A DNA stretch of 64,000 nt from Rhodobacterales bacterium HKCCE3408 (GTDB taxonomy: Bacteria > Pseudomonadota > Alphaproteobacteria > Rhodobacterales > Rhodobacteraceae): contig WVSN01000005.1 of assembly GCA_015689705.1 (NCBI GenBank), positions 1-64,000 of the forward strand. Reading direction: 5' to 3'. Both the position numbers and the translations under genes were made by a program. The notes beneath the pieces were generated by a model. That model was not told the DNA's origin, made no database searches, and saw only the letters and a program-made list of their open reading frames with translations. This document shows, piece by piece, positions 1 to 64,000 of the stretch (position 1 is its first letter; each line of letters starts with the position of its first letter).

Positions 1-165
1 CTCGGCATGGGGCCGCCCGCCCGGCGCGGTCCAGCCGCGCCCGACGACGCGGCCGTCCTTCACGATCACGCAGCCGACGGCCGGATTGGGCGCAACGCCG
101 CCAAGCCCGCGGGCGCCGAGGCCGATGGCCAGGGCCATCCAGCGCCGGTCAGCCGCGCCATCCAA
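1..165 (-). CDS. ribD: Riboflavin biosynthesis protein RibD, N-terminal part (cut by window edge)
   Basis: This is the beginning of the bifunctional diaminohydroxyphosphoribosylaminopyrimidine deaminase/reductase of riboflavin synthesis. The minus strand reads NPAVGCVIVKDG followed by GGRPHAE, the deaminase signature with the zinc-binding His-Ala-Glu just before the edge. The best start is a TTG at 165, giving a leader before WMALA like that of the family. An ATG at 138 would begin directly at MALA and is the alternative. It begins just downstream of nrdR, overlapping or abutting its stop, so the two form an nrdR-rib operon, a common arrangement. Only about 55 residues are in the window. Confidence 0.8.
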   Translation of the reverse strand, partial: MDGAADRRWMALAIGLGARGLGGVAPNPAVGCVIVKDGRVVGRGWTAPGGRPHAE

Positions 166-169
166 GGGC

Positions 170-640
170 TCAGCTTTCGCCTTCGGGGGCCGGCGGGGCC
201 AGTTCCTTCAGGAAGTCCTCGAAATCGTCCGTCGCCTGGAAGTTCTTGTAGACGCTGGCGAAGCGGACATAGGCGACCGTGTCGATCGCGGCGAGCCGCT
301 CCATCACGATCTCGCCGATCGTCTTCGACGGAATGTCGGTCTCGCCCATGCTCTCGAGCCGCCGGACAATGCCGGAAATCATCTGGTCGATCCGCTCGGG
401 TTCGACCGGGCGTTTCTGCATCGAGATCCGGATCGAGCGCTCCAGCTTGTCGCGGTCGAAATCCTCGCGCCGGCCGCTCGTCTTGATGACCACGAGGTCG
501 CGAAGCTGCACCCGTTCATAGGTCGTGAACCGTCCGCCGCAGGCGGGGCAGAAGCGCCGCCGCCGGATGGCGACGTGATCCTCGGCGGGCCGTGAATCCT
601 TCACCTGGGTGTCGATATTTCCACAGAACGGACAGCGCAT
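170..640 (-). CDS. nrdR: Transcriptional repressor NrdR
   Basis: NrdR represses ribonucleotide reductase genes in response to ATP/dATP. The 156-residue product has the usual family length. It starts with MRCPFCG and has a second CPxCGxRFTTYER segment near residue 31, giving the four-cysteine zinc ribbon. An ATP-cone follows at about residues 49-139. The frame is open further upstream, but MRCPFC is the family start and has a GGAAGAGGGG sequence ahead of it. It is transcribed away from the dodecin gene and into ribD. No classical NrdR box was recognised in the 641-860 gap. Confidence 0.95.
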
Positions 641-860
641 TGGCTGATGCCCCTCTTCCTTCCCCTGACCCGTGGCGGCCGCCCCTGCCCGGGCGTCTGG
701 GCCTCCGGCCCATGCCATCCACAGGCACTATAGGGGCATACATAGAGGTTGGGTAGTGGTGAATCTTCGCTACAGGATTTGGGGTTAGATCCGCGCCACA
801 CCGGTCGGCCCTCCGTGCTAGGATCGCGCCATCACCCCAATTTCCGAAGGAGATATCAAC

Positions 861-1064
861 ATGAGCATTGCCCGCGTTACCGAGATTTCCGCCACCTCGC
901 CCGAAAGCTTCGAGGCCGCCACCCGCGACGGCATCGCCCGCGCCAATTCCACGCTCCGGAACGTCACCTCGGCCTGGGTCAAGGAACAACGCGTCACCGT
1001 CACCGACGGCCAGATCAGCCATTTTCAGGTCAACCTGATGGTGACCTTCATTCTCGACGACTGA
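861..1064 (+). CDS. Dodecin family flavin-binding protein
   Basis: The 67-residue product has the dodecin pattern: a short beta strand (ARVTEISATS), an amphipathic helix with SFEAATRDGIARA, then two strands with RVTVTDGQISHFQVNLMVTF. Dodecins assemble into dodecamers that store or buffer flavins in the cytoplasm. A good ribosome-binding site (GAAGGAG at 847-853) precedes the ATG. It lies close to nrdR-ribD, so a flavin link is plausible, though it is divergently transcribed from them. The function is inferred from the family. Confidence 0.9.
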   Translation: MSIARVTEISATSPESFEAATRDGIARANSTLRNVTSAWVKEQRVTVTDGQISHFQVNLMVTFILDD

Positions 1065-1070
1065 CCGGGG

Positions 1071-1496
1071 TCAGTCCGGCGCGAAATGCACCGCGACCCG
1101 CCGATCATGCGGGCGGTCGCGGTGCTCGACCACGTAGATCCCCTGCCATGTCCCGAGCGTCATGCGCCCGTCCGATACCGGGATCTGCAGCGACACCGGC
1201 AGATGCGCGGCCTTGATATGGGCGGGCATGTCGTCCGGCCCCTCGGTCACATGCGTGAGCCAGCCCATCGCCGCGTCGTCGGCCGGCGGCACGAGGCGGC
1301 GCAGCCAGTTCAGCAGGTCGGTCTGCACGTCCGGATCGGCGTTCTCCTGGATCAGCAGGCTGGCCGAGGTATGCCGGATCATCAGCGTCAGCAGGCCGTC
1401 GCCCGCGCCGATCCCGGTCAGCCAGTCCTCCACCTCCGCGGTGATCTCGGTCAGGCCCGGGCCGCGTGTCCGGCAGCCGATTTCGGTCAGGGGCAT
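1071..1496 (-). CDS. YjbQ family protein (UPF0047)
   Basis: The 141-residue protein matches the YjbQ/UPF0047 family in length and sequence. IRHTSASLLIQENADPDV and the C-terminal GTWQGIYVVEHRD are the diagnostic segments, with the conserved His, Glu and Asp residues near a putative metal site. Some members show weak thiamine-phosphate-synthase activity, but the true role is unsettled. The start MPLTE overlaps the end of the upstream DUF2161 gene by 10 bases, so the two are translationally coupled. It converges on the dodecin gene with a 6-base gap. Confidence 0.85.
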   Translation of the reverse strand: MPLTEIGCRTRGPGLTEITAEVEDWLTGIGAGDGLLTLMIRHTSASLLIQENADPDVQTDLLNWLRRLVPPADDAAMGWLTHVTEGPDDMPAHIKAAHLPVSLQIPVSDGRMTLGTWQGIYVVEHRDRPHDRRVAVHFAPD

Positions 1497-2158
1497 GCCC
1501 GCTCCTCCGTCCAGTGCCGCAGTCCGGCCGCGCCGGCCTCGGTCAGCGCGTAGACGCCCGGGGCGACGCGCTCGAACCAGCCGTAATGGTCGGTGCGCAT
1601 GATCTCGGTCGCCCGCGGCACACCCGTCGCATCGCGCACTTGGGCGCCCTTCGTCGGTCCCGATACCGCCAGATGCGCCGCGCAGGCCAGCGCGTCCTGC
1701 CGGTAGGCCGTCAGCACCTGCCCCCGCGTCCCGCCCCGGTTCGGATCGCCCTGCCGCCGGGCAAACTCCCGCAGCAGCCGTACCGTCCGCGGCTTCGACT
1801 TGCGCGGCGCGTAGGGGCCGGGGTCGCACAGCGCCTCGACATGCCCGTCCCGCGCCCGAACCGTCAGCAGCCCGAGACCGAGCCGCCGCGCGAGCCGCAC
1901 GTTGTCCGCCAGCGCCCGCCGGAACGCCGCGCCAGGAGCGACCGGAACGGCGAGGTAGACATGGTCGCTCACCGTCAGCCGCGCGATGCCCTGGTGGAAC
2001 AGCTTCAGCGAGAACCCGGTTTTCAGTTCCACGATCACGGGCGGCTCGTCGCCGCGGATCGCGACGACGTCGGCGCCCGCGATCTCGGCCTTCACCTCGT
2101 AGCCCTGCGCCTCCAGATACGCCTTGACCGGCGCATACAGTTCGGTTTCCTGCCCCAT
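1487..2158 (-). CDS. DUF2161 protein with PD-(D/E)XK nuclease-like fold
   Basis: The 223-residue cytoplasmic protein begins MGQETELYAPVKAYLEAQGY. The segment DVVAIRG...VIVELK gives the Asp...Glu-x-Lys triad of the PD-(D/E)XK superfamily. The C-terminal half (about 145-223) resembles a winged-helix segment with a GVYALTEAG end. These features match the DUF2161 family, common in Rhodobacterales and without known substrate. It starts 151 bases from rpmB on the opposite strand and overlaps the following YjbQ gene. Nuclease activity is only a fold-level inference. Confidence 0.75.
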   Translation of the reverse strand: MGQETELYAPVKAYLEAQGYEVKAEIAGADVVAIRGDEPPVIVELKTGFSLKLFHQGIARLTVSDHVYLAVPVAPGAAFRRALADNVRLARRLGLGLLTVRARDGHVEALCDPGPYAPRKSKPRTVRLLREFARRQGDPNRGGTRGQVLTAYRQDALACAAHLAVSGPTKGAQVRDATGVPRATEIMRTDHYGWFERVAPGVYALTEAGAAGLRHWTEERACP

Positions 2159-2216
2159 GGGCGAAGGCTACAACCCCGCCCCCGTGCCGTCACGCCGAAT
2201 TCCCGCGGATCGGCGC

Positions 2217-2245
2217 TTGACAGCCCGAGGCCCCGGCTCTATCCA
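2217..2245 (+). promoter_or_regulatory. Candidate sigma-70 promoter for rpmB
   Basis: TTGACA at 2217-2222 is a perfect -35 element. A 17-base spacer separates it from TATCCA at 2240-2245, a weak -10 that is normal for G+C-rich alphaproteobacteria. It lies 65 bases ahead of the rpmB start. Confidence 0.55.
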
Positions 2246-2309
2246 CCGCGCGATCCGGGCGCGGCTTCCCGCCAGCGCCCCTTTGATTTTCTGACCCGAG
2301 GATATCGCC

Positions 2310-2600
2310 ATGTCGCGTATCTGCGAACTGACCGGCAAGGGGCCGATGACTGGCAACAATGTCAGCCACGCCAACAACAAGACCCGGCGCCGCTTCCTGC
2401 CGAACCTGTCCGAAGTCACGCTTGGCTCGGACCTGCTCGACCGCCGCTTCAAGCTGCGCATTTCGAACGCCGCGCTGCGCACCGTGGACCATCGTGGCGG
2501 GCTCGACGCCTTCCTGATGCGCGCCAAGGATGACGAGCTGTCGCCGAAGGCGCTGAAGATCAAGCGCGAGATCGAGAAGGCGCAGGCCGCAACCGCCTGA
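2310..2600 (+). CDS. rpmB: 50S ribosomal protein L28
   Basis: The 96-residue product starts [23 protein letters not shown], the hallmark of bacterial L28, and continues with TRRRFLPNL and [14 protein letters not shown]28 is part of the large ribosomal subunit. Length is typical for alphaproteobacteria. It is a single-gene unit between a candidate promoter upstream and a strong terminator just after the stop. Confidence 0.97.
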
Positions 2601-2623
2601 GCCGTTCCGCTCTGCCGAATTCG

Positions 2624-2664
2624 ACCGGCCCCGATGCATCCGCATCCGGGGCCGGTGTCGTTTT
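2624..2664 (+). terminator. Rho-independent terminator after rpmB
   Basis: An outer 9-bp stem (ACCGGCCCC with GGGGCCGGT) continues through a single bulged C into a 5-bp GATGC/GCATC stem with a four-base loop. GTCG and then TTTT follow at 2661-2664. It begins 24 bases after the rpmB stop. Confidence 0.85.
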
Positions 2665-2731
2665 GCCCCATGGCAGCCGGGCACGCACAGGCGCAGAACC
2701 GGACCGAACGGCGCACCGGGACTCGCACGAC

Positions 2732-3187
2732 ATGATCCGCACCACTCTCGCCTTCCTCCTCGCCCTCGCCGCCGCGCCCGCCGCGGCCCAGATGCAGGTC
2801 GAGCACGCGACGATCAGCGCCGCCGGCCCCATGGCGCAGGCCGCCGCCGCCTATTTCACCGTCACAAACACATCGGACACGGCCGACCGGCTGGTCGGCG
2901 TGACCACCGGGCTGGCGGCAATGGCCGAACTGCACCGGACCGAGGAAACGGACGACGGACTCGTCCGCATGGTGCCCGAGCCCGACGGCTTCGCGATCGA
3001 ACCGGGCGAGACGCTGGTGCTGGAACAGGGCGGACGGCACGTCATGCTGATGGGCCTGTCCGAACGCCCCGAGGACGGGGCCGAGGCCGAGATCACGCTG
3101 CAATTCGAACACGCTGATCCGGTCACGCTTACGGTGCCGGTCACGACCATCCTCGGCGGCCATTCCGGCCATGACAGCGACGGCTGA
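2732..3187 (+). CDS. Periplasmic copper chaperone PCu(A)C
   Basis: The 151-residue protein has a signal peptide (MIRTTLAFLLALAAAPAAAQ). The mature domain belongs to the PCu(A)C family. The conserved copper ligands are visible in MAELHRTEE and in HVMLMGL, with a Met and His toward the C terminus. These proteins deliver Cu(I) to the CuA centre of cytochrome oxidase in the periplasm. The start at 2732 is chosen because it opens directly on the signal peptide. The rpmB terminator separates it from the ribosomal gene. Confidence 0.88.
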   Translation: MIRTTLAFLLALAAAPAAAQMQVEHATISAAGPMAQAAAAYFTVTNTSDTADRLVGVTTGLAAMAELHRTEETDDGLVRMVPEPDGFAIEPGETLVLEQGGRHVMLMGLSERPEDGAEAEITLQFEHADPVTLTVPVTTILGGHSGHDSDG

Positions 3188-3206
3188 CGCCCTTCCCGGA
3201 CTGGCC

Positions 3207-3244
3207 ACAATTGCGCGTCGATGGCACCTCATCGTCGCAATTGT
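3207..3244. other. Long imperfect hairpin downstream of the copper chaperone gene
   Basis: ACAATTGCG at 3207-3215 pairs perfectly with CGCAATTGT at 3236-3244. Inside, CGATG (3219-3223) pairs with CATCG (3230-3234) around a six-base loop. No T-run follows on either side. It may be a 3'-end stabiliser, a weak bidirectional terminator, or an operator for the small membrane-protein gene at 3329. A second small hairpin (GGTCT/AGACC) is at 3252-3267. Confidence 0.5.
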
Positions 3245-3328
3245 TCCTGCCTTGGTCTCAAATTAGACCGAATCAAAGTCGAAAAGACTAACTGTAGTGA
3301 ATGTGTAATTAGTGGAACGGGTGCTGAA

Positions 3329-3535
3329 ATGGCGACTTCCCACAGCTTTGCGAATTCGAACGAAGGCGGCGACATCGGCCTCCTTCCCATCCTTGTCGGC
3401 TTCGTCTTCTTCGTGGCCGTCGTAGTCTCGATGATCGATACGGACATGAGCGCCGGCCTGACCATCGTTTTCGGCGACGGATCGGCGGCGGGCGGCCAGC
3501 AGGAGGTCCGGGTCAACCAGCTTCCGCATATGTGA
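3329..3535 (+). CDS. Small single-helix membrane protein, unknown function
   Basis: I do not recognise this 68-residue protein. It has a polar N terminus (MATSHSFANSNEGGDIG), one hydrophobic helix at about 15-34 (LLPILVGFVFFVAVVVSMI) and a Gly/Ala/Gln-rich polar tail. The frame is open further upstream to 3221, but that part lies in an A+T-richer stretch with hairpins and looks non-coding. The ribosome-binding site is weak. It sits alone between the copper chaperone and a convergent sirtuin gene. Confidence 0.5.
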   Translation: MATSHSFANSNEGGDIGLLPILVGFVFFVAVVVSMIDTDMSAGLTIVFGDGSAAGGQQEVRVNQLPHM

Positions 3536-3549
3536 TCCGGGCGCGCGGC

Positions 3550-4239
3550 CTAGCCCGCGCCGATCACCTCCGCGACCCAGGCCGGGACCGCCTCGGTCGC
3601 CGGGCCGGCGATGACGCGGTCGAAGCGGCCGCGCGACGGCTCCAGATTGATCTCGAGGGTCCGCGCCCCCGTCCGGCGCGCCTCGTCCACGAAGCCGGCC
3701 GCCGGATAGACCTCGCCCGAAGTGCCGATGGCGACGAACAGGTCCGCCCGCGCCAGCCGCGCTCCGATTTCCTCCATGTGATAGGGCATCTCGCCGAACC
3801 AGACGATGTCGGGCCGGGTCGCCGGACGCGCGCAGTCCGGGCAGGCATCCTCCGGCGCCATCTCGTCCGGCGCCGTCCACCGCGCCCCGCAGGCCCCGCA
3901 CAGCGCGATGTCGATTTCCCCGTGCATGTGGATCACGCCGGTCGACCCCGCTGCCTCGTGCAGCCCGTCGATATTCTGCGTCACCAGCGTCAGGTCGTCG
4001 CCCATCGCCGCGCCAAGCCGCGCCAGCGCGGCGTGACCCGCATTGGGCAGGGCGGCCCGGGCATTGGCCCGGCGGGCGTTGTAGAAATCGTGGACCAGCC
4101 GGGGGTTCCGCGCGAAGCCCTGCGGCGTCGCGACCTCCTCGAGGTCGTATTGCGACCACAGGCCGCCGACATCGCGAAACGTGCCAAGCCCGCTTTCGGC
4201 CGAGATCCCCGCCCCGGTCAGAACGACGATCCGGGTCAT
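3550..4239 (-). CDS. cobB: NAD-dependent protein deacylase, sirtuin (CobB type)
   Basis: The 229-residue protein carries the full sirtuin signature: GAGIS at 9-13, TQNID at 87-91, catalytic His106 in HMHGE, and a zinc ribbon with Cys114, Cys117, Cys133 and Cys136. Tyr53 and Arg56 in DFYNAR match the Tyr-x-x-Arg pair that lets SIRT5 and E. coli CobB accept succinyl- and malonyl-lysine, so desuccinylase activity is expected besides deacetylation. The start at 4239 gives the normal family N terminus. A further in-frame ATG at 4284 lacks family similarity. It is divergent from the phosphatase gene. Confidence 0.93.
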   Translation of the reverse strand: MTRIVVLTGAGISAESGLGTFRDVGGLWSQYDLEEVATPQGFARNPRLVHDFYNARRANARAALPNAGHAALARLGAAMGDDLTLVTQNIDGLHEAAGSTGVIHMHGEIDIALCGACGARWTAPDEMAPEDACPDCARPATRPDIVWFGEMPYHMEEIGARLARADLFVAIGTSGEVYPAAGFVDEARRTGARTLEINLEPSRGRFDRVIAGPATEAVPAWVAEVIGAG

Positions 4240-4349
4240 GCCGCGCCCCTGTCCATGGTGCCAGTCTTGGGAAAGCCCGGCCACGGTGGCAAGCCCCGAC
4301 CGGCGCGGCCGGGCTTAACAAGCCCGCCGATGCGCCCTATGACCGGCCC

Positions 4350-4796
4350 ATGCGCATCCTCGTCGTCTGCCTCGGAAACATCTGCCGCTCACCCGCCGCC
4401 GAGGCGGTGCTGCGCGACCGTCTCCCCGCCGCCGAGATCGACTCGGCCGGGACCGGGAACTGGCATGTCGGCAAGCCGCCGCACCCGCCGATGATCGCCG
4501 CCGCCCGCGCCCGGGGCTACGATCTCTCGCAACTGCGTGCGCGACAGGTCCGCCCCGACGATTTCCACGACTTCGACCTGATCCTGGCCATGGATCGCGA
4601 CAACTTGGCCGATCTCCAGGCGATCCGTCCCGCCGGTGCTCGCGCGGAACTGCGCCTCTTCCGCGACGGCGGCGAGGTGCCCGATCCCTATTTCTCAGGC
4701 GATTTCGACGGCGCGCTCGACCTGATCGAGGCCGCCGCCGACGCGCTCGTGTCTCAGCCGCACATATCCTCGGCGACGCGCGTGAAGACGGTGTAG
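4350..4796 (+). CDS. Low-molecular-weight protein-tyrosine phosphatase
   Basis: The 148-residue protein starts MRILVVCLGNICRSP, with the C-x5-R phosphate loop (Cys7, Arg13). The general-acid Asp lies in the VPDPYF motif near residue 112. Length and order match the cytoplasmic LMW-PTP family, which also resembles arsenate reductases, but a second phosphatase-type Asp-Pro-Tyr is present. Its last 43 bases overlap the end of the convergent gene at 4754-5053. Confidence 0.92.
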   Translation: MRILVVCLGNICRSPAAEAVLRDRLPAAEIDSAGTGNWHVGKPPHPPMIAAARARGYDLSQLRARQVRPDDFHDFDLILAMDRDNLADLQAIRPAGARAELRLFRDGGEVPDPYFSGDFDGALDLIEAAADALVSQPHISSATRVKTV

Positions 4797-5053
4797 CGCT
4801 CCCAGAACGACGCGTCGCGGTTGCGGCTCGACTGGCTGATCTCCTGCGCCCGCTGCGGATCGGTGAACAGCTGCGCCGCCTGCCGCTGGTCGCGGTCCGA
4901 CAGCGTCAGGCTCGCCGCCGCGCCCACGCAGGCGCACAATTCGAACGTCGCCGCACTGCGGCCCGAGGCCAGGCAGGCCTGCGAAACCGGATTGGCCCCG
5001 GCCGACGTGGCGCAGACCAGCGCCAGAAGGCCCGGGGCAAGATAACGGATCAC
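4754..5053 (-). CDS. Small secreted protein, unknown function
   Basis: The 99-residue product has a clear signal peptide (IRYLAPGLLALVCATSAGA) and a mature part with four cysteines (ACLAS, LCACV, DMCG), suggesting disulfides in the periplasm. Homologues in Rhodobacterales are, as I recall, conserved but uncharacterised. A GTG at 5053 is preferred; a TTG at 5056 is the alternative. GGGAG lies 9 bases before the GTG. The 3' end overlaps the phosphatase gene antisense by 43 bases. I cannot assign a role. Confidence 0.65.
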   Translation of the reverse strand: MIRYLAPGLLALVCATSAGANPVSQACLASGRSAATFELCACVGAAASLTLSDRDQRQAAQLFTDPQRAQEISQSSRNRDASFWERYTVFTRVAEDMCG

Positions 5054-5120
5054 CAATGCGATCTCCCTGTCCTCAGCGCGCGCAGAATGCCAAGGACGGG
5101 CGGTCCGATCAATTCACATC

Positions 5121-6170
5121 TCAGGCAGCGTCGGGCGTCCGGATGCGCTCGGCCACAATCGCGTCGGCCACGGTTTCCGGCCCGGTCCCGCGCCGCGCGG
5201 CCTCGGACAGGATCGCGTCCAGCGTCGCGTCGAGCGTCGCAAGCTTTTCGGACACGAAGGCGCGGCGGTCGGCGATCCGCAGGATCTCGGTCGCGACGTT
5301 GATGATGCCGCCCGCGTTCACCACGTAATCCGGCGCGTAGAGGATGCCGCGCGCCCGCAGCGCCGCGCCGTCCTCCGCCGTGGCGAGCTGGTTGTTCGCC
5401 CCGCCGCAGACGGCCCCAACCTTCAGGCCCGGAATGGTCGCGGCATTGAGAATGCCGCCAATGGCGCAGGGCGCGAGGATGTCCGCCTCGACGCGAAGGA
5501 TCTCGTCCGGCGCCACGACCCGCGCGCCGAAGCATTGGCCGGCCTGCGCCGCGCGCATCGCATCCATATCCGCCACGATCAGCTCCGCCCCGCCGGCGCG
5601 CAGAAGCTTCGCAAGCTCCCACCCGACATGGCCGAGACCCTGCACCGCGACAACCCGCCCGGTCAGCACCGCAGAGCCGAAGCGGTGCTTCGCCGTCGTC
5701 CGGATCGACTGGAAGATGCCGCGCGCCGTCACCGGCGACGGATCGCCCGAGGCGTAGGGCCCGTCCGCCAGACCGGCCACGTAGGGCGTCACGCCGCGGA
5801 TCACGGCCATGTCCTCGGGCGCCATGCCCATGTCCTCGGCCGTCCAGTAGCGCCCGGCCAGCCCGTCGATGGCACGCCCGAAGGCCCGCAGCATCCCGGG
5901 CGTCTTCGCCGCCGGATCGCCCACGATAACCGCCTTGCCGCCGCCAAGCGGCAGGCCCGCCGCGGCGTTCTTGAACGTCATCCCCCGCGACAGCCGCAGT
6001 ACGTCGTCCAGCGCCGCGCGCTCGTCGCCATAGACCCGCATCCGAAGCCCGCCGGCCGCGGGGCCAAGCGCCGTGGAATGGATGGCGATGAAGCCGAGAA
6101 GCCCGGTCGCGGTTTCCTCGACCCGGATGACCTCTTCGTGCTCGGCACTGGCGATGCGCGTGATCTGCAT
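5121..6170 (-). CDS. ldh: Leucine dehydrogenase (Glu/Leu/Phe/Val dehydrogenase family)
   Basis: The 349-residue protein is the right size for leucine/branched-chain amino-acid dehydrogenases, which reversibly deaminate leucine, valine and isoleucine with NAD. The catalytic lysine is in LPLGGGKAVI near residue 78. The Rossmann glycines are in AVQGLGHVGWELAKLL near 175, and PDYVVNAGGIINVA is the family C-terminal motif. It is divergent from an Lrp-family regulator that starts 130 bases away, so branched-chain amino-acid control is likely. Valine or phenylalanine preference cannot be excluded. Confidence 0.88.
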   Translation of the reverse strand: MQITRIASAEHEEVIRVEETATGLLGFIAIHSTALGPAAGGLRMRVYGDERAALDDVLRLSRGMTFKNAAAGLPLGGGKAVIVGDPAAKTPGMLRAFGRAIDGLAGRYWTAEDMGMAPEDMAVIRGVTPYVAGLADGPYASGDPSPVTARGIFQSIRTTAKHRFGSAVLTGRVVAVQGLGHVGWELAKLLRAGGAELIVADMDAMRAAQAGQCFGARVVAPDEILRVEADILAPCAIGGILNAATIPGLKVGAVCGGANNQLATAEDGAALRARGILYAPDYVVNAGGIINVATEILRIADRRAFVSEKLATLDATLDAILSEAARRGTGPETVADAIVAERIRTPDAA

Positions 6171-6237
6171 GGGGAACCTCCTGTTCTTGTCCGCAAGCTT
6201 AGCGCAGCCCGGTCAGCGAAAATCGCCAAAGACTGCC

Positions 6238-6266
6238 TTGGCGCAAGGCTCAGACGCAGGTATTCT
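6238..6266 (+). promoter_or_regulatory. Candidate promoter for the Lrp-family regulator
   Basis: TTGGCG (6238-6243) and TATTCT (6261-6266) are separated by exactly 17 bases and lie 34 bases before the regulator start, inside the divergent leucine-dehydrogenase/regulator spacer. Confidence 0.45.
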
Positions 6267-6299
6267 CTACATATCACCGGACTTTCAGGGTTTATCACC

Positions 6300-6752
6300 A
6301 TGGACAGCATCGACCGCAGGATTCTCCAGCAGTTGCAGTCCGAAGGCCGCCTGCCCGTCATCGAACTGGCCGAACGCGTCGGCCTTTCGCCCACGCCCTG
6401 CGCCCGCCGCATCGCCAAGCTCGAAGAGGCCGGGATCATCCGCGGCTACGGCGCCCGCCTCGACCAGGCCGCCGTCGGCCTGCCGCTCACGGTCTTCGTC
6501 TTCGTCGAACTCGAGGGCCATGCCCGTGGCACCCTCTCGGCCTTCGAACGCGCCGTCTCGCGCTTCGACGAGGTGGTCGAATGCCACCTGATGACCGGCA
6601 CCCGCGACGTGCTGATGAAGATCGTCGCCGCCGACCTGACCGCCTTCGACCGCTTCCTCGAGGAAAGCCTGCTCCAGGTCCCCGGCATCCGCGCCACCCG
6701 GACGAGTTTCTCGCTCAGGCCCATGGTCGTGCGCGAGGGGCTGCCGGTTTGA
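6300..6752 (+). CDS. Lrp/AsnC family transcriptional regulator
   Basis: The 150-residue protein has an N-terminal AsnC-type helix-turn-helix (MDSIDRRILQQLQSEGRLP, then ELAERVGLSPTPCARRI) and a C-terminal RAM ligand-sensing domain (TVFVFVELEG... VVECHLMTGTRDVLMKI). It is divergent from leucine dehydrogenase, like BkdR/Lrp regulators of branched-chain amino-acid catabolism, and probably controls that gene in response to an amino acid. The ATG at 6300 gives the standard family start. Confidence 0.93.
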   Translation: MDSIDRRILQQLQSEGRLPVIELAERVGLSPTPCARRIAKLEEAGIIRGYGARLDQAAVGLPLTVFVFVELEGHARGTLSAFERAVSRFDEVVECHLMTGTRDVLMKIVAADLTAFDRFLEESLLQVPGIRATRTSFSLRPMVVREGLPV

Positions 6753-6807
6753 ACCGGGCGGGATGCCCGCGCGACCCATCGGGGACTTCCAAGCAAGGAC
6801 CCCGGGC

Positions 6808-7548
6808 ATGCCCCTTCAACTCATCATCCTCGCCGCCGAGACCGATCCGTCCCGCGACGCCAAGACGGTTCAGACCTTTCTCACCGCCGACGATCTCCTC
6901 ACGCTCGAAGGCGACGAAAAGATCGCCTATTTCGACGGCGGCAAGACCCGGATCGGCGACCTGACCGACGGCGAGGACAGCCATGACGGCTATCCCGGCG
7001 GCTTCCCCTCCTCGACCGAGGTTCACGGCACCAGGGACGACGACGACATCGACCATTTCGCGGTCGGCATCGCCCAGGAAATCTACGGCTTCGCCGGAAA
7101 CGACACGATCTGGGCCGGCACATCCGACGACTCGATCTTCGGCGGCATCGGCGACGACGAGATCTATGGCGGCGAAGGCGACGACCTCGTGGTCGGGCAG
7201 GACGGCGACGACTTCCTCTTCGGCGACGCCGGCAACGACTCGCTTCATGCCGGCGACGGCGCCGACGGGCTCTACGGCTTCGGCGGCAATGACTGGATCT
7301 TCCTCACCGACGACGGCGACGTGGACACGATCTACTTCAATGTCGGAGACGACGCGGACGTGATCGACAATTTCGAGCACGGCGTCGACAAGGTCTACCT
7401 CGCCAATCTCGGCGTCTCGGCGTTCGGCGATCTGACCATCGTCTACAACGCCGACGGCACCCAGGCGCAGATCGATTTCGGCGGTGGCGACATGCTGACC
7501 TTCACCGGGCTCGAACAGGCGCTCGAGGCGGGCGACTTCCTGTTCTGA
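6808..7548 (+). CDS. Small RTX-repeat (calcium-binding) secreted protein
   Basis: The 246-residue acidic protein has about eight glycine/aspartate nonapeptide repeats (GGxGDDxxx type, residues about 92-172), the calcium-binding beta-roll of RTX proteins. A C-terminal region ending LEAGDFLF resembles type I secretion signals; there is no N-terminal signal peptide. No catalytic domain is visible in the first 90 residues. No ABC exporter or membrane-fusion partner lies nearby, so secretion must rely on genes elsewhere. MPLQL at 6808 is preferred over the in-frame ATG at 6763. Confidence 0.85.
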
Positions 7549-7561
7549 GGCCCCCAAGGGT

Positions 7562-7585
7562 CGCGCCCCTCGATCCCGGGGCGCG
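7562..7585 (+). terminator. G+C-rich hairpin after the RTX gene
   Basis: An 8-bp stem (CGCGCCCC with GGGGCGCG) encloses an eight-base loop and begins 14 bases after the RTX stop. No T-run follows, so termination is possible but not clear. Confidence 0.4.
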
Positions 7586-7603
7586 CTCGCTCCACCCGCC
7601 TCC

Positions 7604-7619
7604 CCCGCGATATCGCGGG
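7604..7619. other. Perfect 16-bp palindrome upstream of lepA
   Basis: CCCGCGATATCGCGGG is a perfect palindrome in the 161-base spacer between the RTX gene and lepA, 91 bases before the lepA start. Flanking C and G runs extend it imperfectly. It could be a protein-binding site or part of the RTX transcript's 3' structure. Confidence 0.4.
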
Positions 7620-7709
7620 AAGGGGGCCAATCGCCGTGGCAACTGCCCTTCCCCCTTGCCGCGTCCTCCTATATCTCCCCCTGCAACCCAGTTCCCAGAC
7701 GGCCGATCC

Positions 7710-9512
7710 ATGACCGACCTCTCCCGCATCCGTAACTTCTCCATCGTCGCCCATATCGACCACGGTAAATCCACCCTGGCCGACCGGCTGATCCAGCTCA
7801 CCGGGACGGTGGCCGAGCGCGACATGAAGGAACAGCTCCTCGACGCGATGGATATCGAGCGCGAGCGCGGCATCACCATCAAGGCGAACACCGTGCGGAT
7901 CGAGTATCCCGCGAAGGACGGCCGGACCTACATCCTCAACCTCATCGACACGCCGGGCCATGTCGATTTCGGCTACGAGGTCAGCCGGTCCATGCGCGCG
8001 GTCGAAGGCTCGCTTCTGGTCGTCGATGCCTCTCAGGGGGTCGAGGCGCAGACGCTCGCCAATGTCTACCAGGCCATCGAGGCCGACCACGAGATCGTGC
8101 CGGTCCTCAACAAGGTCGACCTGCCGGCGGCCGAGCCCGACCGCGTGCGCGAGCAGATCGAGGACGTGATCGGGATCGAGGCGCATGACGCCGTCGAGAT
8201 CTCGGCCAAGACCGGCCAGGGCATTCCGGACGTGCTCGAGGCCATCGTCCACCGCCTGCCGCCGCCGAAATCCGGCGACCCGGACGCGCCGCTCAAGGCC
8301 ATGCTGGTCGACTCCAAGTACGACCAGTATCTCGGCGTCATCTGTATCGTCCGCATCATCGACGGCACGCTGAAAAAGGGCGACCGCATCCGCATGATGA
8401 AGACCGGCGGCACCTACGATGTCGACGACGTCGGCATCTACCGCCCGGCCATGACCCCCGTCGACAGCCTCGGCCCCGGCGAGATCGGCTATCTCAACGC
8501 CTCGATCAAGCAGGTCCGGGACACCCGCGTCGGCGACACGATCACGCATGAAAGACGCCCCTGCGCCGAGGCGCTGCCCGGCTTCAAGCCGTCCGTCCCG
8601 GTCGTCTTCTGCGGCCTCTTCCCGGTCGACGCCAACGATTTCGAGGACCTGCGCGACGCGATCGAGAAACTCGCGCTCAACGACGCCTCCTTCACCTACG
8701 AGATGGAGACCTCCGCCGCGCTCGGCTTCGGCTTCCGCTGCGGCTTCCTCGGGCTTCTCCACCTCGAGGTCGTCCGGGACCGGCTGGAACGCGAATACGA
8801 CATCGACCTGATCACCACCGCGCCGTCGGTCATTTACCACGTCTTCCTCAAGGACGGCGAACGGATGGACCTGCACAACCCCGCCGACATGCCCGACATG
8901 ACCCTCGTCGACCATATCGAGGAGCCGCGGATCAAGGCGACGATCATGGTCCCCGACGACTATCTCGGCGACGTGCTGAAGCTCTGCCAGGACCGCCGCG
9001 GCATCCAGATGGACCTGACCTATGCCGGCACCCGCGCCATGGTCGTCTACGACCTGCCGCTGAACGAGGTCGTGTTCGACTTCTACGACCGGCTGAAATC
9101 GGTGACGAAGGGCTATGCCAGCTTCGACTACCAGATGATCGGCTACCGCGAGGATTACCTCGTGAAGATGTCGATCCTCGTCAACGAGGAGCCGGTCGAC
9201 GCGCTCTCGATGATGGTCCACCGCGACCGCGCCGAGGGCCGGGGCCGGATGATGGTCGAGAAGCTGAAAGAGCTCATCCCCCGCCACATGTTCAAGATCC
9301 CGATCCAGGCGGCGATCGGAGGCCGCGTCATCGCGCGCGAGACGCTCTCGGCCATGCGCAAGGACGTGACGGCCAAGTGCTATGGCGGCGACGCGACCCG
9401 GAAGAAGAAGCTGCTCGAGAAGCAGAAGGCCGGGAAGAAGAAGATGCGCCAGTTCGGGAAGGTCGAGATCCCGCAGAGCGCCTTCATCAGCGCGTTGAAG
9501 ATGGACTCGTAG
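7710..9512 (+). CDS. lepA: Elongation factor 4 (LepA), ribosome back-translocating GTPase
   Basis: The 600-residue GTPase has all G motifs: AHIDHGKST near residue 12, [14 protein letters not shown] and NKVD. It ends with the LepA-specific C-terminal domain ([21 protein letters not shown]... [28 protein letters not shown], quoted in parts), which separates it from EF-G. EF4 acts on stalled or mistranslocated ribosomes and in ribosome assembly. The start [11 protein letters not shown] is the family start; an upstream ATG at 7656 is not. Confidence 0.97.
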
Positions 9513-9530
9513 GGCGGGGGCCACCCCGCC
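9513..9530 (+). terminator. Candidate terminator hairpin after lepA
   Basis: A 7-bp perfect stem (GGCGGGG with CCCCGCC) with a four-base loop begins at the lepA stop codon. It lacks a T-run. A further palindrome of 16 bases (9632-9647) lies in the same 270-base spacer, which otherwise shows no gene. Confidence 0.35.
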
Positions 9531-9782
9531 ATTCCGCCAGCCCGGACGACACCCGTAGGGCGCGCTTCAGCGCACCTCCCCCGCCCGATCCCACCGACGA
9601 CCGCCGGGCGAGCGCCGGCCCGTAGGATGGCGCCCCGGCGCCGGGGCGGCGCGCTTTATGCCAGCCATGTCATTGAATGGACTCTTCGGATCGGAGAGAG
9701 TGACACAGCGCCAGCCCGCCGGGACGGGACGGCGCTCGCCCGGCGCGCCTCCGGCGCTTGATTCCGGGCGGGGGATTATTGA

Positions 9783-10391
9783 ATGAAGTTTAAAGATGGT
9801 ATTCTAGGGGATCTTCCTGCCGAGGAAATTGGTCGGCTTGTGGAAGATGAATCCGCTCAGAGCTACGCCACACAATATGGAGCGCTGCTCCGGCTGGCAG
9901 CAGATTGCCATGCGAGCCGAAATTACGATGGTCTGGCGTTGGCAGTGTTTGGCTGGATGCCGACAATCCTCAAGAAGACGGAATTCTCGGGATACGATTT
10001 CGACAGCATCCGGTCGACGACATGCTTTGATCGGACGGAATTCGAAAAGTGGACCTCAGGTACAGCAGCAGTAAACGGGTCCTGGGTTGGCACGAGCAAG
10101 TTTCTTCACTTCCTGAATCCTGATGTTTTCCCGGTATGGGATCAAAATCTGCACAAAGCTGTAACGGACACGAAGGCGCAATATTGGTGGAGAAGTATTT
10201 CCATCTACTCGGATTGGACAGCTCTTTGTCATGAGAAGCTGACGCGAGAACCGCAGGGCCTAAAAAATTTCAGAAAATTCCTTTCGCAGAAAGCGAACTG
10301 CGAAATAAGCCGGCTTCGAGCCCTTGAATTCATGGTTTTCCTGCGATCGAAATCCCTTTCTGGAAATAAGCAGGAAAAATCACAACCGTAA
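9783..10391 (+). CDS. Orphan protein in low-G+C patch, unknown function
   Basis: I cannot assign this 202-residue cytoplasmic-looking protein. It is predicted mostly helical and aromatic-rich. A central segment (SKFLHFLNPDVFPVWDQN, about residues 104-121) has a His-Phe-Leu-x-Pro...Pro-x-Trp-Asp pattern that looks like a conserved core. Codon use (TTT, AAA, TTA-like and AGA codons) and base composition are plainly poorer in G+C than both flanks. It is flanked by hairpins, and nothing in its neighbours predicts a partner. It is a good candidate for recent horizontal transfer, perhaps accessory or defence-related, but that is guesswork. Confidence 0.7.
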   Translation: MKFKDGILGDLPAEEIGRLVEDESAQSYATQYGALLRLAADCHASRNYDGLALAVFGWMPTILKKTEFSGYDFDSIRSTTCFDRTEFEKWTSGTAAVNGSWVGTSKFLHFLNPDVFPVWDQNLHKAVTDTKAQYWWRSISIYSDWTALCHEKLTREPQGLKNFRKFLSQKANCEISRLRALEFMVFLRSKSLSGNKQEKSQP

Positions 10392-10438
10392 ATCAGGGCT
10401 CGAGTGCCGGGACAGGTCCCGTCTTTACCGAAGTCGAT

Positions 10439-10461
10439 GCTGCCTTCTGTTCGAAGGCAGC
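10439..10461. other. Perfect 9-bp hairpin after the low-G+C gene
   Basis: GCTGCCTTC pairs perfectly with GAAGGCAGC around a five-base loop, 48 bases after the orphan gene stop. It is followed by a C-run, not a T-run. A smaller CGGGA/TCCCG hairpin lies at 10408-10421. It may end the transcript or mark the edge of the inserted patch. Confidence 0.45.
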
Positions 10462-10495
10462 CCCCCCGGAACCCACCCCCGCCCCACCTCGTTGA

Positions 10496-10511
10496 CCTCC
10501 TCAAAAGGAGG
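10496..10511 (+). promoter_or_regulatory. Hairpin that pairs the ribosome-binding site of the downstream gene
   Basis: CCTCCT (10496-10501) is the exact complement of AGGAGG (10506-10511) across a CAAA loop. AGGAGG is the Shine-Dalgarno sequence of the gene starting at 10521, nine bases away. In the mRNA this would close the ribosome-binding site in a 6-bp stem. Confidence 0.6.
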
Positions 10512-10520
10512 ACAACGCAC

Positions 10521-11009
10521 ATGCCCACTCCCGCCGAACTCGAAACCCACTTCTGGACCGCGCTGCGCAAGGACATGACCGTCCTGCTCGCCTGTGACGG
10601 CGCGCCGCCGCGCCCGATGACCGCGCAGGTCTCCACCGACCGCGACGCCGGCCCGCTCTGGTTCTTCACCGCCACCGATACCGACATCGGAGAGGCCGTC
10701 GCCTCCGGGCCGAAACCGGCCGTGCTGACCTTCGCCTCGCAGGGCCACGACGTCTTCGCCTCGGCCTCCGGCACGCTGACGAAGGACATGGACCGGGCGA
10801 AGATCGACGAATTGTGGAATCCCTTCGTCGCCGCCTGGTACGAGCAGGGCAAGGACGACCCCAAGCTCTGCCTCGTGCGGATGGACGCGACCGACGCGCA
10901 TATCTGGGAAACCGGGAATTCGCTCGTCGCCGGTCTGAAGATCCTCCTCGGCTCCGATCCGAAGCAGGATTTCGAGGACCAGACCGCGCAGGTCCGCCTC
11001 GACCACTGA
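10521..11009 (+). CDS. Pyridoxamine 5'-phosphate oxidase-fold protein (general stress protein 26 type)
   Basis: The 162-residue protein matches the split-barrel flavin-binding family called general stress protein 26. It has an N-terminal helix (ELETHFWTALRKDM), LWFFTATDTDIGEAV, and TKDMDRAKIDELWNPFVAAWY, where the W-x-P-x-x-x-x-W-Y block is characteristic. Relatives bind FMN, FAD or F420-like cofactors; the substrate is unknown. The ATG at 10521 follows a perfect AGGAGG that is itself sequestered in a hairpin, suggesting translational control. A strong terminator follows the stop. Confidence 0.85.
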   Translation: MPTPAELETHFWTALRKDMTVLLACDGAPPRPMTAQVSTDRDAGPLWFFTATDTDIGEAVASGPKPAVLTFASQGHDVFASASGTLTKDMDRAKIDELWNPFVAAWYEQGKDDPKLCLVRMDATDAHIWETGNSLVAGLKILLGSDPKQDFEDQTAQVRLDH

Positions 11010-11029
11010 CCGCGACGCGCCGGAGCGGA

Positions 11030-11067
11030 ACGGCCCCGCCGCACCTTCCCGGGCGCGGCGGGGCCGT
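11030..11067. terminator. Bidirectional terminator between convergent genes
   Basis: A perfect 13-bp stem (ACGGCCCCGCCGC with GCGGCGGGGCCGT) with a 12-base loop sits exactly between the stop of the PPOX-fold gene and the convergent entericidin stop, so it can serve both strands. T-runs are short. Confidence 0.7.
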
Positions 11068-11079
11068 CTGTCGTCAGGC

Positions 11080-11223
11080 TCAGTTCTGCGCCTCTTCGGC
11101 CTCCTCGTCGATCGCCTGACCGGCGGCCTCGACGTCTTCGCCGAAGCCTTCGACGGTCTCGCAGGCGGCCAGCAGGCCGAGAAGGGTCAGAAGCGTGGCG
11201 GTGCGGGCAAGGGTGCGGGTCAT
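11080..11223 (-). CDS. Entericidin A/B family lipoprotein
   Basis: This 47-residue open frame reads MTRTLARTATLLTLLGLLAAC, a lipoprotein signal with lipobox LLAAC (Cys21). A short acidic tail follows (ETVEGFGEDVEAAGQAIDEE and a few more residues), with the TVxGFGxDVxAAGxAI pattern of the entericidin family. Entericidins are small cell-envelope lipoproteins named for the E. coli antidote/toxin pair. In alphaproteobacteria a single copy is common and its role is unclear. AGGAG lies 6 bases before the ATG. The gene ends at a shared terminator and its upstream region is the long gene-free stretch. Confidence 0.88.
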   Translation of the reverse strand: MTRTLARTATLLTLLGLLAACETVEGFGEDVEAAGQAIDEEAEEAQN

Positions 11224-11505
11224 GTCGTCTCCTGTGTCTGTCTCCGGGCCTCAACACGCCCGGCGCGCGACAGTTCCGCCGCCCGAGCGGCTGCGCGAAG
11301 CGTAGAGGCGTCCACTGCCTCTCTCCGGCCTTCGCAGGCGCGGCAAGACCTGTCCCGGCAACGCTTTTCCGGGGCCGTCCCCCGGCTGCACAATACTTAC
11401 CCACACGTTTACCAACCCTTTGATCCCCAACAAATATCCGCGCCCGCCCGAATCCGTCTTGCGCGACTCGGTCCCGTATTGTGACAGTTCAGTTACCGGC
11501 ACGGG

Positions 11506-11937
11506 GTCGCAAGACAGCGGGTCGGGGCGCGGCGGTCTCCCTGGGGTCCGCGTGGCGCAGGACCGGGACGCGAGCTCCGGGCCAGTGTCACGAACGGTGT
11601 CAGGGGCGGTCGGAGCGGATCGGGACGGGACATGTGCCCGGACCGGAACGAACCGGCAGCAGCAGATCACGTGCGCCGTGACCGGCCGCAAGGTCGGAGA
11701 CGGCAGCCGGCGGGTGCAAGCCCGGCGGGGTCCCGGACAGGCCGTGAGGCAGGCCGGGGCGGCGGGTCGGCGAGAGCCGGGTCGCGAAAGTCCGGGGGTC
11801 AAAGCCCGGGCGAGCGACGGGCCGCAAGGTCGGATCGCGAGCGTTCGGGGGTCAAAGCCCGGGCGGGCGGCAGGCCGAAAGGCCGGGTCGCGAGCGTCCG
11901 GGGGTCAAAGCCCGGGCGGGCGGCAGACCGAAAGGTC
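11506..11937 (+). ncRNA. Candidate structured RNA with eight GNRA-loop hairpins
   Basis: On the plus strand eight short stems are closed by GNRA tetraloops: GCAA at 11509-11512, 11688-11691, 11716-11719 and 11824-11827; GTGA at 11744-11747; GAGA at 11772-11775; GAAA at 11877-11880 and 11930-11933. Across the repeated copies the last stem changes as GGCC/GGTC, GGCC/GGCC and GACC/GGTC, always keeping pairing (with one G-U). A neighbouring stem changes from GG/CC to GA/TC. On the minus strand the loops would not be stable tetraloops, so plus-strand transcription is favoured. No promoter or T-run terminator is obvious, and no known RNA family was recognised. Confidence 0.35.
11779..11937. repeat. 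Three tandem copies of a 53-bp unit
   Basis: Units lie at 11779-11831, 11832-11884 and 11885-11937, each exactly 53 bases. Copies two and three differ at 4 positions and copies one and three at 7. The invariant core is GGGGTCAAAGCCCGGGCG. The length is not a multiple of three, arguing against a protein repeat. There are no unique spacers, so this is not CRISPR. A diverged unit with the same dodecamer GGCCGCAAGGTC begins upstream at 11684. Confidence 0.9.
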
Positions 11938-12153
11938 GGGTCGCATGGGAACGGTCGAAGACCGGGGCGAGACGTGGCTGCGTCGGACCCGGGACGGAAG
12001 CCGGACCCGACTGGGCCATCGAGCCCCCTGGGGGGAGATCGGTTCAGGAAGGCGTCAGGATCGTGCTCCCATCGGGCACAGCGACGGACCGCGTCTGAAG
12101 CACCTGGCGCCTTCTACCGATCCCCCAGCCCCGGGCCTCTCCGCGCATGCGAA

Positions 12154-12181
12154 GGGGCCCGAAGTGGCTGCTTCGGACCCC
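12154..12181. other. Imperfect 11-bp hairpin
   Basis: GGGGCCCGAAG (12154-12164) pairs with CTTCGGACCCC (12171-12181), broken by one C-A mismatch, around a six-base loop. No T-run follows. It could be the 3' boundary of an upstream transcript from the repeat region. Confidence 0.4.
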
Positions 12182-12349
12182 CGTAAGTCAGGATCGAACC
12201 GCGTCGTTAACGCACCTGTAAGGCGCATGTAGCGCGGCGAGTCTGGCCGTACAATCCAAATCTCGGGGCGTCCGCACGATTATCCGCCAGATGCGGTGTG
12301 CGGGCCCCACATCCTGCGGTTTCGGCCATGCGAATTTTCGTGCCTGTGC

Positions 12350-12397
12350 AGGCATACCGAAAGGCATACGGCCAGGCATACCGCCAGGCATACGCCC
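12350..12397. repeat. Four tandem copies of a 12-bp unit
   Basis: AGGCATAC is followed by CGAA, GGCC, CGCC and GCCC in four successive 12-base units. They lie just beyond the 3' end of the alpha/beta hydrolase gene (minus strand), starting 11 bases after its stop codon. Confidence 0.85.
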
Positions 12398-12407
12398 CGA
12401 TCCGGCC

Positions 12408-13166
12408 CTATGGGGCGAGGAACGCCGCCGCGGCGGCCTCGAAATCCCGCGGTTTCTCGGCATGAAGCCAGTGCCCCGCCCCAGGCAGTTTCGCGAACCG
12501 GGCGTTCGGGAAATATCGTTTGATCTCATCGCGATAGTCGCGCTTCACGTAATCCGACGCGCCGCCCGACAGGAACAGGACGGGCCCCTCGAACGTGCCG
12601 TCCAGATCCTCCGGCCAGCCCGTGATCCGGTCCATCTCGGCCTCCAGCACATCCAGGTTCAGCCGCCACTTTTTCTCTTTGATATCCATCGATTGCAGCA
12701 GAAACGCCCGGACGCCAGCCTCCGGAATCGCGGCCTCCAGCGCCCGGTCCGCATCGCCCCGCGTCCCGATGGACGACAGGTCCAGCTGGCGCATCGCGTG
12801 GATCAGGTGGCTCTGCGAATGCCTGTATGCGACCGGCGCAATATCCGCGACAATCAACCGGTTGACCCGCTCCGGCGCCGTCAGCGCCAGCACCATGCCG
12901 GCCTTCCCGCCCATCGAATGCCCGATCACGTCGGCCACTCCGCCATGGGCCTCGATCACCTCGGCGAGATCCCCCGCCATGTCGCGATAGCTGTTTGACT
13001 CAGCGCGAAAACTTTCCCCGTGATTGCGCATGTCCACGGTGAGAACGCGCCGCTCGGCCGACAGGCGCTTCGCGATCACGCCCCAGTTCCGGGCCGAGCC
13101 GAACAGGCCGTGCACGATCAGCACCGGAACGCCCGACGCCTCGCCGAAAGTGTGCGTCGCCAGCAT
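12408..13166 (-). CDS. Alpha/beta-fold hydrolase (YbfF-type esterase)
   Basis: The 252-residue protein has the alpha/beta hydrolase plan: oxyanion segment HGLFGSARNW near residue 19, the nucleophile elbow GHSMGGK near 82-88, and a C-terminal His in GAGHWLHAEKP. Sequence and length are closest to YbfF-like carboxylesterases acting on short acyl esters, cytoplasmic. The start is 4 bases after the pirin stop, so the two form an operon. The physiological substrate is unknown. Confidence 0.88.
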   Translation of the reverse strand: MLATHTFGEASGVPVLIVHGLFGSARNWGVIAKRLSAERRVLTVDMRNHGESFRAESNSYRDMAGDLAEVIEAHGGVADVIGHSMGGKAGMVLALTAPERVNRLIVADIAPVAYRHSQSHLIHAMRQLDLSSIGTRGDADRALEAAIPEAGVRAFLLQSMDIKEKKWRLNLDVLEAEMDRITGWPEDLDGTFEGPVLFLSGGASDYVKRDYRDEIKRYFPNARFAKLPGAGHWLHAEKPRDFEAAAAAFLAP

Positions 13167-13170
13167 CCGC

Positions 13171-14082
13171 TCAGTGCTGCGCCGCGATGAAGGTGCCGTT
13201 GCGCAAGTCGCTGATCGCCTTGCGGATTTCGTCCTCGGTGTTCATTACGATGGGTCCGTGCCAGGCCACCGGCTCCTCGATCGGCGCGCCGGAAATCAGC
13301 AGGAACCGCACGCCCTGCGGCCCGGCCTGAACGGTCACCTCGTCGCCGGTGCCGAAGCGCACCAGCGTCCGGTCGCCCGACATGTCGCGGATGTTCACCT
13401 CGCGCCCCATGACCTCCTTCTCCAGCCGCACGCCGCTCGGGCGCGAGGCGTCGGCGAAAGACGCGGAGCCCTCGAACACATAGGCGAAGGCGCGGCGGTA
13501 GGTGTCGATCTTGAAGGTCTTCTTCAGCCCCGCCGGCACCGAAACGTCGAGGTATTGCGGATCGGCCGCGATCCCGTCGACCGGGCCGGTCTTGCCCCAG
13601 AAACTGCCCACGACGACGCGGACGACCGTGCCGTCATCGTCGATCACTTCCGGAATCTCGGTCCCCTTAACGTCCTGGTAACGCGGAGCTGTCATCTTCA
13701 GGCTCGAGGGCAGATTCCCCCACAACTGGAATCCGTGCATCTGCCCCTTCGCGTTGCCCTGGGGCATTTCCTGGTGAAGGATGCCCGATCCCGCGGTCAT
13801 CCACTGCACGTCCCCGGCGCCGAGCCGCCCGGTATTCCCGAGCGAGTCCCCGTGCTCCACCGTACCGGCCAGCACGTAGGTGATCGTCTCGATCCCCCGG
13901 TGCGGGTGCCACGGAAAGCCGCGCATGTAGTCGCGCGGGTCCTCGTTGCGGAAATCGTCGAACAGCAGGAACGGGTCGAGCTCCGTCGGGTCCTGGAAGC
14001 CGAAGGCGCGGTGCAGATGCACGCCTGCGCCCTCCATCGTCGGCATGGCGGATCGGGTCTCGAGGATCGGTCGGATCGACAT
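13171..14082 (-). CDS. Pirin family protein
   Basis: The 303-residue bicupin carries the pirin metal site in the first cupin: PWHPHRGIETITYVLAG around residue 55-71, and a later LHQEMP. Bacterial pirins are iron-binding; some show quercetinase activity and others modulate enzymes, so the function is unsettled. The start MSIRP at 14082 follows AAGGAG by nine bases. Upstream in-frame codons lack family similarity. It precedes the esterase gene by 4 bases. Confidence 0.9.
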   Translation of the reverse strand: MSIRPILETRSAMPTMEGAGVHLHRAFGFQDPTELDPFLLFDDFRNEDPRDYMRGFPWHPHRGIETITYVLAGTVEHGDSLGNTGRLGAGDVQWMTAGSGILHQEMPQGNAKGQMHGFQLWGNLPSSLKMTAPRYQDVKGTEIPEVIDDDGTVVRVVVGSFWGKTGPVDGIAADPQYLDVSVPAGLKKTFKIDTYRRAFAYVFEGSASFADASRPSGVRLEKEVMGREVNIRDMSGDRTLVRFGTGDEVTVQAGPQGVRFLLISGAPIEEPVAWHGPIVMNTEDEIRKAISDLRNGTFIAAQH

Positions 14083-14241
14083 CGGTCGCATCTCCTTGTG
14101 ATGGCGCAGAAATAGCGTGCGCCGCGGCCGGGGTCCATTCCGCGGGGCGTCACGGTCGATGTGCGCCCCCGCAGAGGTCGCAAACGGGCGCGACGGCGGG
14201 ACGGCAAGGATCATTCTCGCGTCAAATCGGTGGAGGACAAG

Positions 14242-15195
14242 ATGCGGATCGGTTTCATCGGACTGGGCAATGTCGGCTCAAAGCTGGCCGGGACGCTGCT
14301 GAGAAACGGGCACGACATCGCGGTGCGCGACCTCGATCCCGCCCGCGTCGCGGCCTTCGTCGCCAAGGGCGCGGGAACGGCCGACTCGCCCGCGGCCCTG
14401 CTCGACTGGGCCGACGTGGTCATCACCTGCCTGCCGCGCCCCGAGATCTCGGCCGCCGTGGTCGAGGGCCCGCACGGGCTTCTGAGCGCCATGCAGCCGG
14501 GCAAGATCTGGCTCGAGATGAGCACGACGGACGCGGCCGAGATCAAGCGGCTCGGCGCGAAGGTCATCGAAGCCGGCGGCGCCGCGGTCGACTGCCCGGT
14601 CTCGGGCGGCTGCCATCGTGCGGATACCGGCAACATCTCGATCTTCGCCGGCTGCGACCGCGCGACGTTCGAGCGTGTCCTGCCGATCCTGACGACGATG
14701 GGCCGCCGCGTCCTGCACACCGGCGAGATCGGCACGGCCTCGGTCCTCAAGGTCATCACCAACTACCTCGCGACCGCCAATCTCGTGAGCTGCGCCGAGG
14801 CGCTGACCGTGGCGAAGGGCGCCGGCCTCGATCTCGGCACCGCTTACGAGGCGATCCGCATATCCTCGGGCACCTCCTTCGTGCACGAGACCGAAAGCCA
14901 GGTCATCCTGAACGGCAGCCGGGACATCTCGTTCACGATGGATCTGGTGATGAAGGACATCAGCCTGTTCCAGTCCGTCGCCGACCGGGCCGGAATCGCG
15001 CTCGATCTCAATCCGCTCCTGATCTCGATCTTCCGCGACGGCATCGCCCGCTATGGCGAACGCGAGCTCAGCCCGAACATCATCCGCCGGCTGGAGGACG
15101 CGACCGGGCTCGATATCCGCGCGCCGGGCTTCCCGCCCGAGATGGTCGACGACGAACCCGAAGAACGGGGCGCCGAAGTCGTCGTGCGGCGCTGA
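14242..15195 (+). CDS. NAD(P)-dependent oxidoreductase, 3-hydroxyisobutyrate dehydrogenase family
   Basis: The 317-residue protein is a beta-hydroxyacid dehydrogenase: Rossmann GFIGLGNVGSKLA at the N terminus, substrate loop DCPVSGGCHRADTG near residue 118, and catalytic Lys in ASVLKVITNYL near 172. Family members oxidise 3-hydroxyisobutyrate, tartronate semialdehyde, 6-phosphogluconate-like or related acids. The substrate cannot be told from sequence alone. The C terminus is about 20 residues longer than usual and acidic. GGAGGACAAG precedes the ATG. It is a single gene, divergent from pirin. Confidence 0.85.
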   Translation: MRIGFIGLGNVGSKLAGTLLRNGHDIAVRDLDPARVAAFVAKGAGTADSPAALLDWADVVITCLPRPEISAAVVEGPHGLLSAMQPGKIWLEMSTTDAAEIKRLGAKVIEAGGAAVDCPVSGGCHRADTGNISIFAGCDRATFERVLPILTTMGRRVLHTGEIGTASVLKVITNYLATANLVSCAEALTVAKGAGLDLGTAYEAIRISSGTSFVHETESQVILNGSRDISFTMDLVMKDISLFQSVADRAGIALDLNPLLISIFRDGIARYGERELSPNIIRRLEDATGLDIRAPGFPPEMVDDEPEERGAEVVVRR

Positions 15196-15234
15196 CGTCT
15201 TTCCCTCCGCGCGCGGCCGCCCTATGAGGCCGCC

Positions 15235-15714
15235 ATGACGGACGTCGTGATCGGACGCATCAACCCCAACCCCGCCCGCCGCATCGCCGCGACGGGCGTC
15301 AGCGCGCTTCTGGGCGTGCTGCTGATCTATTCGGTCGCGACCTTCCCGCCGCCGAGCCTCGCCGGGATCGTCTTCCTGCTTGCGATCGGCCTTGGCAGCC
15401 TGTGGCTGTCCACGGTGATCTGGCGGGCGACCGGCCGCGCGCTCGAACTCACGCGGGAGCAACTGCGCGAGACCGACGGCCGCCAGCTCTGCCGGGTCGA
15501 GGAGATCACCAAGATCGAACGCGGCTTCTTCGCGTTCAAGCCTGCCTCGGGCTTCGCGCTGATCCTGTCCGAACCGAAGCCGCGCGTCTGGGCGCCCGGC
15601 CTCTGGTGGCGGTCGGGGCGGCGCGTGATGGTGGGCGGCGCGACGGGCGGAGCCGAGGCCCGCGCCGTCGCCGAACTGATCGAGGTGATGCTGAAGGAAC
15701 GGAAGGGCCGCTAA
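15235..15714 (+). CDS. Two-helix membrane protein, unknown function
   Basis: The 159-residue protein has two hydrophobic helices (about 21-37 and 42-60), then a cytoplasmic domain of about 95 residues with a strand-rich PH-like pattern (ALELTREQLRETDGRQLCRVEEI). It resembles the small membrane proteins annotated as hypothetical in Rhodobacterales. It follows the dehydrogenase by 39 bases and its stop overlaps the convergent glutamate dehydrogenase stop within the four bases CTAA. I do not recognise a function. Confidence 0.7.
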   Translation: MTDVVIGRINPNPARRIAATGVSALLGVLLIYSVATFPPPSLAGIVFLLAIGLGSLWLSTVIWRATGRALELTREQLRETDGRQLCRVEEITKIERGFFAFKPASGFALILSEPKPRVWAPGLWWRSGRRVMVGGATGGAEARAVAELIEVMLKERKGR

Positions 15715-17135
15715 AGCCCCTTCGCCTGATAGCTGGCCGCGACCCGCCCGATGGCCACAAGATACCCCGCCGTCCGCAGGTCCGGCACGTCCTGCCGCGA
15801 CCGCCAGACATGGCGCATCGACTGGTAGGCCTCGCGCATCGTGTCGTCGAGGCCCGAGCGCACCAGCTCCAGCTCGCCCGCGCCGCGCAGGTACTGCTCC
15901 TTGAAGTCGGGCGAGAGCGTCCAGCCGAGTTCCTTGTCCTTCGACAGCCGCTCGAGCTCGTTGACGATGAGCAGGTGCCGCGCCTCTTCCTGCCGCCGCT
16001 GCATCCGTCCGAAGCGGATGTGGCTGAGGTTCTTCACCCATTCGAAGTAGCTGACCGTCACCCCGCCGGCATTGGCATAGAGATCGGGGATGATGACGAC
16101 CCCGCGCTTGCGCAGTACCTCGTCGGCCGAGGCCGTGATCGGCCCGTTCGCGGCCTCGATGATCAGCTTGGCCTTGATCCGCTCGGCGTTGCCGGCATGG
16201 ATCACCCCTTCGAGCGCGGCGGGGATGAGGATGTCGCACGGCTCTTCCAACGCGGCGGCGCCGTTCTCGGAATAGGTGCCGTGCGGGCAGCCCTTGACCC
16301 CGCCGTGATGCGCGATCCAGTCGCGGACATGGGCGATGTCCAGCCCGTTCTCGTTGATCAGCACGCCGTCGCGCTCGATGATGTGGGTCACCTTGCAGCC
16401 GTCCTCGGTCGAGAGGAACAGCGCGGCGTGGTAACCGACGTTCCCGAGACCCTGGACGATGACCGTCTTGCCCTCGAGCTTGCCCGACAGCCCCGCCTCG
16501 GCGACGTCGTCGGGATGGCGGAAGAACTCCTGCAACGCGTATTCCACGCCGCGGCCGGTGGCCTCGGTGCGGCCCTGGATCCCGCCGCCGTTGACCGGCT
16601 TGCCGGTGACGCAGGCGCGCGCGTTGATGTCGGTGGTGTTCATCCGCGCATACTGGTCGGCGATGATCGCCATCTCACGCTCGCTCGTGCCCATGTCGGG
16701 CGCGGGGACGTTCTGCGACGGGTTGATCAGGTCGCGCTTGATCAGCTCGTAGGCGAAGCGGCGGGTGATCCGTTCCAGCTCCTCCTCCTCGTAGTGGCGC
16801 GGGTCGATGCACAATCCGCCCTTCGATCCGCCGAACGGTGCTTCGACCAGCGCGCACTTGAAGGTCATCAGCGAGGCCAGCGCCTCGACCTCGTCCTGGT
16901 TCACGTTAGGCGCATAGCGGATGCCGCCCTTGACCGGCTCCATGTGTTCGGAATGGACCGAGCGATAGCCGGTGAAGGTCCGCATCTCGCCCCGCATCCG
17001 GACGCCGAACCGGACCACGTAGGTCGAGTTGCAGACGCGGATCTTTTCCTCGAGGCCGGGGGGCAGGTCCATCAGCGCCGCGGCGCGGTTGAACATGAGC
17101 TCCACTGACTGACGGAAACTCGGTTCGGCTGACAT
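15711..17135 (-). CDS. gdhA: Glutamate dehydrogenase
   Basis: The 474-residue enzyme reversibly deaminates glutamate to 2-oxoglutarate. It has the family N-terminal substrate motif KGGIRYAPNVNQDEV, the catalytic Lys in VEAPFGGSKGGLCIDP near residue 107, and the Rossmann glycines in VQGLGNVGYHAA near 225. VIIPDLYANAGGVTVSYFEW is the C-terminal block. It is of the hexameric small-subunit type. The start MSAEPSFRQS is chosen for family fit. Cofactor (NAD or NADP) is not decided by what I can read. Confidence 0.92.
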   Translation of the reverse strand: MSAEPSFRQSVELMFNRAAALMDLPPGLEEKIRVCNSTYVVRFGVRMRGEMRTFTGYRSVHSEHMEPVKGGIRYAPNVNQDEVEALASLMTFKCALVEAPFGGSKGGLCIDPRHYEEEELERITRRFAYELIKRDLINPSQNVPAPDMGTSEREMAIIADQYARMNTTDINARACVTGKPVNGGGIQGRTEATGRGVEYALQEFFRHPDDVAEAGLSGKLEGKTVIVQGLGNVGYHAALFLSTEDGCKVTHIIERDGVLINENGLDIAHVRDWIAHHGGVKGCPHGTYSENGAAALEEPCDILIPAALEGVIHAGNAERIKAKLIIEAANGPITASADEVLRKRGVVIIPDLYANAGGVTVSYFEWVKNLSHIRFGRMQRRQEEARHLLIVNELERLSKDKELGWTLSPDFKEQYLRGAGELELVRSGLDDTMREAYQSMRHVWRSRQDVPDLRTAGYLVAIGRVAASYQAKGL

Positions 17136-17311
17136 GGCTTTCCCTCCCTGCGCCTGTCCGGACACCCGAACACGACCACAGGCGGCACCGTGCCGCAACA
17201 CCCCATCCCCGCGACAGAGCTTGTTCATGAGTGGTCAACACCGCGTTTCCAACTTCGCTTCGTCGCAATGTTGCCCTTTTTGCAGCGGAAAACGGCTCCG
17301 GGAAATTGGGT

Positions 17312-17330
17312 CGAGTCTGTCTGCGACTCG
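17312..17330. promoter_or_regulatory. Inverted repeat made of two GANTC sites upstream of the TadG-like gene
   Basis: CGAGTC (17312-17317) and GACTCG (17325-17330) form a perfect inverted repeat with a 7-base gap; both half-sites contain GANTC, the CcrM methylation target in alphaproteobacteria. It lies 24 bases before the start at 17355. The role as an operator or methylation-sensitive site is inference. Confidence 0.4.
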
Positions 17331-17354
17331 CGTGTTTATAGATATGAGGCTGTC

Positions 17355-19046
17355 ATGATCGTCCTGACGTCGGGGGCTTTGCTGCACAAGGGACTTGATC
17401 GTTTGCCGTCGCGCTTTCTGAGGCGCGAGGACGGTACCATTACGATCTTCGGACTTCTGATCTTCATCCTGATGCTGGCCATTGGCGGCGTCGCGGTGGA
17501 CATCATGCGATACGAAACACAGCGCGTTCAGCTGCAGTACACGCTCGACCGGGCGGTTCTGGCGGCTGCCGCGCTCAACCAGACCCTCGATGCCGAGGAC
17601 GTGGTGCGCGACTACTTCGCGCGCTCGGGTCTGGAGCGGTACCGTCTGAACGTGACCGTCGACCAGGGCGTGAACTACCGCGAGGTGGAAGCCTATGCGG
17701 AGATGGATATCAACACGTACTTCATGGACATGTTCGGCATCCGCGCGCTGACCTCGCCCGCGGCCGGTACTGCCGAAGAGCGCATCCAGAACATCGAGAT
17801 CTCGATGGTTCTCGATACCTCGGGGTCCATGCGCTACAACAGCAAGCTGACGAACATGCAGACGGCGGCGCGCGAATTCGTCTCCGCGGTCATGGAGTCG
17901 AACGACTACGACACTGACGAGATGCTCGTCTCGGTGTCGCTGGTGCCTTACAACGGCTTCGTGAACGTCGGATCGACGGTTGCCAGCGTCTTCACCTTCG
18001 ATGACCTGCACACCAACTCGACCTGCTCGCGCTTCGACACCGCCGATTACGCGACGACCGCTCTGGATCCCTCCACGCCGATCCAGCGTCTTGCGCACTT
18101 CGACTACGACTACCGGAACTACAACAGCTACTTCCGCCGGCCCTACTGCCCGACGGACGACGACAACGCGATCTTCCCGTGGTCGAACTCGGTGACCGCG
18201 CTGCACAGCCAGATCAACGGCTACGTCGCCGACGGCTGGACGGCGATCGACATGGGCATGAAGTGGGGCGTCGCCCTGCTCGACCCGTCGACGCGCCCGG
18301 CTCTGACTGCGCTCGAGGGTGCGGGCACGGTGCACGAGGACTTCCTCGGCCGGCCGGTCGACTTCACCGATGACGAGACCATCAAGATCGTTATCCTGAT
18401 GACCGATGGCGAGAACACCGAGCAGTGGGACGTCAGCGAACCCTTCCGCAGCGGCGGATCGGGCATCTACTACCACGAAGACGACGACATGTGGTCGATC
18501 TGGGTTCCGTCCGAGGACCGGTTCTGGATCCCGACGCCGCGCTACAACGACAACACGACGTTCAACAACCCCTACGGCACCTGGGATGACGAGCCCTATG
18601 GCGGCTTCCCGGTCAGCCTCGGCACGTCGAACGAGTCGCAGGAGCTGTCGTGGCAGTGGGTCTGGTCGAACTTCACCGAATATGCGGTCGCCCGGAACTT
18701 CTACTACTACCCGGCCTACTGGACCGGCGACTGGGACTACTACAACGAGCTCCGTTACGACGGTCTCGAGATGTTCTCGGGCCGTGAAGTTGGCTCGAAC
18801 GGCGATCCGTTCGATCCGCGGCGCTCGGAGAATGCCAACGCCAACCTGCGTTCGATCTGCGACGCGGCGCGTGCGAACGGCATCCTGGTCTTCACGATCG
18901 CCTTCGAGGCACCTCCGGGTGGCCAGGACGTCATGCAGTACTGCGCGACGTCGGCGGCCCACTACTACGACGTAGACGGGATCGAGATCTCGGACGCGTT
19001 CGCCTCGATCGCCAATACGATCAACCAGCTTCGTCTTACCCAGTGA
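17355..19046 (+). CDS. TadG-like protein with von Willebrand A domain
   Basis: The 563-residue protein has an N-terminal pseudopilin-like helix (GTITIFGLLIFILMLAIGGV, about 29-48) following basic residues, as in TadG/TadE proteins of Flp-pilus systems. A vWA domain begins near residue 150 with the metal-site motif DTSGSM and continues to LMTDGENTE near 350. A long insert (about 360-480) is strikingly rich in Tyr, Trp, Asp and Asn. The C terminus (CDAARANGILVFTIAFEA) completes the vWA fold. Most of the protein should face the periplasm. It heads a three-gene unit; no Tad ATPase, secretin or flp gene is in the window. Confidence 0.85.
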   Translation: MIVLTSGALLHKGLDRLPSRFLRREDGTITIFGLLIFILMLAIGGVAVDIMRYETQRVQLQYTLDRAVLAAAALNQTLDAEDVVRDYFARSGLERYRLNVTVDQGVNYREVEAYAEMDINTYFMDMFGIRALTSPAAGTAEERIQNIEISMVLDTSGSMRYNSKLTNMQTAAREFVSAVMESNDYDTDEMLVSVSLVPYNGFVNVGSTVASVFTFDDLHTNSTCSRFDTADYATTALDPSTPIQRLAHFDYDYRNYNSYFRRPYCPTDDDNAIFPWSNSVTALHSQINGYVADGWTAIDMGMKWGVALLDPSTRPALTALEGAGTVHEDFLGRPVDFTDDETIKIVILMTDGENTEQWDVSEPFRSGGSGIYYHEDDDMWSIWVPSEDRFWIPTPRYNDNTTFNNPYGTWDDEPYGGFPVSLGTSNESQELSWQWVWSNFTEYAVARNFYYYPAYWTGDWDYYNELRYDGLEMFSGREVGSNGDPFDPRRSENANANLRSICDAARANGILVFTIAFEAPPGGQDVMQYCATSAAHYYDVDGIEISDAFASIANTINQLRLTQ

Positions 19047-19591
19047 GGCCGACCGTGGCATCCTCCATCACCAACAGGCTCCTCCGGTTCGCCCGCGCAA
19101 CGCGGGCGACCGCCTCCATGGAGTTCGTGATCGTCTTCCCGATCATCATGATCATGTTCATCGCGGTCTTCGAAAGCTCGATGATCCTGATCCGGCAGGT
19201 GATGCTGGAACGCGCGCTCGACAACACGGTGCGCGTGCTGCGCCTGACAAACGACGCGACGGTGACCGACGAGCAGATCCGCGACAACATCTGCGAGAAC
19301 ACCGTCGTGATCAACAACTGCAACGACATCCTCGTGGTCGATCTGCGGATCGTCGACCAGGTGAACTACGCGCTGCCGACCGCTGACTCGCTCTGCGTCG
19401 ACCGCGACGGCGTGGTCAACCCGGCCAACCAGTTCGTGCCGGGCGCCGAGAACGAGCTGATGCTGATCCGCGTCTGCGCAGAAGTGCAGCGCATCATTCC
19501 GCTTTCGGGTTGGGGCCTGAACCTGACCCGCGACAACAACGGCAGTGTCCATATGACATCGGCCTCGGTCTTCGTGAACGAGCCGGATTGA
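19043..19591 (+). CDS. TadE-like pseudopilin protein
   Basis: The 182-residue protein has the TadE pattern: an Arg-rich cytoplasmic leader, Glu in TASMEFVIVFPIIMIMFIAVFESS at the start of the hydrophobic helix, then a periplasmic domain with four cysteines. The GTG at 19043 overlaps the upstream stop as GTGA; a second GTG at 19055 is an alternative. TadE/TadF minor pseudopilins take part in Flp pilus assembly. Here the gene is coupled to a vWA protein, suggesting an envelope-surface assembly. Confidence 0.82.
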   Translation: MRPTVASSITNRLLRFARATRATASMEFVIVFPIIMIMFIAVFESSMILIRQVMLERALDNTVRVLRLTNDATVTDEQIRDNICENTVVINNCNDILVVDLRIVDQVNYALPTADSLCVDRDGVVNPANQFVPGAENELMLIRVCAEVQRIIPLSGWGLNLTRDNNGSVHMTSASVFVNEPD

Positions 19592-19602
19592 GAGGTAGGA
19601 CC

Positions 19603-20235
19603 ATGCTTCGCCCTGTCCGCATATTCGTCCGCAACGAACGCGCCGCCGTCGCCCTCGAGGCGATCATCATGACGCCGATCCTGGCGTGGCTGTTCACCGC
19701 GTCGTTCATCTTCTTCGACGCGTTCCGCACCTACAACACGTCGCTCAAGGCGACCTACGCGATCGCCGACGTGCTGTCCCGGCAGACCGACCTGGTCTAC
19801 GGCTCCGACATCGAGGGGCTGGCCAACATCTTCCAGCATATCAGTCGGAACCCCGGCGGATCGTCGATGCGGGTGTCGGAAATCCGGTGGGACGCCGATG
19901 CCGGCAGTGACGGTGAATATGCCGTCGACTGGTCCTACCCGACGGGTGGCGAAACGCGCCTGCGCGACAGCGACATCCCGAACATCATCGACCAGCTTCC
20001 GGTCATGGCGAACGGGGAGCGCGTGATCGTTGTGGAAACCTTCGTGCCGTACGACCCCTACTTCACCGTGGGGATCGACGACATCGAGTTCACCAACTTC
20101 ACCGTGACCCGCCCCCGCTTCGCCGGCCAGCTGCCGTTCGACGACGGCTCGAACCCGAGCTGCACCAGCTGCAACTGGGGTGAGAACCAGACCACGACGG
20201 ACGGCACGAACCCGCTGAACGAAGGCATCCTCTGA
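19603..20235 (+). CDS. Second TadE-like pseudopilin protein
   Basis: The 210-residue protein repeats the layout of its neighbour: a short basic leader (MLRPVRIFVRNERAAVALE), a Glu just before the hydrophobic segment IIMTPILAWLFTASFIFF, and a periplasmic domain ending in a CTSC pair. It starts 11 bases after the previous stop, so all three genes are co-transcribed. TadF-like role is inferred from position and pattern. Confidence 0.78.
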   Translation: MLRPVRIFVRNERAAVALEAIIMTPILAWLFTASFIFFDAFRTYNTSLKATYAIADVLSRQTDLVYGSDIEGLANIFQHISRNPGGSSMRVSEIRWDADAGSDGEYAVDWSYPTGGETRLRDSDIPNIIDQLPVMANGERVIVVETFVPYDPYFTVGIDDIEFTNFTVTRPRFAGQLPFDDGSNPSCTSCNWGENQTTTDGTNPLNEGIL

Positions 20236-20311
20236 CGCCCGAGCCTGTCGCGCAGCGGCTATTCCATGTCGCGGAAAGAAGCGTGAAGCGGTGACGACCG
20301 GCTAAGGTCGC

Positions 20312-20330
20312 GCAACCGACCGAAGGTTGC
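20312..20330 (+). promoter_or_regulatory. Hairpin covering the soxB ribosome-binding region
   Basis: GCAACC (20312-20317) pairs with GGTTGC (20325-20330); the loop and 3' arm contain GAAGG, the only Shine-Dalgarno-like sequence before the soxB ATG at 20337. Opening this stem could be needed for translation. Confidence 0.35.
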
Positions 20331-20336
20331 ACGAGA

Positions 20337-21590
20337 ATGCGCTATTCCGCCTGGGCCATCCTGAAACAGGGCCTGACCGGCAATGCCGGCTGGCCGCAGG
20401 CCTGGCGCAGCCCCGATCCCCGGCCCGAATACGACATCGTCATCATCGGCGGTGGTGGCCACGGGCTGGCCACCGCCTTCTACCTCGCCAGGGAACACGG
20501 GCTGACGAATGTCGCCGTGGTCGAGAAGGGATACCTCGGTGGGGGCAACGTCGGCCGGAACACCACGATCGTCCGCGCCAACTACATGCTCGAGGGCAAT
20601 TCGCAGTTCTATTCGCATTCCCTGAAGCTCTGGGAACGGATGGAGGGCGACCTGAACTACAACGCGATGCATTCGCAGCGCGGCATCCTCAACCTGTTCC
20701 ATTCCGACGGCCAGCGCGACATGTTCGCCCGCCGCGGCAACATGATGATCAGCCAGGGCGACGACGCCGAGCTTCTGGACACCGAAGGGGTCCGCGCGAA
20801 GGTCCCCTTCCTCGATTTCGAGAACACCCGCTTCCCGGTCTTCGGCGGTCTCTACCACGCCCGCGGCGGCACGGCGCGGCACGACGCAGTGGCCTGGGGC
20901 TTTGCCCGTGGCGCCGATATGCGCGGTGTGGACATCATCCAGAACTGCGCCGTCACCGGTATCGATATCGAGAACGGCAGGGTGCGGGGCGTCCAGACCA
21001 CGAAGGGCGCGATCCGCGCAAAGAAGGTCGGCATCGTCGTCGCCGGCCGCTCGGGCCAGGTGGCGGCGATGGCGGGCATGCGCCTGCCGATCGAGAGCCA
21101 TGTCCTCCAGGCCTTCGTGACCGAGGGGCTGAAGCCCTGCCTCGACATGGTCGTGACCTACGGCATGGGGCATTTCTACATCAGCCAGTCCGACAAGGGC
21201 GGGCTGGTCTTCGGCGGCGACCTGGACTTCTACCCGTCCTACGCCGCACGCGGGAACCTGCCCATGGTCGAGCATGTCATCGAGGCAGGCATGACGCTGA
21301 TGCCGATGATCGGCCGGGCGCGCCTGCTTCGGTCCTGGGGCGGCATCATGGACATGTCGCCCGACGGCTCGCCCATCATCGACAAGACCCATATCGAGGG
21401 GCTCTATCTCAACTGCGGCTGGTGCTACGGCGGCTTCAAGGCGGTTCCGGGCTCGGGCTACAGCTTCGCCCACCTCATCGCGACCGACCGGCCGCACGCA
21501 CCGGCAAGCCGCTACCGGCTGGACCGGTTCGAGACCGGGATCGGGCTCATGGACGAGGAGGGCACCGGTGCGCAGCACAATCTGCACTAG
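20337..21590 (+). CDS. soxB: Sarcosine oxidase beta subunit
   Basis: This 417-residue flavoprotein is the catalytic subunit of heterotetrameric sarcosine oxidase, which demethylates sarcosine to glycine and passes the one-carbon unit to tetrahydrofolate. The dinucleotide site is IVIIGGGGHGLATAF near residue 34. GGTARHDAVAWGFARG (about 177-192) holds the His expected to carry covalent FMN by analogy with characterised SoxB. The C terminus (LYLNCGWCYGGFKAVPGSG) is typical. It opens the operon and overlaps the next small gene by 23 bases. Confidence 0.95.
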   Translation: MRYSAWAILKQGLTGNAGWPQAWRSPDPRPEYDIVIIGGGGHGLATAFYLAREHGLTNVAVVEKGYLGGGNVGRNTTIVRANYMLEGNSQFYSHSLKLWERMEGDLNYNAMHSQRGILNLFHSDGQRDMFARRGNMMISQGDDAELLDTEGVRAKVPFLDFENTRFPVFGGLYHARGGTARHDAVAWGFARGADMRGVDIIQNCAVTGIDIENGRVRGVQTTKGAIRAKKVGIVVAGRSGQVAAMAGMRLPIESHVLQAFVTEGLKPCLDMVVTYGMGHFYISQSDKGGLVFGGDLDFYPSYAARGNLPMVEHVIEAGMTLMPMIGRARLLRSWGGIMDMSPDGSPIIDKTHIEGLYLNCGWCYGGFKAVPGSGYSFAHLIATDRPHAPASRYRLDRFETGIGLMDEEGTGAQHNLH

Positions 21591-21951
21591 CCTCGTCCTC
21601 GCGCTTCTGGCCTCGGGCGCTCGCGCCGCAACCGGCTGCTACGCGGCGGAGGATGGCGCGCTCACGATGTATTTCTACCAGAGCGCCGAGCTTCATGGCC
21701 GCTACGTCGTCGTCGCCGCGCTGAGCGACGGGACCTGGACGGAAACGCTGGCCGCCTGCCCGACCGACCGCGCCTGCACCGCGCCCTGCGGCGGCGGTGG
21801 GTTCGAGATCGTCGCCTACGCGGAGGCCGGAATCGAGATCGCTTTCGACAGCCTGCGGCTTGGCTGTGACAGCGCCGATATCGGCGCACCGGGCGCGGTC
21901 ACTCGTCTGCAGCTTTCCGCTGCCGCGCCAGACATCTGCCGAGGCCCCTAA
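21568..21951 (+). CDS. Secreted Cys-rich small protein inside the sox operon
   Basis: The 127-residue product starts at a GTG (21568) inside soxB, with GAGGAGGGCA just before it. A signal peptide (RSTICTSLVLALLASGARAA) is followed by a mature domain with six to seven cysteines, consistent with disulfides outside the cytoplasm. The stop is one base from the soxD ATG, so it is tightly embedded in the operon. I do not know this family, and it is not a usual part of soxBDAG. The conserved-looking operon overlap argues that it is a real gene. Confidence 0.72.
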   Translation: MRSTICTSLVLALLASGARAATGCYAAEDGALTMYFYQSAELHGRYVVVAALSDGTWTETLAACPTDRACTAPCGGGGFEIVAYAEAGIEIAFDSLRLGCDSADIGAPGAVTRLQLSAAAPDICRGP

Positions 21952-21952
21952 C

Positions 21953-22222
21953 ATGCGTGTCCCCTGCCCTCTCTGCGGCGACCGCGACCTGCGCGAATTC
22001 ACGCCTCGCGGCGCTGCCGTCCTGCTCGACCGGCCCGCGCCCGACGCCGATGCCGCGACATGGAACGACTACATCCACCTGCGCGACAACCCGGCGGGCG
22101 CGAGCGAGGAGCTCTGGTATCATGGCGGCGGCTGCGGCGCGTGGATCGTCGTGTCGCGCGATACCGTGACCCACGCGATCTCGGCCACGAAACTCGCCGC
22201 GGAGGCACGCGATGCGGGTTGA
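21953..22222 (+). CDS. soxD: Sarcosine oxidase delta subunit
   Basis: The 89-residue subunit begins MRVPCPLCGDRDLREF and has WYHGGGCGAWI near residue 55. The two N-terminal cysteines with the later His and Cys form the zinc site of SoxD. It is a structural subunit of the sarcosine oxidase complex. It overlaps soxA by 11 bases. Confidence 0.95.
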   Translation: MRVPCPLCGDRDLREFTPRGAAVLLDRPAPDADAATWNDYIHLRDNPAGASEELWYHGGGCGAWIVVSRDTVTHAISATKLAAEARDAG

Positions 22223-25127
22223 CGGATACGGGCGGATCGACCGCGGGCGCGAGATCCGGTTCAGCTTCGACGGCAAGGGGTTCCGGGGCCATCCCGGCGA
22301 TACGCTCGCCTCGGCGCTGCTGGCCAATGGCGTGACGCTGATGGGTCGGTCGTTCAAGTATCACCGCCCGCGCGGCCCCCTGACCGCCGGCCCGGAAGAG
22401 CCGAACGCGCTGGTGGAAATCGGCACCGGCGCGTCACGCACACCGAACACGCGGGCGACGGTGCAGGAAATTCACGAGGGCCTCGTCGCCACCAGCCAGA
22501 ACCGCCTTGGCCCACTCGACATGGACCTGATGGCGGTCAACGACCTGCTGCATCCGTTCCTCGGCGCGGGCTTCTACTACAAGACGTTCATGTGGCCGCG
22601 CGCATTCTGGGAAAAGCTCTACGAGCCGGTCATCCGCCGCGCCGCCGGGCTCGGGCGGCTGTCGGGCGAGCACGATACCGGCCGTTACGAAAAGGCCTTC
22701 GCCTTTTGCGACCTGCTGGTGATCGGCGCCGGTCCGGCGGGCCTGATGGCCGCGCTAACTGCCGCCCGTGGCGGGCTCGACGTCATCCTCGCCGACGAGA
22801 CCGCCGAGCCGGGCGGGCGGCTTCTGTCCGAGTCCGAGAAGATCGACGGTGCGCCCGCATCCGACTGGGTGGCCGCTACCCTGGTCGAGCTGCGCGATGC
22901 GGGCGTCCGGATCATGCCACGCACAACCGTGACCGGCGCTTATGACGGCGGCGTCTACGGCGCTCTGGAACGGGTCGGGCTGCATCTGCCCGAAGCCCCC
23001 GACATGCCGCGCGAGTGTTTCTGGCGGATCACGGCGCAGCGCGCGATCCTCGCCGCCGGCGCATTGGAACGCCCCATCGCCTTCCCGATGAACGACCGGC
23101 CCGGCATCATGATGGCCTCGGCCGTGCGCACCTATCTGCACCGCTACGGCGTCGCGCCCGGCCAGAAAGTCGCGCTGTTCGCCACGAACGATGACGCGCA
23201 CCGCACCGCGACCGACCTGATCGCCGCCGGCATCGATGTTGCCGCCGTGGTCGACCCGCGCGAGGACGTGACGACAGCCGGCGAATACCGCCTGATCCGG
23301 GGCGAGATCGTGGACACCGCTGGCCGCCGGGCGCTGCGCGAGATCACGGTGCGCGCGAATGGCGGCGAGACGCGGATCGAGGCCGATTGCCTCGCCGTTT
23401 CGGGCGGCTGGAACCCGAATGTCCATCTGACCTGCCATCTCGGCGCGCGGCCGGTCTGGAACGACCGTCTCGAAGCCTTCCTGCCCGCCAAGGGCGCCGT
23501 CCCCGGGTTGATCCCGGCCGGTGCAGCTGCGGGGCAGTACACCACGGCGGCCTGTCTCTCATCCGGTCGCGACGCGGCGATTGACGCCCTGTCTCAACTC
23601 GGCCGGAAGGCGCCCAAGCTCGCGATCCCGGTCGCCGATGACCGGGCCGGGACCTCCAGAGCGCTGTGGCAGGTGACGGGCCACGGCCGCGCCTGGCTCG
23701 ACTTCGCCAACGACGTGACGACCAAGGACGTGAAGCTTGCGGCGGCCGAAAACTACGCCTCGGTCGAGCACATGAAGCGCTACACGACGCAGGGCATGGC
23801 GCCGGATCAGGGCAAGAACTCGAACATCTCCGCGCTCGCGGTGCTGGCCGACGCGACGGGCCGCACCATCGCCGAGACCGGCACGACGACCTACCGCCCG
23901 CCGTTCACCCCGGTCTCGCTCGGCGCGATCGGGGCCGGAGCCCGCGGCAAGGGGTTCGCGCCGGAGCGGCTGACGACCTCGCACGACGCCAGCCTCGACC
24001 GCGGCGCACCGATAGTGGCGACGGGGCTGTGGTACCGTCCGTCCTACTTCCCCCGGTCGGGCGAGACGACGTGGCGCGAGGCCTGCGACCGCGAGGTCGG
24101 GATGGTCCGGACCTGCGTCGGCGTCGCCGACGTCTCGACCCTCGGCAAGATCGACATCCAGGGAAAGGACGCGGCCGCCTTCCTCGATTTCGTCTACACC
24201 AATACCTTCTCGACGCTGAAACCGGGCCGGGTCCGCTATGGCCTGATGCTGCGCGAGGACGGGCACGTGATGGACGACGGCACGACCGCGTGCCTGGCCG
24301 AGAACCATTACCTGATGACCACGACCACGGCCGCCGCCGGTCAGGTCATGGCGCATCTCGATTTCGTCTCGCAATGCCTCCGGCCCGATCTGGATGTCCG
24401 CTTCATCTCGGTCACCGAGCAATGGGCGCAGTTCGCCGTCGCGGGTCCGCAGGCGGCCGCGCTGATCGGAACTGTCCTCGATGACGCGCCGGAGTTGCCC
24501 TTCATGGGCTGCGCAGCGGTCTCGGTCATGGGCGTCCCGGGCCGGTTGTTCCGCATCTCCTTCTCGGGCGAGGAAGGCTACGAAATCGCCGTGCCCGCGC
24601 GTTATGGCGCCGGCCTGTTCCGCGATCTGGTCGGCCGGGCCGAGACGATGGGCGGCGGCGCCTACGGAATGGAGGCGCTGAACGTCCTCCGGATCGAGAA
24701 GGGCTTCATCACCCACGCCGAGATCGACGGGCGCGTGACGGCAGGCGACCTCGGGATGGGCAAGATGGTCTCGGCCAAAAAGGACTGCATCGGCAAGACT
24801 GCCTCGGAGCGGCCGGGCCTCGCCGACCCCGCGCGGCCGGCGCTGGTAGGACTGCGCCCCGCGAACGGCAACGATCCGATCCCCGCCGGCGCGCATCTCT
24901 ACGACGAGGGTGACGCGCCGACGCGGGTCAACAAGAAGGGTCATGTCACCTCGACCTGCTACTCGGCGACGCTGAAGACGCACATGGCGCTCGCCTTCCT
25001 CGTGAACGGCCACGACCGGCTTGGGGAGCGGGTACGGGTGAAGGACCACCTGCGCGGCGCGGACCTGATCTGCGAAATCACCGATCCGGTCGTTTTCGAC
25101 CCCGACGGAGGACGGATGCGTGGCTGA
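22212..25127 (+). CDS. soxA: Sarcosine oxidase alpha subunit
   Basis: The 971-residue subunit has the full order: an N-terminal ferredoxin-like domain (FSFDGKGFRGHPGDTLASALLA), an NAD-binding Rossmann domain (LLVIGAGPAGLMAALTAA near residue 166), a central linker, and a C-terminal aminomethyltransferase (GcvT-like) domain from about 600 that binds tetrahydrofolate. It accepts electrons and channels the one-carbon unit to 5,10-methylene-THF. Length is typical. It overlaps both soxD and soxG. Confidence 0.95.
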   Translation: MRVDGYGRIDRGREIRFSFDGKGFRGHPGDTLASALLANGVTLMGRSFKYHRPRGPLTAGPEEPNALVEIGTGASRTPNTRATVQEIHEGLVATSQNRLGPLDMDLMAVNDLLHPFLGAGFYYKTFMWPRAFWEKLYEPVIRRAAGLGRLSGEHDTGRYEKAFAFCDLLVIGAGPAGLMAALTAARGGLDVILADETAEPGGRLLSESEKIDGAPASDWVAATLVELRDAGVRIMPRTTVTGAYDGGVYGALERVGLHLPEAPDMPRECFWRITAQRAILAAGALERPIAFPMNDRPGIMMASAVRTYLHRYGVAPGQKVALFATNDDAHRTATDLIAAGIDVAAVVDPREDVTTAGEYRLIRGEIVDTAGRRALREITVRANGGETRIEADCLAVSGGWNPNVHLTCHLGARPVWNDRLEAFLPAKGAVPGLIPAGAAAGQYTTAACLSSGRDAAIDALSQLGRKAPKLAIPVADDRAGTSRALWQVTGHGRAWLDFANDVTTKDVKLAAAENYASVEHMKRYTTQGMAPDQGKNSNISALAVLADATGRTIAETGTTTYRPPFTPVSLGAIGAGARGKGFAPERLTTSHDASLDRGAPIVATGLWYRPSYFPRSGETTWREACDREVGMVRTCVGVADVSTLGKIDIQGKDAAAFLDFVYTNTFSTLKPGRVRYGLMLREDGHVMDDGTTACLAENHYLMTTTTAAAGQVMAHLDFVSQCLRPDLDVRFISVTEQWAQFAVAGPQAAALIGTVLDDAPELPFMGCAAVSVMGVPGRLFRISFSGEEGYEIAVPARYGAGLFRDLVGRAETMGGGAYGMEALNVLRIEKGFITHAEIDGRVTAGDLGMGKMVSAKKDCIGKTASERPGLADPARPALVGLRPANGNDPIPAGAHLYDEGDAPTRVNKKGHVTSTCYSATLKTHMALAFLVNGHDRLGERVRVKDHLRGADLICEITDPVVFDPDGGRMRG

Positions 25128-25668
25128 CCTCATCGCGACGACGCCCTTCGCAGGCCTCCTGCCGCTGACCCGTGGCGAGACGACGGCGACCGAAATCGTG
25201 TTCGACGCGATCACCTCGGTCGCGCCCTACTCGGGCAGGGAGAAGGCGGTGTCGAAAGCGCTCGCGGCGCGGACGGGCGCGGCGTTTCCCGAACCGAACC
25301 GGACGACCGGCAAGGCGGATGCGCGAGCGGTCTGGAGCGGGATCGGACAGGCCTTCGTGCTCGGCCCGCGTCTCGAGCCGATCGACGGCGCCGCGATGAC
25401 CGACCAGACCGACGCCTGGGCCTGCCTCGCGCTCGAAGGTCCGGCGGCGCGGGACGTGCTGGCGCGCCTCACGCCTCTCGACCTCAGACCGGAAGTGTTC
25501 GAGATCGGCCACGCCGCGCGGACACTCCTCGGCCACATGGCCTGCGTCCTGATGCGGACCGATGCCGACCGCTACGGCCTGATGGTCTTTCGCTCGATGG
25601 CTTCGACCTGCGCGCACGAGATCGACACGGCCATGGAAGGCATCGCCGCCCGCGCCCGGCTCGGCTGA
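25120..25668 (+). CDS. soxG: Sarcosine oxidase gamma subunit
   Basis: The 182-residue last subunit has a GcvT-related pattern (DAWACLALEGPAARDVLARLTPLDLR and HMACVLMRTDADRYGLMVFRS, cited in part). It starts at GTG 25120, eight bases after GGAGGA and overlapping the soxA stop, and closes the operon. It is needed for the stable complex. Confidence 0.92.
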   Translation: MADLIATTPFAGLLPLTRGETTATEIVFDAITSVAPYSGREKAVSKALAARTGAAFPEPNRTTGKADARAVWSGIGQAFVLGPRLEPIDGAAMTDQTDAWACLALEGPAARDVLARLTPLDLRPEVFEIGHAARTLLGHMACVLMRTDADRYGLMVFRSMASTCAHEIDTAMEGIAARARLG

Positions 25669-25749
25669 CCGGAAAAGTTTCGTGGCCGATCAACGGGGGC
25701 CGTTCGGGGTATCTGGTCTTCCCCCCGGGCGACCTGCATTATCGGCGGC

Positions 25750-27654
25750 ATGAGTCTGCCCCCCGGTTTCCTCGAAGAGCTGAAGACCCGCGTCTCGCTG
25801 GCCGAGATCGCCGGGCGCAAGGTCATATGGGACAACCGGAAATCGAACCAGGCGAAGGGCGACATGTGGGCGCCCTGCCCGTTCCACCAGGAAAAGACCG
25901 CGTCCTTCCACGTCGATGACCGTAAGGGCTTCTACTACTGCTTCGGCTGCCACGCGAAGGGTGACCTTCTCGCCTTCGTGCAGGAGACCGACAATATCGG
26001 CTTCATGGAAGCGGTCGAGATGCTGGCGGGCGTCGCCGGGATGCCGATGCCCGCGCCGGACCCGAAAGCGCGCGAAAAGGCCGAGGCGCGCACGAAGCTC
26101 GCCGATGTGACCGAGGCCGCGCTGACGTACTACCGGCTGCAACTGAAGACCGCCGCTGCGGCAGAGGCGCGCGCCTATCTGGACCGTCGCGGCCTGAGCG
26201 CGGAAACCATCGACCGCTTCGAGATCGGCTTTGCGTCCCCCGCGCAGCAGGGCGCGTTCAAGGCGCTGACCGACAAGGGCCTGCCCGCCGATGCCGTGAT
26301 CGCATCCGGCGTCGCCTCGAAGCCCGACGATGGCGGCGCACCCTACGACGCCTTCCGCAACCGGATCATGTTCCCGATCCGCAATCCGCGCGGTGTGGTG
26401 ATCGGCTTCGGCGGCCGGGCGATGGATCCGAACGCGCGGGCCAAGTATCTCAACACGCGCGAGACGCCGCTCTTCGACAAGGGCCGTGCCCTCTACAATC
26501 ACGGACCGGCGCGCGAGGCGGCCGGCAAGGGCCAGACGCTGATCGTGGCCGAGGGCTACATGGACGTGATCGCGCTGGTCGAGGCCGGTTTCGAGGCGTC
26601 CGTCGCGCCGCTTGGCACGGCGATCACGCCCGACCAGCTCGCCCTTCTGTGGCAGATCGCCGACGAACCGGTGATCGCGCTCGATGGCGATACAGCCGGC
26701 CTCCGTGCCGCAATGCGGCTCATCGATCTCGCGCTTCCGCTTCTGAAACCCGGCAAATCGCTTCGCTTCGCGCTGATGCCGCCCGGACAGGACCCGGACG
26801 ACCTGATCCGCGCGGGCGGCCCTGCGGCGATGGCGAAAATCATCGACGGCGCGCAGCCGATGATCGATCTTCTCTGGCGGCGCGAAACCGAGGGCCGGAC
26901 CTTCGACAGCCCCGAACGGCGCGCCGCGCTCGACGCCGCGCTTGGCCGGGCGATCTCAGTCATCACGGACTCGAACCTGCGCCACCACTACGACCGGGAG
27001 CTGAAAGACCGCCGCTGGCAGTTTTTTCGCAACACCAGTCGCCCGAACCGGCGTGCCGCGCCCGAGGTGGCGCCGAGGCCGGAGACGGCCGGCTCGCCTC
27101 TGGTCGCTGGATCGGCCGGCGACCTGCGCGCGCCGCTGATTCTCGCGATCCTGGCCCACCATCCCGGCCTCATCGACCGGTTTGAAACCGATCTCGACAA
27201 GCTCGAGCCGGGGCAGCCGGATCTGGCGCGGCTTGCGCGCCATCTCCTGGGCACCGCAGCCCGTGACCGGGCCGCGCTCCATGCCGAACTGGAACGTGAG
27301 AATTTGCTGGAAACTCTTGAAAAGCTGATGGCGCTCGGCCATGTCCGCCTCCAGCGATGGATTCCGGCCGAAGACGCATCCGAAACGGCCAGGGCTTGCC
27401 TGGCAGAGGAATTCGCCAAACTGGCGGCCCGGCGCGGAATCGATCACGAACTGGCCGAAGGACTGGAGGATCTGGGCGACACCGATGCCCCCGCCCACCT
27501 GTCCTGGCGAATCAATCACGCGGTCCAGACACGCCTGCGCGCGGAACGGGCCGGGGTCGAACGCGATTCGGAAACCGCACCGGATCTGGATCGAGAGCGA
27601 GAATTGTTCCTGCGTGTCATTAAAAACGCGGGGAAAAAGGAAAATCGGCACTGA
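25750..27654 (+). CDS. dnaG: DNA primase
   Basis: The 634-residue primase makes RNA primers for replication. It shows the CHC2 zinc domain (CPFHQEKTASF and YYCFGCHAKGD), and the TOPRIM catalytic domain with IVAEGYMDVIAL near residue 259 and ALDGDTAG near 310. The C-terminal helicase-binding domain is weakly conserved, as usual. It lies directly upstream of rpoD, part of the classical macromolecular-synthesis arrangement without rpsU. Confidence 0.96.
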   Translation: MSLPPGFLEELKTRVSLAEIAGRKVIWDNRKSNQAKGDMWAPCPFHQEKTASFHVDDRKGFYYCFGCHAKGDLLAFVQETDNIGFMEAVEMLAGVAGMPMPAPDPKAREKAEARTKLADVTEAALTYYRLQLKTAAAAEARAYLDRRGLSAETIDRFEIGFASPAQQGAFKALTDKGLPADAVIASGVASKPDDGGAPYDAFRNRIMFPIRNPRGVVIGFGGRAMDPNARAKYLNTRETPLFDKGRALYNHGPAREAAGKGQTLIVAEGYMDVIALVEAGFEASVAPLGTAITPDQLALLWQIADEPVIALDGDTAGLRAAMRLIDLALPLLKPGKSLRFALMPPGQDPDDLIRAGGPAAMAKIIDGAQPMIDLLWRRETEGRTFDSPERRAALDAALGRAISVITDSNLRHHYDRELKDRRWQFFRNTSRPNRRAAPEVAPRPETAGSPLVAGSAGDLRAPLILAILAHHPGLIDRFETDLDKLEPGQPDLARLARHLLGTAARDRAALHAELERENLLETLEKLMALGHVRLQRWIPAEDASETARACLAEEFAKLAARRGIDHELAEGLEDLGDTDAPAHLSWRINHAVQTRLRAERAGVERDSETAPDLDRERELFLRVIKNAGKKENRH

Positions 27655-27741
27655 CCCGGGTGTGCGAATCACTGAGTCGCGCTAGTTAGGTTTGTTAAGC
27701 GGGCAACCCGAATCAGTTGCGCTTGAAAGGAGCCAGTCTGA

Positions 27742-29724
27742 ATGGCCAAGGACACCGAGGATCGTAAGCAGGACGGTGACGAGCCCGAGATCAGCCTCGA
27801 CATGAGTCAGACGGCGGTCAAGAAGATGATCGCCGATGCCCGATCCCGCGGCTACATCACCTACGATCAGCTCAATTCCGTGCTGCCTCCCGACCAGGTC
27901 TCGTCCGAACAGATCGAGGACGTGATGTCGATGCTCTCCGAGATGGGCATCAACGTAATCGAGGACGAGGAAGCGGAAGAGGACGGCGACAAGGCCCAGA
28001 CGACCGAGGTCGTCGAGACGTCGACGTCGCGCGAGATCGCGGTTTCGCAGTCCGAGACCGAAAAGCTCGACCGCACCGATGACCCGGTGCGCATGTACCT
28101 GCGCGAGATGGGATCGGTCGAACTTCTGTCGCGCGAAGGCGAGATCGCCATCGCCAAGAGGATCGAAGCCGGCCGGAACACGATGATCGCCGGGCTCTGT
28201 GAAAGCCCGCTGACCTTCCAGGCCATCACGATCTGGCGTGACGAGCTGTTGGACGAGGACATCCTGCTGCGCGACGTGATCGACCTCGACGCGACGTTCG
28301 GCCGGTCGATGGGCGACGATGACGACGAGCCGGTGGTCACTGCCGACAATGGCGGGGACGCGAGCGCGCGGAAGACCGACTCCGAGCCGGAACTGGACGC
28401 CGACGGCAACCCGATCGCGACAGACGACGACGAGGACGAGGACGATCAGGCCAACATGTCGCTGGCCGCGATGGAGGCCGCGCTGAAGCCGCGCGTGCTC
28501 GAAACGCTCGACCGCATCGCGCTCGACTACGCCAAGCTGTCGGAGATGCAGGACCTGCGCATCTCGGCCACGCTGAACGAGGATGCGAGCTTCACGCAGA
28601 AGGACGAGGAAGCTTACCAGAAGCTCCGGTCCGAGATCGTGGAACTGGTGAACGAGCTTCACCTCCACAACAACCGGATCGAAGCACTGATCGACCAGCT
28701 CTACGGCATCAACCGCCGGATCATGTCGATCGACAGCGGCATGGTGAAGCTTGCCGACCAGGCGCGGATCAACCGCAAGGAATTCATCGACGAATACAAG
28801 GGCGCCGAGCTCGATCCGTCGTGGGTTGATCGCATGGCCGACAAGTCCGGCCGGGGCTGGCAGGCGCTGCTCGAAAAGAGCCGCGAAAAGGTCGAGGAAC
28901 TGCGCGGCGACATGGCCCAGGTCGGGCAGTATGTCGGTCTGGACATCAGCGAGTTCCGCCGCATCGTGGCCCAGGTCCAGAAGGGCGAGAAGGAAGCCCG
29001 CCAGGCCAAGAAGGAAATGGTCGAGGCCAACCTGCGCCTCGTGATCTCCATCGCCAAGAAATACACCAACCGCGGCCTGCAGTTCCTGGATCTGATCCAG
29101 GAAGGCAACATCGGCCTGATGAAGGCCGTCGACAAGTTCGAGTACCGCCGCGGCTACAAGTTCTCGACCTACGCGACGTGGTGGATCCGGCAGGCGATCA
29201 CCCGGTCCATCGCGGACCAGGCGCGCACGATCCGGATCCCGGTCCACATGATAGAGACGATCAACAAGCTCGTCCGGACCGGCCGCCAGATGCTGCACGA
29301 GATCGGCCGCGAGCCGACACCGGAGGAACTGGCCGAGAAGCTGCAGATGCCGCTCGAGAAGGTCCGCAAGGTGATGAAGATCGCCAAGGAGCCGATCAGC
29401 CTGGAGACGCCCATCGGCGACGAGGAAGACAGCCAGCTTGGCGACTTCATCGAGGACAAGAACGCGGTCCTGCCGCTCGACTCCGCAATTCAGGAAAACC
29501 TGAAGGAGACGACGACGCGGGTTCTGGCCTCTCTCACGCCGCGCGAGGAACGAGTCCTGCGGATGAGGTTTGGTATCGGCATGAACACCGACCACACGCT
29601 CGAAGAGGTCGGCCAGCAGTTCAGCGTGACGCGCGAGCGGATCCGCCAGATCGAGGCGAAGGCTCTTCGGAAGCTGAAGCACCCGAGCCGGTCGCGGAAG
29701 CTGCGGAGTTTCCTTGATCAGTAG
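27742..29724 (+). CDS. rpoD: RNA polymerase primary sigma factor RpoD
   Basis: The 660-residue housekeeping sigma factor has region 1.1 at the N terminus, region 1.2 ([22 protein letters not shown]), an acidic non-conserved insert (about 190-240), region 2 ([32 protein letters not shown]), region 3, and region 4 with the HTH ([24 protein letters not shown]). AAAGGAGCC precedes the ATG. It follows dnaG by 87 bases and ends at a clear terminator. Confidence 0.97.
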
Positions 29725-29766
29725 ACAAGTCTGGCCCGTTTTCCGCGGGTCAGTACGACAAGGCAT

Positions 29767-29797
29767 AAAGGGCGGCCGGCGAAGACGGCCGCCTTTT
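29767..29797 (+). terminator. Rho-independent terminator after rpoD
   Basis: An 8-bp G+C stem (GGCGGCCG with CGGCCGCC) with a seven-base loop is flanked by AAA on the left and TTTT on the right, 46 bases after the rpoD stop. Confidence 0.88.
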
Positions 29798-29868
29798 CCA
29801 TGTCAGCCTTTCGCATCGGGCCCGGTCGGCATAGACTTGGGCTGACCTTTCCCCGATCGGAGGCCTCC

Positions 29869-30138
29869 ATGTCCCTCCTCTCCAAACTCTTCGGGTCGAG
29901 CCCGAAATCCGGGCCCGAGCCCGAATTTCACGGCGATTTCCGGATCTACCCGGAACCCAAGTCCGAGCAGGGCAGCTACCGGGTTGGCGCGCGGATCGAG
30001 AAGGATTTCGGCGAGGAAACGAAAGTCCACCATCTCGTCCGGGCCGACACGATGGCAAGCGTCGACGAAGCCATGCAGTTCTCCGTACTCAAGGCGAAAC
30101 AGGTGATCGACGAGCAGGGTGACCGGCTGTTCGGCTGA
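29869..30138 (+). CDS. HlyU family protein
   Basis: The 89-residue protein matches the HlyU family in the stretch EFHGDFRIYPEPKSEQGSYRVGARI and in HLVRADTMASVDEAMQ. The family is named for a Vibrio hemolysin regulator, but this short domain lacks a helix-turn-helix, so DNA binding is doubtful. The ATG at 29869 follows GATCGGAGG. It is convergent with meaB, nine bases apart. Confidence 0.8.
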   Translation: MSLLSKLFGSSPKSGPEPEFHGDFRIYPEPKSEQGSYRVGARIEKDFGEETKVHHLVRADTMASVDEAMQFSVLKAKQVIDEQGDRLFG

Positions 30139-30147
30139 CCGTCCCGG

Positions 30148-31158
30148 CTAGACACCCAACCGCTTCAGCACATGCTCTGCCGCCATCTCGACGCTGATCT
30201 CGCCTGCAGCGACAGCCTCCCGCAGCCGCGCCATTTCGTCGGCCAGCGCGGGGTCTCGCAGCCTGGCGAGCAGCCCCTCGCGTACCGCCTCGCCGAACCA
30301 GTGTGCTGCCTGCCCGGCCCGCGTCCGCGCCCACCAGCCGTTGTCGCGCCGCCACCCAGCCAGGGCGGTCATCTCGTTCCACGCAGTGTCGAGCCCCTTC
30401 TCCTCGAGCGCCGACACGGCCATTGCCTTGGGGAAGCCCTCGGGATCCTGCGGCCGCTTCCGCAACAGCCTGAGCGCCCCCGAATAGTCGGCGACGGTAC
30501 GACTGGCCGCCGATGCCAAGTCTCCGTCGGCCTTGTTGACCAGAATGAGGTCCGCCATCTCCATGATGCCGCGCTTCACGCCCTGCAACTCGTCCCCGCC
30601 CGCCGGCGCGAGCAGGAGCACGAAGAGATCGCACATCTGCGCCACCATCGTCTCGGACTGGCCGACGCCGACCGTCTCGATCAGCACCACATCGAAGCCC
30701 GCCGCCTCGCACAGCGCTACGGCTTCGCGTGTGCGCCGGGCGACGCCACCCAGATGGGTCGCCGATGGCGAGGGACGGATGAAGGCGTTCCGCTCGCGGC
30801 TCAGCCGTTCCATCCGCGTCTTGTCGCCGAGGATGGAGCCGCCGGACCGCGCCGAGGACGGATCGACGGCCAGCACGGCAACACGCAGCCCCTGCCCGAT
30901 CAGCATCAATCCGAACGTCTCGATGAAGCTCGACTTGCCGACGCCGGGCGTGCCCGAGAGCCCGATACGCAGCGCCTCGCGGTCCGCGCCGCGCAGAGCT
31001 TCCATGAGCGCCGCAGCCTCGGAGCGATGATCGGGCCGCGTGCTCTCGACCAGAGTCACCGCCCGCGCAAGTGCCCTGCGGTCGCCCGCCACGATCCGCG
31101 CGGCCAGCGCCTGGGCGCCGCCGCTGTTCCGCGTCATCGAAGGGTCGTCGTTTGCCAT
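30148..31158 (-). CDS. meaB: Methylmalonyl-CoA mutase-associated GTPase MeaB
   Basis: The 336-residue G3E-type GTPase protects and reactivates methylmalonyl-CoA mutase and guards its B12 cofactor loading. P-loop GTPGVGKSSFIE, the AVDPSSARSGGSILGDKTRM block, ETVGVGQSE and NKAD are all present. The C terminus forms the dimerisation arm. MANDDPS at 31158 is chosen; an ATG two codons upstream (31164) is equally possible. No mutase gene is in the window. It is divergent from the DUF3108 gene. Confidence 0.92.
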   Translation of the reverse strand: MANDDPSMTRNSGGAQALAARIVAGDRRALARAVTLVESTRPDHRSEAAALMEALRGADREALRIGLSGTPGVGKSSFIETFGLMLIGQGLRVAVLAVDPSSARSGGSILGDKTRMERLSRERNAFIRPSPSATHLGGVARRTREAVALCEAAGFDVVLIETVGVGQSETMVAQMCDLFVLLLAPAGGDELQGVKRGIMEMADLILVNKADGDLASAASRTVADYSGALRLLRKRPQDPEGFPKAMAVSALEEKGLDTAWNEMTALAGWRRDNGWWARTRAGQAAHWFGEAVREGLLARLRDPALADEMARLREAVAAGEISVEMAAEHVLKRLGV

Positions 31159-31249
31159 TACCATCCCGCCCGATTGGCGCCAGCTTGTCGCCGGGCGGCG
31201 GATGTTGTCCAGTGACGGCGGGCAAAAAGGCGAAGGCAGGCAGATACCG

Positions 31250-31969
31250 ATGCTCCGGTTTCTCTTGGCGGGCGTGGCGCTGGTCATCGCGACCGGAGCC
31301 TCGGCACAGACCTACCGGCAGGATTTCGACGTGCGCTGGAACGGGCTGCGCGTGGCCCGGCTCGTCCTCGCTGTCCGCGACGAGGAGGCCGCCTACGCGC
31401 TGGCCGGCCGGGCCGAGAGCACCGGCATGGCGGCGATCTTCCGCTCTGTCCGGGCAGAGATGTCGGCGCAGGGCAGCTTCGACGGCGACCGCCCGCGCCC
31501 GTTCGCCTATTCCGAGGACCTCGATACCGGCCGCCGCGCGTCGACCGTGACGCTGTCCTACCGTGACGGCGTGCCGGAGATCGTGGCCCGGAATCCCGAC
31601 GGCCCGCCCGAGCCGTGGGATATCGACCCTGCCGACCAGTCCGGCACGATCGACCCGCTCTCGGCGCTCTTCTCACTCGTCCGGCCACGCGCGGCGGAGG
31701 CGACCTGCGGCTGGAGCGAGGACGTTTTCGACGGGCGAAGACGCTCACGGCTCATGCTTGGCACGGCAGAGCCGTCGGCCGATGGCATCTCCTGTCCGGG
31801 CCTTTACGAACGGATCGCGGGGTTCCGTCCGGAGGAACTCGCCGACCGCACCGATTTCCCCTTCCGCGCAACCTTCCGCGAAGGTCCGGACGGGCTCTGG
31901 GTGTTGACGGGGATCGAGCTGCAGTCGCTCTATGGTCCGGTGGAGATTTCTCGGATATCCGACTGGTGA
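31250..31969 (+). CDS. DUF3108 periplasmic protein
   Basis: The 239-residue protein has a signal peptide (MLRFLLAGVALVIATGASA) and a strand-rich mature domain with features of DUF3108: DVRWNGLRVARLVLAVRDEEAAY, and FDGRRRSRLMLG near residue 165. One disulfide may form between the two mature cysteines. Function is unknown. Its stop overlaps the hrpB GTG start (GTGA), so the two are translationally coupled. Confidence 0.8.
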   Translation: MLRFLLAGVALVIATGASAQTYRQDFDVRWNGLRVARLVLAVRDEEAAYALAGRAESTGMAAIFRSVRAEMSAQGSFDGDRPRPFAYSEDLDTGRRASTVTLSYRDGVPEIVARNPDGPPEPWDIDPADQSGTIDPLSALFSLVRPRAAEATCGWSEDVFDGRRRSRLMLGTAEPSADGISCPGLYERIAGFRPEELADRTDFPFRATFREGPDGLWVLTGIELQSLYGPVEISRISDW

Positions 31970-34362
31970 GCCTGCCGATCGAAGCGGTCCTGCCGGACCT
32001 CGTGACGGCCCTGAAGGCCGAGGGTCGGGCCGTGCTCGAAGCGCCGCCCGGCGCGGGCAAGACGACGCGTGTGCCGCTGGCCATGCTCGAAGCCGGCCTG
32101 ACGACGGGCCGGATCGTCATGCTGGAGCCGCGGCGCCTTGCCGCCCGGGCTGCCGCCGAACGCATGGCCGAGACACTTGGCGAGACACCCGGCCAGACCG
32201 TCGGCTACCGCATCCGGGGTGAGTCGGCGGTGGGACGCGAGACCCGGATCGAGGTCGTCACCGAGGGCATTCTGACACGGATGCTGCAGAACGCGCCGGA
32301 CCTGCCGGGCATCGGCGCGGTTATCTTCGACGAATTCCACGAACGCTCGCTCAATGCCGATCTCGGCCTCGCCCTGACATGGGAGGTGCGGCAGGCGTTG
32401 CGGCCGGACCTGATCGTCCTCGTGATGTCGGCGACACTCGATGCCGGGCCGGTCGCCGCGCTGCTGGACGATGCGCCGCGCATTTCGTCCGAGGGCCGCG
32501 CCTTCCCGGTCGAAACCCGCTGGCGCGACGCCCCGCCACCGAAGGAGGCGCGGTTTGAGACCACCTTGGCCGATCTGGTCCGGAAGGCCATTGCCGAGAC
32601 CGAGGGCGGCGTGCTGGTCTTCCTGCCCGGCGAGGGCGAGATCCGGCGCGTCGCCGCCGCGCTTGGGCCACATCTGCCCGCAGACGTGGTCCTTCAGCCA
32701 CTCTACGGCGCGCTGCCCCTGCCCGAGCAACGCGCCGCGATCCGGCCGCTGCAGACCGGACGGAAACTGGTCCTCGCAACCGCAATCGCCGAGACCTCGC
32801 TGACGATCGAGGATATCCGCGTCGTCGTCGATGGCGGCCGGGCGCGGCGAGCCCGGCACGATCCCGGCGCAGGAATGACACGGCTGGTGACCGAGCCCGT
32901 GTCGCGCGCCGAGGCCGATCAGAGACGGGGCCGCGCCGGCCGGGTCGCGCCCGGGATCTGTTACCGGAACTGGACGCGCGGCGCCGAGGGCGCGCTGCCG
33001 CTCTTCCCGCCTGCAGAAATCGAAACTGCCGATCTCGCCGGTCTCGCGCTCGACCTGGCGCTTTGGGGATCGGCCGAGGGGCTGGCCTTCCTCACGCCGC
33101 CACCCGAGGGTCCGCTGGCCGAGGCCCGGTCGCTTCTCACCTCGCTCGGTGCCCTCGACGCGGAGGGACGGATCACCGATCACGGACGCAACCTCGCCGC
33201 CATGCCGCTGCACCCGCGCCTTGCGCATATGCTCGCGCTCGGCGGGGCGCCTGCGGCGGAGATGGCGGCGCTGCTGTCCGAGCGCGATCCGGTGCGGGGA
33301 GCCGGCGCCGATCTGGGACTGAGGCTCCGCGCCATCCGCGACGGCAGTGGCGATCGCGCGACGGTCGCGCGCATCCGCACGGAATCGAAGCGCCTGCGAC
33401 CGCTGGCCTCCGGCAGCCCGCAGCCGCCCGAGGTACTGGCCGCGCTGGCCTATCCCGACCGGATCGCGCTTCGCCGCCCCGGCGATGCGCCGCGCTATCT
33501 CCTCTCCGGCGGGCGTGGCGCCGCGCTCGATCCGGGCGATGATCTCGCAACGCAGCGGCTGCTTGTCGTCACCGATCTGGACGGCGACCCCCGCGAGGCG
33601 CGCATCCGCGCCGCCCTGCCGATCGCCGAGACGACCGTGCGCGACCTGTTTGCCAGCCAGATCCGGCAGCAGTACATCTGCGAATGGTCACGCCGCGAGC
33701 GTCGGGTCGTCGCCCGCCGGCAGGACAGGCTCGGTGCGATCGCCCTGTCCGACGCGCCATGGCCGGACCCGCCGGCCGAGACTGTGGCGGCAGCCCTGCT
33801 CGACGGGATCCGCGATCTCGGAATCGAGGCGCTTGGCTGGCGTGATGCAAGCCGGCGGCTCCGCGCCCGGATAGCCGTTTCCGGTCTGCGCGACGTGTCG
33901 GATGCCGGACTGCTCGGCGCGCTCGAGGATTGGGCCGCACCATTCCTTGCCGGACTGCGGAGCGCCGACGACCTGCGCCGCTTCGACCCCGGCGAGGCGT
34001 TGCGCGCCTGGCTCGGACATCACGGCATGGTCGAGCTAGATCGCATGGCACCGGCAAACTGGCAGAGCCCGCTCGGCCGTGCTGTCCCCATCGAGTATGG
34101 CGACGACGGGCCCGAGATCGCGCTCCGGCTTCAGGAGGTTTTCGGCACCACGCGCCATCCGCAGGTTGGCGGCCAGCCCCTGAAGATGACACTTCTGTCG
34201 CCCGCGGGACGGCCTGTGCAGGTCACGACCGATCTGCCCGGCTTCTGGGACGGGTCCTATGCGGATGTGCGGAAGGACATGCGCGCGCGCTATCCCAAGC
34301 ATCCGTGGCCCGAGAACCCGCGCGAGGCGGCCCCGACCCTGCGCGCGAAGCCGCGGGGATGA
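31966..34362 (+). CDS. hrpB: ATP-dependent RNA helicase HrpB
   Basis: The 798-residue DEAH-box helicase starts at GTG 31966, overlapping the previous stop. Motif I is EAPPGAGKTTRVPL; motif II is DEFHER (a DEFH variant usual in HrpB); motif III SAT and motif VI QRRGRAGR are present. The HrpB-specific C-terminal domain ends GFWDGSYADVRKDMRARYPKHPWPENP (quoted in part). Its biological role in bacteria is poorly defined. The frame is open upstream to 31615, but that overlaps the DUF3108 gene and is a shadow. Confidence 0.94.
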   Translation: MSLPIEAVLPDLVTALKAEGRAVLEAPPGAGKTTRVPLAMLEAGLTTGRIVMLEPRRLAARAAAERMAETLGETPGQTVGYRIRGESAVGRETRIEVVTEGILTRMLQNAPDLPGIGAVIFDEFHERSLNADLGLALTWEVRQALRPDLIVLVMSATLDAGPVAALLDDAPRISSEGRAFPVETRWRDAPPPKEARFETTLADLVRKAIAETEGGVLVFLPGEGEIRRVAAALGPHLPADVVLQPLYGALPLPEQRAAIRPLQTGRKLVLATAIAETSLTIEDIRVVVDGGRARRARHDPGAGMTRLVTEPVSRAEADQRRGRAGRVAPGICYRNWTRGAEGALPLFPPAEIETADLAGLALDLALWGSAEGLAFLTPPPEGPLAEARSLLTSLGALDAEGRITDHGRNLAAMPLHPRLAHMLALGGAPAAEMAALLSERDPVRGAGADLGLRLRAIRDGSGDRATVARIRTESKRLRPLASGSPQPPEVLAALAYPDRIALRRPGDAPRYLLSGGRGAALDPGDDLATQRLLVVTDLDGDPREARIRAALPIAETTVRDLFASQIRQQYICEWSRRERRVVARRQDRLGAIALSDAPWPDPPAETVAAALLDGIRDLGIEALGWRDASRRLRARIAVSGLRDVSDAGLLGALEDWAAPFLAGLRSADDLRRFDPGEALRAWLGHHGMVELDRMAPANWQSPLGRAVPIEYGDDGPEIALRLQEVFGTTRHPQVGGQPLKMTLLSPAGRPVQVTTDLPGFWDGSYADVRKDMRARYPKHPWPENPREAAPTLRAKPRG

Positions 34363-34418
34363 GCGGTCCGGCGGCCAATGGGTGAAACGAGCCGTGCAAC
34401 CGGCGGCCGCGACCCGGG

Positions 34419-35492
34419 TCACTCCCCAGGCGCGGGCGGCGCTCCGATAGGAAGCCGGAGCCCGGCGCGCTCGGCGGCGGCGCGGGCGGTCGGATGGATG
34501 CGTTCAGACGGATCGATTCCGATCTTGCGCCGCCTCCGGGCAAAGAACAGCTTCGCCCATCCCTGCAGAGACCCCACCGACGGCGCCTTCGGATCGGTCA
34601 GGAACCGGTTCCGCCAGTAAAGCGGAAGGGGCAGCCCGGCGGCCTCGGCCTCGCCCAACATCCAGACGAGCGAGATGTTCGACAATGGCCGGGCCTGGTT
34701 CCAGCCATTGAGATGTCCGCCGATGTCGCCATGGGTTCCCCGGAACCACATCTGGATGACTGGCCCGACCCGCTCGGGCGGCACCTGCCACAGGACTGGC
34801 GCGAACGCCTCACGCGTCTCGTGCATAGCCAGCGCGTGCCGGCCGATCCGGACCGACGGGCCGAGCGCGTGGTTGTGGTAGGGGTGGGGCGTTCCCGAGA
34901 AGCGCCAGAGCAGCGGCCAGCGGACGCCGAGAGCGCGGACCGTGTCGTAGACGCCCATGAAGGCGATCGGCACCTCGGCGTGGCAGAGCGAGGATTTCAG
35001 CGCCTGCGCCTGGGTACCCTGCGGATCGGTCCGGTAGAGATCATAGACCCGGTCGAGCGTCTCTTGCCGGATCTGGGCCGGCCGCAGGAGACCCATCGTG
35101 TCGATCAGCCCGCCGAGCGAGCGGATCGCGTAGGCCCCGCGTGAAAAGCCCATCATGATGATCCGGTCGCCCGGCCGGTAATTGCGGGCGAGAAACAGGT
35201 AGGCGCGACGGATCATCCGGTTGATGCCGATGCCCGCCAGAACTTCGTGGGTGTGACGCCAGCCGCGCCACTGAATGCCAGGCTCGTAGTAGATCGTCAG
35301 GTTTGCCGACGGACCGACTTCGCTGAGCAGCCGGTAAGTCAGCCCGATATTGGTCTCGCGTCCGCGGACGAGCGTGGAATTGGTGCCGTCAAGCAGCACC
35401 ACATGGGTACAGGGAGGGCGCGTCTCGCGCAGTCGGACCGGCGGGTTGCGGAAGCCCCGAAGACGGGACCATATGGAGTCACTCCGCCGCAA
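34419..35492 (-). CDS. DUF2235 alpha/beta-hydrolase-like protein
   Basis: The 357-residue protein matches DUF2235, a domain shared with type VI secretion phospholipase effectors (Tle1) but also found in ordinary cytoplasmic hydrolases. The nucleophile elbow is MGFSRGAYAIRSL near residue 115; FMGVYDTVRALG and WFRGTHGDIGGHL give the catalytic Asp and His regions. The only family-length start is a TTG at 35492, directly after AGGAGG and inside the last 14 bases of the molybdo-subunit gene, so the two are coupled. No VgrG, PAAR or immunity gene is nearby. Confidence 0.82.
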   Translation of the reverse strand: MRRSDSIWSRLRGFRNPPVRLRETRPPCTHVVLLDGTNSTLVRGRETNIGLTYRLLSEVGPSANLTIYYEPGIQWRGWRHTHEVLAGIGINRMIRRAYLFLARNYRPGDRIIMMGFSRGAYAIRSLGGLIDTMGLLRPAQIRQETLDRVYDLYRTDPQGTQAQALKSSLCHAEVPIAFMGVYDTVRALGVRWPLLWRFSGTPHPYHNHALGPSVRIGRHALAMHETREAFAPVLWQVPPERVGPVIQMWFRGTHGDIGGHLNGWNQARPLSNISLVWMLGEAEAAGLPLPLYWRNRFLTDPKAPSVGSLQGWAKLFFARRRRKIGIDPSERIHPTARAAAERAGLRLPIGAPPAPGE

Positions 35493-37779
35493 TCGCCTCC
35501 TGTCCTTCCTGCAGCAGCGCCCAGACGCGGGACGGCGTGAACGGCATGTCTACCTTGTGGATACCGAGCGGCCAGAGCGCGTCCTGCACGGCGTTGGCCA
35601 CGGCGGCCAGCGCGCCGACCGTCCCGGCCTCGCCGCAGCCCTTCATGCCGAGCGGGTTGGCGGTGGATGGCACCGGTTCGGAATAGAACGCAATGAACGG
35701 CGTGTCACCGGCGCGCGGCATCCCGTAATCCATGAAGGTCGCGGTCAGAAGCTGGCCGGTCTCGTCATAGACCACATGTTCGGTCAGCGCCTGACCGAGG
35801 CCCTGGACGACACCGCCATGCACCTGCCCTTCGGCCAGCATCGGGTTCATCAGGTTGCCGAAATCGTCGGTGACGGTGTAGCGATCGACGCGGACCGAGC
35901 CGGTCGCGCGGTCGATCTCGACCTCGCAGATATGGCAGCCGTTCGGGTAGGACCGGCCCGGGAGCGTCGCCTTGACCTCGGCCGTCGCAAGGTCCGCCTG
36001 GCCCTGTTCGCGGGCCGCGTTCCCGGCCTCGACCAGCGTGACGACGACGTTCGATCCCGGCGAGCGGAACACCCCCTCCTCGGCGTCGAAGCTGACCTTG
36101 TCGGCCTCGAGCATCCCTTCGACGAAGGGCACCAGGCCGCCGATCAGCGCCGACACGGTCTCGCCCATGGCCATGCCCTGCACGGTCACCGAACGCGAAC
36201 CGCCGGTGCCGCCGCCGGTCTTGATCCGGTCGCTGTCGCCCTGGATGACCTCGATCTGGTCGAACGGGATGCCGGTACGCTCGTGCAGCATCTGCGCGAA
36301 GACCGTCTCGTGGCCCTGACCGTTCGATTGCGTGCCCACATACACATTCGCACCTGTCTCGGTGAGCTCGACCTTCGCGGTTTCGCTCGGGTCGCCGAGG
36401 ATACTCTCGATATAATAACAGATCCCCAATCCGCGAAGGGCACCGCCGGCCTCGGACGCCGCACGCCGCTTGTCGAAGCCGGCAAGGTCGGCGTGGGCCT
36501 CGGCCGAGGACAAAACGCGCGCGAATTCGCCAGTGTCGTAGAGCTCTCCGGAGGCGGTCTTGTAGGGCATCTTTCCCGGCGCGATGAAGTTCTTCCGCCG
36601 AAGCTCGCGCGCATCGAGGCCGAGGACACGCGCGGCGTGGTCCATCGTCCGTTCCAGCGTGTAGATCGCCTCCGGTCGCCCGGCGCCGCGATAGGCATCG
36701 ACCTGCGTCGTGTTGGTGTAGATGCCCTTGTTGTTCACGAAAGCCTTCGCGATGTCATAGACGCCCGTCAGCACGCGGGACGAGGCGTTCGACTGGATCG
36801 GCTGGCCGAACTGGGAATTGTAAGCTCCGAGGTTCGAGCGGCTTTCGACCTTGTAGGCGGTGATCCGGTAGTCGGCGTCGAAGCCGAGGGTCGCGACCGA
36901 GACGAGATCGCGGCCTCCATTGTCCGACAGCATCGACTCGGTGCGCTCGGCATACCACTTCACCGGCCGGCCCAGGTCGCGCGCGGCGAGCCCGACGAGC
37001 ATGTTTTCGGGGTAATTCATCGCCTTCATGCCGAATCCGCCGCCGACATCAGGCGTGGTGACGAGGACGTCATCCTCGGGCAGGCCCATCCAGTTGGCGA
37101 AATCGGTCTTGATGCCCCAGACGCCCTGCCCGGAGAACGCGATATGGACCCGGTCTCCGATCATCTCGGCCCATGCGCCGCGCGGCTCCATGGAATTGCA
37201 GATGATCCGGTTGTCCTCGATCTCGAGCGTGACCCGGTGGGCCGAACCGTCGAGTGCGGCGTCGACCGCGGCCTCGTCGCCGAGCGCCCAGTCATAGGCG
37301 ACGTTGTCGGGCGCTTCGGGGTGCAGGGTCGGACCGCCGGCGGCGATCTCCATGTGCGGGTCGAGCTCGTCGTAGTCGAACTCGATCAGTTCGGCGGCAT
37401 CCTTCGCGGCCTCGCGAGTTTCGGCCACGATGAAGGCGATCGGCTCGCCGACGAAGCGCACACGGCCCTCGGCCAGGATCGGCCGCGCCGGCGCGGCACC
37501 ATCCGACCCGTCACGGTTCTTCACCGTCGAGAAGCGCATGCCGTTCTTGAGCCCCTTTTCCGCCAGATCGGCAGCGGTGTAGATCGCGACCACGCCATCG
37601 GATGCCGCGGCATCGGTCACGTCGAGTGTGGTGATATCGGCATGGGCGACGGGCGAGCGGAAAACGTAGGCAACCAGCGCATCGGCGGGCGCATCGTCAT
37701 CGATATAGCGGCCGGATCCGGTCAGGAACCGGATATCTTCCTTGCGGATCACGGGCTGGCTCGTACCGAACTTGCTCAT
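35479..37779 (-). CDS. Molybdopterin-binding large subunit, xanthine dehydrogenase/CoxL family
   Basis: The 766-residue protein carries the molybdenum hydroxylase large-subunit plan: VGEPIAFIVAE in the N-terminal domain, DVGGGFGMK near 250, AYRGAGRPE near 360 and the catalytic Glu in GCGEAGTVG near 720. The AYRGAGRPE loop is that of form II CoxL-like enzymes, not the AYRCSFR loop of true CO dehydrogenase. Its substrate is therefore unknown. The FAD (CoxM) and iron-sulfur (CoxS) partners are absent here. MSKFGTSQP at 37779 is the preferred start. Confidence 0.9.
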   Translation of the reverse strand: MSKFGTSQPVIRKEDIRFLTGSGRYIDDDAPADALVAYVFRSPVAHADITTLDVTDAAASDGVVAIYTAADLAEKGLKNGMRFSTVKNRDGSDGAAPARPILAEGRVRFVGEPIAFIVAETREAAKDAAELIEFDYDELDPHMEIAAGGPTLHPEAPDNVAYDWALGDEAAVDAALDGSAHRVTLEIEDNRIICNSMEPRGAWAEMIGDRVHIAFSGQGVWGIKTDFANWMGLPEDDVLVTTPDVGGGFGMKAMNYPENMLVGLAARDLGRPVKWYAERTESMLSDNGGRDLVSVATLGFDADYRITAYKVESRSNLGAYNSQFGQPIQSNASSRVLTGVYDIAKAFVNNKGIYTNTTQVDAYRGAGRPEAIYTLERTMDHAARVLGLDARELRRKNFIAPGKMPYKTASGELYDTGEFARVLSSAEAHADLAGFDKRRAASEAGGALRGLGICYYIESILGDPSETAKVELTETGANVYVGTQSNGQGHETVFAQMLHERTGIPFDQIEVIQGDSDRIKTGGGTGGSRSVTVQGMAMGETVSALIGGLVPFVEGMLEADKVSFDAEEGVFRSPGSNVVVTLVEAGNAAREQGQADLATAEVKATLPGRSYPNGCHICEVEIDRATGSVRVDRYTVTDDFGNLMNPMLAEGQVHGGVVQGLGQALTEHVVYDETGQLLTATFMDYGMPRAGDTPFIAFYSEPVPSTANPLGMKGCGEAGTVGALAAVANAVQDALWPLGIHKVDMPFTPSRVWALLQEGQEAIAAE

Positions 37780-37855
37780 CGCCATCTTCCTCGCGCACTT
37801 CATGGGACGTATTCGGGGCGACAGTAGCGGTCTTCGCTCCGAGGTCCAGACCGGC

Positions 37856-37884
37856 TTGGCCTTTCCCGCGCGGTTCGCTAGATC
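37856..37884 (+). promoter_or_regulatory. Candidate promoter for valS
   Basis: TTGGCC (37856-37861) and TAGATC (37879-37884) have a 17-base spacer and lie 36 bases before the valS start in the divergent spacer. Confidence 0.35.
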
Positions 37885-37919
37885 ATTCCCCCGAACTGGG
37901 ACGGCATGAAGGCAAGCTC

Positions 37920-40900
37920 ATGGAAAAAACCTTCGACGCGAAGGCCGAGGAGCCGCGGATCTACGCCGCCTGGGAACAGGCCGGTGCGTTTCGTGCTGGC
38001 GCCAATGCCAAACCCGGAAAACCCGCCTTCACCATCATGCTGCCGCCGCCGAACGTGACCGGCGCGCTGCATGTCGGCCATGCCTTCAACCACACGCTGA
38101 TGGACATCCTGACCCGATGGCACCGGATGCGCGGCTACGACACGCTGTTCCAGCCCGGCCAGGACCATGCCGGGATCGCCACGCAGCTGCAGGTCGAGAA
38201 GAAGCTGAAGGCCGAGGGCAATGTCCGCCGCACCGATATGAGCCGCGAGGAGTTCGTGGGCCATGTCTGGGACTGGAAGACGCAGTACGGCGACACGATC
38301 ATCAACCAGATGAAGCGGCTCGGGAATTCCTGCGACTGGGACCGCAACGCCTTCACCATGTCGGGTGCGCCCGGCGCGCCCGAGGGCAACGACGGCAACT
38401 TCCATGACGCCGTCATCCGCGTCTTCGTCGAGATGTATGACAAGGGCCTCATCTACCGCGGCAAGCGGCTGGTGAACTGGGACCCGCATTTCGAGACCGC
38501 GATCTCGGATCTCGAGGTGGAGAACATCGAGACGCCGGGCTACATGTGGCACTTCAAGTACCCGCTCGCCGGTGGCGAGACGTATGAGTATTTGGAGAAA
38601 GATGAAGACGGTAACGTCGTGTTCCGCGAGGAGCGGGATTACATCTCGATCGCCACGACGCGGCCCGAGACGATGCTCGGCGACGGCGCGGTCGCGGTCC
38701 ATCCGTCGGACGAGCGCTATGCGCCCATCGTCGGAAAGCTGTGCGAGATCCCGGTCGGGCCGAAAGAGCACCGCCGGCTGATCCCGATCATCACCGACCA
38801 TTACCCCGATCCGACCTTCGGCTCGGGTGCGGTGAAGATCACCGGCGCGCATGACCATAACGACTACGCCGTCGCGCAACGGGGCAATATCCCGATGTAC
38901 CGGCTGATGGATACGAAGGGCCACATGCGCGATGACGGCGCGCCCTATGCCGAGGCCGCGGCGCGCGCGCAGGAGATGGCGAACGGCGCGGAATTCACCG
39001 AGGCCGAAGTCGACACGCTGAACCTCGTCCCCGATCATCTGCGCGGTCTCGACCGGTTCGAGGCGCGGGCGAAGGTCGTCGAGGAGATCACGGCCGAGGG
39101 CCTCGCGGTGATGACCGTCGCCACCGATCCGCGGCTCGGCAAGCCGGCGAAGGCCCCCGTTTCGCCGGAGGAAGGCGGCGAGGACCGGGTCGAGGAGGAG
39201 AACCTCGTCCCCCTCGTCGAGGCCAAGCTCATCATGCAGCCGTTCGGCGACCGGTCGAAGGTCGTGATCGAGCCGATGCTGACCGACCAGTGGTTCGTCG
39301 ATGCCGAGACCGTCGCCAAGCCCGCGCTCGACAGCGTCCGCGAGGGACGGGTGAAGATCGTCCCGGAGAGCGGCGAGAAGGTCTTCTATCACTGGATGGA
39401 GAATATCGAGCCCTGGACGATCTCGCGGCAGCTCTGGTGGGGGCATCAGATCCCGGTCTGGTATGGGCCGCCCATCGCATCACGACCTGCATGGACCGAT
39501 CGGCAGCGAGAGCTGCAAGAGAAGCACGTCAGGACCGGAGGTCCTTTCAACGGGAAACGGGCCGAATTCTGCGGATCTTCGTGGGACGAGGTCCACGCGA
39601 TGGCGGCCGAATATTACGGCGACGATCGCATCATCGAGGTCGAAAGTCTCAAGGAGCTGGAGAGTTTTTTCGAGACCAAAGGCTTCGCAGATGGAACGCC
39701 GCTCGTGCGCGACCCCGACGTCCTCGACACGTGGTTCTCCTCCGGTCTCTGGCCATTCGGCACACTCGGCTGGCCGGAACAGACGGAAGAACTGAGTCGC
39801 TATTTCCCGACCGACGTCCTCATCACCGGGCAGGACATCCTGTTCTTCTGGGTCGCGCGGATGATGATGATGTCCGAGGCGATCATGGGGAAGGAGCCCT
39901 TCCACACCGTCTATCTTCACCAGCTTGTCCGTGACGAGAAGGGCAAGAAGATGTCGAAGACGACGGGCAACGTCATCGACCCGCTCGAGATCGTCGACGA
40001 GTTCGGTGCCGACGCGCTGCGGTTCACCAACGCGTCGATGGCCGCGCTCGGCGGCGTGCTGAAGCTGTCCAAGGACCGGATTGCAGGCTACCGCAACTTC
40101 GGCACGAAGATCTGGAACGCCGCGCGCTTTGCCGAGATGAACGAGGCACGCCCGGTTCCCGGCTTCGATCCCGCCGAAGTCACGCAAACGGTGAACCGCT
40201 GGATCGTGGGCGAGATCGCGCGCGCCCGGCTCGCCCATGACGAGGCGCTGGAGGGCTACCGGTTCAACGACGCGGCGAACCTCCTTTACGCTGTCACCTG
40301 GGGCAAAGTCTGCGACTGGTACCTCGAATTCGCGAAGCCGCTGCTGGCCTCGGACGACGACACCGTCGTCGCCGAGACCCGCGCGACGCTCGCCTGGGTC
40401 ATTGACCAGTGCCTCATCCTGCTCCACCCGGTCATGCCCTTCGTGACCGAGGCGCTCTGGGGCCGGATCGCCAAGCGCGACGGGATGCTGGTGACGACCG
40501 ACTGGCCGGACTACGGCGCAGAGCTGATCGACGCCGATGCCGACCGCGAGATGAACTGGGTCATCGCGCTGATCGAGGAGGTGCGTTCGGTCCGGGCGCA
40601 GATGGGCGTGCCGGCCGGCGCGCATGTGGCGCTTGTGCACACGAGGCTCGACCCGGCGGCGGCCGCCGCGTGGGAGCGGAACGCCGCGATGATCGAACGC
40701 CTCGCCCGGATCGAAAGCCTGACCGGCGTGTCCGAGATGCCGAAGGGCGCCGCGACGCTGACCGTCGAGGGCGCGGCGATGGCGCTGCCGCTTGCCGACC
40801 TGATCGATGTCGGCGCGGAGAAGGCGCGGCTCGAGAAGGCGATGTCGAAGCTTCAGAAGGAGCTCGGCGGGCTGCGCGGGCGGCTGTCGAACCCGAAATT

Positions 40901-41015
40901 CGCCGAGAGCGCGCCCGAGGACGTGGTCGAGGAGACGCGGCATAACCTCTCTCTCCGCGAGGAGGAGGAAGCGAAGATCCGCGAGGCGCTGAACCGGCTG
41001 GCGGAGATCGCGTGA
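37920..41015 (+). CDS. valS: Valyl-tRNA synthetase
   Basis: The 1031-residue class I synthetase shows the HIGH motif as PPPNVTGALHVGHAF (HVGH near 45), the CP1 editing domain, the KMSKS motif as KKMSKTTGN near residue 676, and a C-terminal coiled coil (AEKARLEKAMSKLQKELGGLRGRLSNP, cited in part). It is longer than E. coli ValRS (951). Part of the extra length lies at about residues 518-600, just before DVLDTWFSSGLWPFG, where composition and codon use are poorer in G+C than the rest of the gene. Confidence 0.95.
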   Translation: MEKTFDAKAEEPRIYAAWEQAGAFRAGANAKPGKPAFTIMLPPPNVTGALHVGHAFNHTLMDILTRWHRMRGYDTLFQPGQDHAGIATQLQVEKKLKAEGNVRRTDMSREEFVGHVWDWKTQYGDTIINQMKRLGNSCDWDRNAFTMSGAPGAPEGNDGNFHDAVIRVFVEMYDKGLIYRGKRLVNWDPHFETAISDLEVENIETPGYMWHFKYPLAGGETYEYLEKDEDGNVVFREERDYISIATTRPETMLGDGAVAVHPSDERYAPIVGKLCEIPVGPKEHRRLIPIITDHYPDPTFGSGAVKITGAHDHNDYAVAQRGNIPMYRLMDTKGHMRDDGAPYAEAAARAQEMANGAEFTEAEVDTLNLVPDHLRGLDRFEARAKVVEEITAEGLAVMTVATDPRLGKPAKAPVSPEEGGEDRVEEENLVPLVEAKLIMQPFGDRSKVVIEPMLTDQWFVDAETVAKPALDSVREGRVKIVPESGEKVFYHWMENIEPWTISRQLWWGHQIPVWYGPPIASRPAWTDRQRELQEKHVRTGGPFNGKRAEFCGSSWDEVHAMAAEYYGDDRIIEVESLKELESFFETKGFADGTPLVRDPDVLDTWFSSGLWPFGTLGWPEQTEELSRYFPTDVLITGQDILFFWVARMMMMSEAIMGKEPFHTVYLHQLVRDEKGKKMSKTTGNVIDPLEIVDEFGADALRFTNASMAALGGVLKLSKDRIAGYRNFGTKIWNAARFAEMNEARPVPGFDPAEVTQTVNRWIVGEIARARLAHDEALEGYRFNDAANLLYAVTWGKVCDWYLEFAKPLLASDDDTVVAETRATLAWVIDQCLILLHPVMPFVTEALWGRIAKRDGMLVTTDWPDYGAELIDADADREMNWVIALIEEVRSVRAQMGVPAGAHVALVHTRLDPAAAAAWERNAAMIERLARIESLTGVSEMPKGAATLTVEGAAMALPLADLIDVGAEKARLEKAMSKLQKELGGLRGRLSNPKFAESAPEDVVEETRHNLSLREEEEAKIREALNRLAEIA

Positions 41016-41057
41016 TGGCGCTAGGCGAAAGGCGCGCGGCGGCATAGATTACCGCCT

Positions 41058-41387
41058 ATGCGATCTTGGCACCGTCTCACCGAACAGCGCATCAAGGCCG
41101 CCGAGGCCAAGGGCGAACTGCGCGGTCTGGCCGGCGAGGGCAAGCCGCTGCCCGAGCGGCCGGAGGAGGCGTATATCGACGCCGGAACGGCTGTCGGGCA
41201 CCGGATGATGGCCGAGGCGGGCGCCCTTCCCGAGGAAGTGATCCTTCGCCGCCGGCTCGAGGAGGCGAAGGCGGCCTGGCGCGAGGTCCGCGGGACGGAG
41301 GCGGAGAAGCCCGCCATGGCGCGGATCGCCGAACTGACACAGAAGCTAGCCATCGCCGAGGAAGCGCGGAAGAAGTTCTTTCGCTGA
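41058..41387 (+). CDS. DUF1992 (DnaJ-C28-like) protein
   Basis: The 109-residue soluble protein has the DUF1992 core: LTEQRIKAAEAKGELRGLAGEGKPL followed by a helical Glu/Lys/Arg-rich tail. The same domain occurs in eukaryotic DNAJC28, without a J domain here. Function is unknown. It starts 42 bases after valS and may be co-transcribed with it and the next aminotransferase. Confidence 0.85.
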   Translation: MRSWHRLTEQRIKAAEAKGELRGLAGEGKPLPERPEEAYIDAGTAVGHRMMAEAGALPEEVILRRRLEEAKAAWREVRGTEAEKPAMARIAELTQKLAIAEEARKKFFR

Positions 41388-41427
41388 CCCTTGCGTCGGC
41401 GCGCGGATTGCGGCTTCTCTCCGCTTC

Positions 41428-42531
41428 ATGACCGGTCCGCGTCTCACACCTCTCGTCTCCGGCCTTCCGGCCACGGTGCCCTTCGTCGGGCCCGAGACGC
41501 AGGAGCGCGCCAATGGCCGGCCCTTCCTGGCCCGGATCGGAGCCAACGAAAGCGTCTTCGGCCCTTCGCCGCGCGTGATCGAGGCGATGGCCGCCGCCGC
41601 GCCAGAGGCGTGGATGTATGGCGATCCGGAGGCCTACGACCTGCGTGCCGCGCTCGCCCGGTTCCACGGCGTACCGATGGAGGCCATCGTCGCGGGCGAG
41701 GGCATCGACGGACTGCTCGGGTATCTCGTCAGGCTGCTGGTCGCCGAGGGTGACGCCGTCGTCACCTCGGACGGCGCATATCCGACCTTCAATTACCACG
41801 TCGCGGGGTTCGGCGGCGTGCTCCACAAGGTGCCGTATTCAGGCGACAGCGAAGACCCGGACGCGTTGGTCGCGAAGGCTGCGGAGACGGGCGCAAAGCT
41901 GATCTACTTCGCCAATCCCGACAACCCGATGGGAAGCTGTCACGACGCCGGGACCGTCACGCGCATGATCGCGGCGGTGCCCGATGGCTGCCTTCTCGCG
42001 CTCGACGAAGCGTATGGCGATACGGCGCCGGGCGGGACGCTGCCGCCGCTCGATCCGGAGGACAGGCGCGTCATCCGGCTGCGGACCTTCTCGAAAGCCT
42101 ATGGTCTGGCGGGGATGCGGGTGGGCTATGCCGTCGGCCATCCCGACCTGATCGCGGCATTCAACCGGGTCCGGAACCATTTCGGCCTCGGCCGGGTGGC
42201 GCAGGCGGCCGCGCTCGCGGCGCTGGCAGACCAGGGCTACCTGACCGATACGGTCGCGCGCATCGCGGCGTCCCGCGAACGGATCACGACCATTGCCAAG
42301 GGCCTCGGCCTGGCCCCGCTGCCCTCGGCCACGAACTTTGTCACCATCGATTGCGGCGGCACCGGCGACCGGGCGCGCGCGCTGATCGCGGAACTCGGCA
42401 AGCGGGGCATTTTCGTCCGGATGCCGTTCACCCCGCCACAGGACCGCTGCATCCGGATTTCCTGCGGGACGGAGACCGATCTGGACCGTCTAGAGGCGGT
42501 CCTTCCCGAGGCGCTCGCTTCCCTGCGTTGA
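41428..42531 (+). CDS. PLP-dependent aminotransferase, histidinol-phosphate aminotransferase family
   Basis: The 367-residue class I/II aminotransferase has the PLP lysine in LRTFSKAYGLAGMRVGYA near residue 221, the FANPDNPMG loop and LLALDEAYGD. It groups by pattern with HisC-like enzymes, but these also transaminate other amino acids, and no his genes are near. I therefore do not assign hisC. The gene follows DUF1992 by 40 bases. Confidence 0.85.
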   Translation: MTGPRLTPLVSGLPATVPFVGPETQERANGRPFLARIGANESVFGPSPRVIEAMAAAAPEAWMYGDPEAYDLRAALARFHGVPMEAIVAGEGIDGLLGYLVRLLVAEGDAVVTSDGAYPTFNYHVAGFGGVLHKVPYSGDSEDPDALVAKAAETGAKLIYFANPDNPMGSCHDAGTVTRMIAAVPDGCLLALDEAYGDTAPGGTLPPLDPEDRRVIRLRTFSKAYGLAGMRVGYAVGHPDLIAAFNRVRNHFGLGRVAQAAALAALADQGYLTDTVARIAASRERITTIAKGLGLAPLPSATNFVTIDCGGTGDRARALIAELGKRGIFVRMPFTPPQDRCIRISCGTETDLDRLEAVLPEALASLR

Positions 42532-42614
42532 GCACGCGCGGACACGCAGTCGTGTCTTGCGCGGGCGCCTGCGCAGAGCCAATGATCCGCGCGCATTTTC
42601 CCATGGAGTCGCCG

Positions 42615-42968
42615 ATGCGATCCCCCCTGAAACTCGCCGCACTGATATGTCTCGTTCCCCTCTACACCATGGCACAGTCGAACCATGCCGGGCATACCGC
42701 GATGGCGGAAACCGGGCCGGCAGAGGCCGCATACCGTGCCGCGAATGCCGACATGCATACGGGCATGAACATCGAGTTTACCGGGGATGCGGATATCGAC
42801 TTCGCCCGCGCGATGATCGCCCATCACGAAGGCGCGGTGGAGATGGCCCGCATCCTGCTCGAATACGGGCAGGACGCGGAGCTTCGTGCGCTGGCCGAGG
42901 ACATCATTTCCGCCCAGGAGACCGAGATCGCGTTCATGCGCGACTGGCTGGCCCGGAACGGAAGCTGA
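42615..42968 (+). CDS. DUF305 secreted protein
   Basis: The 117-residue product has a signal peptide (MRSPLKLAALICLVPLYTMAQS) and the DUF305 core DIDFARAMIAHHEGAVEMARILLEYG with the His-His-Glu-Gly and Met-Ala pattern. Such ferritin-like small helical proteins are often found with copper-resistance genes. No metal gene is adjacent, but a PCu(A)C gene is at 2.7 kb. The ATG at 42615 is chosen because GGAG lies 8 bases upstream; 42603 is an alternative. Confidence 0.85.
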   Translation: MRSPLKLAALICLVPLYTMAQSNHAGHTAMAETGPAEAAYRAANADMHTGMNIEFTGDADIDFARAMIAHHEGAVEMARILLEYGQDAELRALAEDIISAQETEIAFMRDWLARNGS

Positions 42969-42971
42969 CGC

Positions 42972-44165
42972 CTAGCCGGCCAGCCGCGACGCCGCCGCTT
43001 CCAGCCCGCCGGCCCCATGCGGTATCTGCAGCGCGCGCATGCCGGTCTCGATTGCGCCGAGAACGCCCATGACCATCTGGCCGTTCACGTGGCCCATATG
43101 ACCGATGCGGAACAGGTTCTCGGGCGAGGTGTCGCCGCCCCGCCCGGGCCCGAGCGGGATGCCGAGCGTCACACCGAGATTGTCCGGCAGCCAGGTGCGC
43201 AGCCGCTGCCCGTGCCCGCTTCCCATCCGGACAGTCGTGACGGCATGGCTTCGCTTCGACGGCTCGGCGATGTTCGCGCGGATGTCACCGCCCTGCCCCC
43301 AGACGTCGAGCGCTGCCCAGATCGCGCCGGCAAGCGTTTCGTGCCGCGCCCAGACTGCTTCGATCCCTTCCTCGAGGATCATGTCGAGCGCAGTCCGGAG
43401 CCCGTAGAGGTGATGCGTCGGCGCCGTCCCGAAGAAGTGCTTGTAATATTCCTCGGGGTTCGCGCGCGGCCGCCAATCCCAGTAGGGCGTGACCAGACCG
43501 GCGGAATCGCGCAGGGCCGCGGCGCGGTCGTTGAAGAAGACGAAGCCCATGCCCGGCGGCGTCATCAGGCCCTTCTGGCACCCCGTCACCATCACGTCGA
43601 CGCCCCAGTCGTCCATGTGGAACTCGTCGCAGGCGAGGCAGGCGATATTGTCAGTCATCAGAAGCGCCGGATGCCCGGCCGCGTCCAGAGCCGCGCGGAT
43701 CGAGGTGATGTCGTTCTTCACGCTCGTCGCCGTATCGACCTGCACGACGAGCACGGCCTTGATCTTGTGCTCGGTGTCGGCGCGCAGGGCGGTCTCGACC
43801 TGCGCCGCGTCCACGTCGCTCTCGATGCCGAAATCGATGATCTCTGTCTCGACACCCATCGCCTTCGCGACCTCGCCCCATCCGAGGCAGAAGCGTCCGG
43901 TGCCGAGCACGAGGATGCGGTCGCCGCGGCTGAGCACGTTGACCAGCGCGGCCTCCCAGACACCGTGGCCGTTCGAGATGTACATCGCGACATCGTGCTT
44001 CGTCCGGGCCACGGCCTTGAGGTCGCGCACGATGCTCGCCGTCATCTCGACGAGCTCGCCGGTATAGATGTTCGGTGCCGGGCGATGCATCGCCTGAAGG
44101 ACACGGTCCGGTATCACCGAGGGCCCGGGAATGGCGAGGTAATGGCGACCCTGGGCGAGGCTCAT
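42972..44165 (-). CDS. Class V aminotransferase (serine/alanine/aspartate-glyoxylate aminotransferase family)
   Basis: The 397-residue PLP enzyme matches the glyoxylate aminotransferase family: GHYLAIPGPS-type start (GRHYLAIPGPSVIP), SNGHGVWEAAL, and the PLP lysine in VTGCQKGLMTPPG near residue 195. The C-terminal RIGHMGHVN motif is typical. In alphaproteobacteria this family includes serine-glyoxylate aminotransferase of the serine cycle and BhcA of the beta-hydroxyaspartate cycle. Partner genes of neither pathway are present, so the amino donor is open. AAGG lies 9 bases before the ATG. Confidence 0.88.
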   Translation of the reverse strand: MSLAQGRHYLAIPGPSVIPDRVLQAMHRPAPNIYTGELVEMTASIVRDLKAVARTKHDVAMYISNGHGVWEAALVNVLSRGDRILVLGTGRFCLGWGEVAKAMGVETEIIDFGIESDVDAAQVETALRADTEHKIKAVLVVQVDTATSVKNDITSIRAALDAAGHPALLMTDNIACLACDEFHMDDWGVDVMVTGCQKGLMTPPGMGFVFFNDRAAALRDSAGLVTPYWDWRPRANPEEYYKHFFGTAPTHHLYGLRTALDMILEEGIEAVWARHETLAGAIWAALDVWGQGGDIRANIAEPSKRSHAVTTVRMGSGHGQRLRTWLPDNLGVTLGIPLGPGRGGDTSPENLFRIGHMGHVNGQMVMGVLGAIETGMRALQIPHGAGGLEAAASRLAG

Positions 44166-44296
44166 CGGCGGCATCCTTTGCGATCATCACACCGGCTGAG
44201 ACCTATGCCGCGGCGCAGCCATGGTCAATTGCCCTCACCCCCCTTGGGTCCGGGGCCTGCCCGCGCCTATATGGGACCCGAACGCAGGAGGACGAC

Positions 44297-45052
44297 ATGA
44301 CCGGAGAACGCGCTGAAGGCCGCGCGATCATCGCCATCGGCGGTGCGGAGAGGGGCAAGTTTCTGAAGGGGCTCGTCACCAACGACGTGAAGCCCGTTGG
44401 GCAAGGCCTGTCCTATTCCGCGCTGCTGACGCCGCAGGGGAAGTTTCTCGCCGATTTCTTCCTGCTCGACCGCGGGGACGATATCCTGATCGACACGTCC
44501 GAGATGTTCGCGGCCGGGCTGATGCAGCGGCTCGCGATGTACAAGCTGCGCGCCGACGTGACGATCGGGCTCGAGGACATCTCCGTCGCCCGCGGCCTCG
44601 GCCCGGCGCCCGAAGGCGCCTTCGAAGATCCGCGCCACCCCGAGCTTGGCTGGCGCGCCTACGGTGTCGAGGGCAGTGAGCCGGAAATCGACTGGGACGC
44701 GATCCGCGTCGCCCATGCCATCCCGGAATCCGGCGTCGAGCTGTTGCCCGAGGAAACCTACATCCTCGAAGCCGGGTTCGACCGTCTGCACGGCGTCGAT
44801 CATCGCAAGGGCTGCTATGTGGGCCAGGAGGTCACGGCGCGGATGAAGCACAAGACGGAGCTTCGGAAGGGCTACGTGACCGTCGGGATCGAGGGTGAGG
44901 CGCCGATCGGCACGCCGGTGCGCGACGGTGACCGTGCCGTCGGGATGCTCTTCACCCAGGCTGCGGGCCACGCGATTGCTTTCCTGCGCTTCGACCGCGC
45001 CTCACCCGTCATGAGCGCCGGTGACGCGACCATCCACTGGCAGGCGGCCTGA
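44297..45052 (+). CDS. ygfZ: YgfZ-like folate-binding iron-sulfur cluster assembly factor
   Basis: The 251-residue protein is GcvT-related and carries the YgfZ signature KGCYVGQEVTAR near residue 174, with the conserved Cys. YgfZ/Iba57 proteins help build or repair [4Fe-4S] clusters in a folate-dependent way. AGGAGGACGAC precedes the ATG. It is convergent with the methyltransferase gene, 6 bases apart. Confidence 0.92.
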   Translation: MTGERAEGRAIIAIGGAERGKFLKGLVTNDVKPVGQGLSYSALLTPQGKFLADFFLLDRGDDILIDTSEMFAAGLMQRLAMYKLRADVTIGLEDISVARGLGPAPEGAFEDPRHPELGWRAYGVEGSEPEIDWDAIRVAHAIPESGVELLPEETYILEAGFDRLHGVDHRKGCYVGQEVTARMKHKTELRKGYVTVGIEGEAPIGTPVRDGDRAVGMLFTQAAGHAIAFLRFDRASPVMSAGDATIHWQAA

Positions 45053-45058
45053 GCGCCG

Positions 45059-45511
45059 TCAGATCAGCAGGCTCGCTGCGCCCTCGTGCCTCAGAAGCGC
45101 GACCTTGGTCTCGATCCCGCCGGGAGCCGAGAACCCGCCGAGGCCGGACGCGCCAAGCACCCGGTGGCACGGGATGATGACCGGCACCGAATTCGCGCCA
45201 CAGGCCTGGCCGACGGCCTGAGCTGATGCGCCGACTTCCGCCGCGATCGCGCCGTAGGTCCGGGTTTCACCGAACGGTATTGCCGACATCACGGCCATCA
45301 CCTCCGCCTGGAGGCCGGTTCGGCCATGGGCGACGGGTACGGAGAACACGGTCAGCTCGCGCGCGAAATAGGCGCGCAGTTCCTCGATGGCCTGTTCGAG
45401 GACGGGATGGCCAGCCGGTCCCGGCGCAACGCCCCACCCGGCTGACCGGATCGCGGCCTCGTCGGCCTCGATCCAGAACGGACCTATGGGCGTATCGAGC
45501 CCGGCTTTCAT
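45059..45511 (-). CDS. ogt: Methylated-DNA-protein-cysteine methyltransferase
   Basis: The 150-residue suicide repair protein has the active site VIIPCHRVLG near residue 112, and the family helix PFGETRTYGAIAAEVGASAQAVGQAC. It removes alkyl groups from O6-guanine in DNA. Length fits the Ogt type without an Ada regulatory domain. Confidence 0.94.
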   Translation of the reverse strand: MKAGLDTPIGPFWIEADEAAIRSAGWGVAPGPAGHPVLEQAIEELRAYFARELTVFSVPVAHGRTGLQAEVMAVMSAIPFGETRTYGAIAAEVGASAQAVGQACGANSVPVIIPCHRVLGASGLGGFSAPGGIETKVALLRHEGAASLLI

Positions 45512-45616
45512 GCCCGGCGCGCCGGCCTGTCGATCCGGGCCGGGCTCGTTGTTCTGACATTGGGGGCGGGCGCGTGATCCGACATGCCGGGATGCTGCGC
45601 CTCGGCCCGCCGATGG

Positions 45617-45862
45617 TCAATCGGAACCGGCGAGCGACAGCCGGATCGGACCCCGCGCCGACAGCGGATCGACCGGCCTGCCGCGCTGCGTCGCGACGAG
45701 CGGCAGGGTGGCGGCCACGCGGCGGATCTCCGGCATCAGCGGACGCCAGTCAGAGGCGAGCGCCCGCGCCGCCTCGGAGGGACAGAAGGTCTTGCCCCGC
45801 CCCCGCGCCTCGGCCAGATCCATCAGCACGGCGGCGATCACCTCGTCGCCGGGGCCGCTCAC
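45617..45862 (-). CDS. DUF3253 protein
   Basis: The 81-residue protein starts at GTG 45862, overlapping the glutathione transferase stop as GTGA. It has VIAAVLMDLAEARGRGKTFCPSEAARAL and DWRPLMPEIRRVAATL, a small winged-helix-like DUF3253 domain. The frame is open upstream inside the next gene, but that is a shadow. Function is unknown. Confidence 0.8.
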   Translation of the reverse strand: MSGPGDEVIAAVLMDLAEARGRGKTFCPSEAARALASDWRPLMPEIRRVAATLPLVATQRGRPVDPLSARGPIRLSLAGSD

Positions 45863-46722
45863 TCGGCCGCCGACTCCAGCTTGTCCTGCGTCTTGGTCTC
45901 GAAGTCGGACGCGTCGTGCCGTTCGTGCAGCTGCATGTGCGGCTCGCCGAAGGCGCGATTGACCATGCGCCCGCGCTGAACCGCCGGGCGCGCGTCGATC
46001 CGCTCGGCCCATGCGACGACGTTCTTGTAGCTCGCCACGTCGAGAAACTCGGCGGCGTTATACTGGCGCCCTAGGACCAGCTGACCGTACCATGCCCAGA
46101 TCGCCATGTCGGCGATGGTGTAGGTCCCGCCGGCCATCCACTCGTGGTCGGCCAGATGCCGGTCGAGCACGTCGAGCTGGCGCTTCACCTCCATCGCGAA
46201 GCGGTTGATCGGATATTCCCACTTCTCCGGCGCGTAGGTGTAGAAATGGCCGAACCCGCCGCCGAGATAGGGCGCGGAGCCCATCTGCCAGAACAGCCAG
46301 GACAGCATCTCGGGCCGGTCCCCATCGCTCAGGAAGGCGCCGAATTTTTCGGCAAGATGGAGCATGATCGCCGCCGACTCGAAGACGCGGACGGGTTTTG
46401 CCCCCGACCGGTCCATCAGCGCCGGAATTTTCGAGTTCGGGTTCACCTCGACGAAGCCCGAACCGAACTGCTCGCCATCGCCGATGCGAATGATCCAGGC
46501 GTCATATTCGGCGGCGTGACCGGCGGCCAGAAGCTCCTCGAACAGCACCGTGACCTTCACCCCGTTCGGTGTCGCCAGCGAATAGAGCTGGAAGGGGTGT
46601 TTGCCGACAGGAAGCTCCTTGTCGTGGGTCGGTCCGGCGATCGGCCGGTTGATGCTGGCGAATTGTCCGCCGCTTTCGGTGTCCCAGGTCCAGACCTTGG
46701 GGGGCGTGTACGTGTCGGGCAT
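45859..46722 (-). CDS. yghU: Glutathione S-transferase, YghU/Nu type
   Basis: The 287-residue protein matches YghU: an N-terminal extension (TPPKVWTWDTESGGQFASINRP), a thioredoxin-like domain with LYSLATPNGVKVTVLFEEL, the glutathione motif VNPNSKIPALMDRSG...FESAAI, and a helical C-terminal domain. Nu-class members act as glutathione-disulfide reductases or organic-peroxide reductases in the cytoplasm. It is coupled to DUF3253. Confidence 0.92.
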   Translation of the reverse strand: MPDTYTPPKVWTWDTESGGQFASINRPIAGPTHDKELPVGKHPFQLYSLATPNGVKVTVLFEELLAAGHAAEYDAWIIRIGDGEQFGSGFVEVNPNSKIPALMDRSGAKPVRVFESAAIMLHLAEKFGAFLSDGDRPEMLSWLFWQMGSAPYLGGGFGHFYTYAPEKWEYPINRFAMEVKRQLDVLDRHLADHEWMAGGTYTIADMAIWAWYGQLVLGRQYNAAEFLDVASYKNVVAWAERIDARPAVQRGRMVNRAFGEPHMQLHERHDASDFETKTQDKLESAAE

Positions 46723-46882
46723 TGTGCATCCTCGCTGTCTTTGTGTCCGATCTAGGACAGGCGGGGCCGGAACCCAAGCGGACAGGACGGATCGCCGGAA
46801 AACTTGATCCGCATGCCGGCGCATTGAAGCCGTGCCCCACCGCTTCGACGCGGCCCGATCCGGGCGGCTCCGTCGTCAAGTG

Positions 46883-49798
46883 TCAGCCGAGCGCCTCGTC
46901 GCAGCGCGCGCAGACGCCGGGATGAGCGTGCGTGCCGACATCGGGCAGAATCTTCCAGCAGCGCTGGCATTTCTCGCCCTCGGCCCGTTCGAACACCACG
47001 CCGACGCCCTCGACTTCCGGCAGCCGGAACGCCTCGGACGGGATCGGATCGCCGGTCACGGTGATGGCCGACGTGATTGCGATGTCCTCGAAATCGACGG
47101 ACCGCAGCGCCGCGAGCAGTTCGGCATCCCGCGCATGGACAACCGGCGCGGCCTCGAGGCTAGCCCCGATCACCTTGTCCCGCCGCTGGATCTCCAGCGC
47201 CGAGGTCACCACGCGCCGCGCCCGCCGGACCATCGCCCATTTCGCCGCGAGCGGCTCGTCCCGCCATTCGCCGGGCGTCTCGGGGATGTCGACGAGGTGG
47301 ACCGAGCTCTCGTCACCCGGATAGCGCTCCAGCCAGACCTCTTCCATCGTGAAGACGAGGATAGGCGCGAGCCAGGTCGTCAGCCGGTGGAACAGGAGAT
47401 CGAGCACCGTCCGCGCCGACCGCCGCCGCAGCGTGTCGCCGTCGCAGTAGAGCACATCCTTGCGGATGTCGAAGTAGAACGCCGAGAGGTCCGTCGTCGC
47501 GAAGGTGAAGACCGCCTGGAACACGCCCTGGAAGTCGTATTTCGCGTAGCCGGAGCGCACGACATGGTCGAGCTCCGCCAGCCGGTGCAGCACCCACCGC
47601 TCCAGTTCCGGCATCTCGGACGCCGCGACCCGGTCGGCCTCGGTGAAATCGCCGAGCGAGCCGAGGAGGAAGCGCATCGTGTTCCGCAGCCGCCGGTAGC
47701 TGTCGGCCACGCCCTGCAGGATCTCGTCGCCGATCCGCTGGTCGGCCGTGTAATCCGACTGCGCCACCCAGAGCCGCAGGATATCCGCCCCGTACTGGTC
47801 CACGACCTTCTGCGGCGCGATGATGTTGCCGAGCGACTTGGACATCTTCATGCCCTTCTCGTCGAGCGTGAAGCCGTGGGTCAGGACACCGCGATAGGGT
47901 GCGTGGCCGGTCGTGCCGACCGATTGCAGGATCGAGGAATGGAACCAGCCGCGATGCTGGTCGGTCCCTTCGAGGTAGAGATCCGCGATCCCGTCCGCCG
48001 CGCCGTCCGGCCGGTCGCGCAGGACGAAGGCGTGGGTCGAGCCGCTGTCGAACCAGACGTCGAGGATGTCGAAGACCTGCTCCCATTCCTCGGCGTCGTG
48101 CTCGTTGCCGAGGAAGCGTTCCTTCGCGCCGGGCTTGTACCAGCAATCGGCGCCCTCGCTCTCGAACGCCTCGACGATGCGCGCGTTGACCGCCGGATCC
48201 CGCAGCAGGAATTCGGGATCGGTCGGCAGCGCGCCCTTCTTGACGAAGCAGGTCAGCGGCACGCCCCAGGCGCGCTGGCGCGACAGCACCCAGTCCGGCC
48301 GCGCCTCGATCATCGAATACAGCCGGTTGCGCCCGGATTTCGGGGTCCAGGTGACGTTGTCGATTTCGGTCAGCGCACGCTGGCGGATAGTCTCGCCGTG
48401 CTCGTCCATCCCGTCGCCGAGCTTGCGGTCGATCGCGGCGAACCATTGCGGCGTGTTGCGGTAGATCACCGGCGCCTTCGACCGCCACGAATGCGGGTAG
48501 GAGTGCTTGATCTTGCCGCGCGCCAGCAGCCCGCCCACTTCGACGAGCTTGTCGATGATGGCCGCGTTCGCGTCACCTTCCTTGCCGTTCGGCTTGAGGA
48601 TCCGCTTGCCGCCGAAGAACGGCAGGTCGGGCCGGAAGGACCCGTCGTCCATGACGTTGTACGTGATGACCTGCTCGAGCATGCCGAGATCGCGGTAGAG
48701 TTCGTACTCCTCCATCCCGTGCGACGGCGCGCAGTGGACGAAGCCGGTGCCCTCGGTATCGGTCACGAAGTCGGCGGCGCGGAAGTCCCGCAGGTCGTCC
48801 CATTCGCCGTTGGAGCCCTCGGCTCCGGCGAGGGGATGCATAAGACGAAGGCCTGCCAACTCAGAAGCCGTTACATCGCGAATTCTGCGATACATCGACG
48901 GCTCGAGCCGGGCGCGGCGCATCACGTCCTCGGCCAGCGTGTCCGCGAGGAGGTAGCGATCACCGATCCTTGCCCAACATTCCTCGGGCCGGCCAGTGAC
49001 CTCGTAGAGCCCGTAGGAGATGTCGTCGCCGAAGACGACCGCCTTGTTCGACGGCAGCGTCCAGGGCGTCGTCGTCCAGATGACGACATAGGCACTATCC
49101 AGCCCGCTGTCGCCGGCGCTCACGACCTGGAACTTCACCCAGACGGTAAAGCTCTCCTTATCGTGGTACTCCACCTCCGCTTCGGCGAGCGCGGTCTCCT
49201 CGACCGGCGACCACATCACGGGCTTGGAGCCCTGGTAGAGCGAGCCGTTCATGAGGAATTTCATGAACTCCTCGGCGATCACACGCTCGGCGTGGTAGTC
49301 CATCGTCAGGTAGGGCCGGTCCCACGACCCGGTCACGCCGAGCCGTTTGAACTCGTCGCGCTGGACGTCGATCCAGTGCTCGGCGAAACGGCGGCATTCC
49401 TGCCGGAATTCGACGACGTCGACGGCGTCCTTGTCCTGCCCCTTGGCGCGGTACTGCTCCTCGATCTTCCATTCGATCGGCAGGCCGTGGCAGTCCCAAC
49501 CCGGAATGTAGCGCGCGTCGTGGCCCATCATCTGCTGGCTGCGCACGACCATGTCCTTGAGGATCTTGTTCAGCGCGTGGCCGATGTGAAGGTTGCCGTT
49601 CGCATAGGGCGGGCCGTCATGCAGGATGAACGGCTTGCGGTCGCCCGCGTCGCGCAGGCGGTCGTACACCCCGATCCGTTCCCAACGGGCCAGCCAGTCG
49701 GGTTCGCGCTTCGGCAGGCCCGCGCGCATCGGGAAGTCGGTCTTGGGAAGGTTTATCGTACCCTTGTAGTCGGGCACGTCGGTCGTGTCGGCGCACAT
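46883..49798 (-). CDS. ileS: Isoleucyl-tRNA synthetase
   Basis: The 971-residue class I synthetase shows GPPYANGNLHIGHALNK (HIGH) near residue 62, the CP1 editing domain, KGMKMSKSLGN (KMSKS) near 640, and a C-terminal zinc motif (CQRCWKILPD...CARCDEAL). MCADTTDVPDYKGT at 49798 is the family start with GAGGAC upstream. The 271-base upstream gap to the exporter holds no gene that I can see, and no T-box was recognised. Confidence 0.96.
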   Translation of the reverse strand: MCADTTDVPDYKGTINLPKTDFPMRAGLPKREPDWLARWERIGVYDRLRDAGDRKPFILHDGPPYANGNLHIGHALNKILKDMVVRSQQMMGHDARYIPGWDCHGLPIEWKIEEQYRAKGQDKDAVDVVEFRQECRRFAEHWIDVQRDEFKRLGVTGSWDRPYLTMDYHAERVIAEEFMKFLMNGSLYQGSKPVMWSPVEETALAEAEVEYHDKESFTVWVKFQVVSAGDSGLDSAYVVIWTTTPWTLPSNKAVVFGDDISYGLYEVTGRPEECWARIGDRYLLADTLAEDVMRRARLEPSMYRRIRDVTASELAGLRLMHPLAGAEGSNGEWDDLRDFRAADFVTDTEGTGFVHCAPSHGMEEYELYRDLGMLEQVITYNVMDDGSFRPDLPFFGGKRILKPNGKEGDANAAIIDKLVEVGGLLARGKIKHSYPHSWRSKAPVIYRNTPQWFAAIDRKLGDGMDEHGETIRQRALTEIDNVTWTPKSGRNRLYSMIEARPDWVLSRQRAWGVPLTCFVKKGALPTDPEFLLRDPAVNARIVEAFESEGADCWYKPGAKERFLGNEHDAEEWEQVFDILDVWFDSGSTHAFVLRDRPDGAADGIADLYLEGTDQHRGWFHSSILQSVGTTGHAPYRGVLTHGFTLDEKGMKMSKSLGNIIAPQKVVDQYGADILRLWVAQSDYTADQRIGDEILQGVADSYRRLRNTMRFLLGSLGDFTEADRVAASEMPELERWVLHRLAELDHVVRSGYAKYDFQGVFQAVFTFATTDLSAFYFDIRKDVLYCDGDTLRRRSARTVLDLLFHRLTTWLAPILVFTMEEVWLERYPGDESSVHLVDIPETPGEWRDEPLAAKWAMVRRARRVVTSALEIQRRDKVIGASLEAAPVVHARDAELLAALRSVDFEDIAITSAITVTGDPIPSEAFRLPEVEGVGVVFERAEGEKCQRCWKILPDVGTHAHPGVCARCDEALG

Positions 49799-50069
49799 CG
49801 CTGGCGTCCTCTGTCCGTGTGTCGTCGGTGGAGTGGCATGGTCGGTGCGATTGCTCAAGCACCTGTTCCCGGCGTCTCAGTCGAGAGCCGGGCCCGTAAT
49901 TCGAATGATGAACCGGTACGCCATCGTCATGGGGCGGGCTTATACGCGCGGCCTGCGCGGGTGACAAGCGCCCCACCGCCCATTGGCTCCCGTGCCAGGT
50001 CGGCGATCGCGGGGCGTGAATGGCGCGCGACGAGGTGACCGGGCATCGCCCTCGCCGGCGCGGGGATTC

Positions 50070-51035
50070 TCACCGGGCCGGTCTGCCGGGAGCTGCTGCT
50101 GCCGTTGGCGACCGCGATGCCGCGCGACTGACGGCGCGTTCCCGCGCGATGATGTAGAGCCCGGCGGCAATCGTCAGGACGATCCCGGCAGCGGCCAGCC
50201 CGTCCGGCAGCTCGCGGAAGATCAGCCAGCCGATCAGCGTGGCCATGGGGATCTCCAGGTACTGCATCGGGGCCAGGGTGGCCGAAGGGGCGAACCGCAG
50301 GCTTGCCGTCATCAGAAGATGGCCGACGGCCCCGCTGATCCCGAGCGCGACCAGGAGCGCTGCGGTCTGCCCGTCGACGGCAATCCAGGCCAGTGGCGGC
50401 GGGTCGCCGGGCAGATCGAGAAGCAGGAGCGGCAACAGGATCGGCAGTCCGGTCAGCGCCGATCCCGCCTGCAGCGCGACGGGCGAGACGTCGCGCGCCA
50501 CGGCCCGTGTCACCAGCATGAAGAGCGCGAAGATCAGCGCAACGCCGAGCGGCAGGAGCGCCGGCGCACCCACTTCCGCGAAGCTCGGCTGCACCACCAT
50601 CAGCGTGCCGCAGAAGCCGACCGCGCAGGCCGCGAGCCGCCGCGGACCGACCTCCTCGCCGGCGACGAAATGGCCGAGGAGGAGCATGATGAAGGGCATC
50701 ACGAAGGCGATCGCGACCGCGTCGGCCAGCGGCAGGATGCGCAGCGCGGTGAACATCATGCCGATTCCGCAGACCTGCAGGACCGAGCGGAGGATGGTCA
50801 GTCGAAACACCCGCGGCGTCGGGAACAGCCGCGCGCCGGTCATCGCGGCGGCCGGCCAGAACAGGACCGCCTGCGCGACGTAGCGCACGAGGATCAACTG
50901 GAGGAGCGGCACGGTCGCACCCAACAGCTTGGCCAGAGCATCCGAAAACGGGATCACCGTGCAGAAGCCGAGCATCAGCGCGATCCCAAGAAGCGGGCGG
51001 TCGGCGGCGTGTGTCGGGACGGCGGTCGTGCTCAT
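50070..51035 (-). CDS. EamA/DMT family transporter
   Basis: The 321-residue inner-membrane protein has ten hydrophobic helices in two EamA repeats (about 20-145 and 165-300), the layout of drug/metabolite exporters. The C terminus is Ala/Arg-rich and cytoplasmic. Substrate cannot be predicted. MSTTAV at 51035 is preferred over an ATG six codons upstream. Confidence 0.88.
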   Translation of the reverse strand: MSTTAVPTHAADRPLLGIALMLGFCTVIPFSDALAKLLGATVPLLQLILVRYVAQAVLFWPAAAMTGARLFPTPRVFRLTILRSVLQVCGIGMMFTALRILPLADAVAIAFVMPFIMLLLGHFVAGEEVGPRRLAACAVGFCGTLMVVQPSFAEVGAPALLPLGVALIFALFMLVTRAVARDVSPVALQAGSALTGLPILLPLLLLDLPGDPPPLAWIAVDGQTAALLVALGISGAVGHLLMTASLRFAPSATLAPMQYLEIPMATLIGWLIFRELPDGLAAAGIVLTIAAGLYIIARERAVSRAASRSPTAAAAPGRPAR

Positions 51036-51201
51036 GGGCGAAGGCCATTGCACGGATCCGGGACGCTGTCAGGTCCGCTTTTGCTTCTGACGGCCAATTT
51101 TTTGCGGAGTTTGACGCAGGTTTTGCGCCTGGCGCCGGAACGGGTTTGCGCCGGCCTGACGGGAACGGGCGACAACGGGACATCAACTAACGGAGGACAC
51201 C

Positions 51202-51405
51202 ATGAACACCATCGCCCAGACCCTCGCCGCCCCGTTCCGCAGCGCTGACCGTCCGTCGCTGTTCCTTCTGCACCGCGCCTGGGTCGAGCGCCGCCGGCTT
51301 CAGCGCCTCGATGCCGCAGCGCTCCGCGACATGGGTATCTCGCTGGAGGAGCGCGACCGCATCACCGTCTCGGACATCGTGCAGCGGATGCAGGCGCGCG
51401 GCTGA
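51202..51405 (+). CDS. DUF1127 micro-protein
   Basis: The 67-residue protein ends in the DUF1127 domain: RRRLQRLDAAALRDMGISLEERDR. GGAGGACACC precedes the ATG. In Rhodobacter sphaeroides a DUF1127 protein (CcaF1) binds RNA and accompanies CcsR small RNAs in stress response. Here no CUYCCU-type sRNA was found after the gene, because the convergent regulator ends 3 bases away. Confidence 0.9.
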   Translation: MNTIAQTLAAPFRSADRPSLFLLHRAWVERRRLQRLDAAALRDMGISLEERDRITVSDIVQRMQARG

Positions 51406-51408
51406 ATC

Positions 51409-53022
51409 TCAGCCGCTCCACCCCGCCCGCTGGAGACCGTCGAAGATCGCTTCGAGAAGTTCCGGCCGGGCATAGGGGTAAGTGTCGCGGACATAATCCG
51501 CGTCGAAACCGGGCTGAAGCGCCATGACACGTTCCAGCGCCTCGGCCGCCTCCCCGGTCTCTCCGGCCAGACCGAGCGTTACCACCACCCGCTGCATCCC
51601 CCGCAGGTAGTTGGGCGCGATGGCCCTGAGCTGTCGGGCCGTCTCGACCGCCGGTTCGACCTGTCCGGACAGGATCTGGCAGGTGGTGATGTCGCCAAGG
51701 ACAGCGGCGCGGTTGAAGTGGTTCGGGTTGAGGTCGAAGACCCGGTTCAGGTGATGCAGTGCAAGATCGAGTTCGCCGAGCCATTCGAGTGCGCAACCAA
51801 GCCCGTGCCGGGCCACCGGGGCCGAGGGGTTCAGGCGCACCGCCTCTTCGGTGTGGAACCGGCCCGCCTGGAAATCATGCACACCGAAGATCAGGGACAG
51901 CCCGCAATAGGCCTGCGCTTCCCAGTCCGCGGAATCGAGTTCGATCGCCCGGCTGCAAAGCTCGATCGCCTCTGCCGTGGCTTCTTCACGGTCGTCGCAC
52001 CATCCTTGCATCGCCGCGCGGAAATGGTACCGGCCGAGCCGCGCCCAGGCCCGCGCATAGCCGGGTTCGCGGGCGATGGCCTGTTCGAGCAGTGGCACCT
52101 GCGCCCGGTTCGACTCGGGCGTACCGTAGCCCTCGCCCCCGGTCCGCTCCATCTCCTCCGTCCGCGCGACGAGTTGCCAGGCCGCGAGATCGGCCGGGCG
52201 GGCGCGGATGACGCGGGCGGCCTCGGCCTGGCCGATCGCGGGCGTGACACGGGCGACAACGGCCCGTCCGATCGCCTCCTGCATCTCGAAGATGTCCGAC
52301 ATCGAGCCGTCGAAGGTCTCCGACCAGATAAGCCGTCCGCTCTCGACATCCGTCAGACTGGCGGAAACGCGGATCCGCTCGCCCGCGCGCCGGATCGCGC
52401 CGCCGATGGCATAAGCCGCGCCGACATCGGCCGCGAGCTCGCGCAGGTTGCCGTCCCGGTCGGTCTGCCAGCCGATCGCCTCGGGCCCGATGACCGGGAA
52501 CCAGCGCCAGTTCGACAGCGAGGTGCGCAGGTCTATGACGAGGCCCGTGGCGAAGGCGACATCGTCCGGGTCATCCGTCGCAGGCACGAAGCCGAGGACG
52601 AGGACGGACGGGTTCTCGAAGATGTCATGGCCGGGGCCGCCGGCCTCTGCCGCAGCTTCCGCCCGGCGCCAGTCGTCGAACGGCTCCGATTTCAGGTCCA
52701 GCCCGTCGAGGAAATCGCCGTCCTCGGGGCCTCCGGCGGTTTCGACGGCGGACCGGTCGAGGCGCACGTCTATCCCGTCGGCCGTGACAAGGTCACCGAT
52801 CGCGCGGCGCAGGGTCGAGAGTTCCTGCCGGAGAGAAGCGCGCGCCTGTTCTTCCGCCCGATCCGGCCAGAGCGTCGCGGCCAGCCGGTCGCGGGACACC
52901 GCACCGGCCGGGGCACGCGCCAGCATCGCCAGCATCGCCCGGCTGCGGCGCGAGGCGATGGCCAGCGGCTTGCCGTCGAGAGCCGCGTCGAACGGGCCGT
53001 ATAGGGTCAACGTCAGGCGCAT
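51409..53022 (-). CDS. SARP-type transcriptional regulator with TolB-like and TPR domains
   Basis: The 537-residue protein has an N-terminal OmpR/SARP winged-helix region (about 1-95; SRRSRAMLAMLARAPAGAVSRD, then ASLRQELSTLRRAIGD). A TolB-N-like region follows at about 140-265 (ILVLGFVPATDD-type and YAIGGAIRRAGERIRVSASLTD), then several TPR repeats at about 300-520. No transmembrane helix or adenylate-cyclase catalytic domain is seen. Such proteins are common in Rhodobacterales and rhizobia and have unknown signals. It is convergent with DUF1127. Confidence 0.82.
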   Translation of the reverse strand: MRLTLTLYGPFDAALDGKPLAIASRRSRAMLAMLARAPAGAVSRDRLAATLWPDRAEEQARASLRQELSTLRRAIGDLVTADGIDVRLDRSAVETAGGPEDGDFLDGLDLKSEPFDDWRRAEAAAEAGGPGHDIFENPSVLVLGFVPATDDPDDVAFATGLVIDLRTSLSNWRWFPVIGPEAIGWQTDRDGNLRELAADVGAAYAIGGAIRRAGERIRVSASLTDVESGRLIWSETFDGSMSDIFEMQEAIGRAVVARVTPAIGQAEAARVIRARPADLAAWQLVARTEEMERTGGEGYGTPESNRAQVPLLEQAIAREPGYARAWARLGRYHFRAAMQGWCDDREEATAEAIELCSRAIELDSADWEAQAYCGLSLIFGVHDFQAGRFHTEEAVRLNPSAPVARHGLGCALEWLGELDLALHHLNRVFDLNPNHFNRAAVLGDITTCQILSGQVEPAVETARQLRAIAPNYLRGMQRVVVTLGLAGETGEAAEALERVMALQPGFDADYVRDTYPYARPELLEAIFDGLQRAGWSG

Positions 53023-53068
53023 GGTCCGACCCTGCCACGCGTCCCGCGCTCAGGAAAGACTTTGGTGT

Positions 53069-54067
53069 TCAGCCCGGTTGGCGGTCGAACAGCCCGGACA
53101 GCGCGCGCCGGACGATCCGCGTGACGCTTGGCCGGCGGCCCGGCCCGAATGGCAGCGGGCGGCAGACTTCCAGGGTCGCGACCCCGACCCGGGCGGTCAG
53201 CGCGCCGTTGACCAGCCCCTCGCCGAAGCGGCGAGAGATCCGCGACAGGACCGAGCCGCCCGCGACCGAACCGAGGAGGTCGTCGCCCACGGCCACCGCC
53301 CCTGTCGCCACGAGATGCGTCATCACGGCCCGGGTCAGGCGCCAGGCCCCGAGCGTGCCGCCCCGCCCGCCGTAGATCTCGGCGATACGACGGATCATGC
53401 GCAGGTTCGAGAACAGCGCCGCCGCGACGTCGGCGAAAGCCAGCGGCACGAGCGCGGTGACGGTCGCGACCCGCCGGGCTGCCGCCTCGATCTCGGCGAT
53501 GGCGGCGGCGTCGAGCTGTGCCATCACTTCGGTCTCGGCCAGCGCGAAGAGCGCGTCCGGCTCGAAGCTCTCATCCCGCCGCCGGTCGAGCGCTTCACGG
53601 CCGAGCCGGAGTTCGGGCCGTCCCGAATAGAGCCCGGAAAGGGATTTCGCGACCGACCGGGCCGCCGCGATATCGGCGGTCGACAGCGCGACCTCGGCGT
53701 CGCGCCGGATGCGGTCGAGCCGACCGAGACGCGCGATGCTCGCCAGTTCACGGAGCGCGAGAAGCAGAGCGGCGAGGACAAAGAGCGCGAGAAGCGCGAT
53801 GGCGATCCAGCCAAGGACCGGCACCCGCTCGATCAGGTTGCGCGCAAACTCCCAGGCCGCGACGGACATCACGAAGCCGAGGAGCGCAGCAGTCGCGGCC
53901 CAGAAGAACCGGGCGAGTCCCGAGCGGCGGCGCGCGGCAAGCGTGGCCATCGTGCGCATCGCCTGTCCCTCGGCGCCGGTCGTCCCGGGTACCGGTGGGG
54001 CGTCGGCGGGGCTTGGCGCCGCGGCGTCATCGAGCTCGATCAGGACGGGGCCCTTGCGGTCGGTCAT
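53069..54067 (-). CDS. ycjF: YcjF family (DUF697) membrane protein
   Basis: The 332-residue protein has two hydrophobic helices (about 55-75 and 85-108), then a DUF697-type C-terminal domain (VTALVPLAFADVAAALFSNLRMIRRIAEIYG, cited in part). It matches the YcjF/TIGR01620 family. Start 54067 gives an ATGA overlap with the GNAT stop. YcjF and YcjX nearly always go together and are stress- or envelope-linked, with no established mechanism. Confidence 0.88.
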   Translation of the reverse strand: MTDRKGPVLIELDDAAAPSPADAPPVPGTTGAEGQAMRTMATLAARRRSGLARFFWAATAALLGFVMSVAAWEFARNLIERVPVLGWIAIALLALFVLAALLLALRELASIARLGRLDRIRRDAEVALSTADIAAARSVAKSLSGLYSGRPELRLGREALDRRRDESFEPDALFALAETEVMAQLDAAAIAEIEAAARRVATVTALVPLAFADVAAALFSNLRMIRRIAEIYGGRGGTLGAWRLTRAVMTHLVATGAVAVGDDLLGSVAGGSVLSRISRRFGEGLVNGALTARVGVATLEVCRPLPFGPGRRPSVTRIVRRALSGLFDRQPG

Positions 54068-54501
54068 CGGCGGCTCCATTCGAGACGGATGTCGGGCAGG
54101 CCCTCGTCATTGTCGCCTGGCGTCCCGCCGGCCTCGGCGAAGCCTTCGCGCGCATAGAACCGCCGCGCGGGCGTATTGGCGGCAAACGTCCAGAGCGCCA
54201 GTCGCGGTTCGGCCGCCTTGGCCCTGGCAAGAAGAGCCGCGCCGATGCCGCGGCCCCGTTCGGAATCCGCGACGTAGAGCGTCAGGATCTCGGGGCCGCG
54301 ACGGCTGATGAACCCCGCCACGTCTCCGCCGAGCAACGCGACATGCGTCCGGGGAACCAGCATCCGGCAGAAATCGAGCGTCGCGGCGTCCGAATGAAGT
54401 CGCGGCATCCAGGGCGTCGCCTCGATCCAGTCGGTCAGTATCCCGGCCATGGCAGGTGCATCCGCAGGGACGGCCGGCGCGACAGCCGGACGCGCGCTCA
54501 C
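54064..54501 (-). CDS. GNAT family N-acetyltransferase
   Basis: The 145-residue protein has the acetyl-CoA loop LYVADSERGRGIGAALLARA near residue 75-94 and WTFAANTPARRFYAREGFAE. It starts at GTG 54501, overlapping the ycjX stop, and ends overlapping the ycjF start, so it is locked between them. The acceptor is unknown. Confidence 0.9.
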   Translation of the reverse strand: MSARPAVAPAVPADAPAMAGILTDWIEATPWMPRLHSDAATLDFCRMLVPRTHVALLGGDVAGFISRRGPEILTLYVADSERGRGIGAALLARAKAAEPRLALWTFAANTPARRFYAREGFAEAGGTPGDNDEGLPDIRLEWSRR

Positions 54502-55892
54502 AGCCGCCCCCCGAGAAGGAACTCAGCCGCAGCGTCGAGCCGGATATGCGGCGGCCCCTCGCCCGGCGCGAGCTTGAGCGCGGCCGGCGCGAAATGCATC
54601 GCGGCGTAGTCGCCGTCGAGCCAGTTGCCGCCATTCAGCAGCGCGGACGGGTCCTCGGGCAGATCGCCGGGATGGAACGCCGCCTGCTTGCCCGTGTCGA
54701 TCAGACGGCCGCGAACCAGATCGAGCGGGCGTCCCCCGACCTCGCGCGTCTCCTCGGTTGTCGTGCGCAGTGCCGCGATCGCCATGGCCCGCGTCTGGGC
54801 CCCCGCGAATTCGGCCCGGTCGCGGGCTGAACGCAGAAGCGCCTGCATGATCGAGGTCAGCCGCGGATGCTGCGTGTGGTGCAGATGGTCGGCCTTGGTC
54901 GCGGCAAACAGGATGCGGTCGACGCGCCGGCCCATCAGCGCGGTCAGGAAGGAATTCCGCCCCGGACGGAAAGCACCGAGGATGTCTGTCATCGTGCGGC
55001 CGAGATCGTCTAGCGCCTCGGGCCCGGCATGGATTGCCTGCAGCGCGTCGACCAGCACGACCTGCCGGTCGATGCGGGCGAAGTGGTCGCGGAAGAACGG
55101 TTGGACGACCTGCGCCTTGTAGGCCTCGTAGCGGCGCGCGAATTCCCGGGCGAGCGATCCGCGCGGCGCCGCCCCCGGTGGGAGCGGCGCAAAGGTCAGG
55201 ACGGGCGAGCCCTCGAGCTCGCCGGGCAGCAGGAAGCGGCCGGGCGTGCAATCGGCGAATCCGGCATCGCGTGCGGCCTGAAGATGCGCCGTCCACGCCC
55301 TGGCGAGCCCTGCCGCGACAGGCTCGTCCAGCTTGGCCTGCGGATCGACAGCGCCGAGCGCCGAGAGGAAGTCCGCACCACCCGGCCGGCCCTCGGTCCG
55401 CTTCAGTGCCTCCGCTGACCAGCTCGCGAAATCCCGGTCGAGGAGGCTGAGATCCAGAAGCCATTCGCCGGGATAGTCGACGATGTCCAGGTGAACCGTG
55501 CGCGCGCCTTGCAGACCAGCCAGCAGTCCCGCCGGCTTCACCCGGAGCGACAGCCGGAGCTCCGACACCGCCCGCGTCGACTCGGGCCAGTGCGGATCGG
55601 GGCCGAGAAGCGCGGCGCGATGGGCCTCGTAGTCGAAGCGGGGAATGGTGTCGTCGGGCTGCGGTTGCAGGAACGCCGCCTCGATCCGGCCCGACCGCGC
55701 CGCCTCGAACCCCGCCATCCGGCCGCGATCCATCAGGTTGGCGACGAGCGAGGTGATGAACACGGTCTTGCCCGCCCGTGCGAGCCCGGTCACGCCAAGC
55801 CGCACGACGGGCTCGAAGAAGGTCTCGGAGAGGCCGCGCGTTGCGCCCTCGATCCCCCGGCCGAGCGTGTCTGCGATTGTCCCGATGACCAC
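54498..55892 (-). CDS. ycjX: YcjX family P-loop protein
   Basis: The 464-residue GTPase-like protein has P-loop GLARAGKTVFITSLVANL near residue 34, LDIVDYPGEWLLDLSLL near 130 and ATKADHLHHTQHPRL near 330, diagnostic of YcjX (DUF463). The GTG at 55892 is preferred; AAGGA lies upstream. It leads the ycjX-GNAT-ycjF operon and is divergent from truA. Confidence 0.92.
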   Translation of the reverse strand: MVIGTIADTLGRGIEGATRGLSETFFEPVVRLGVTGLARAGKTVFITSLVANLMDRGRMAGFEAARSGRIEAAFLQPQPDDTIPRFDYEAHRAALLGPDPHWPESTRAVSELRLSLRVKPAGLLAGLQGARTVHLDIVDYPGEWLLDLSLLDRDFASWSAEALKRTEGRPGGADFLSALGAVDPQAKLDEPVAAGLARAWTAHLQAARDAGFADCTPGRFLLPGELEGSPVLTFAPLPPGAAPRGSLAREFARRYEAYKAQVVQPFFRDHFARIDRQVVLVDALQAIHAGPEALDDLGRTMTDILGAFRPGRNSFLTALMGRRVDRILFAATKADHLHHTQHPRLTSIMQALLRSARDRAEFAGAQTRAMAIAALRTTTEETREVGGRPLDLVRGRLIDTGKQAAFHPGDLPEDPSALLNGGNWLDGDYAAMHFAPAALKLAPGEGPPHIRLDAAAEFLLGGRL

Positions 55893-55993
55893 GCGGGCCG
55901 TCCTTTCCAAGTTCGTCGCGCCAGAGAATAGGCATTCGGAGGAGCGGATGACAGGGGTGGCGAGCGGACCGGGTTTGGGATACGCGCAGCGCC

Positions 55994-56758
55994 ATGCCGC
56001 GCTATGCCATGAAGATCGAATATGACGGCGGTCCCTTCGCCGGCTGGCAGCGCCAGGACGGGCTGCCGACCGTGCAGGGCGCGGTCGAGGCGGCGCTTGC
56101 GCGGCTGGAGGACGATCTTCCATCCATCGCCGCGGCCGGCCGCACCGATGCGGGCGTTCACGCGACCGGGCAGGTCGCACAATGCGACATGGCCCGCGAA
56201 TGGGACCCGTTCCGGCTGTCGGAGGCGGTGAACTACCACCTGAAGCCGCAACCGGTCGCCGTGACCGCATGCGCTCGTGTCTCCGACGACTGGCACGCCC
56301 GCTTCTCGGCTATCGAACGGCGCTATATCTACCGGATCGTCAACCGCCGCGCGCCCCTCGCGCTGGAGGCCGGGAAGGCCTGGGCGGTGAAAGCGCCGCT
56401 CGAGGTCGATCCAATGCGCAAGGCGGCTCTGCACCTGATCGGCAAGCACGATTTCACCACCTTCCGCTCGACTCTCTGCCAGGCGAAGAGCCCGGTGAAG
56501 ACGCTCAATGAGCTCCGGATCGAAGCGCTCCACGGGCCGTCGGGGCCGGAGATCCGGTTCCATCTCCGCGCGCGGTCCTTCCTGCACAACCAGGTGCGGT
56601 CGATCGTCGGCACGCTGGAGCGGGTCGGTGCCGGGAAGTGGGCGCCGGAAGACGTCAAAGATGCGCTCGAAGCCCGCGACCGGTCGCGCTGCGGACCGGT
56701 CGCGCCGCCGGAGGGTTTGTGCCTCAATGGCGTGCGCTATCCCGAACCCGTGTTCTGA
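55994..56758 (+). CDS. truA: tRNA pseudouridine(38-40) synthase TruA
   Basis: The 254-residue enzyme makes pseudouridine at positions 38-40 of tRNAs. The catalytic Asp is in [14 protein letters not shown] near residue 51. [14 protein letters not shown] at the N terminus and [15 protein letters not shown] near 193 are family motifs. Confidence 0.96.
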
Positions 56759-56811
56759 GCGGGCCTTGACCTTGGCCGTGCGGATGCGTCGATAGGGTCA
56801 GGAGGCGAGAC

Positions 56812-58965
56812 ATGCGACGACCCCTGCCGCTGACGCGGGATCTGGTGCTTGTGGGCGGCGGACATGCCCACGCGCTCGTCCTGCGCCGATGGGGGATGCG
56901 GCCTGTGCCCGGGGCGCGTTTGACACTGATCCATCCCGGTCCGACCGCGCCATACACGGGCATGCTGCCCGGTCATGTCGCCGGCCACTACTCCCGCGAC
57001 CAACTGATGATCGACATGGTCCGTCTCGCGCGGTTCGCCGGCGCGCGGCTGATCCTGGGCGAGGCCGAGGAGATCGACCGCAGGGCGGGCGAGGTGCGAA
57101 TCCCGGGGCGCGGAGCGATCGGGTACGATCTGTTGTCCATCGACATCGGTGTGACTTCGGCGATGCCGGATGTGCCGGGCTTCGCGGAACACGGCGTGCC
57201 GGCGAAGCCGCTCGATACCTTCGCCGACAGGTGGGACGCGTTCGCGGAGGCGCCGCCGGATCAACCGAAAATCGTGGTCGTCGGCGGCGGTGTCGCGGGG
57301 GTGGAACTGGCCATGGCGGCGCAGCATCGCCTCGGGGCGTCGGCCGCAGTCACCGTTGTGGAGCGTGAAAAACTCCTGTCCGTCCTCCCGCACCGCGCCC
57401 GTCACGGGCTGACAGCCGAATTGCGCGCTGCCGGGATCACGACGCTCGAAGGCACCGGCGTCGCGAAGATCGCGGCAGACCATGTGGACCTGACCGATGG
57501 ACGGTCCCTCCCCGCCGATCTCGTCGTTGGCGCGGCCGGCGCGCGGCCACATGCATGGCTGGCAGCGACCGGGCTCGACACGAAGGACGGCTATCTCGTC
57601 GTCGACGAGCAGCTTCGCACCAGCGACCCTGCGATCTACGCCGCCGGCGACTGCGCCCATTTCGCCGCCGACCCGCGCCCGAAGGCCGGGGTCTACGCCG
57701 TGCGCGCCGCCCCTATCCTTGCCTGGAACCTCGCCGCCGATCTGACCGGCCGCCAGCGCCGCAGCTTCCGGCCGCAGCGCGATTACCTGAAGCTCGTCTC
57801 GCTCGGGCGGAAGGCCGCGCTTGGCGAGAAATCCGGGATCGTGCTGCGTGGCGACTGGGTCTGGCGCTGGAAGGATCGCATCGACCGCCGCTTCATGGAC
57901 AAGCTGAACGACCTGCCGGCCATGCCGGGCGAACCGGCCCCCAGGGACGCCGCGAAAGGCGTCGCGGCGGAGCTCTCCGGCCCGATGCCCTGTGGCGGAT
58001 GCGGCGCCAAGGTCGGGCCTGCGGCACTGGCCGAGGCGGTGGCACGTCTGGCCGGTGGCTCGCGCGCGGATGTCATCGCGCGGGCGGGGGATGACGCTGC
58101 CGTTCTGGCAGTCGGCGGCGCGAAGCAGGTCGTGACGACCGACCACCTCCGCGCCTTCGCGGAGGACCCGGCGCTGGTCGCCCGGGTCGCAGCATTGCAC
58201 GCGATGGGCGATGTCTGGGCGATGGGCGCGCAGCCGCAGGCGGTGCTGGCGCAGGTGATCCTGCCGCCAATGACCGACCGCCTGCAGCGCCGCTGGCTGG
58301 CCGAGATCATGTCCGCCGCCGGCGATGCGGTGGCGGAGGCCGGCGCGGAGATCGTCGGCGGCCACACGACGCAGGGATCCGAACTGACGATCGGGTTCAC
58401 CGTCACCGGCCTGCTCGACCGGGACCCTCTGCTTCTGTCCGGCGCGAGGCCTGGCGACGCTCTCCTGCTGACCCGGCCGATCGGGTCGGGCGTGCTGCTC
58501 GCCGCCGAGATGGCCGGGAAAGCTCGCGGCGCCGATATCGCCAGGCTGTGGGAGATCATGGCGACATCGCAGGCCAGGGTCGCACTCGCCCTGTCCGGAC
58601 ACGCAAGCGCAATGACCGACGTGACCGGGTTCGGCCTTGCCGGCCATCTGCTCGGGATGTGCTCGGCTTCCGGCCTTTCGGCCGAGATCGACCTCGGAGC
58701 AGTGCCGGTTCTCGACGGCGCGCTTGCGCTGGCGGAGGCCGGGATAGCGTCGACACTGGTGCCGGCGAACGCACAGGCAGCCGCAGGTCGGGTGATCGGC
58801 GGCGCGGGTGCACGGCTCGACCTGCTGCACGATCCGCAGACCGCGGGCGGGTTCCTCGCGGCTGTCCCGGACAAGCTTGCCCAAACGGCGGTTCAGGCGA
58901 CAGACGGCGCGGCCGTCCGGATCGGCCGGCTGACCGACGGCCCACCTGTCATCACGATCCGCTAG
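56812..58965 (+). CDS. selD: NADH-dehydrogenase-like domain fused to selenide, water dikinase
   Basis: The 717-residue protein has an FAD/NAD-dependent oxidoreductase domain (LVLVGGGHAHALVLRRW at the N terminus, IVVVGGGVAGVELAMAA near 160, YAAGDCAHFA near 280). After a linker, SelD follows from about residue 390. The SelD active site has Cys397 and Lys400 in CGGCGAK, and ends with DLLHDPQTAGGFLAAV. SelD makes selenophosphate from selenide and ATP. This fusion is known in alphaproteobacteria. It overlaps the convergent selU by 14 bases. There is no in-frame UGA. Confidence 0.94.
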   Translation: MRRPLPLTRDLVLVGGGHAHALVLRRWGMRPVPGARLTLIHPGPTAPYTGMLPGHVAGHYSRDQLMIDMVRLARFAGARLILGEAEEIDRRAGEVRIPGRGAIGYDLLSIDIGVTSAMPDVPGFAEHGVPAKPLDTFADRWDAFAEAPPDQPKIVVVGGGVAGVELAMAAQHRLGASAAVTVVEREKLLSVLPHRARHGLTAELRAAGITTLEGTGVAKIAADHVDLTDGRSLPADLVVGAAGARPHAWLAATGLDTKDGYLVVDEQLRTSDPAIYAAGDCAHFAADPRPKAGVYAVRAAPILAWNLAADLTGRQRRSFRPQRDYLKLVSLGRKAALGEKSGIVLRGDWVWRWKDRIDRRFMDKLNDLPAMPGEPAPRDAAKGVAAELSGPMPCGGCGAKVGPAALAEAVARLAGGSRADVIARAGDDAAVLAVGGAKQVVTTDHLRAFAEDPALVARVAALHAMGDVWAMGAQPQAVLAQVILPPMTDRLQRRWLAEIMSAAGDAVAEAGAEIVGGHTTQGSELTIGFTVTGLLDRDPLLLSGARPGDALLLTRPIGSGVLLAAEMAGKARGADIARLWEIMATSQARVALALSGHASAMTDVTGFGLAGHLLGMCSASGLSAEIDLGAVPVLDGALALAEAGIASTLVPANAQAAAGRVIGGAGARLDLLHDPQTAGGFLAAVPDKLAQTAVQATDGAAVRIGRLTDGPPVITIR

Positions 58966-60007
58966 ACAGCCACCCGGCGATGCGGTCGGCCAGTGCGCCA
59001 AGGGCTTCCGGGTCCAGCGTCCCGGTTCCGAACCGCTCCGCAACGGGGCCGGGATCGCGCTGGCGCAGACGGCCATAGGCCGGGTCGTAGTGCCGTTCGA
59101 CCAGTTCCCGGGCAAGTGCCTCGGTCTCGCCGGCCTCGGACAGCGCCCGCCACGCCTCGACGACCTCGTGCCCAACGAGCGGGCGCAACAGGTCGAGCCG
59201 CGCGGACAGGGCGACATGATCGGCGGCGAGATCGGCATAGGCCCGGGCGAGATAAGCTGCCCGCGCCGGAACGGGTGCCTCCACAACCAGCCGCGGCGCG
59301 TCCCGCATCGCCGTCCAGAGCGCGGGCGGCACGCGGAGCGCTCCGATCCGCGCCGATTCCGCCTCGACCACCAGCGGCCGCGCAGGATCGAGGCCAATGA
59401 TCCGTTGCGCCAGGTGGGTCTCGAACGCCTTCTGCGCAGGCTGCCCGCCGGGACGGTCGCCAAGAGCCGAGCCGCGATGCCGCGCCAGACCCTCGAGATC
59501 GATCACCTGCACACCGCGGGCCGCCAGCAGCCCGAGGATTTCCGTCTTCGCCGTGCCGGTATAGCCGTCGAGCCGGAACACCCGGTGCGGCAGCGTCGGG
59601 CCGTAGAGGAGGTCCACGACCGCGCGCCGGTAACTGCGGTAGCCGCCCGACAGGGTCTCCGCCCGCCATCCGATCTGCGACAGGATCGACGCGAACGATC
59701 CCGACCGCTGCCCGCCACGCCAGCAATAGACCAGCGGCCGCCAGCCGCCGTCGAAGCCCATCAGCCGCTCCTCGATGTGCCGGGCGGCGTTGCGTGCGAC
59801 GAGGGCGGCGCCGATCTTGCGCGCGCGGAACGGGCTGTCCTGAACGTAGATCGTGCCGACCTCGGCCCGCTCCTCGTTCGACAGGACCGGCAGGCTGATC
59901 GCGCCCGGGATGTGATCCTCGGCGTATTCGGCCGGGCTGCGGACGTCGATGATCGTGTCGAACTCCGCCCAGGGCGGGGTCGCGAGGTCCTTCAGCTCAA
60001 CCGGCAT
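58952..60007 (-). CDS. selU: tRNA 2-selenouridine synthase
   Basis: The 351-residue enzyme has an N-terminal rhodanese domain with the catalytic Cys in VYCWRGGQRSGS near residue 95, then a P-loop domain with LDGYTGTAKTEIL near 145. It replaces sulfur by selenium at the wobble 2-thiouridine using selenophosphate. Its gene converges on selD. selA/selB are not in the window, so selenium may be used mainly for tRNA here. It follows the dehydrogenase stop by 12 bases. Confidence 0.94.
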   Translation of the reverse strand: MPVELKDLATPPWAEFDTIIDVRSPAEYAEDHIPGAISLPVLSNEERAEVGTIYVQDSPFRARKIGAALVARNAARHIEERLMGFDGGWRPLVYCWRGGQRSGSFASILSQIGWRAETLSGGYRSYRRAVVDLLYGPTLPHRVFRLDGYTGTAKTEILGLLAARGVQVIDLEGLARHRGSALGDRPGGQPAQKAFETHLAQRIIGLDPARPLVVEAESARIGALRVPPALWTAMRDAPRLVVEAPVPARAAYLARAYADLAADHVALSARLDLLRPLVGHEVVEAWRALSEAGETEALARELVERHYDPAYGRLRQRDPGPVAERFGTGTLDPEALGALADRIAGWLSSGS

Positions 60008-60019
60008 CGATCGCGGCGA

Positions 60020-60904
60020 TCAGATGTCCTGCCCCGTCATGTGCCGGAAGCGCTGGATCAGGCTCGACGTGTCCCACCGGCCGCCGCCAAGCTGCTGCAC
60101 CTCGGCGTAAAACTGGTCGACCATGGCCGTCACCGGAAGGCTCACTCCCATTTCTCGCGCCTGCGCCAGTGCGATGCCCAGATCCTTGCGCATCCAGTTG
60201 ACCGCGAAGCCGTGCTCGAAATGGTTGTCGACCATCGTCTCGTGCCGGTTGGCGAGCTGCCACGAGCCGGCGGCGCCCTGAGAGACGAGCTTGGCGACCT
60301 TCTTCGCATCGAGTCCGGCCTGCATGGCCATGAAGAGACCTTCGGAGACGGATTGAATCGCACCGGCGATGCAGACCTGGTTGATCATCTTCACAAGCTG
60401 ACCGGACCCCACCGGTCCGAAATGGACAGCGGCCTTGGCATATGCCGCGATCACCGGCTCGGCCTTGGCGAAATCGGGCTCCTCGCCGCCGCACATGATG
60501 GCGAGCTGGCCGTTCTCGGCCCCCGCCTGTCCGCCGGAGACGGGCGCGTCGACCCATCCGATGTCCCTTTCGGCGGCGGCGTCGGCGAGTTCCTTGGTGA
60601 CGATGGCGGAGACCGTCGTGTGGTCGACGAAGATCGCGCCGGGCGTCATTCCAGCCAGCGCGCCGTCCTCACCGAGAACGACCGAGCGCAGGTCGTCGTC
60701 GTTGCCGACGCAGGCCATCACGAATTCCGCGCCCTTCGCCGCCTCGGCCGGCGTTGCCGCGTGGCTGCCGCCATGCTGCTTGGCCCAGGCCTCGGCCTTG
60801 GCCGCGGTCCGGTTGTAGACGGTGACATCATGGCCCGCCGCCTGCAGGTGCCCCGCCATCGGATAGCCCATCACGCCAAGCCCGAGAAATGCCAGTTTCG
60901 CCAT
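60020..60904 (-). CDS. NAD(P)-dependent oxidoreductase, 3-hydroxyisobutyrate dehydrogenase family
   Basis: The 294-residue beta-hydroxyacid dehydrogenase has MAKLAFLGLGVMGYPMAGHL, substrate loop DAPVSGGQAGAENGQL near residue 119 and catalytic Lys in GQLVKMINQVC near 170. It is closest by pattern to GarR/GlxR-type or 3-hydroxyisobutyrate enzymes. It is a second, distinct member of this family in the window (the other at 14.2 kb). It precedes selU in the same direction. Confidence 0.87.
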   Translation of the reverse strand: MAKLAFLGLGVMGYPMAGHLQAAGHDVTVYNRTAAKAEAWAKQHGGSHAATPAEAAKGAEFVMACVGNDDDLRSVVLGEDGALAGMTPGAIFVDHTTVSAIVTKELADAAAERDIGWVDAPVSGGQAGAENGQLAIMCGGEEPDFAKAEPVIAAYAKAAVHFGPVGSGQLVKMINQVCIAGAIQSVSEGLFMAMQAGLDAKKVAKLVSQGAAGSWQLANRHETMVDNHFEHGFAVNWMRKDLGIALAQAREMGVSLPVTAMVDQFYAEVQQLGGGRWDTSSLIQRFRHMTGQDI

Positions 60905-61045
60905 TGTCCCCTGTCTCCCCTTGTCGGTCGGGGCAGAGGTAGCAGGGGCGACCGGTGGCTTCCAGTCCAAGGTGGCGCCGGGCGGCTTGACTCGCTGCCG
61001 GTCCGCGACCGACGATTTGCCGGCCTCACCGGGGAATTGGCCGAC

Positions 61046-61555
61046 ATGGACGAAACCGACCGCCGCATCATCGCGGAACTGCGCCGAAACGCCCGCGAGG
61101 CGACCTCGAACATCGCGGCGCGGCTCGGGCTTGCCCGTTCGACCGTTCACGAACGCATCCGCCGGATGGAGCGCGACGGACCGATCGAAGGATATTCGGT
61201 CGTCCTGTCCCGCGACCCGTCGGGCAGCCGCGTGCAGATCCTGATCCTCGTCGAAATCCGGCAGCAGGACACCCGGAAGGTTCTGCAACGCCTGGAATCC
61301 TTTCCCGAGATCCAGTCCTGTCTGTCGATCAACGGTGACTACGACCTTGCCCTTACGGCCGAAGCCCCGCGGATCGAGGAACTCGACCGCCTGATCGACC
61401 GGATCGGGCTTCTGCCCGGAGTGGTAAGGACGAACACCTTCGTCGTCTTCGGCCGCCGGTTCGATCGCAGCCGCGCCGAAACGCTGGCTGATACCGACGT
61501 TTTGCCGGAACAACTGGCAATACGTCGCGTTTCGGCTTCATTTCTGCCATTTTGA
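61046..61555 (+). CDS. Lrp/AsnC family transcriptional regulator
   Basis: The 169-residue protein has the AsnC helix-turn-helix (MDETDRRIIAELRRNAREA, then IAARLGLARSTVHERIRRM) and a RAM sensing domain (VQILILVEIRQQDTRKV, INGDYDLALTAEAP). It is directly upstream of the saccharopine-dehydrogenase-family gene and probably responds to lysine. ATG 61046 is the family start. Confidence 0.9.
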   Translation: MDETDRRIIAELRRNAREATSNIAARLGLARSTVHERIRRMERDGPIEGYSVVLSRDPSGSRVQILILVEIRQQDTRKVLQRLESFPEIQSCLSINGDYDLALTAEAPRIEELDRLIDRIGLLPGVVRTNTFVVFGRRFDRSRAETLADTDVLPEQLAIRRVSASFLPF

Positions 61556-61618
61556 TTGCTCCAAATTCGACAATTCGCCGTGCAAGCTGGAAAAAACACC
61601 AGTTTCGGAGGCAGGACG

Positions 61619-62728
61619 ATGGCACAATGGCGCGTGGCGATCGTGGGGGCGGGCAAGATCGGGCAGATGATCGCGACGCTGCTCAGGCGCTCGCCGAACT
61701 ACGTTCCGCTCCTGATCGACGCCGACGAGGGCAATCTGAAGCGCGCAAAGGCGCTCGGGCTCGACACCCGGCGCGCCGATGCGAGCGACATCCCGGCGCT
61801 CACCCGTGTCCTCCGCGGCCATGATGCGGTTCTAAGCGCCGCGCCCTTCTTCCTGACGCCCGCCATCGCCGAAACGGCCAAGACGGCCGGCGCGCATTAT
61901 TTCGATCTGACAGAGGATGTCGCCGCGACACGGGCAGTGCGCGAACTGGCCGAAGGCGCGGCGACCGCCTTCATGCCGCAATGCGGCCTCGCGCCCGGTT
62001 ATGTCGGCATCGCCGGCGCGGATCTTGCCCGCGGCTTTGACAAGCTCGACACCCTGTCGCTCCGCGTCGGGGCGCTGCCGCTCTATCCGACCAATGCGCT
62101 GAAGTACAATCTGACCTGGTCGACCGACGGCCTCATCAACGAATACTGCAATCCCTGCGAGGTCATCGAAGGCGGACAGCGCATGATGGCCGCGCCGCTC
62201 GAGAACCTCGAGACGATCACCCATGACGGCGTCGATTACGAATGCTTCAACACGTCGGGCGGACTCGGCACGCTCAGCGAAACGCTGGAGGGCCATGCCC
62301 GTCGGGTCAGCTATCGGACGATCCGCTATCCGGGACACAGGGATATCGTGAAGCTGCTCCTGAAGGACCTCGGGCTGGAGAACCGGCGCGACCTGATGCG
62401 CGACATCTTCGAAACCGCCCTGCCCCGCACCGACCAGGACGTGGTGCTGGTCTTCATCACCGCGACCGGCTGGATCGATGGCGAACTGCGCGAACGGACG
62501 TTCCTGACAAAATCCCGTCCGGTCGAGATCGACGGCCGGCTCTGGAGCGCGATCCAGGTCACCACGGCGGCAGGCATCTGCGGTGCGATGGACCTGATGC
62601 GTCAGGGCCAGCTACCTCGGAAGGGTTTCGTCCGGCAGGAAGAGGTCGCGCTGGCCGATTTCCTCGCGACCGAATTCGGCGCGCTCTACGGCGCGGGAAA
62701 GGTCGCGCGGCTCGACGCGGCGGCCTGA
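61619..62728 (+). CDS. Saccharopine dehydrogenase family protein, probable lysine 6-dehydrogenase
   Basis: The 369-residue oxidoreductase has an N-terminal Rossmann site (WRVAIVGAGKIGQMIATLL) and a C-terminal substrate domain with APGYVGIAGADLA near 124 and YKYNL-like ALKYNLTWSTDGLINEY near 160. Length and pattern fit lysine 6-dehydrogenase, which deaminates the epsilon-amino group of lysine, rather than the two-gene saccharopine route. The Lrp neighbour supports an amino-acid role. CGGAGG precedes the ATG. The substrate is inferred. Confidence 0.8.
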   Translation: MAQWRVAIVGAGKIGQMIATLLRRSPNYVPLLIDADEGNLKRAKALGLDTRRADASDIPALTRVLRGHDAVLSAAPFFLTPAIAETAKTAGAHYFDLTEDVAATRAVRELAEGAATAFMPQCGLAPGYVGIAGADLARGFDKLDTLSLRVGALPLYPTNALKYNLTWSTDGLINEYCNPCEVIEGGQRMMAAPLENLETITHDGVDYECFNTSGGLGTLSETLEGHARRVSYRTIRYPGHRDIVKLLLKDLGLENRRDLMRDIFETALPRTDQDVVLVFITATGWIDGELRERTFLTKSRPVEIDGRLWSAIQVTTAAGICGAMDLMRQGQLPRKGFVRQEEVALADFLATEFGALYGAGKVARLDAAA

Positions 62729-62732
62729 GGCC

Positions 62733-64000
62733 TCAGGCCGGGGCCGCCTCCGCCGCGTCCCGACGCGCCACGCCCGAGAAGAACAGGCGGTAGAGGACCG
62801 GCGCGGCGATCAGGGTCAGGATACTCGCGAAGGCGAGGCCGCCCATGATCGTCACGGCCATCGACACGAAGAACGCATCGCTCAGAAGCGGCACCATGCC
62901 GAGGATCGTCGTCGCCGCCGCCAGCACGACCGGACGGACACGGCTGACCGAGGCCGAGACGATGGCAGGCTCCAGCTTCTCGCCGGTTTCCCGGACAAGG
63001 TCGATCTCCTCGACCAGCACGATCCCGTTCTTGATCAGCATCCCCGACAGCGACAGCAGCCCGAGAAGCGCGGTGAAGGTGAACGGAAGCCCCGTTCCGA
63101 GCAGGCCGAGCACGACCCCGTTCACCGCCATCGGCACGAGGAGCCAGATGATCAGCGGTTGACGAAGCGCGTTGAACAGCAGGATGGAAATCAGAACCAT
63201 CACCAGCAGGCTGACCGGAAGCTGCGCCCCGAGGCTCGCATTCGCCTCGGACGAGGCTTCGAATTCGCCGCCCCATTCCATCGAATAGCCCGGAGGAAGC
63301 TCGATCGCCTCGACGGCATCGCGGATTTCTGAGTGGACGGCGGCTGCCGTCATGTCGCCTGGGATACCGGCCTGCACGGTGATCGTCAGAAGCCGGTCGC
63401 GGCGATGAACCAGCGTGTTCTGCGCCTCGTAGGCGAATCCGTCGATCACCTGGCCGAGCGGGACGAAGGCGTTTGCACTGTCCGACCAGACCACATGGTC
63501 ACCGAGACCGATGCCCTGTTCGGGATCGATCCGCGCGATGATCGGGATCAGCCGCTCGCGTTCGCGGTAAACGCCGGCGGGAATGCCGTCGGTGCCGAAG
63601 CGCAGCGTCTGTGCCACGTCCTCGCGCGCGATCCCGGCCGCCTGCGCCCGGTCGTTGGCGTAGAGCGGCGTCAGCACGAGTTCCTCTTCGCGCCAGTTCG
63701 TCCGCAGATCGAGGACGTTGTCCGACGCCTCCTCCATCACCGCCATCGCCTCGTCAGCGAGCGAACGCAGCACGGCCGGATCCTGTCCGGCGAACCGCGC
63801 CTCGATCGGCGCGCCGCCGCCCGGGCCGAACACCAGTCTCTCGGTCCGGAACTCGCCAACCGGCAGATGCTCCTCGGCGAATGCTTCGAGATCGGCACGC
63901 AGTGCGGGAATCTGGTCCAGGGTCTCGGTCCGGATGATGATATGGCCGTAGCTCGAATTCTGGCTCTGGCCGGAATAGGTCAGCAGGAAGCGCGTGGCCC
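62733..64000 (-). CDS. RND efflux transporter permease, C-terminal part (cut by window edge)
   Basis: About 421 C-terminal residues of an inner-membrane RND pump are visible, including part of the porter domain and the last six membrane helices. LLSLSGMLIKNGIVLVEEID and LSDAFFVSMAVTIMGGLAFA are the HAE1/AcrB-type motifs. The frame runs open to base 64000, so the N terminus is outside the window. It is convergent with the lysine dehydrogenase-like gene, 4 bases apart. The cargo cannot be told. Confidence 0.9.
   Translation of the reverse strand, partial: ATRFLLTYSGQSQNSSYGHIIIRTETLDQIPALRADLEAFAEEHLPVGEFRTERLVFGPGGGAPIEARFAGQDPAVLRSLADEAMAVMEEASDNVLDLRTNWREEELVLTPLYANDRAQAAGIAREDVAQTLRFGTDGIPAGVYRERERLIPIIARIDPEQGIGLGDHVVWSDSANAFVPLGQVIDGFAYEAQNTLVHRRDRLLTITVQAGIPGDMTAAAVHSEIRDAVEAIELPPGYSMEWGGEFEASSEANASLGAQLPVSLLVMVLISILLFNALRQPLIIWLLVPMAVNGVVLGLLGTGLPFTFTALLGLLSLSGMLIKNGIVLVEEIDLVRETGEKLEPAIVSASVSRVRPVVLAAATTILGMVPLLSDAFFVSMAVTIMGGLAFASILTLIAAPVLYRLFFSGVARRDAAEAAPA

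Follow-up and report, generated by a model that had tools for sequence, protein, structure and literature searches.

A candidate two-RNA module of Alphaproteobacteria: a long hairpin-rich RNA and a convergent small RNA predicted to pair with its 3' end

The par (Fst) type I toxin-antitoxin locus of pAD1 consists of two convergent small transcription units whose complementarity comes from direct repeats. In ColE1 RNA I/RNA II and other loop-loop antisense pairs a long structured RNA meets a short antisense RNA, and complementary loops start the pairing. Few large noncoding RNAs are known from bacteria, and most of them have no established function. Within the Alphaproteobacteria, the gene for CcnA lies in the origin region, where DnaA boxes are present. 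This noncoding RNA belongs to Caulobacter and is described as such in PMC8959179. The locus considered here lies in the window, a 64,000-nt stretch of DNA from a member of the Rhodobacterales, and is probably a two-RNA module, predicted from comparative sequence analysis, in which a long noncoding RNA (L) is accompanied by a convergent small RNA (S) that would pair with the 3' end of L (Table 1).

As in par, L and S are convergent and owe their complementarity to direct repeats. L nevertheless differs from the par transcripts in being long, structured and chromosomal, in carrying the repeat within its 3' domain and in having no conserved open frame through it for a toxic peptide (this refers to longer frames, very short ones having been covered less than exhaustively); no membership is claimed. 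The likeness to the ColE1 pair lies in a long structured L facing a short S. The complementary parts of L and S co-vary and may meet as loops, the S loop hairpin being only weakly better than flank-swapped controls (17 of 200). Unlike its ColE1 counterpart, S is encoded beside its target site and not on the opposite strand of it, and the L/S locus is not at a replication origin, as judged from GC skew and gidB positions. L shares with sRNA sponges a conserved site complementary to an sRNA, but L and S are dedicated, co-varying neighbours, and L has a predicted promoter of its own and a second conserved domain. Protein sponges of the CsrB/RsmY type present many GGA motifs in loops, whereas the hairpin loops enriched in L are UUCG and GNRA. 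With OLE, GOLLD, ROOL and HEARO, L has in common a length of hundreds of nucleotides, a noncoding nature, many stable hairpins and a body whose function is unassigned or partly known; it differs from them in being chromosomal in Alphaproteobacteria, in having an antisense partner and in lacking an Rfam match. CcnA and L are set side by side by description only, and L, unlike CcnA, is not at the origin.

Against Rfam, nothing in the window reached a gathering score and positions 11000-12500 matched no family at E values up to 1, RNase P, tmRNA, 6S, SRP, OLE, GOLLD, ROOL and HEARO included, which fits the proposal of an undescribed RNA made in an earlier note on this DNA. When 11 homologous loci were scanned, the only family returned was RF01815 (rpsB sRNA), the matches to which adjoin the L/S locus in family f65 (L226, 933-1055, and L227, 920-1053, both on the minus strand; one above gathering score). 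The gene lepA, the usual neighbour of L, is not mentioned in the main text of the sRNA surveys of Ruegeria and Paracoccus. It is likewise absent from the main text of the structured-RNA surveys PMC2864571 and PMC8632094; the latter scanned a genome yielding Rhodobacterales motifs, and its supplement may list the locus unnamed.

The earlier note had drawn attention to eight GNRA-closed stems in positions 11506-11937. The array is real and far above chance: on the plus strand, seven GNRA loops cap stems of 4 bp or more, and dinucleotide shuffles lead one to expect 0.40 (none of 1000 reaches seven). The minus strand has none, and no 432-nt tile elsewhere in the window has more than three. The GTGA loop counted among the eight (~11741) and the GCAA at ~11509 sit on 3-bp stems. 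The stem variants GGCC/GGTC, GGCC/GGCC and GACC/GGTC do occur among the three 53-bp copies with pairing kept; the second stem had been given inexactly as CCGGG/TCCGG versus TCGGA/TTCGG, the actual sequences being GTCCGGGGGTCAAAGCCCGGGC and GTTCGGGGGTCAAAGCCCGGGC, a C-to-U wobble change. Relative to shuffles, the folding of 11500-12190 has a z of -5.5 on the plus strand and -1.1 on the minus strand. In the predicted architecture the array is one variable part, in the middle of the larger L locus: the interval first proposed holds the hairpins but misses the key conserved parts, namely the 5' domain, the 3' domain and the convergent small-RNA gene.

Table 1. Features of the L/S locus, in positions of the window.
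Feature	Position	Strand	Basis or remark
DnaA-box-like site TTACCCACA, degenerate copy of TTATCCACA	11397-11405	+	alignment of homologues
Second conserved upstream site, consensus TTATCCCCAAGAAATTT, here TTGATCCCCAACAAATA	11420-11436	+	alignment
Predicted L promoter: -35 TTGCGC (11459-11464), 17-nt spacer, -10-like TGACAG (11482-11487)	11459-11487	+	
Predicted L RNA, ~620 nt	11495-12115	+	start predicted from promoter, end from P1 and T-rich tail
L 5' domain: CCGC/GCGG stem around tetraloop hairpin, then conserved GCGGGACGCAAAGG block	11495-11530	+	covariation
Hairpins with GNRA caps in the variable interior	11682-11697, 11711-11724, 11767-11780	+	hairpin scan
Tandem array of three 53-bp copies, each with two hairpins, by which the variable interior is expanded	11776-11944	+	
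L 3' domain, three-way junction	12043-12114	+	covariance models R1/R2, covariation
P1 of 3' domain	12049-12059 with 12103-12113	+	
P2 of 3' domain	12063-12066 with 12076-12079	+	
P3 of 3' domain, presenting ACCGCGUC; GCACCUG follows	12088-12095; 12100-12106	+	
Predicted S RNA, ~70 nt	12219-12150	-	promoter, complementarity, terminator hairpin
S pairing parts CAGGUGC; GACGCGGU	12218-12212; 12205-12198	-	
S terminator-like hairpin	12154-12182	-	U tract weak in window, clear in most relatives
Predicted S promoter: -35 TTGTAC (12254-12249), 17-nt spacer, -10 TACATG (12231-12226)	12226-12254	-	
Conserved dyad just upstream of S -35, consensus CCACAAGATNTTG	12255-12268		degenerate in window

When 60 relatives were searched at the DNA level, two genomes showed short matches, which covered the ends of the region but not its middle. 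Ten homologues were obtained through hydrolase-bearing loci and motif scans, and these have the promoter region, the 5' block and the 3' block in common. The 3' block corresponds to a junction in which P1 is formed by AAGGCGUCAGG with CCUGGCGCCUU, P2 changes freely in sequence and P3 carries a nearly invariant CCGCGUC. In an alignment of 54 distinct sequences, the fitting of which to a covariance model somewhat favours the structure, 96.6% of cells are paired (at most 47% in the slid control) and 88 cells show double changes, compared with 19.7 after shuffling, a test that, like the other shuffle tests here, ignores the relatedness of the sequences. The same helices are found in the first, sequence-only alignment of the ten homologues, and the covariation was also computed on Rhodobacteraceae alone. 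For the 5' domain, double changes affect six of nine pairs among 17 sequences, which none of 500 shuffles reaches. Averaged over 39 homologues, the folding z is -3.26 for the L strand, as against -0.77 for its opposite. The comparison, and above all the 3'-domain covariation, strongly supports the earlier proposal of a selected, undescribed structured RNA on the plus strand, with L as the predicted gene. Its promoter contains a CTTGCsCGACTC block that is conserved across homologues, and a generic sigma-70 scan did not report a promoter at this site. From start to P1 end, L spans ~300-620 nt in Rhodobacteraceae; P1 with its T-rich tail probably serves as terminator and as protection of the 3' end.

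Between the two domains the sequence of L changes rapidly from one homologue to the next, and this interior is made up of GNRA- or UUCG-capped hairpins. The 39 L RNAs hold 78 GNRA and 80 UUCG stable hairpins (16.8 and 1.9 in shuffles), on the L strand only. The loops thus act as interchangeable caps, and conserved docking of the GNRA loops into receptors is not supported, given this swapping with UUCG. As a guess, the body of L might be a protein-binding scaffold. Tandem arrays of hairpin modules are also seen in distant L RNAs, as a 26-bp triple repeat in L223 and, in L225, a long array of UUCG hairpins; the growth of such arrays is thus recurrent. The 53-bp repeats, together with an uninterrupted 270-aa frame in the window, could be taken to indicate a protein-coding repeat region (ORF 11420-12232) or a simple G+C-rich tandem repeat. 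This is hardly conceivable, and is already contradicted by the comparative data: the frame has no Pfam match and is not conserved (26 of the 39 homologues lack an open frame through L, and those that are open differ in phase), and the 3' domain covaries.

The predicted S gene lies ~100 bp downstream of L, on the opposite strand and convergent with it, and would generally encode an RNA of ~70-80 nt. The order is promoter, segment complementary to L and then terminator hairpin. The 17-nt spacing between the -35 and a -10 starting with TA is present in 41 of 43 loci, a figure that the choice of the best site by the search somewhat favours; in other families the -35 reads TTGATC or TTGACA. In the window the S stretch folds with z = -2.2. 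The motif ACCGCGTC-N-GCACCTG has a second copy in Rhodobacteraceae, 60-210 bp downstream of the first, and elsewhere in the genomes gives scattered single matches only. A tandem duplication of one RNA module on the plus strand was considered for this second copy and dropped, since in distant families the other strand carries a promoter and a terminator, which identify the copy as the predicted 5' part of S. StsR of Rhodobacter was considered as a possible counterpart of S. No S was recognised near L in families f67, f102, f59 and f114. The last two keep the L junction with a different loop, and the first two keep the L loop, with no S nearby or by pattern search; L may therefore act without S in these families, or S may have gone unrecognised. 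Pattern matches elsewhere in the f67 and f102 genomes (L261 and L269) were rejected as S because they look like protein-coding DNA. One f64 genome (G578) has two L 3' domains (C8:3301-3374 and C13:94555-94625) and one recognised S.

The complementarity of S to the 3' domain of L has a core of 7 + 8 bp and extends up to ~25 bp. The letter before CCGCGUC in L and its counterpart in the complement of S are A/A in 29 pairs, T/T in five (f8, f65 and f124), C/C in one (f64) and mismatched in eight, so that 35 of 43 match; 26 would be expected, and none of 10000 shuffles does as well. The T/T and C/C cases come from a handful of lineages. The eight pairs that mismatch at this varying position are from Rhodobacteraceae and count against the pairing. 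Further paired changes are the replacement of GCAC by GCAT in both RNAs of L161 and L162, and in f113 an S copy CCCCGCATCC that stands opposite CCCCGCGTCC of L as a G-U pair. The predicted L-S duplex has an energy of -41.1 kcal/mol for cognate partners and -35.3 kcal/mol across families, and the values for L RNAs from outside Rhodobacteraceae are -44.7 and -34.5 kcal/mol, respectively. At the level of sequence, the comparison establishes the structure of L, both promoter patterns, the convergent synteny and the co-variation of L with S. Co-varying direct repeats could in principle also be sites for a DNA-binding protein or result from gene conversion.

In the two-RNA module the 5' part of S would be antisense to part of the L 3' domain. 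Contact would begin loop to loop, with GACGCGGU of S meeting ACCGCGUC of L; pairing would then extend over CAGGUGC/GCACCUG and CUGACG/CGUCAG to give as many as ~25 bp of duplex, which would open P1 and P3. The opened L may then be exposed to RNase III or 3' exonucleases, or allow readthrough, and S would be tied up. We infer that both RNAs are transcribed and that the duplex forms in cells, with an effect in either direction, S silencing L or L titrating S. If this is true, the neighbouring gene for a co-evolving partner RNA provides a built-in handle on L. It is possible, though rather unlikely, that S instead acts in trans on mRNA targets, as ordinary sRNAs do, and that L is a sponge or decoy, which titrates S through its 3' domain and has a hairpin body for stability. 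The invariant sequence of L is indeed mainly the S-complementary core and P1, with an interior that changes freely while keeping stable caps. A simple sponge, however, would not need the conserved, covarying 5' domain with its GCGGGACGCAAAGG block, and the pairing sequence of S shifts with that of L between families, which a dedicated pair explains better than constraint by many mRNAs.

The conserved boxes upstream of the predicted L promoter look like DnaA boxes. The perfect E. coli DnaA box is TTATCCACA (PMC6699656). Of 38 homologous loci, 15 contain an exact copy, which invariably has the orientation of L and stands at -74 to -108; exact TTATCCCCA is found upstream of L in 21 of the 38. In the window itself the upstream sites are degenerate. 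In 143 kb of surrounding DNA there is a single further copy, of TTATCCACA, and TTATCCCCA occurs nowhere else in these loci; across the family TTATCCACA has a density of 1.79 per kb upstream of L compared with 0.007 per kb elsewhere. DnaA-box-like sites at a fixed upstream place are also what a DnaA-regulated gene would have. A replication origin, which the TTATCCACA boxes had suggested, is ruled out by GC skew and the distance to gidB (0.9-1.6 Mb in four genomes); in G004 the locus is ~0.66 Mb from the skew-inferred origin. The strong boxes, the near identity of the motif repeats 60-280 bp apart and the dyad adjoining the S -35 might also point to an element that works as DNA, an origin-like or DnaA-binding region in which the ACCGCGTC-GCACCTG repeats are bound by protein and the structure is incidental. 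We regard this as very improbable, as the folding is strand-specific and accompanied by compensatory changes, and the locus lies away from the origin. Boxes of the same type as those upstream of L, TTATCCACAAGATATTG (in one case TTATCCCCAAGATATTG), precede an smc-like gene in L212, L214, L216, L217 and other Rhodobacteraceae, and near 2440-2480 of L218 divergent TTATCCACA boxes precede a frame for a small peptide with repeats and cysteine.

The R1 covariance model of the 3' block matched 60 of 397 sampled genomes of Rhodobacteraceae (~15%), at one place per genome (for G235, R1 gives this place a second time, on the opposite strand). The broader model R2 matched 44 of 288 genomes of this family and, in a sample of the class, 24 of 385 genomes, which belong to the family of the window and to about ten other alphaproteobacterial families. 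Among 399 genomes sampled across the phylum it gave nine matches, all within the window's own family. Nearly all carriers have a single L. Its usual place is between lepA, which lies upstream on the same strand in ~20 of 30 loci, and a gene for an alpha/beta hydrolase, which in many loci lies downstream on the opposite strand; both were identified by Pfam. In eight negative genomes the region downstream of lepA contained no credible L match with filters off, and no TTATCC box. Three of these, G001 (a sister species in the same genus), G014 and G019, lack the L/S unit but still have the hydrolase gene near lepA. With its neighbours intact where it is missing, the unit is accessory, lost or gained as a whole, and its absence from most genomes of the family, sister species included, indicates that it is not essential there.

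Such a patchy distribution, with clean absence beside the same genes in these three genomes, and the convergent layout with repeats could suggest a selfish, RNA-only cassette of toxin-antitoxin type arranged like pAD1 par, in which L or a peptide within it is harmful. This is improbable given the lack of a conserved reading frame through L and the usual single chromosomal copy at a conserved place, which is not mobile; no plasmid match to the L/S locus was found. A phage origin was also rejected, as the sole match to a viral contig (L195) falls in a gene that reads like ribose-phosphate pyrophosphokinase. More tentatively than the two-RNA module itself, the locus may represent a new bipartite RNA class of Alphaproteobacteria, in which a scaffold RNA and a dedicated, co-evolving antisense sRNA under DnaA-box (cell-cycle-type) control would form one accessory cassette. 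Kangsaoukella pontilimi (locus L042) is a cultured carrier. The carriers of L include many Rhodobacteraceae, a common marine group, and the presence or absence of L/S between sister species offers natural knock-outs. Between the S promoter and the hydrolase gene, an array of 12-bp CAGGCATAC units occupies positions 12349-12396; similar stretches at six other places in the genome (L007, L010, L011, L012, L013 and L014) mark it as a dispersed repeat.
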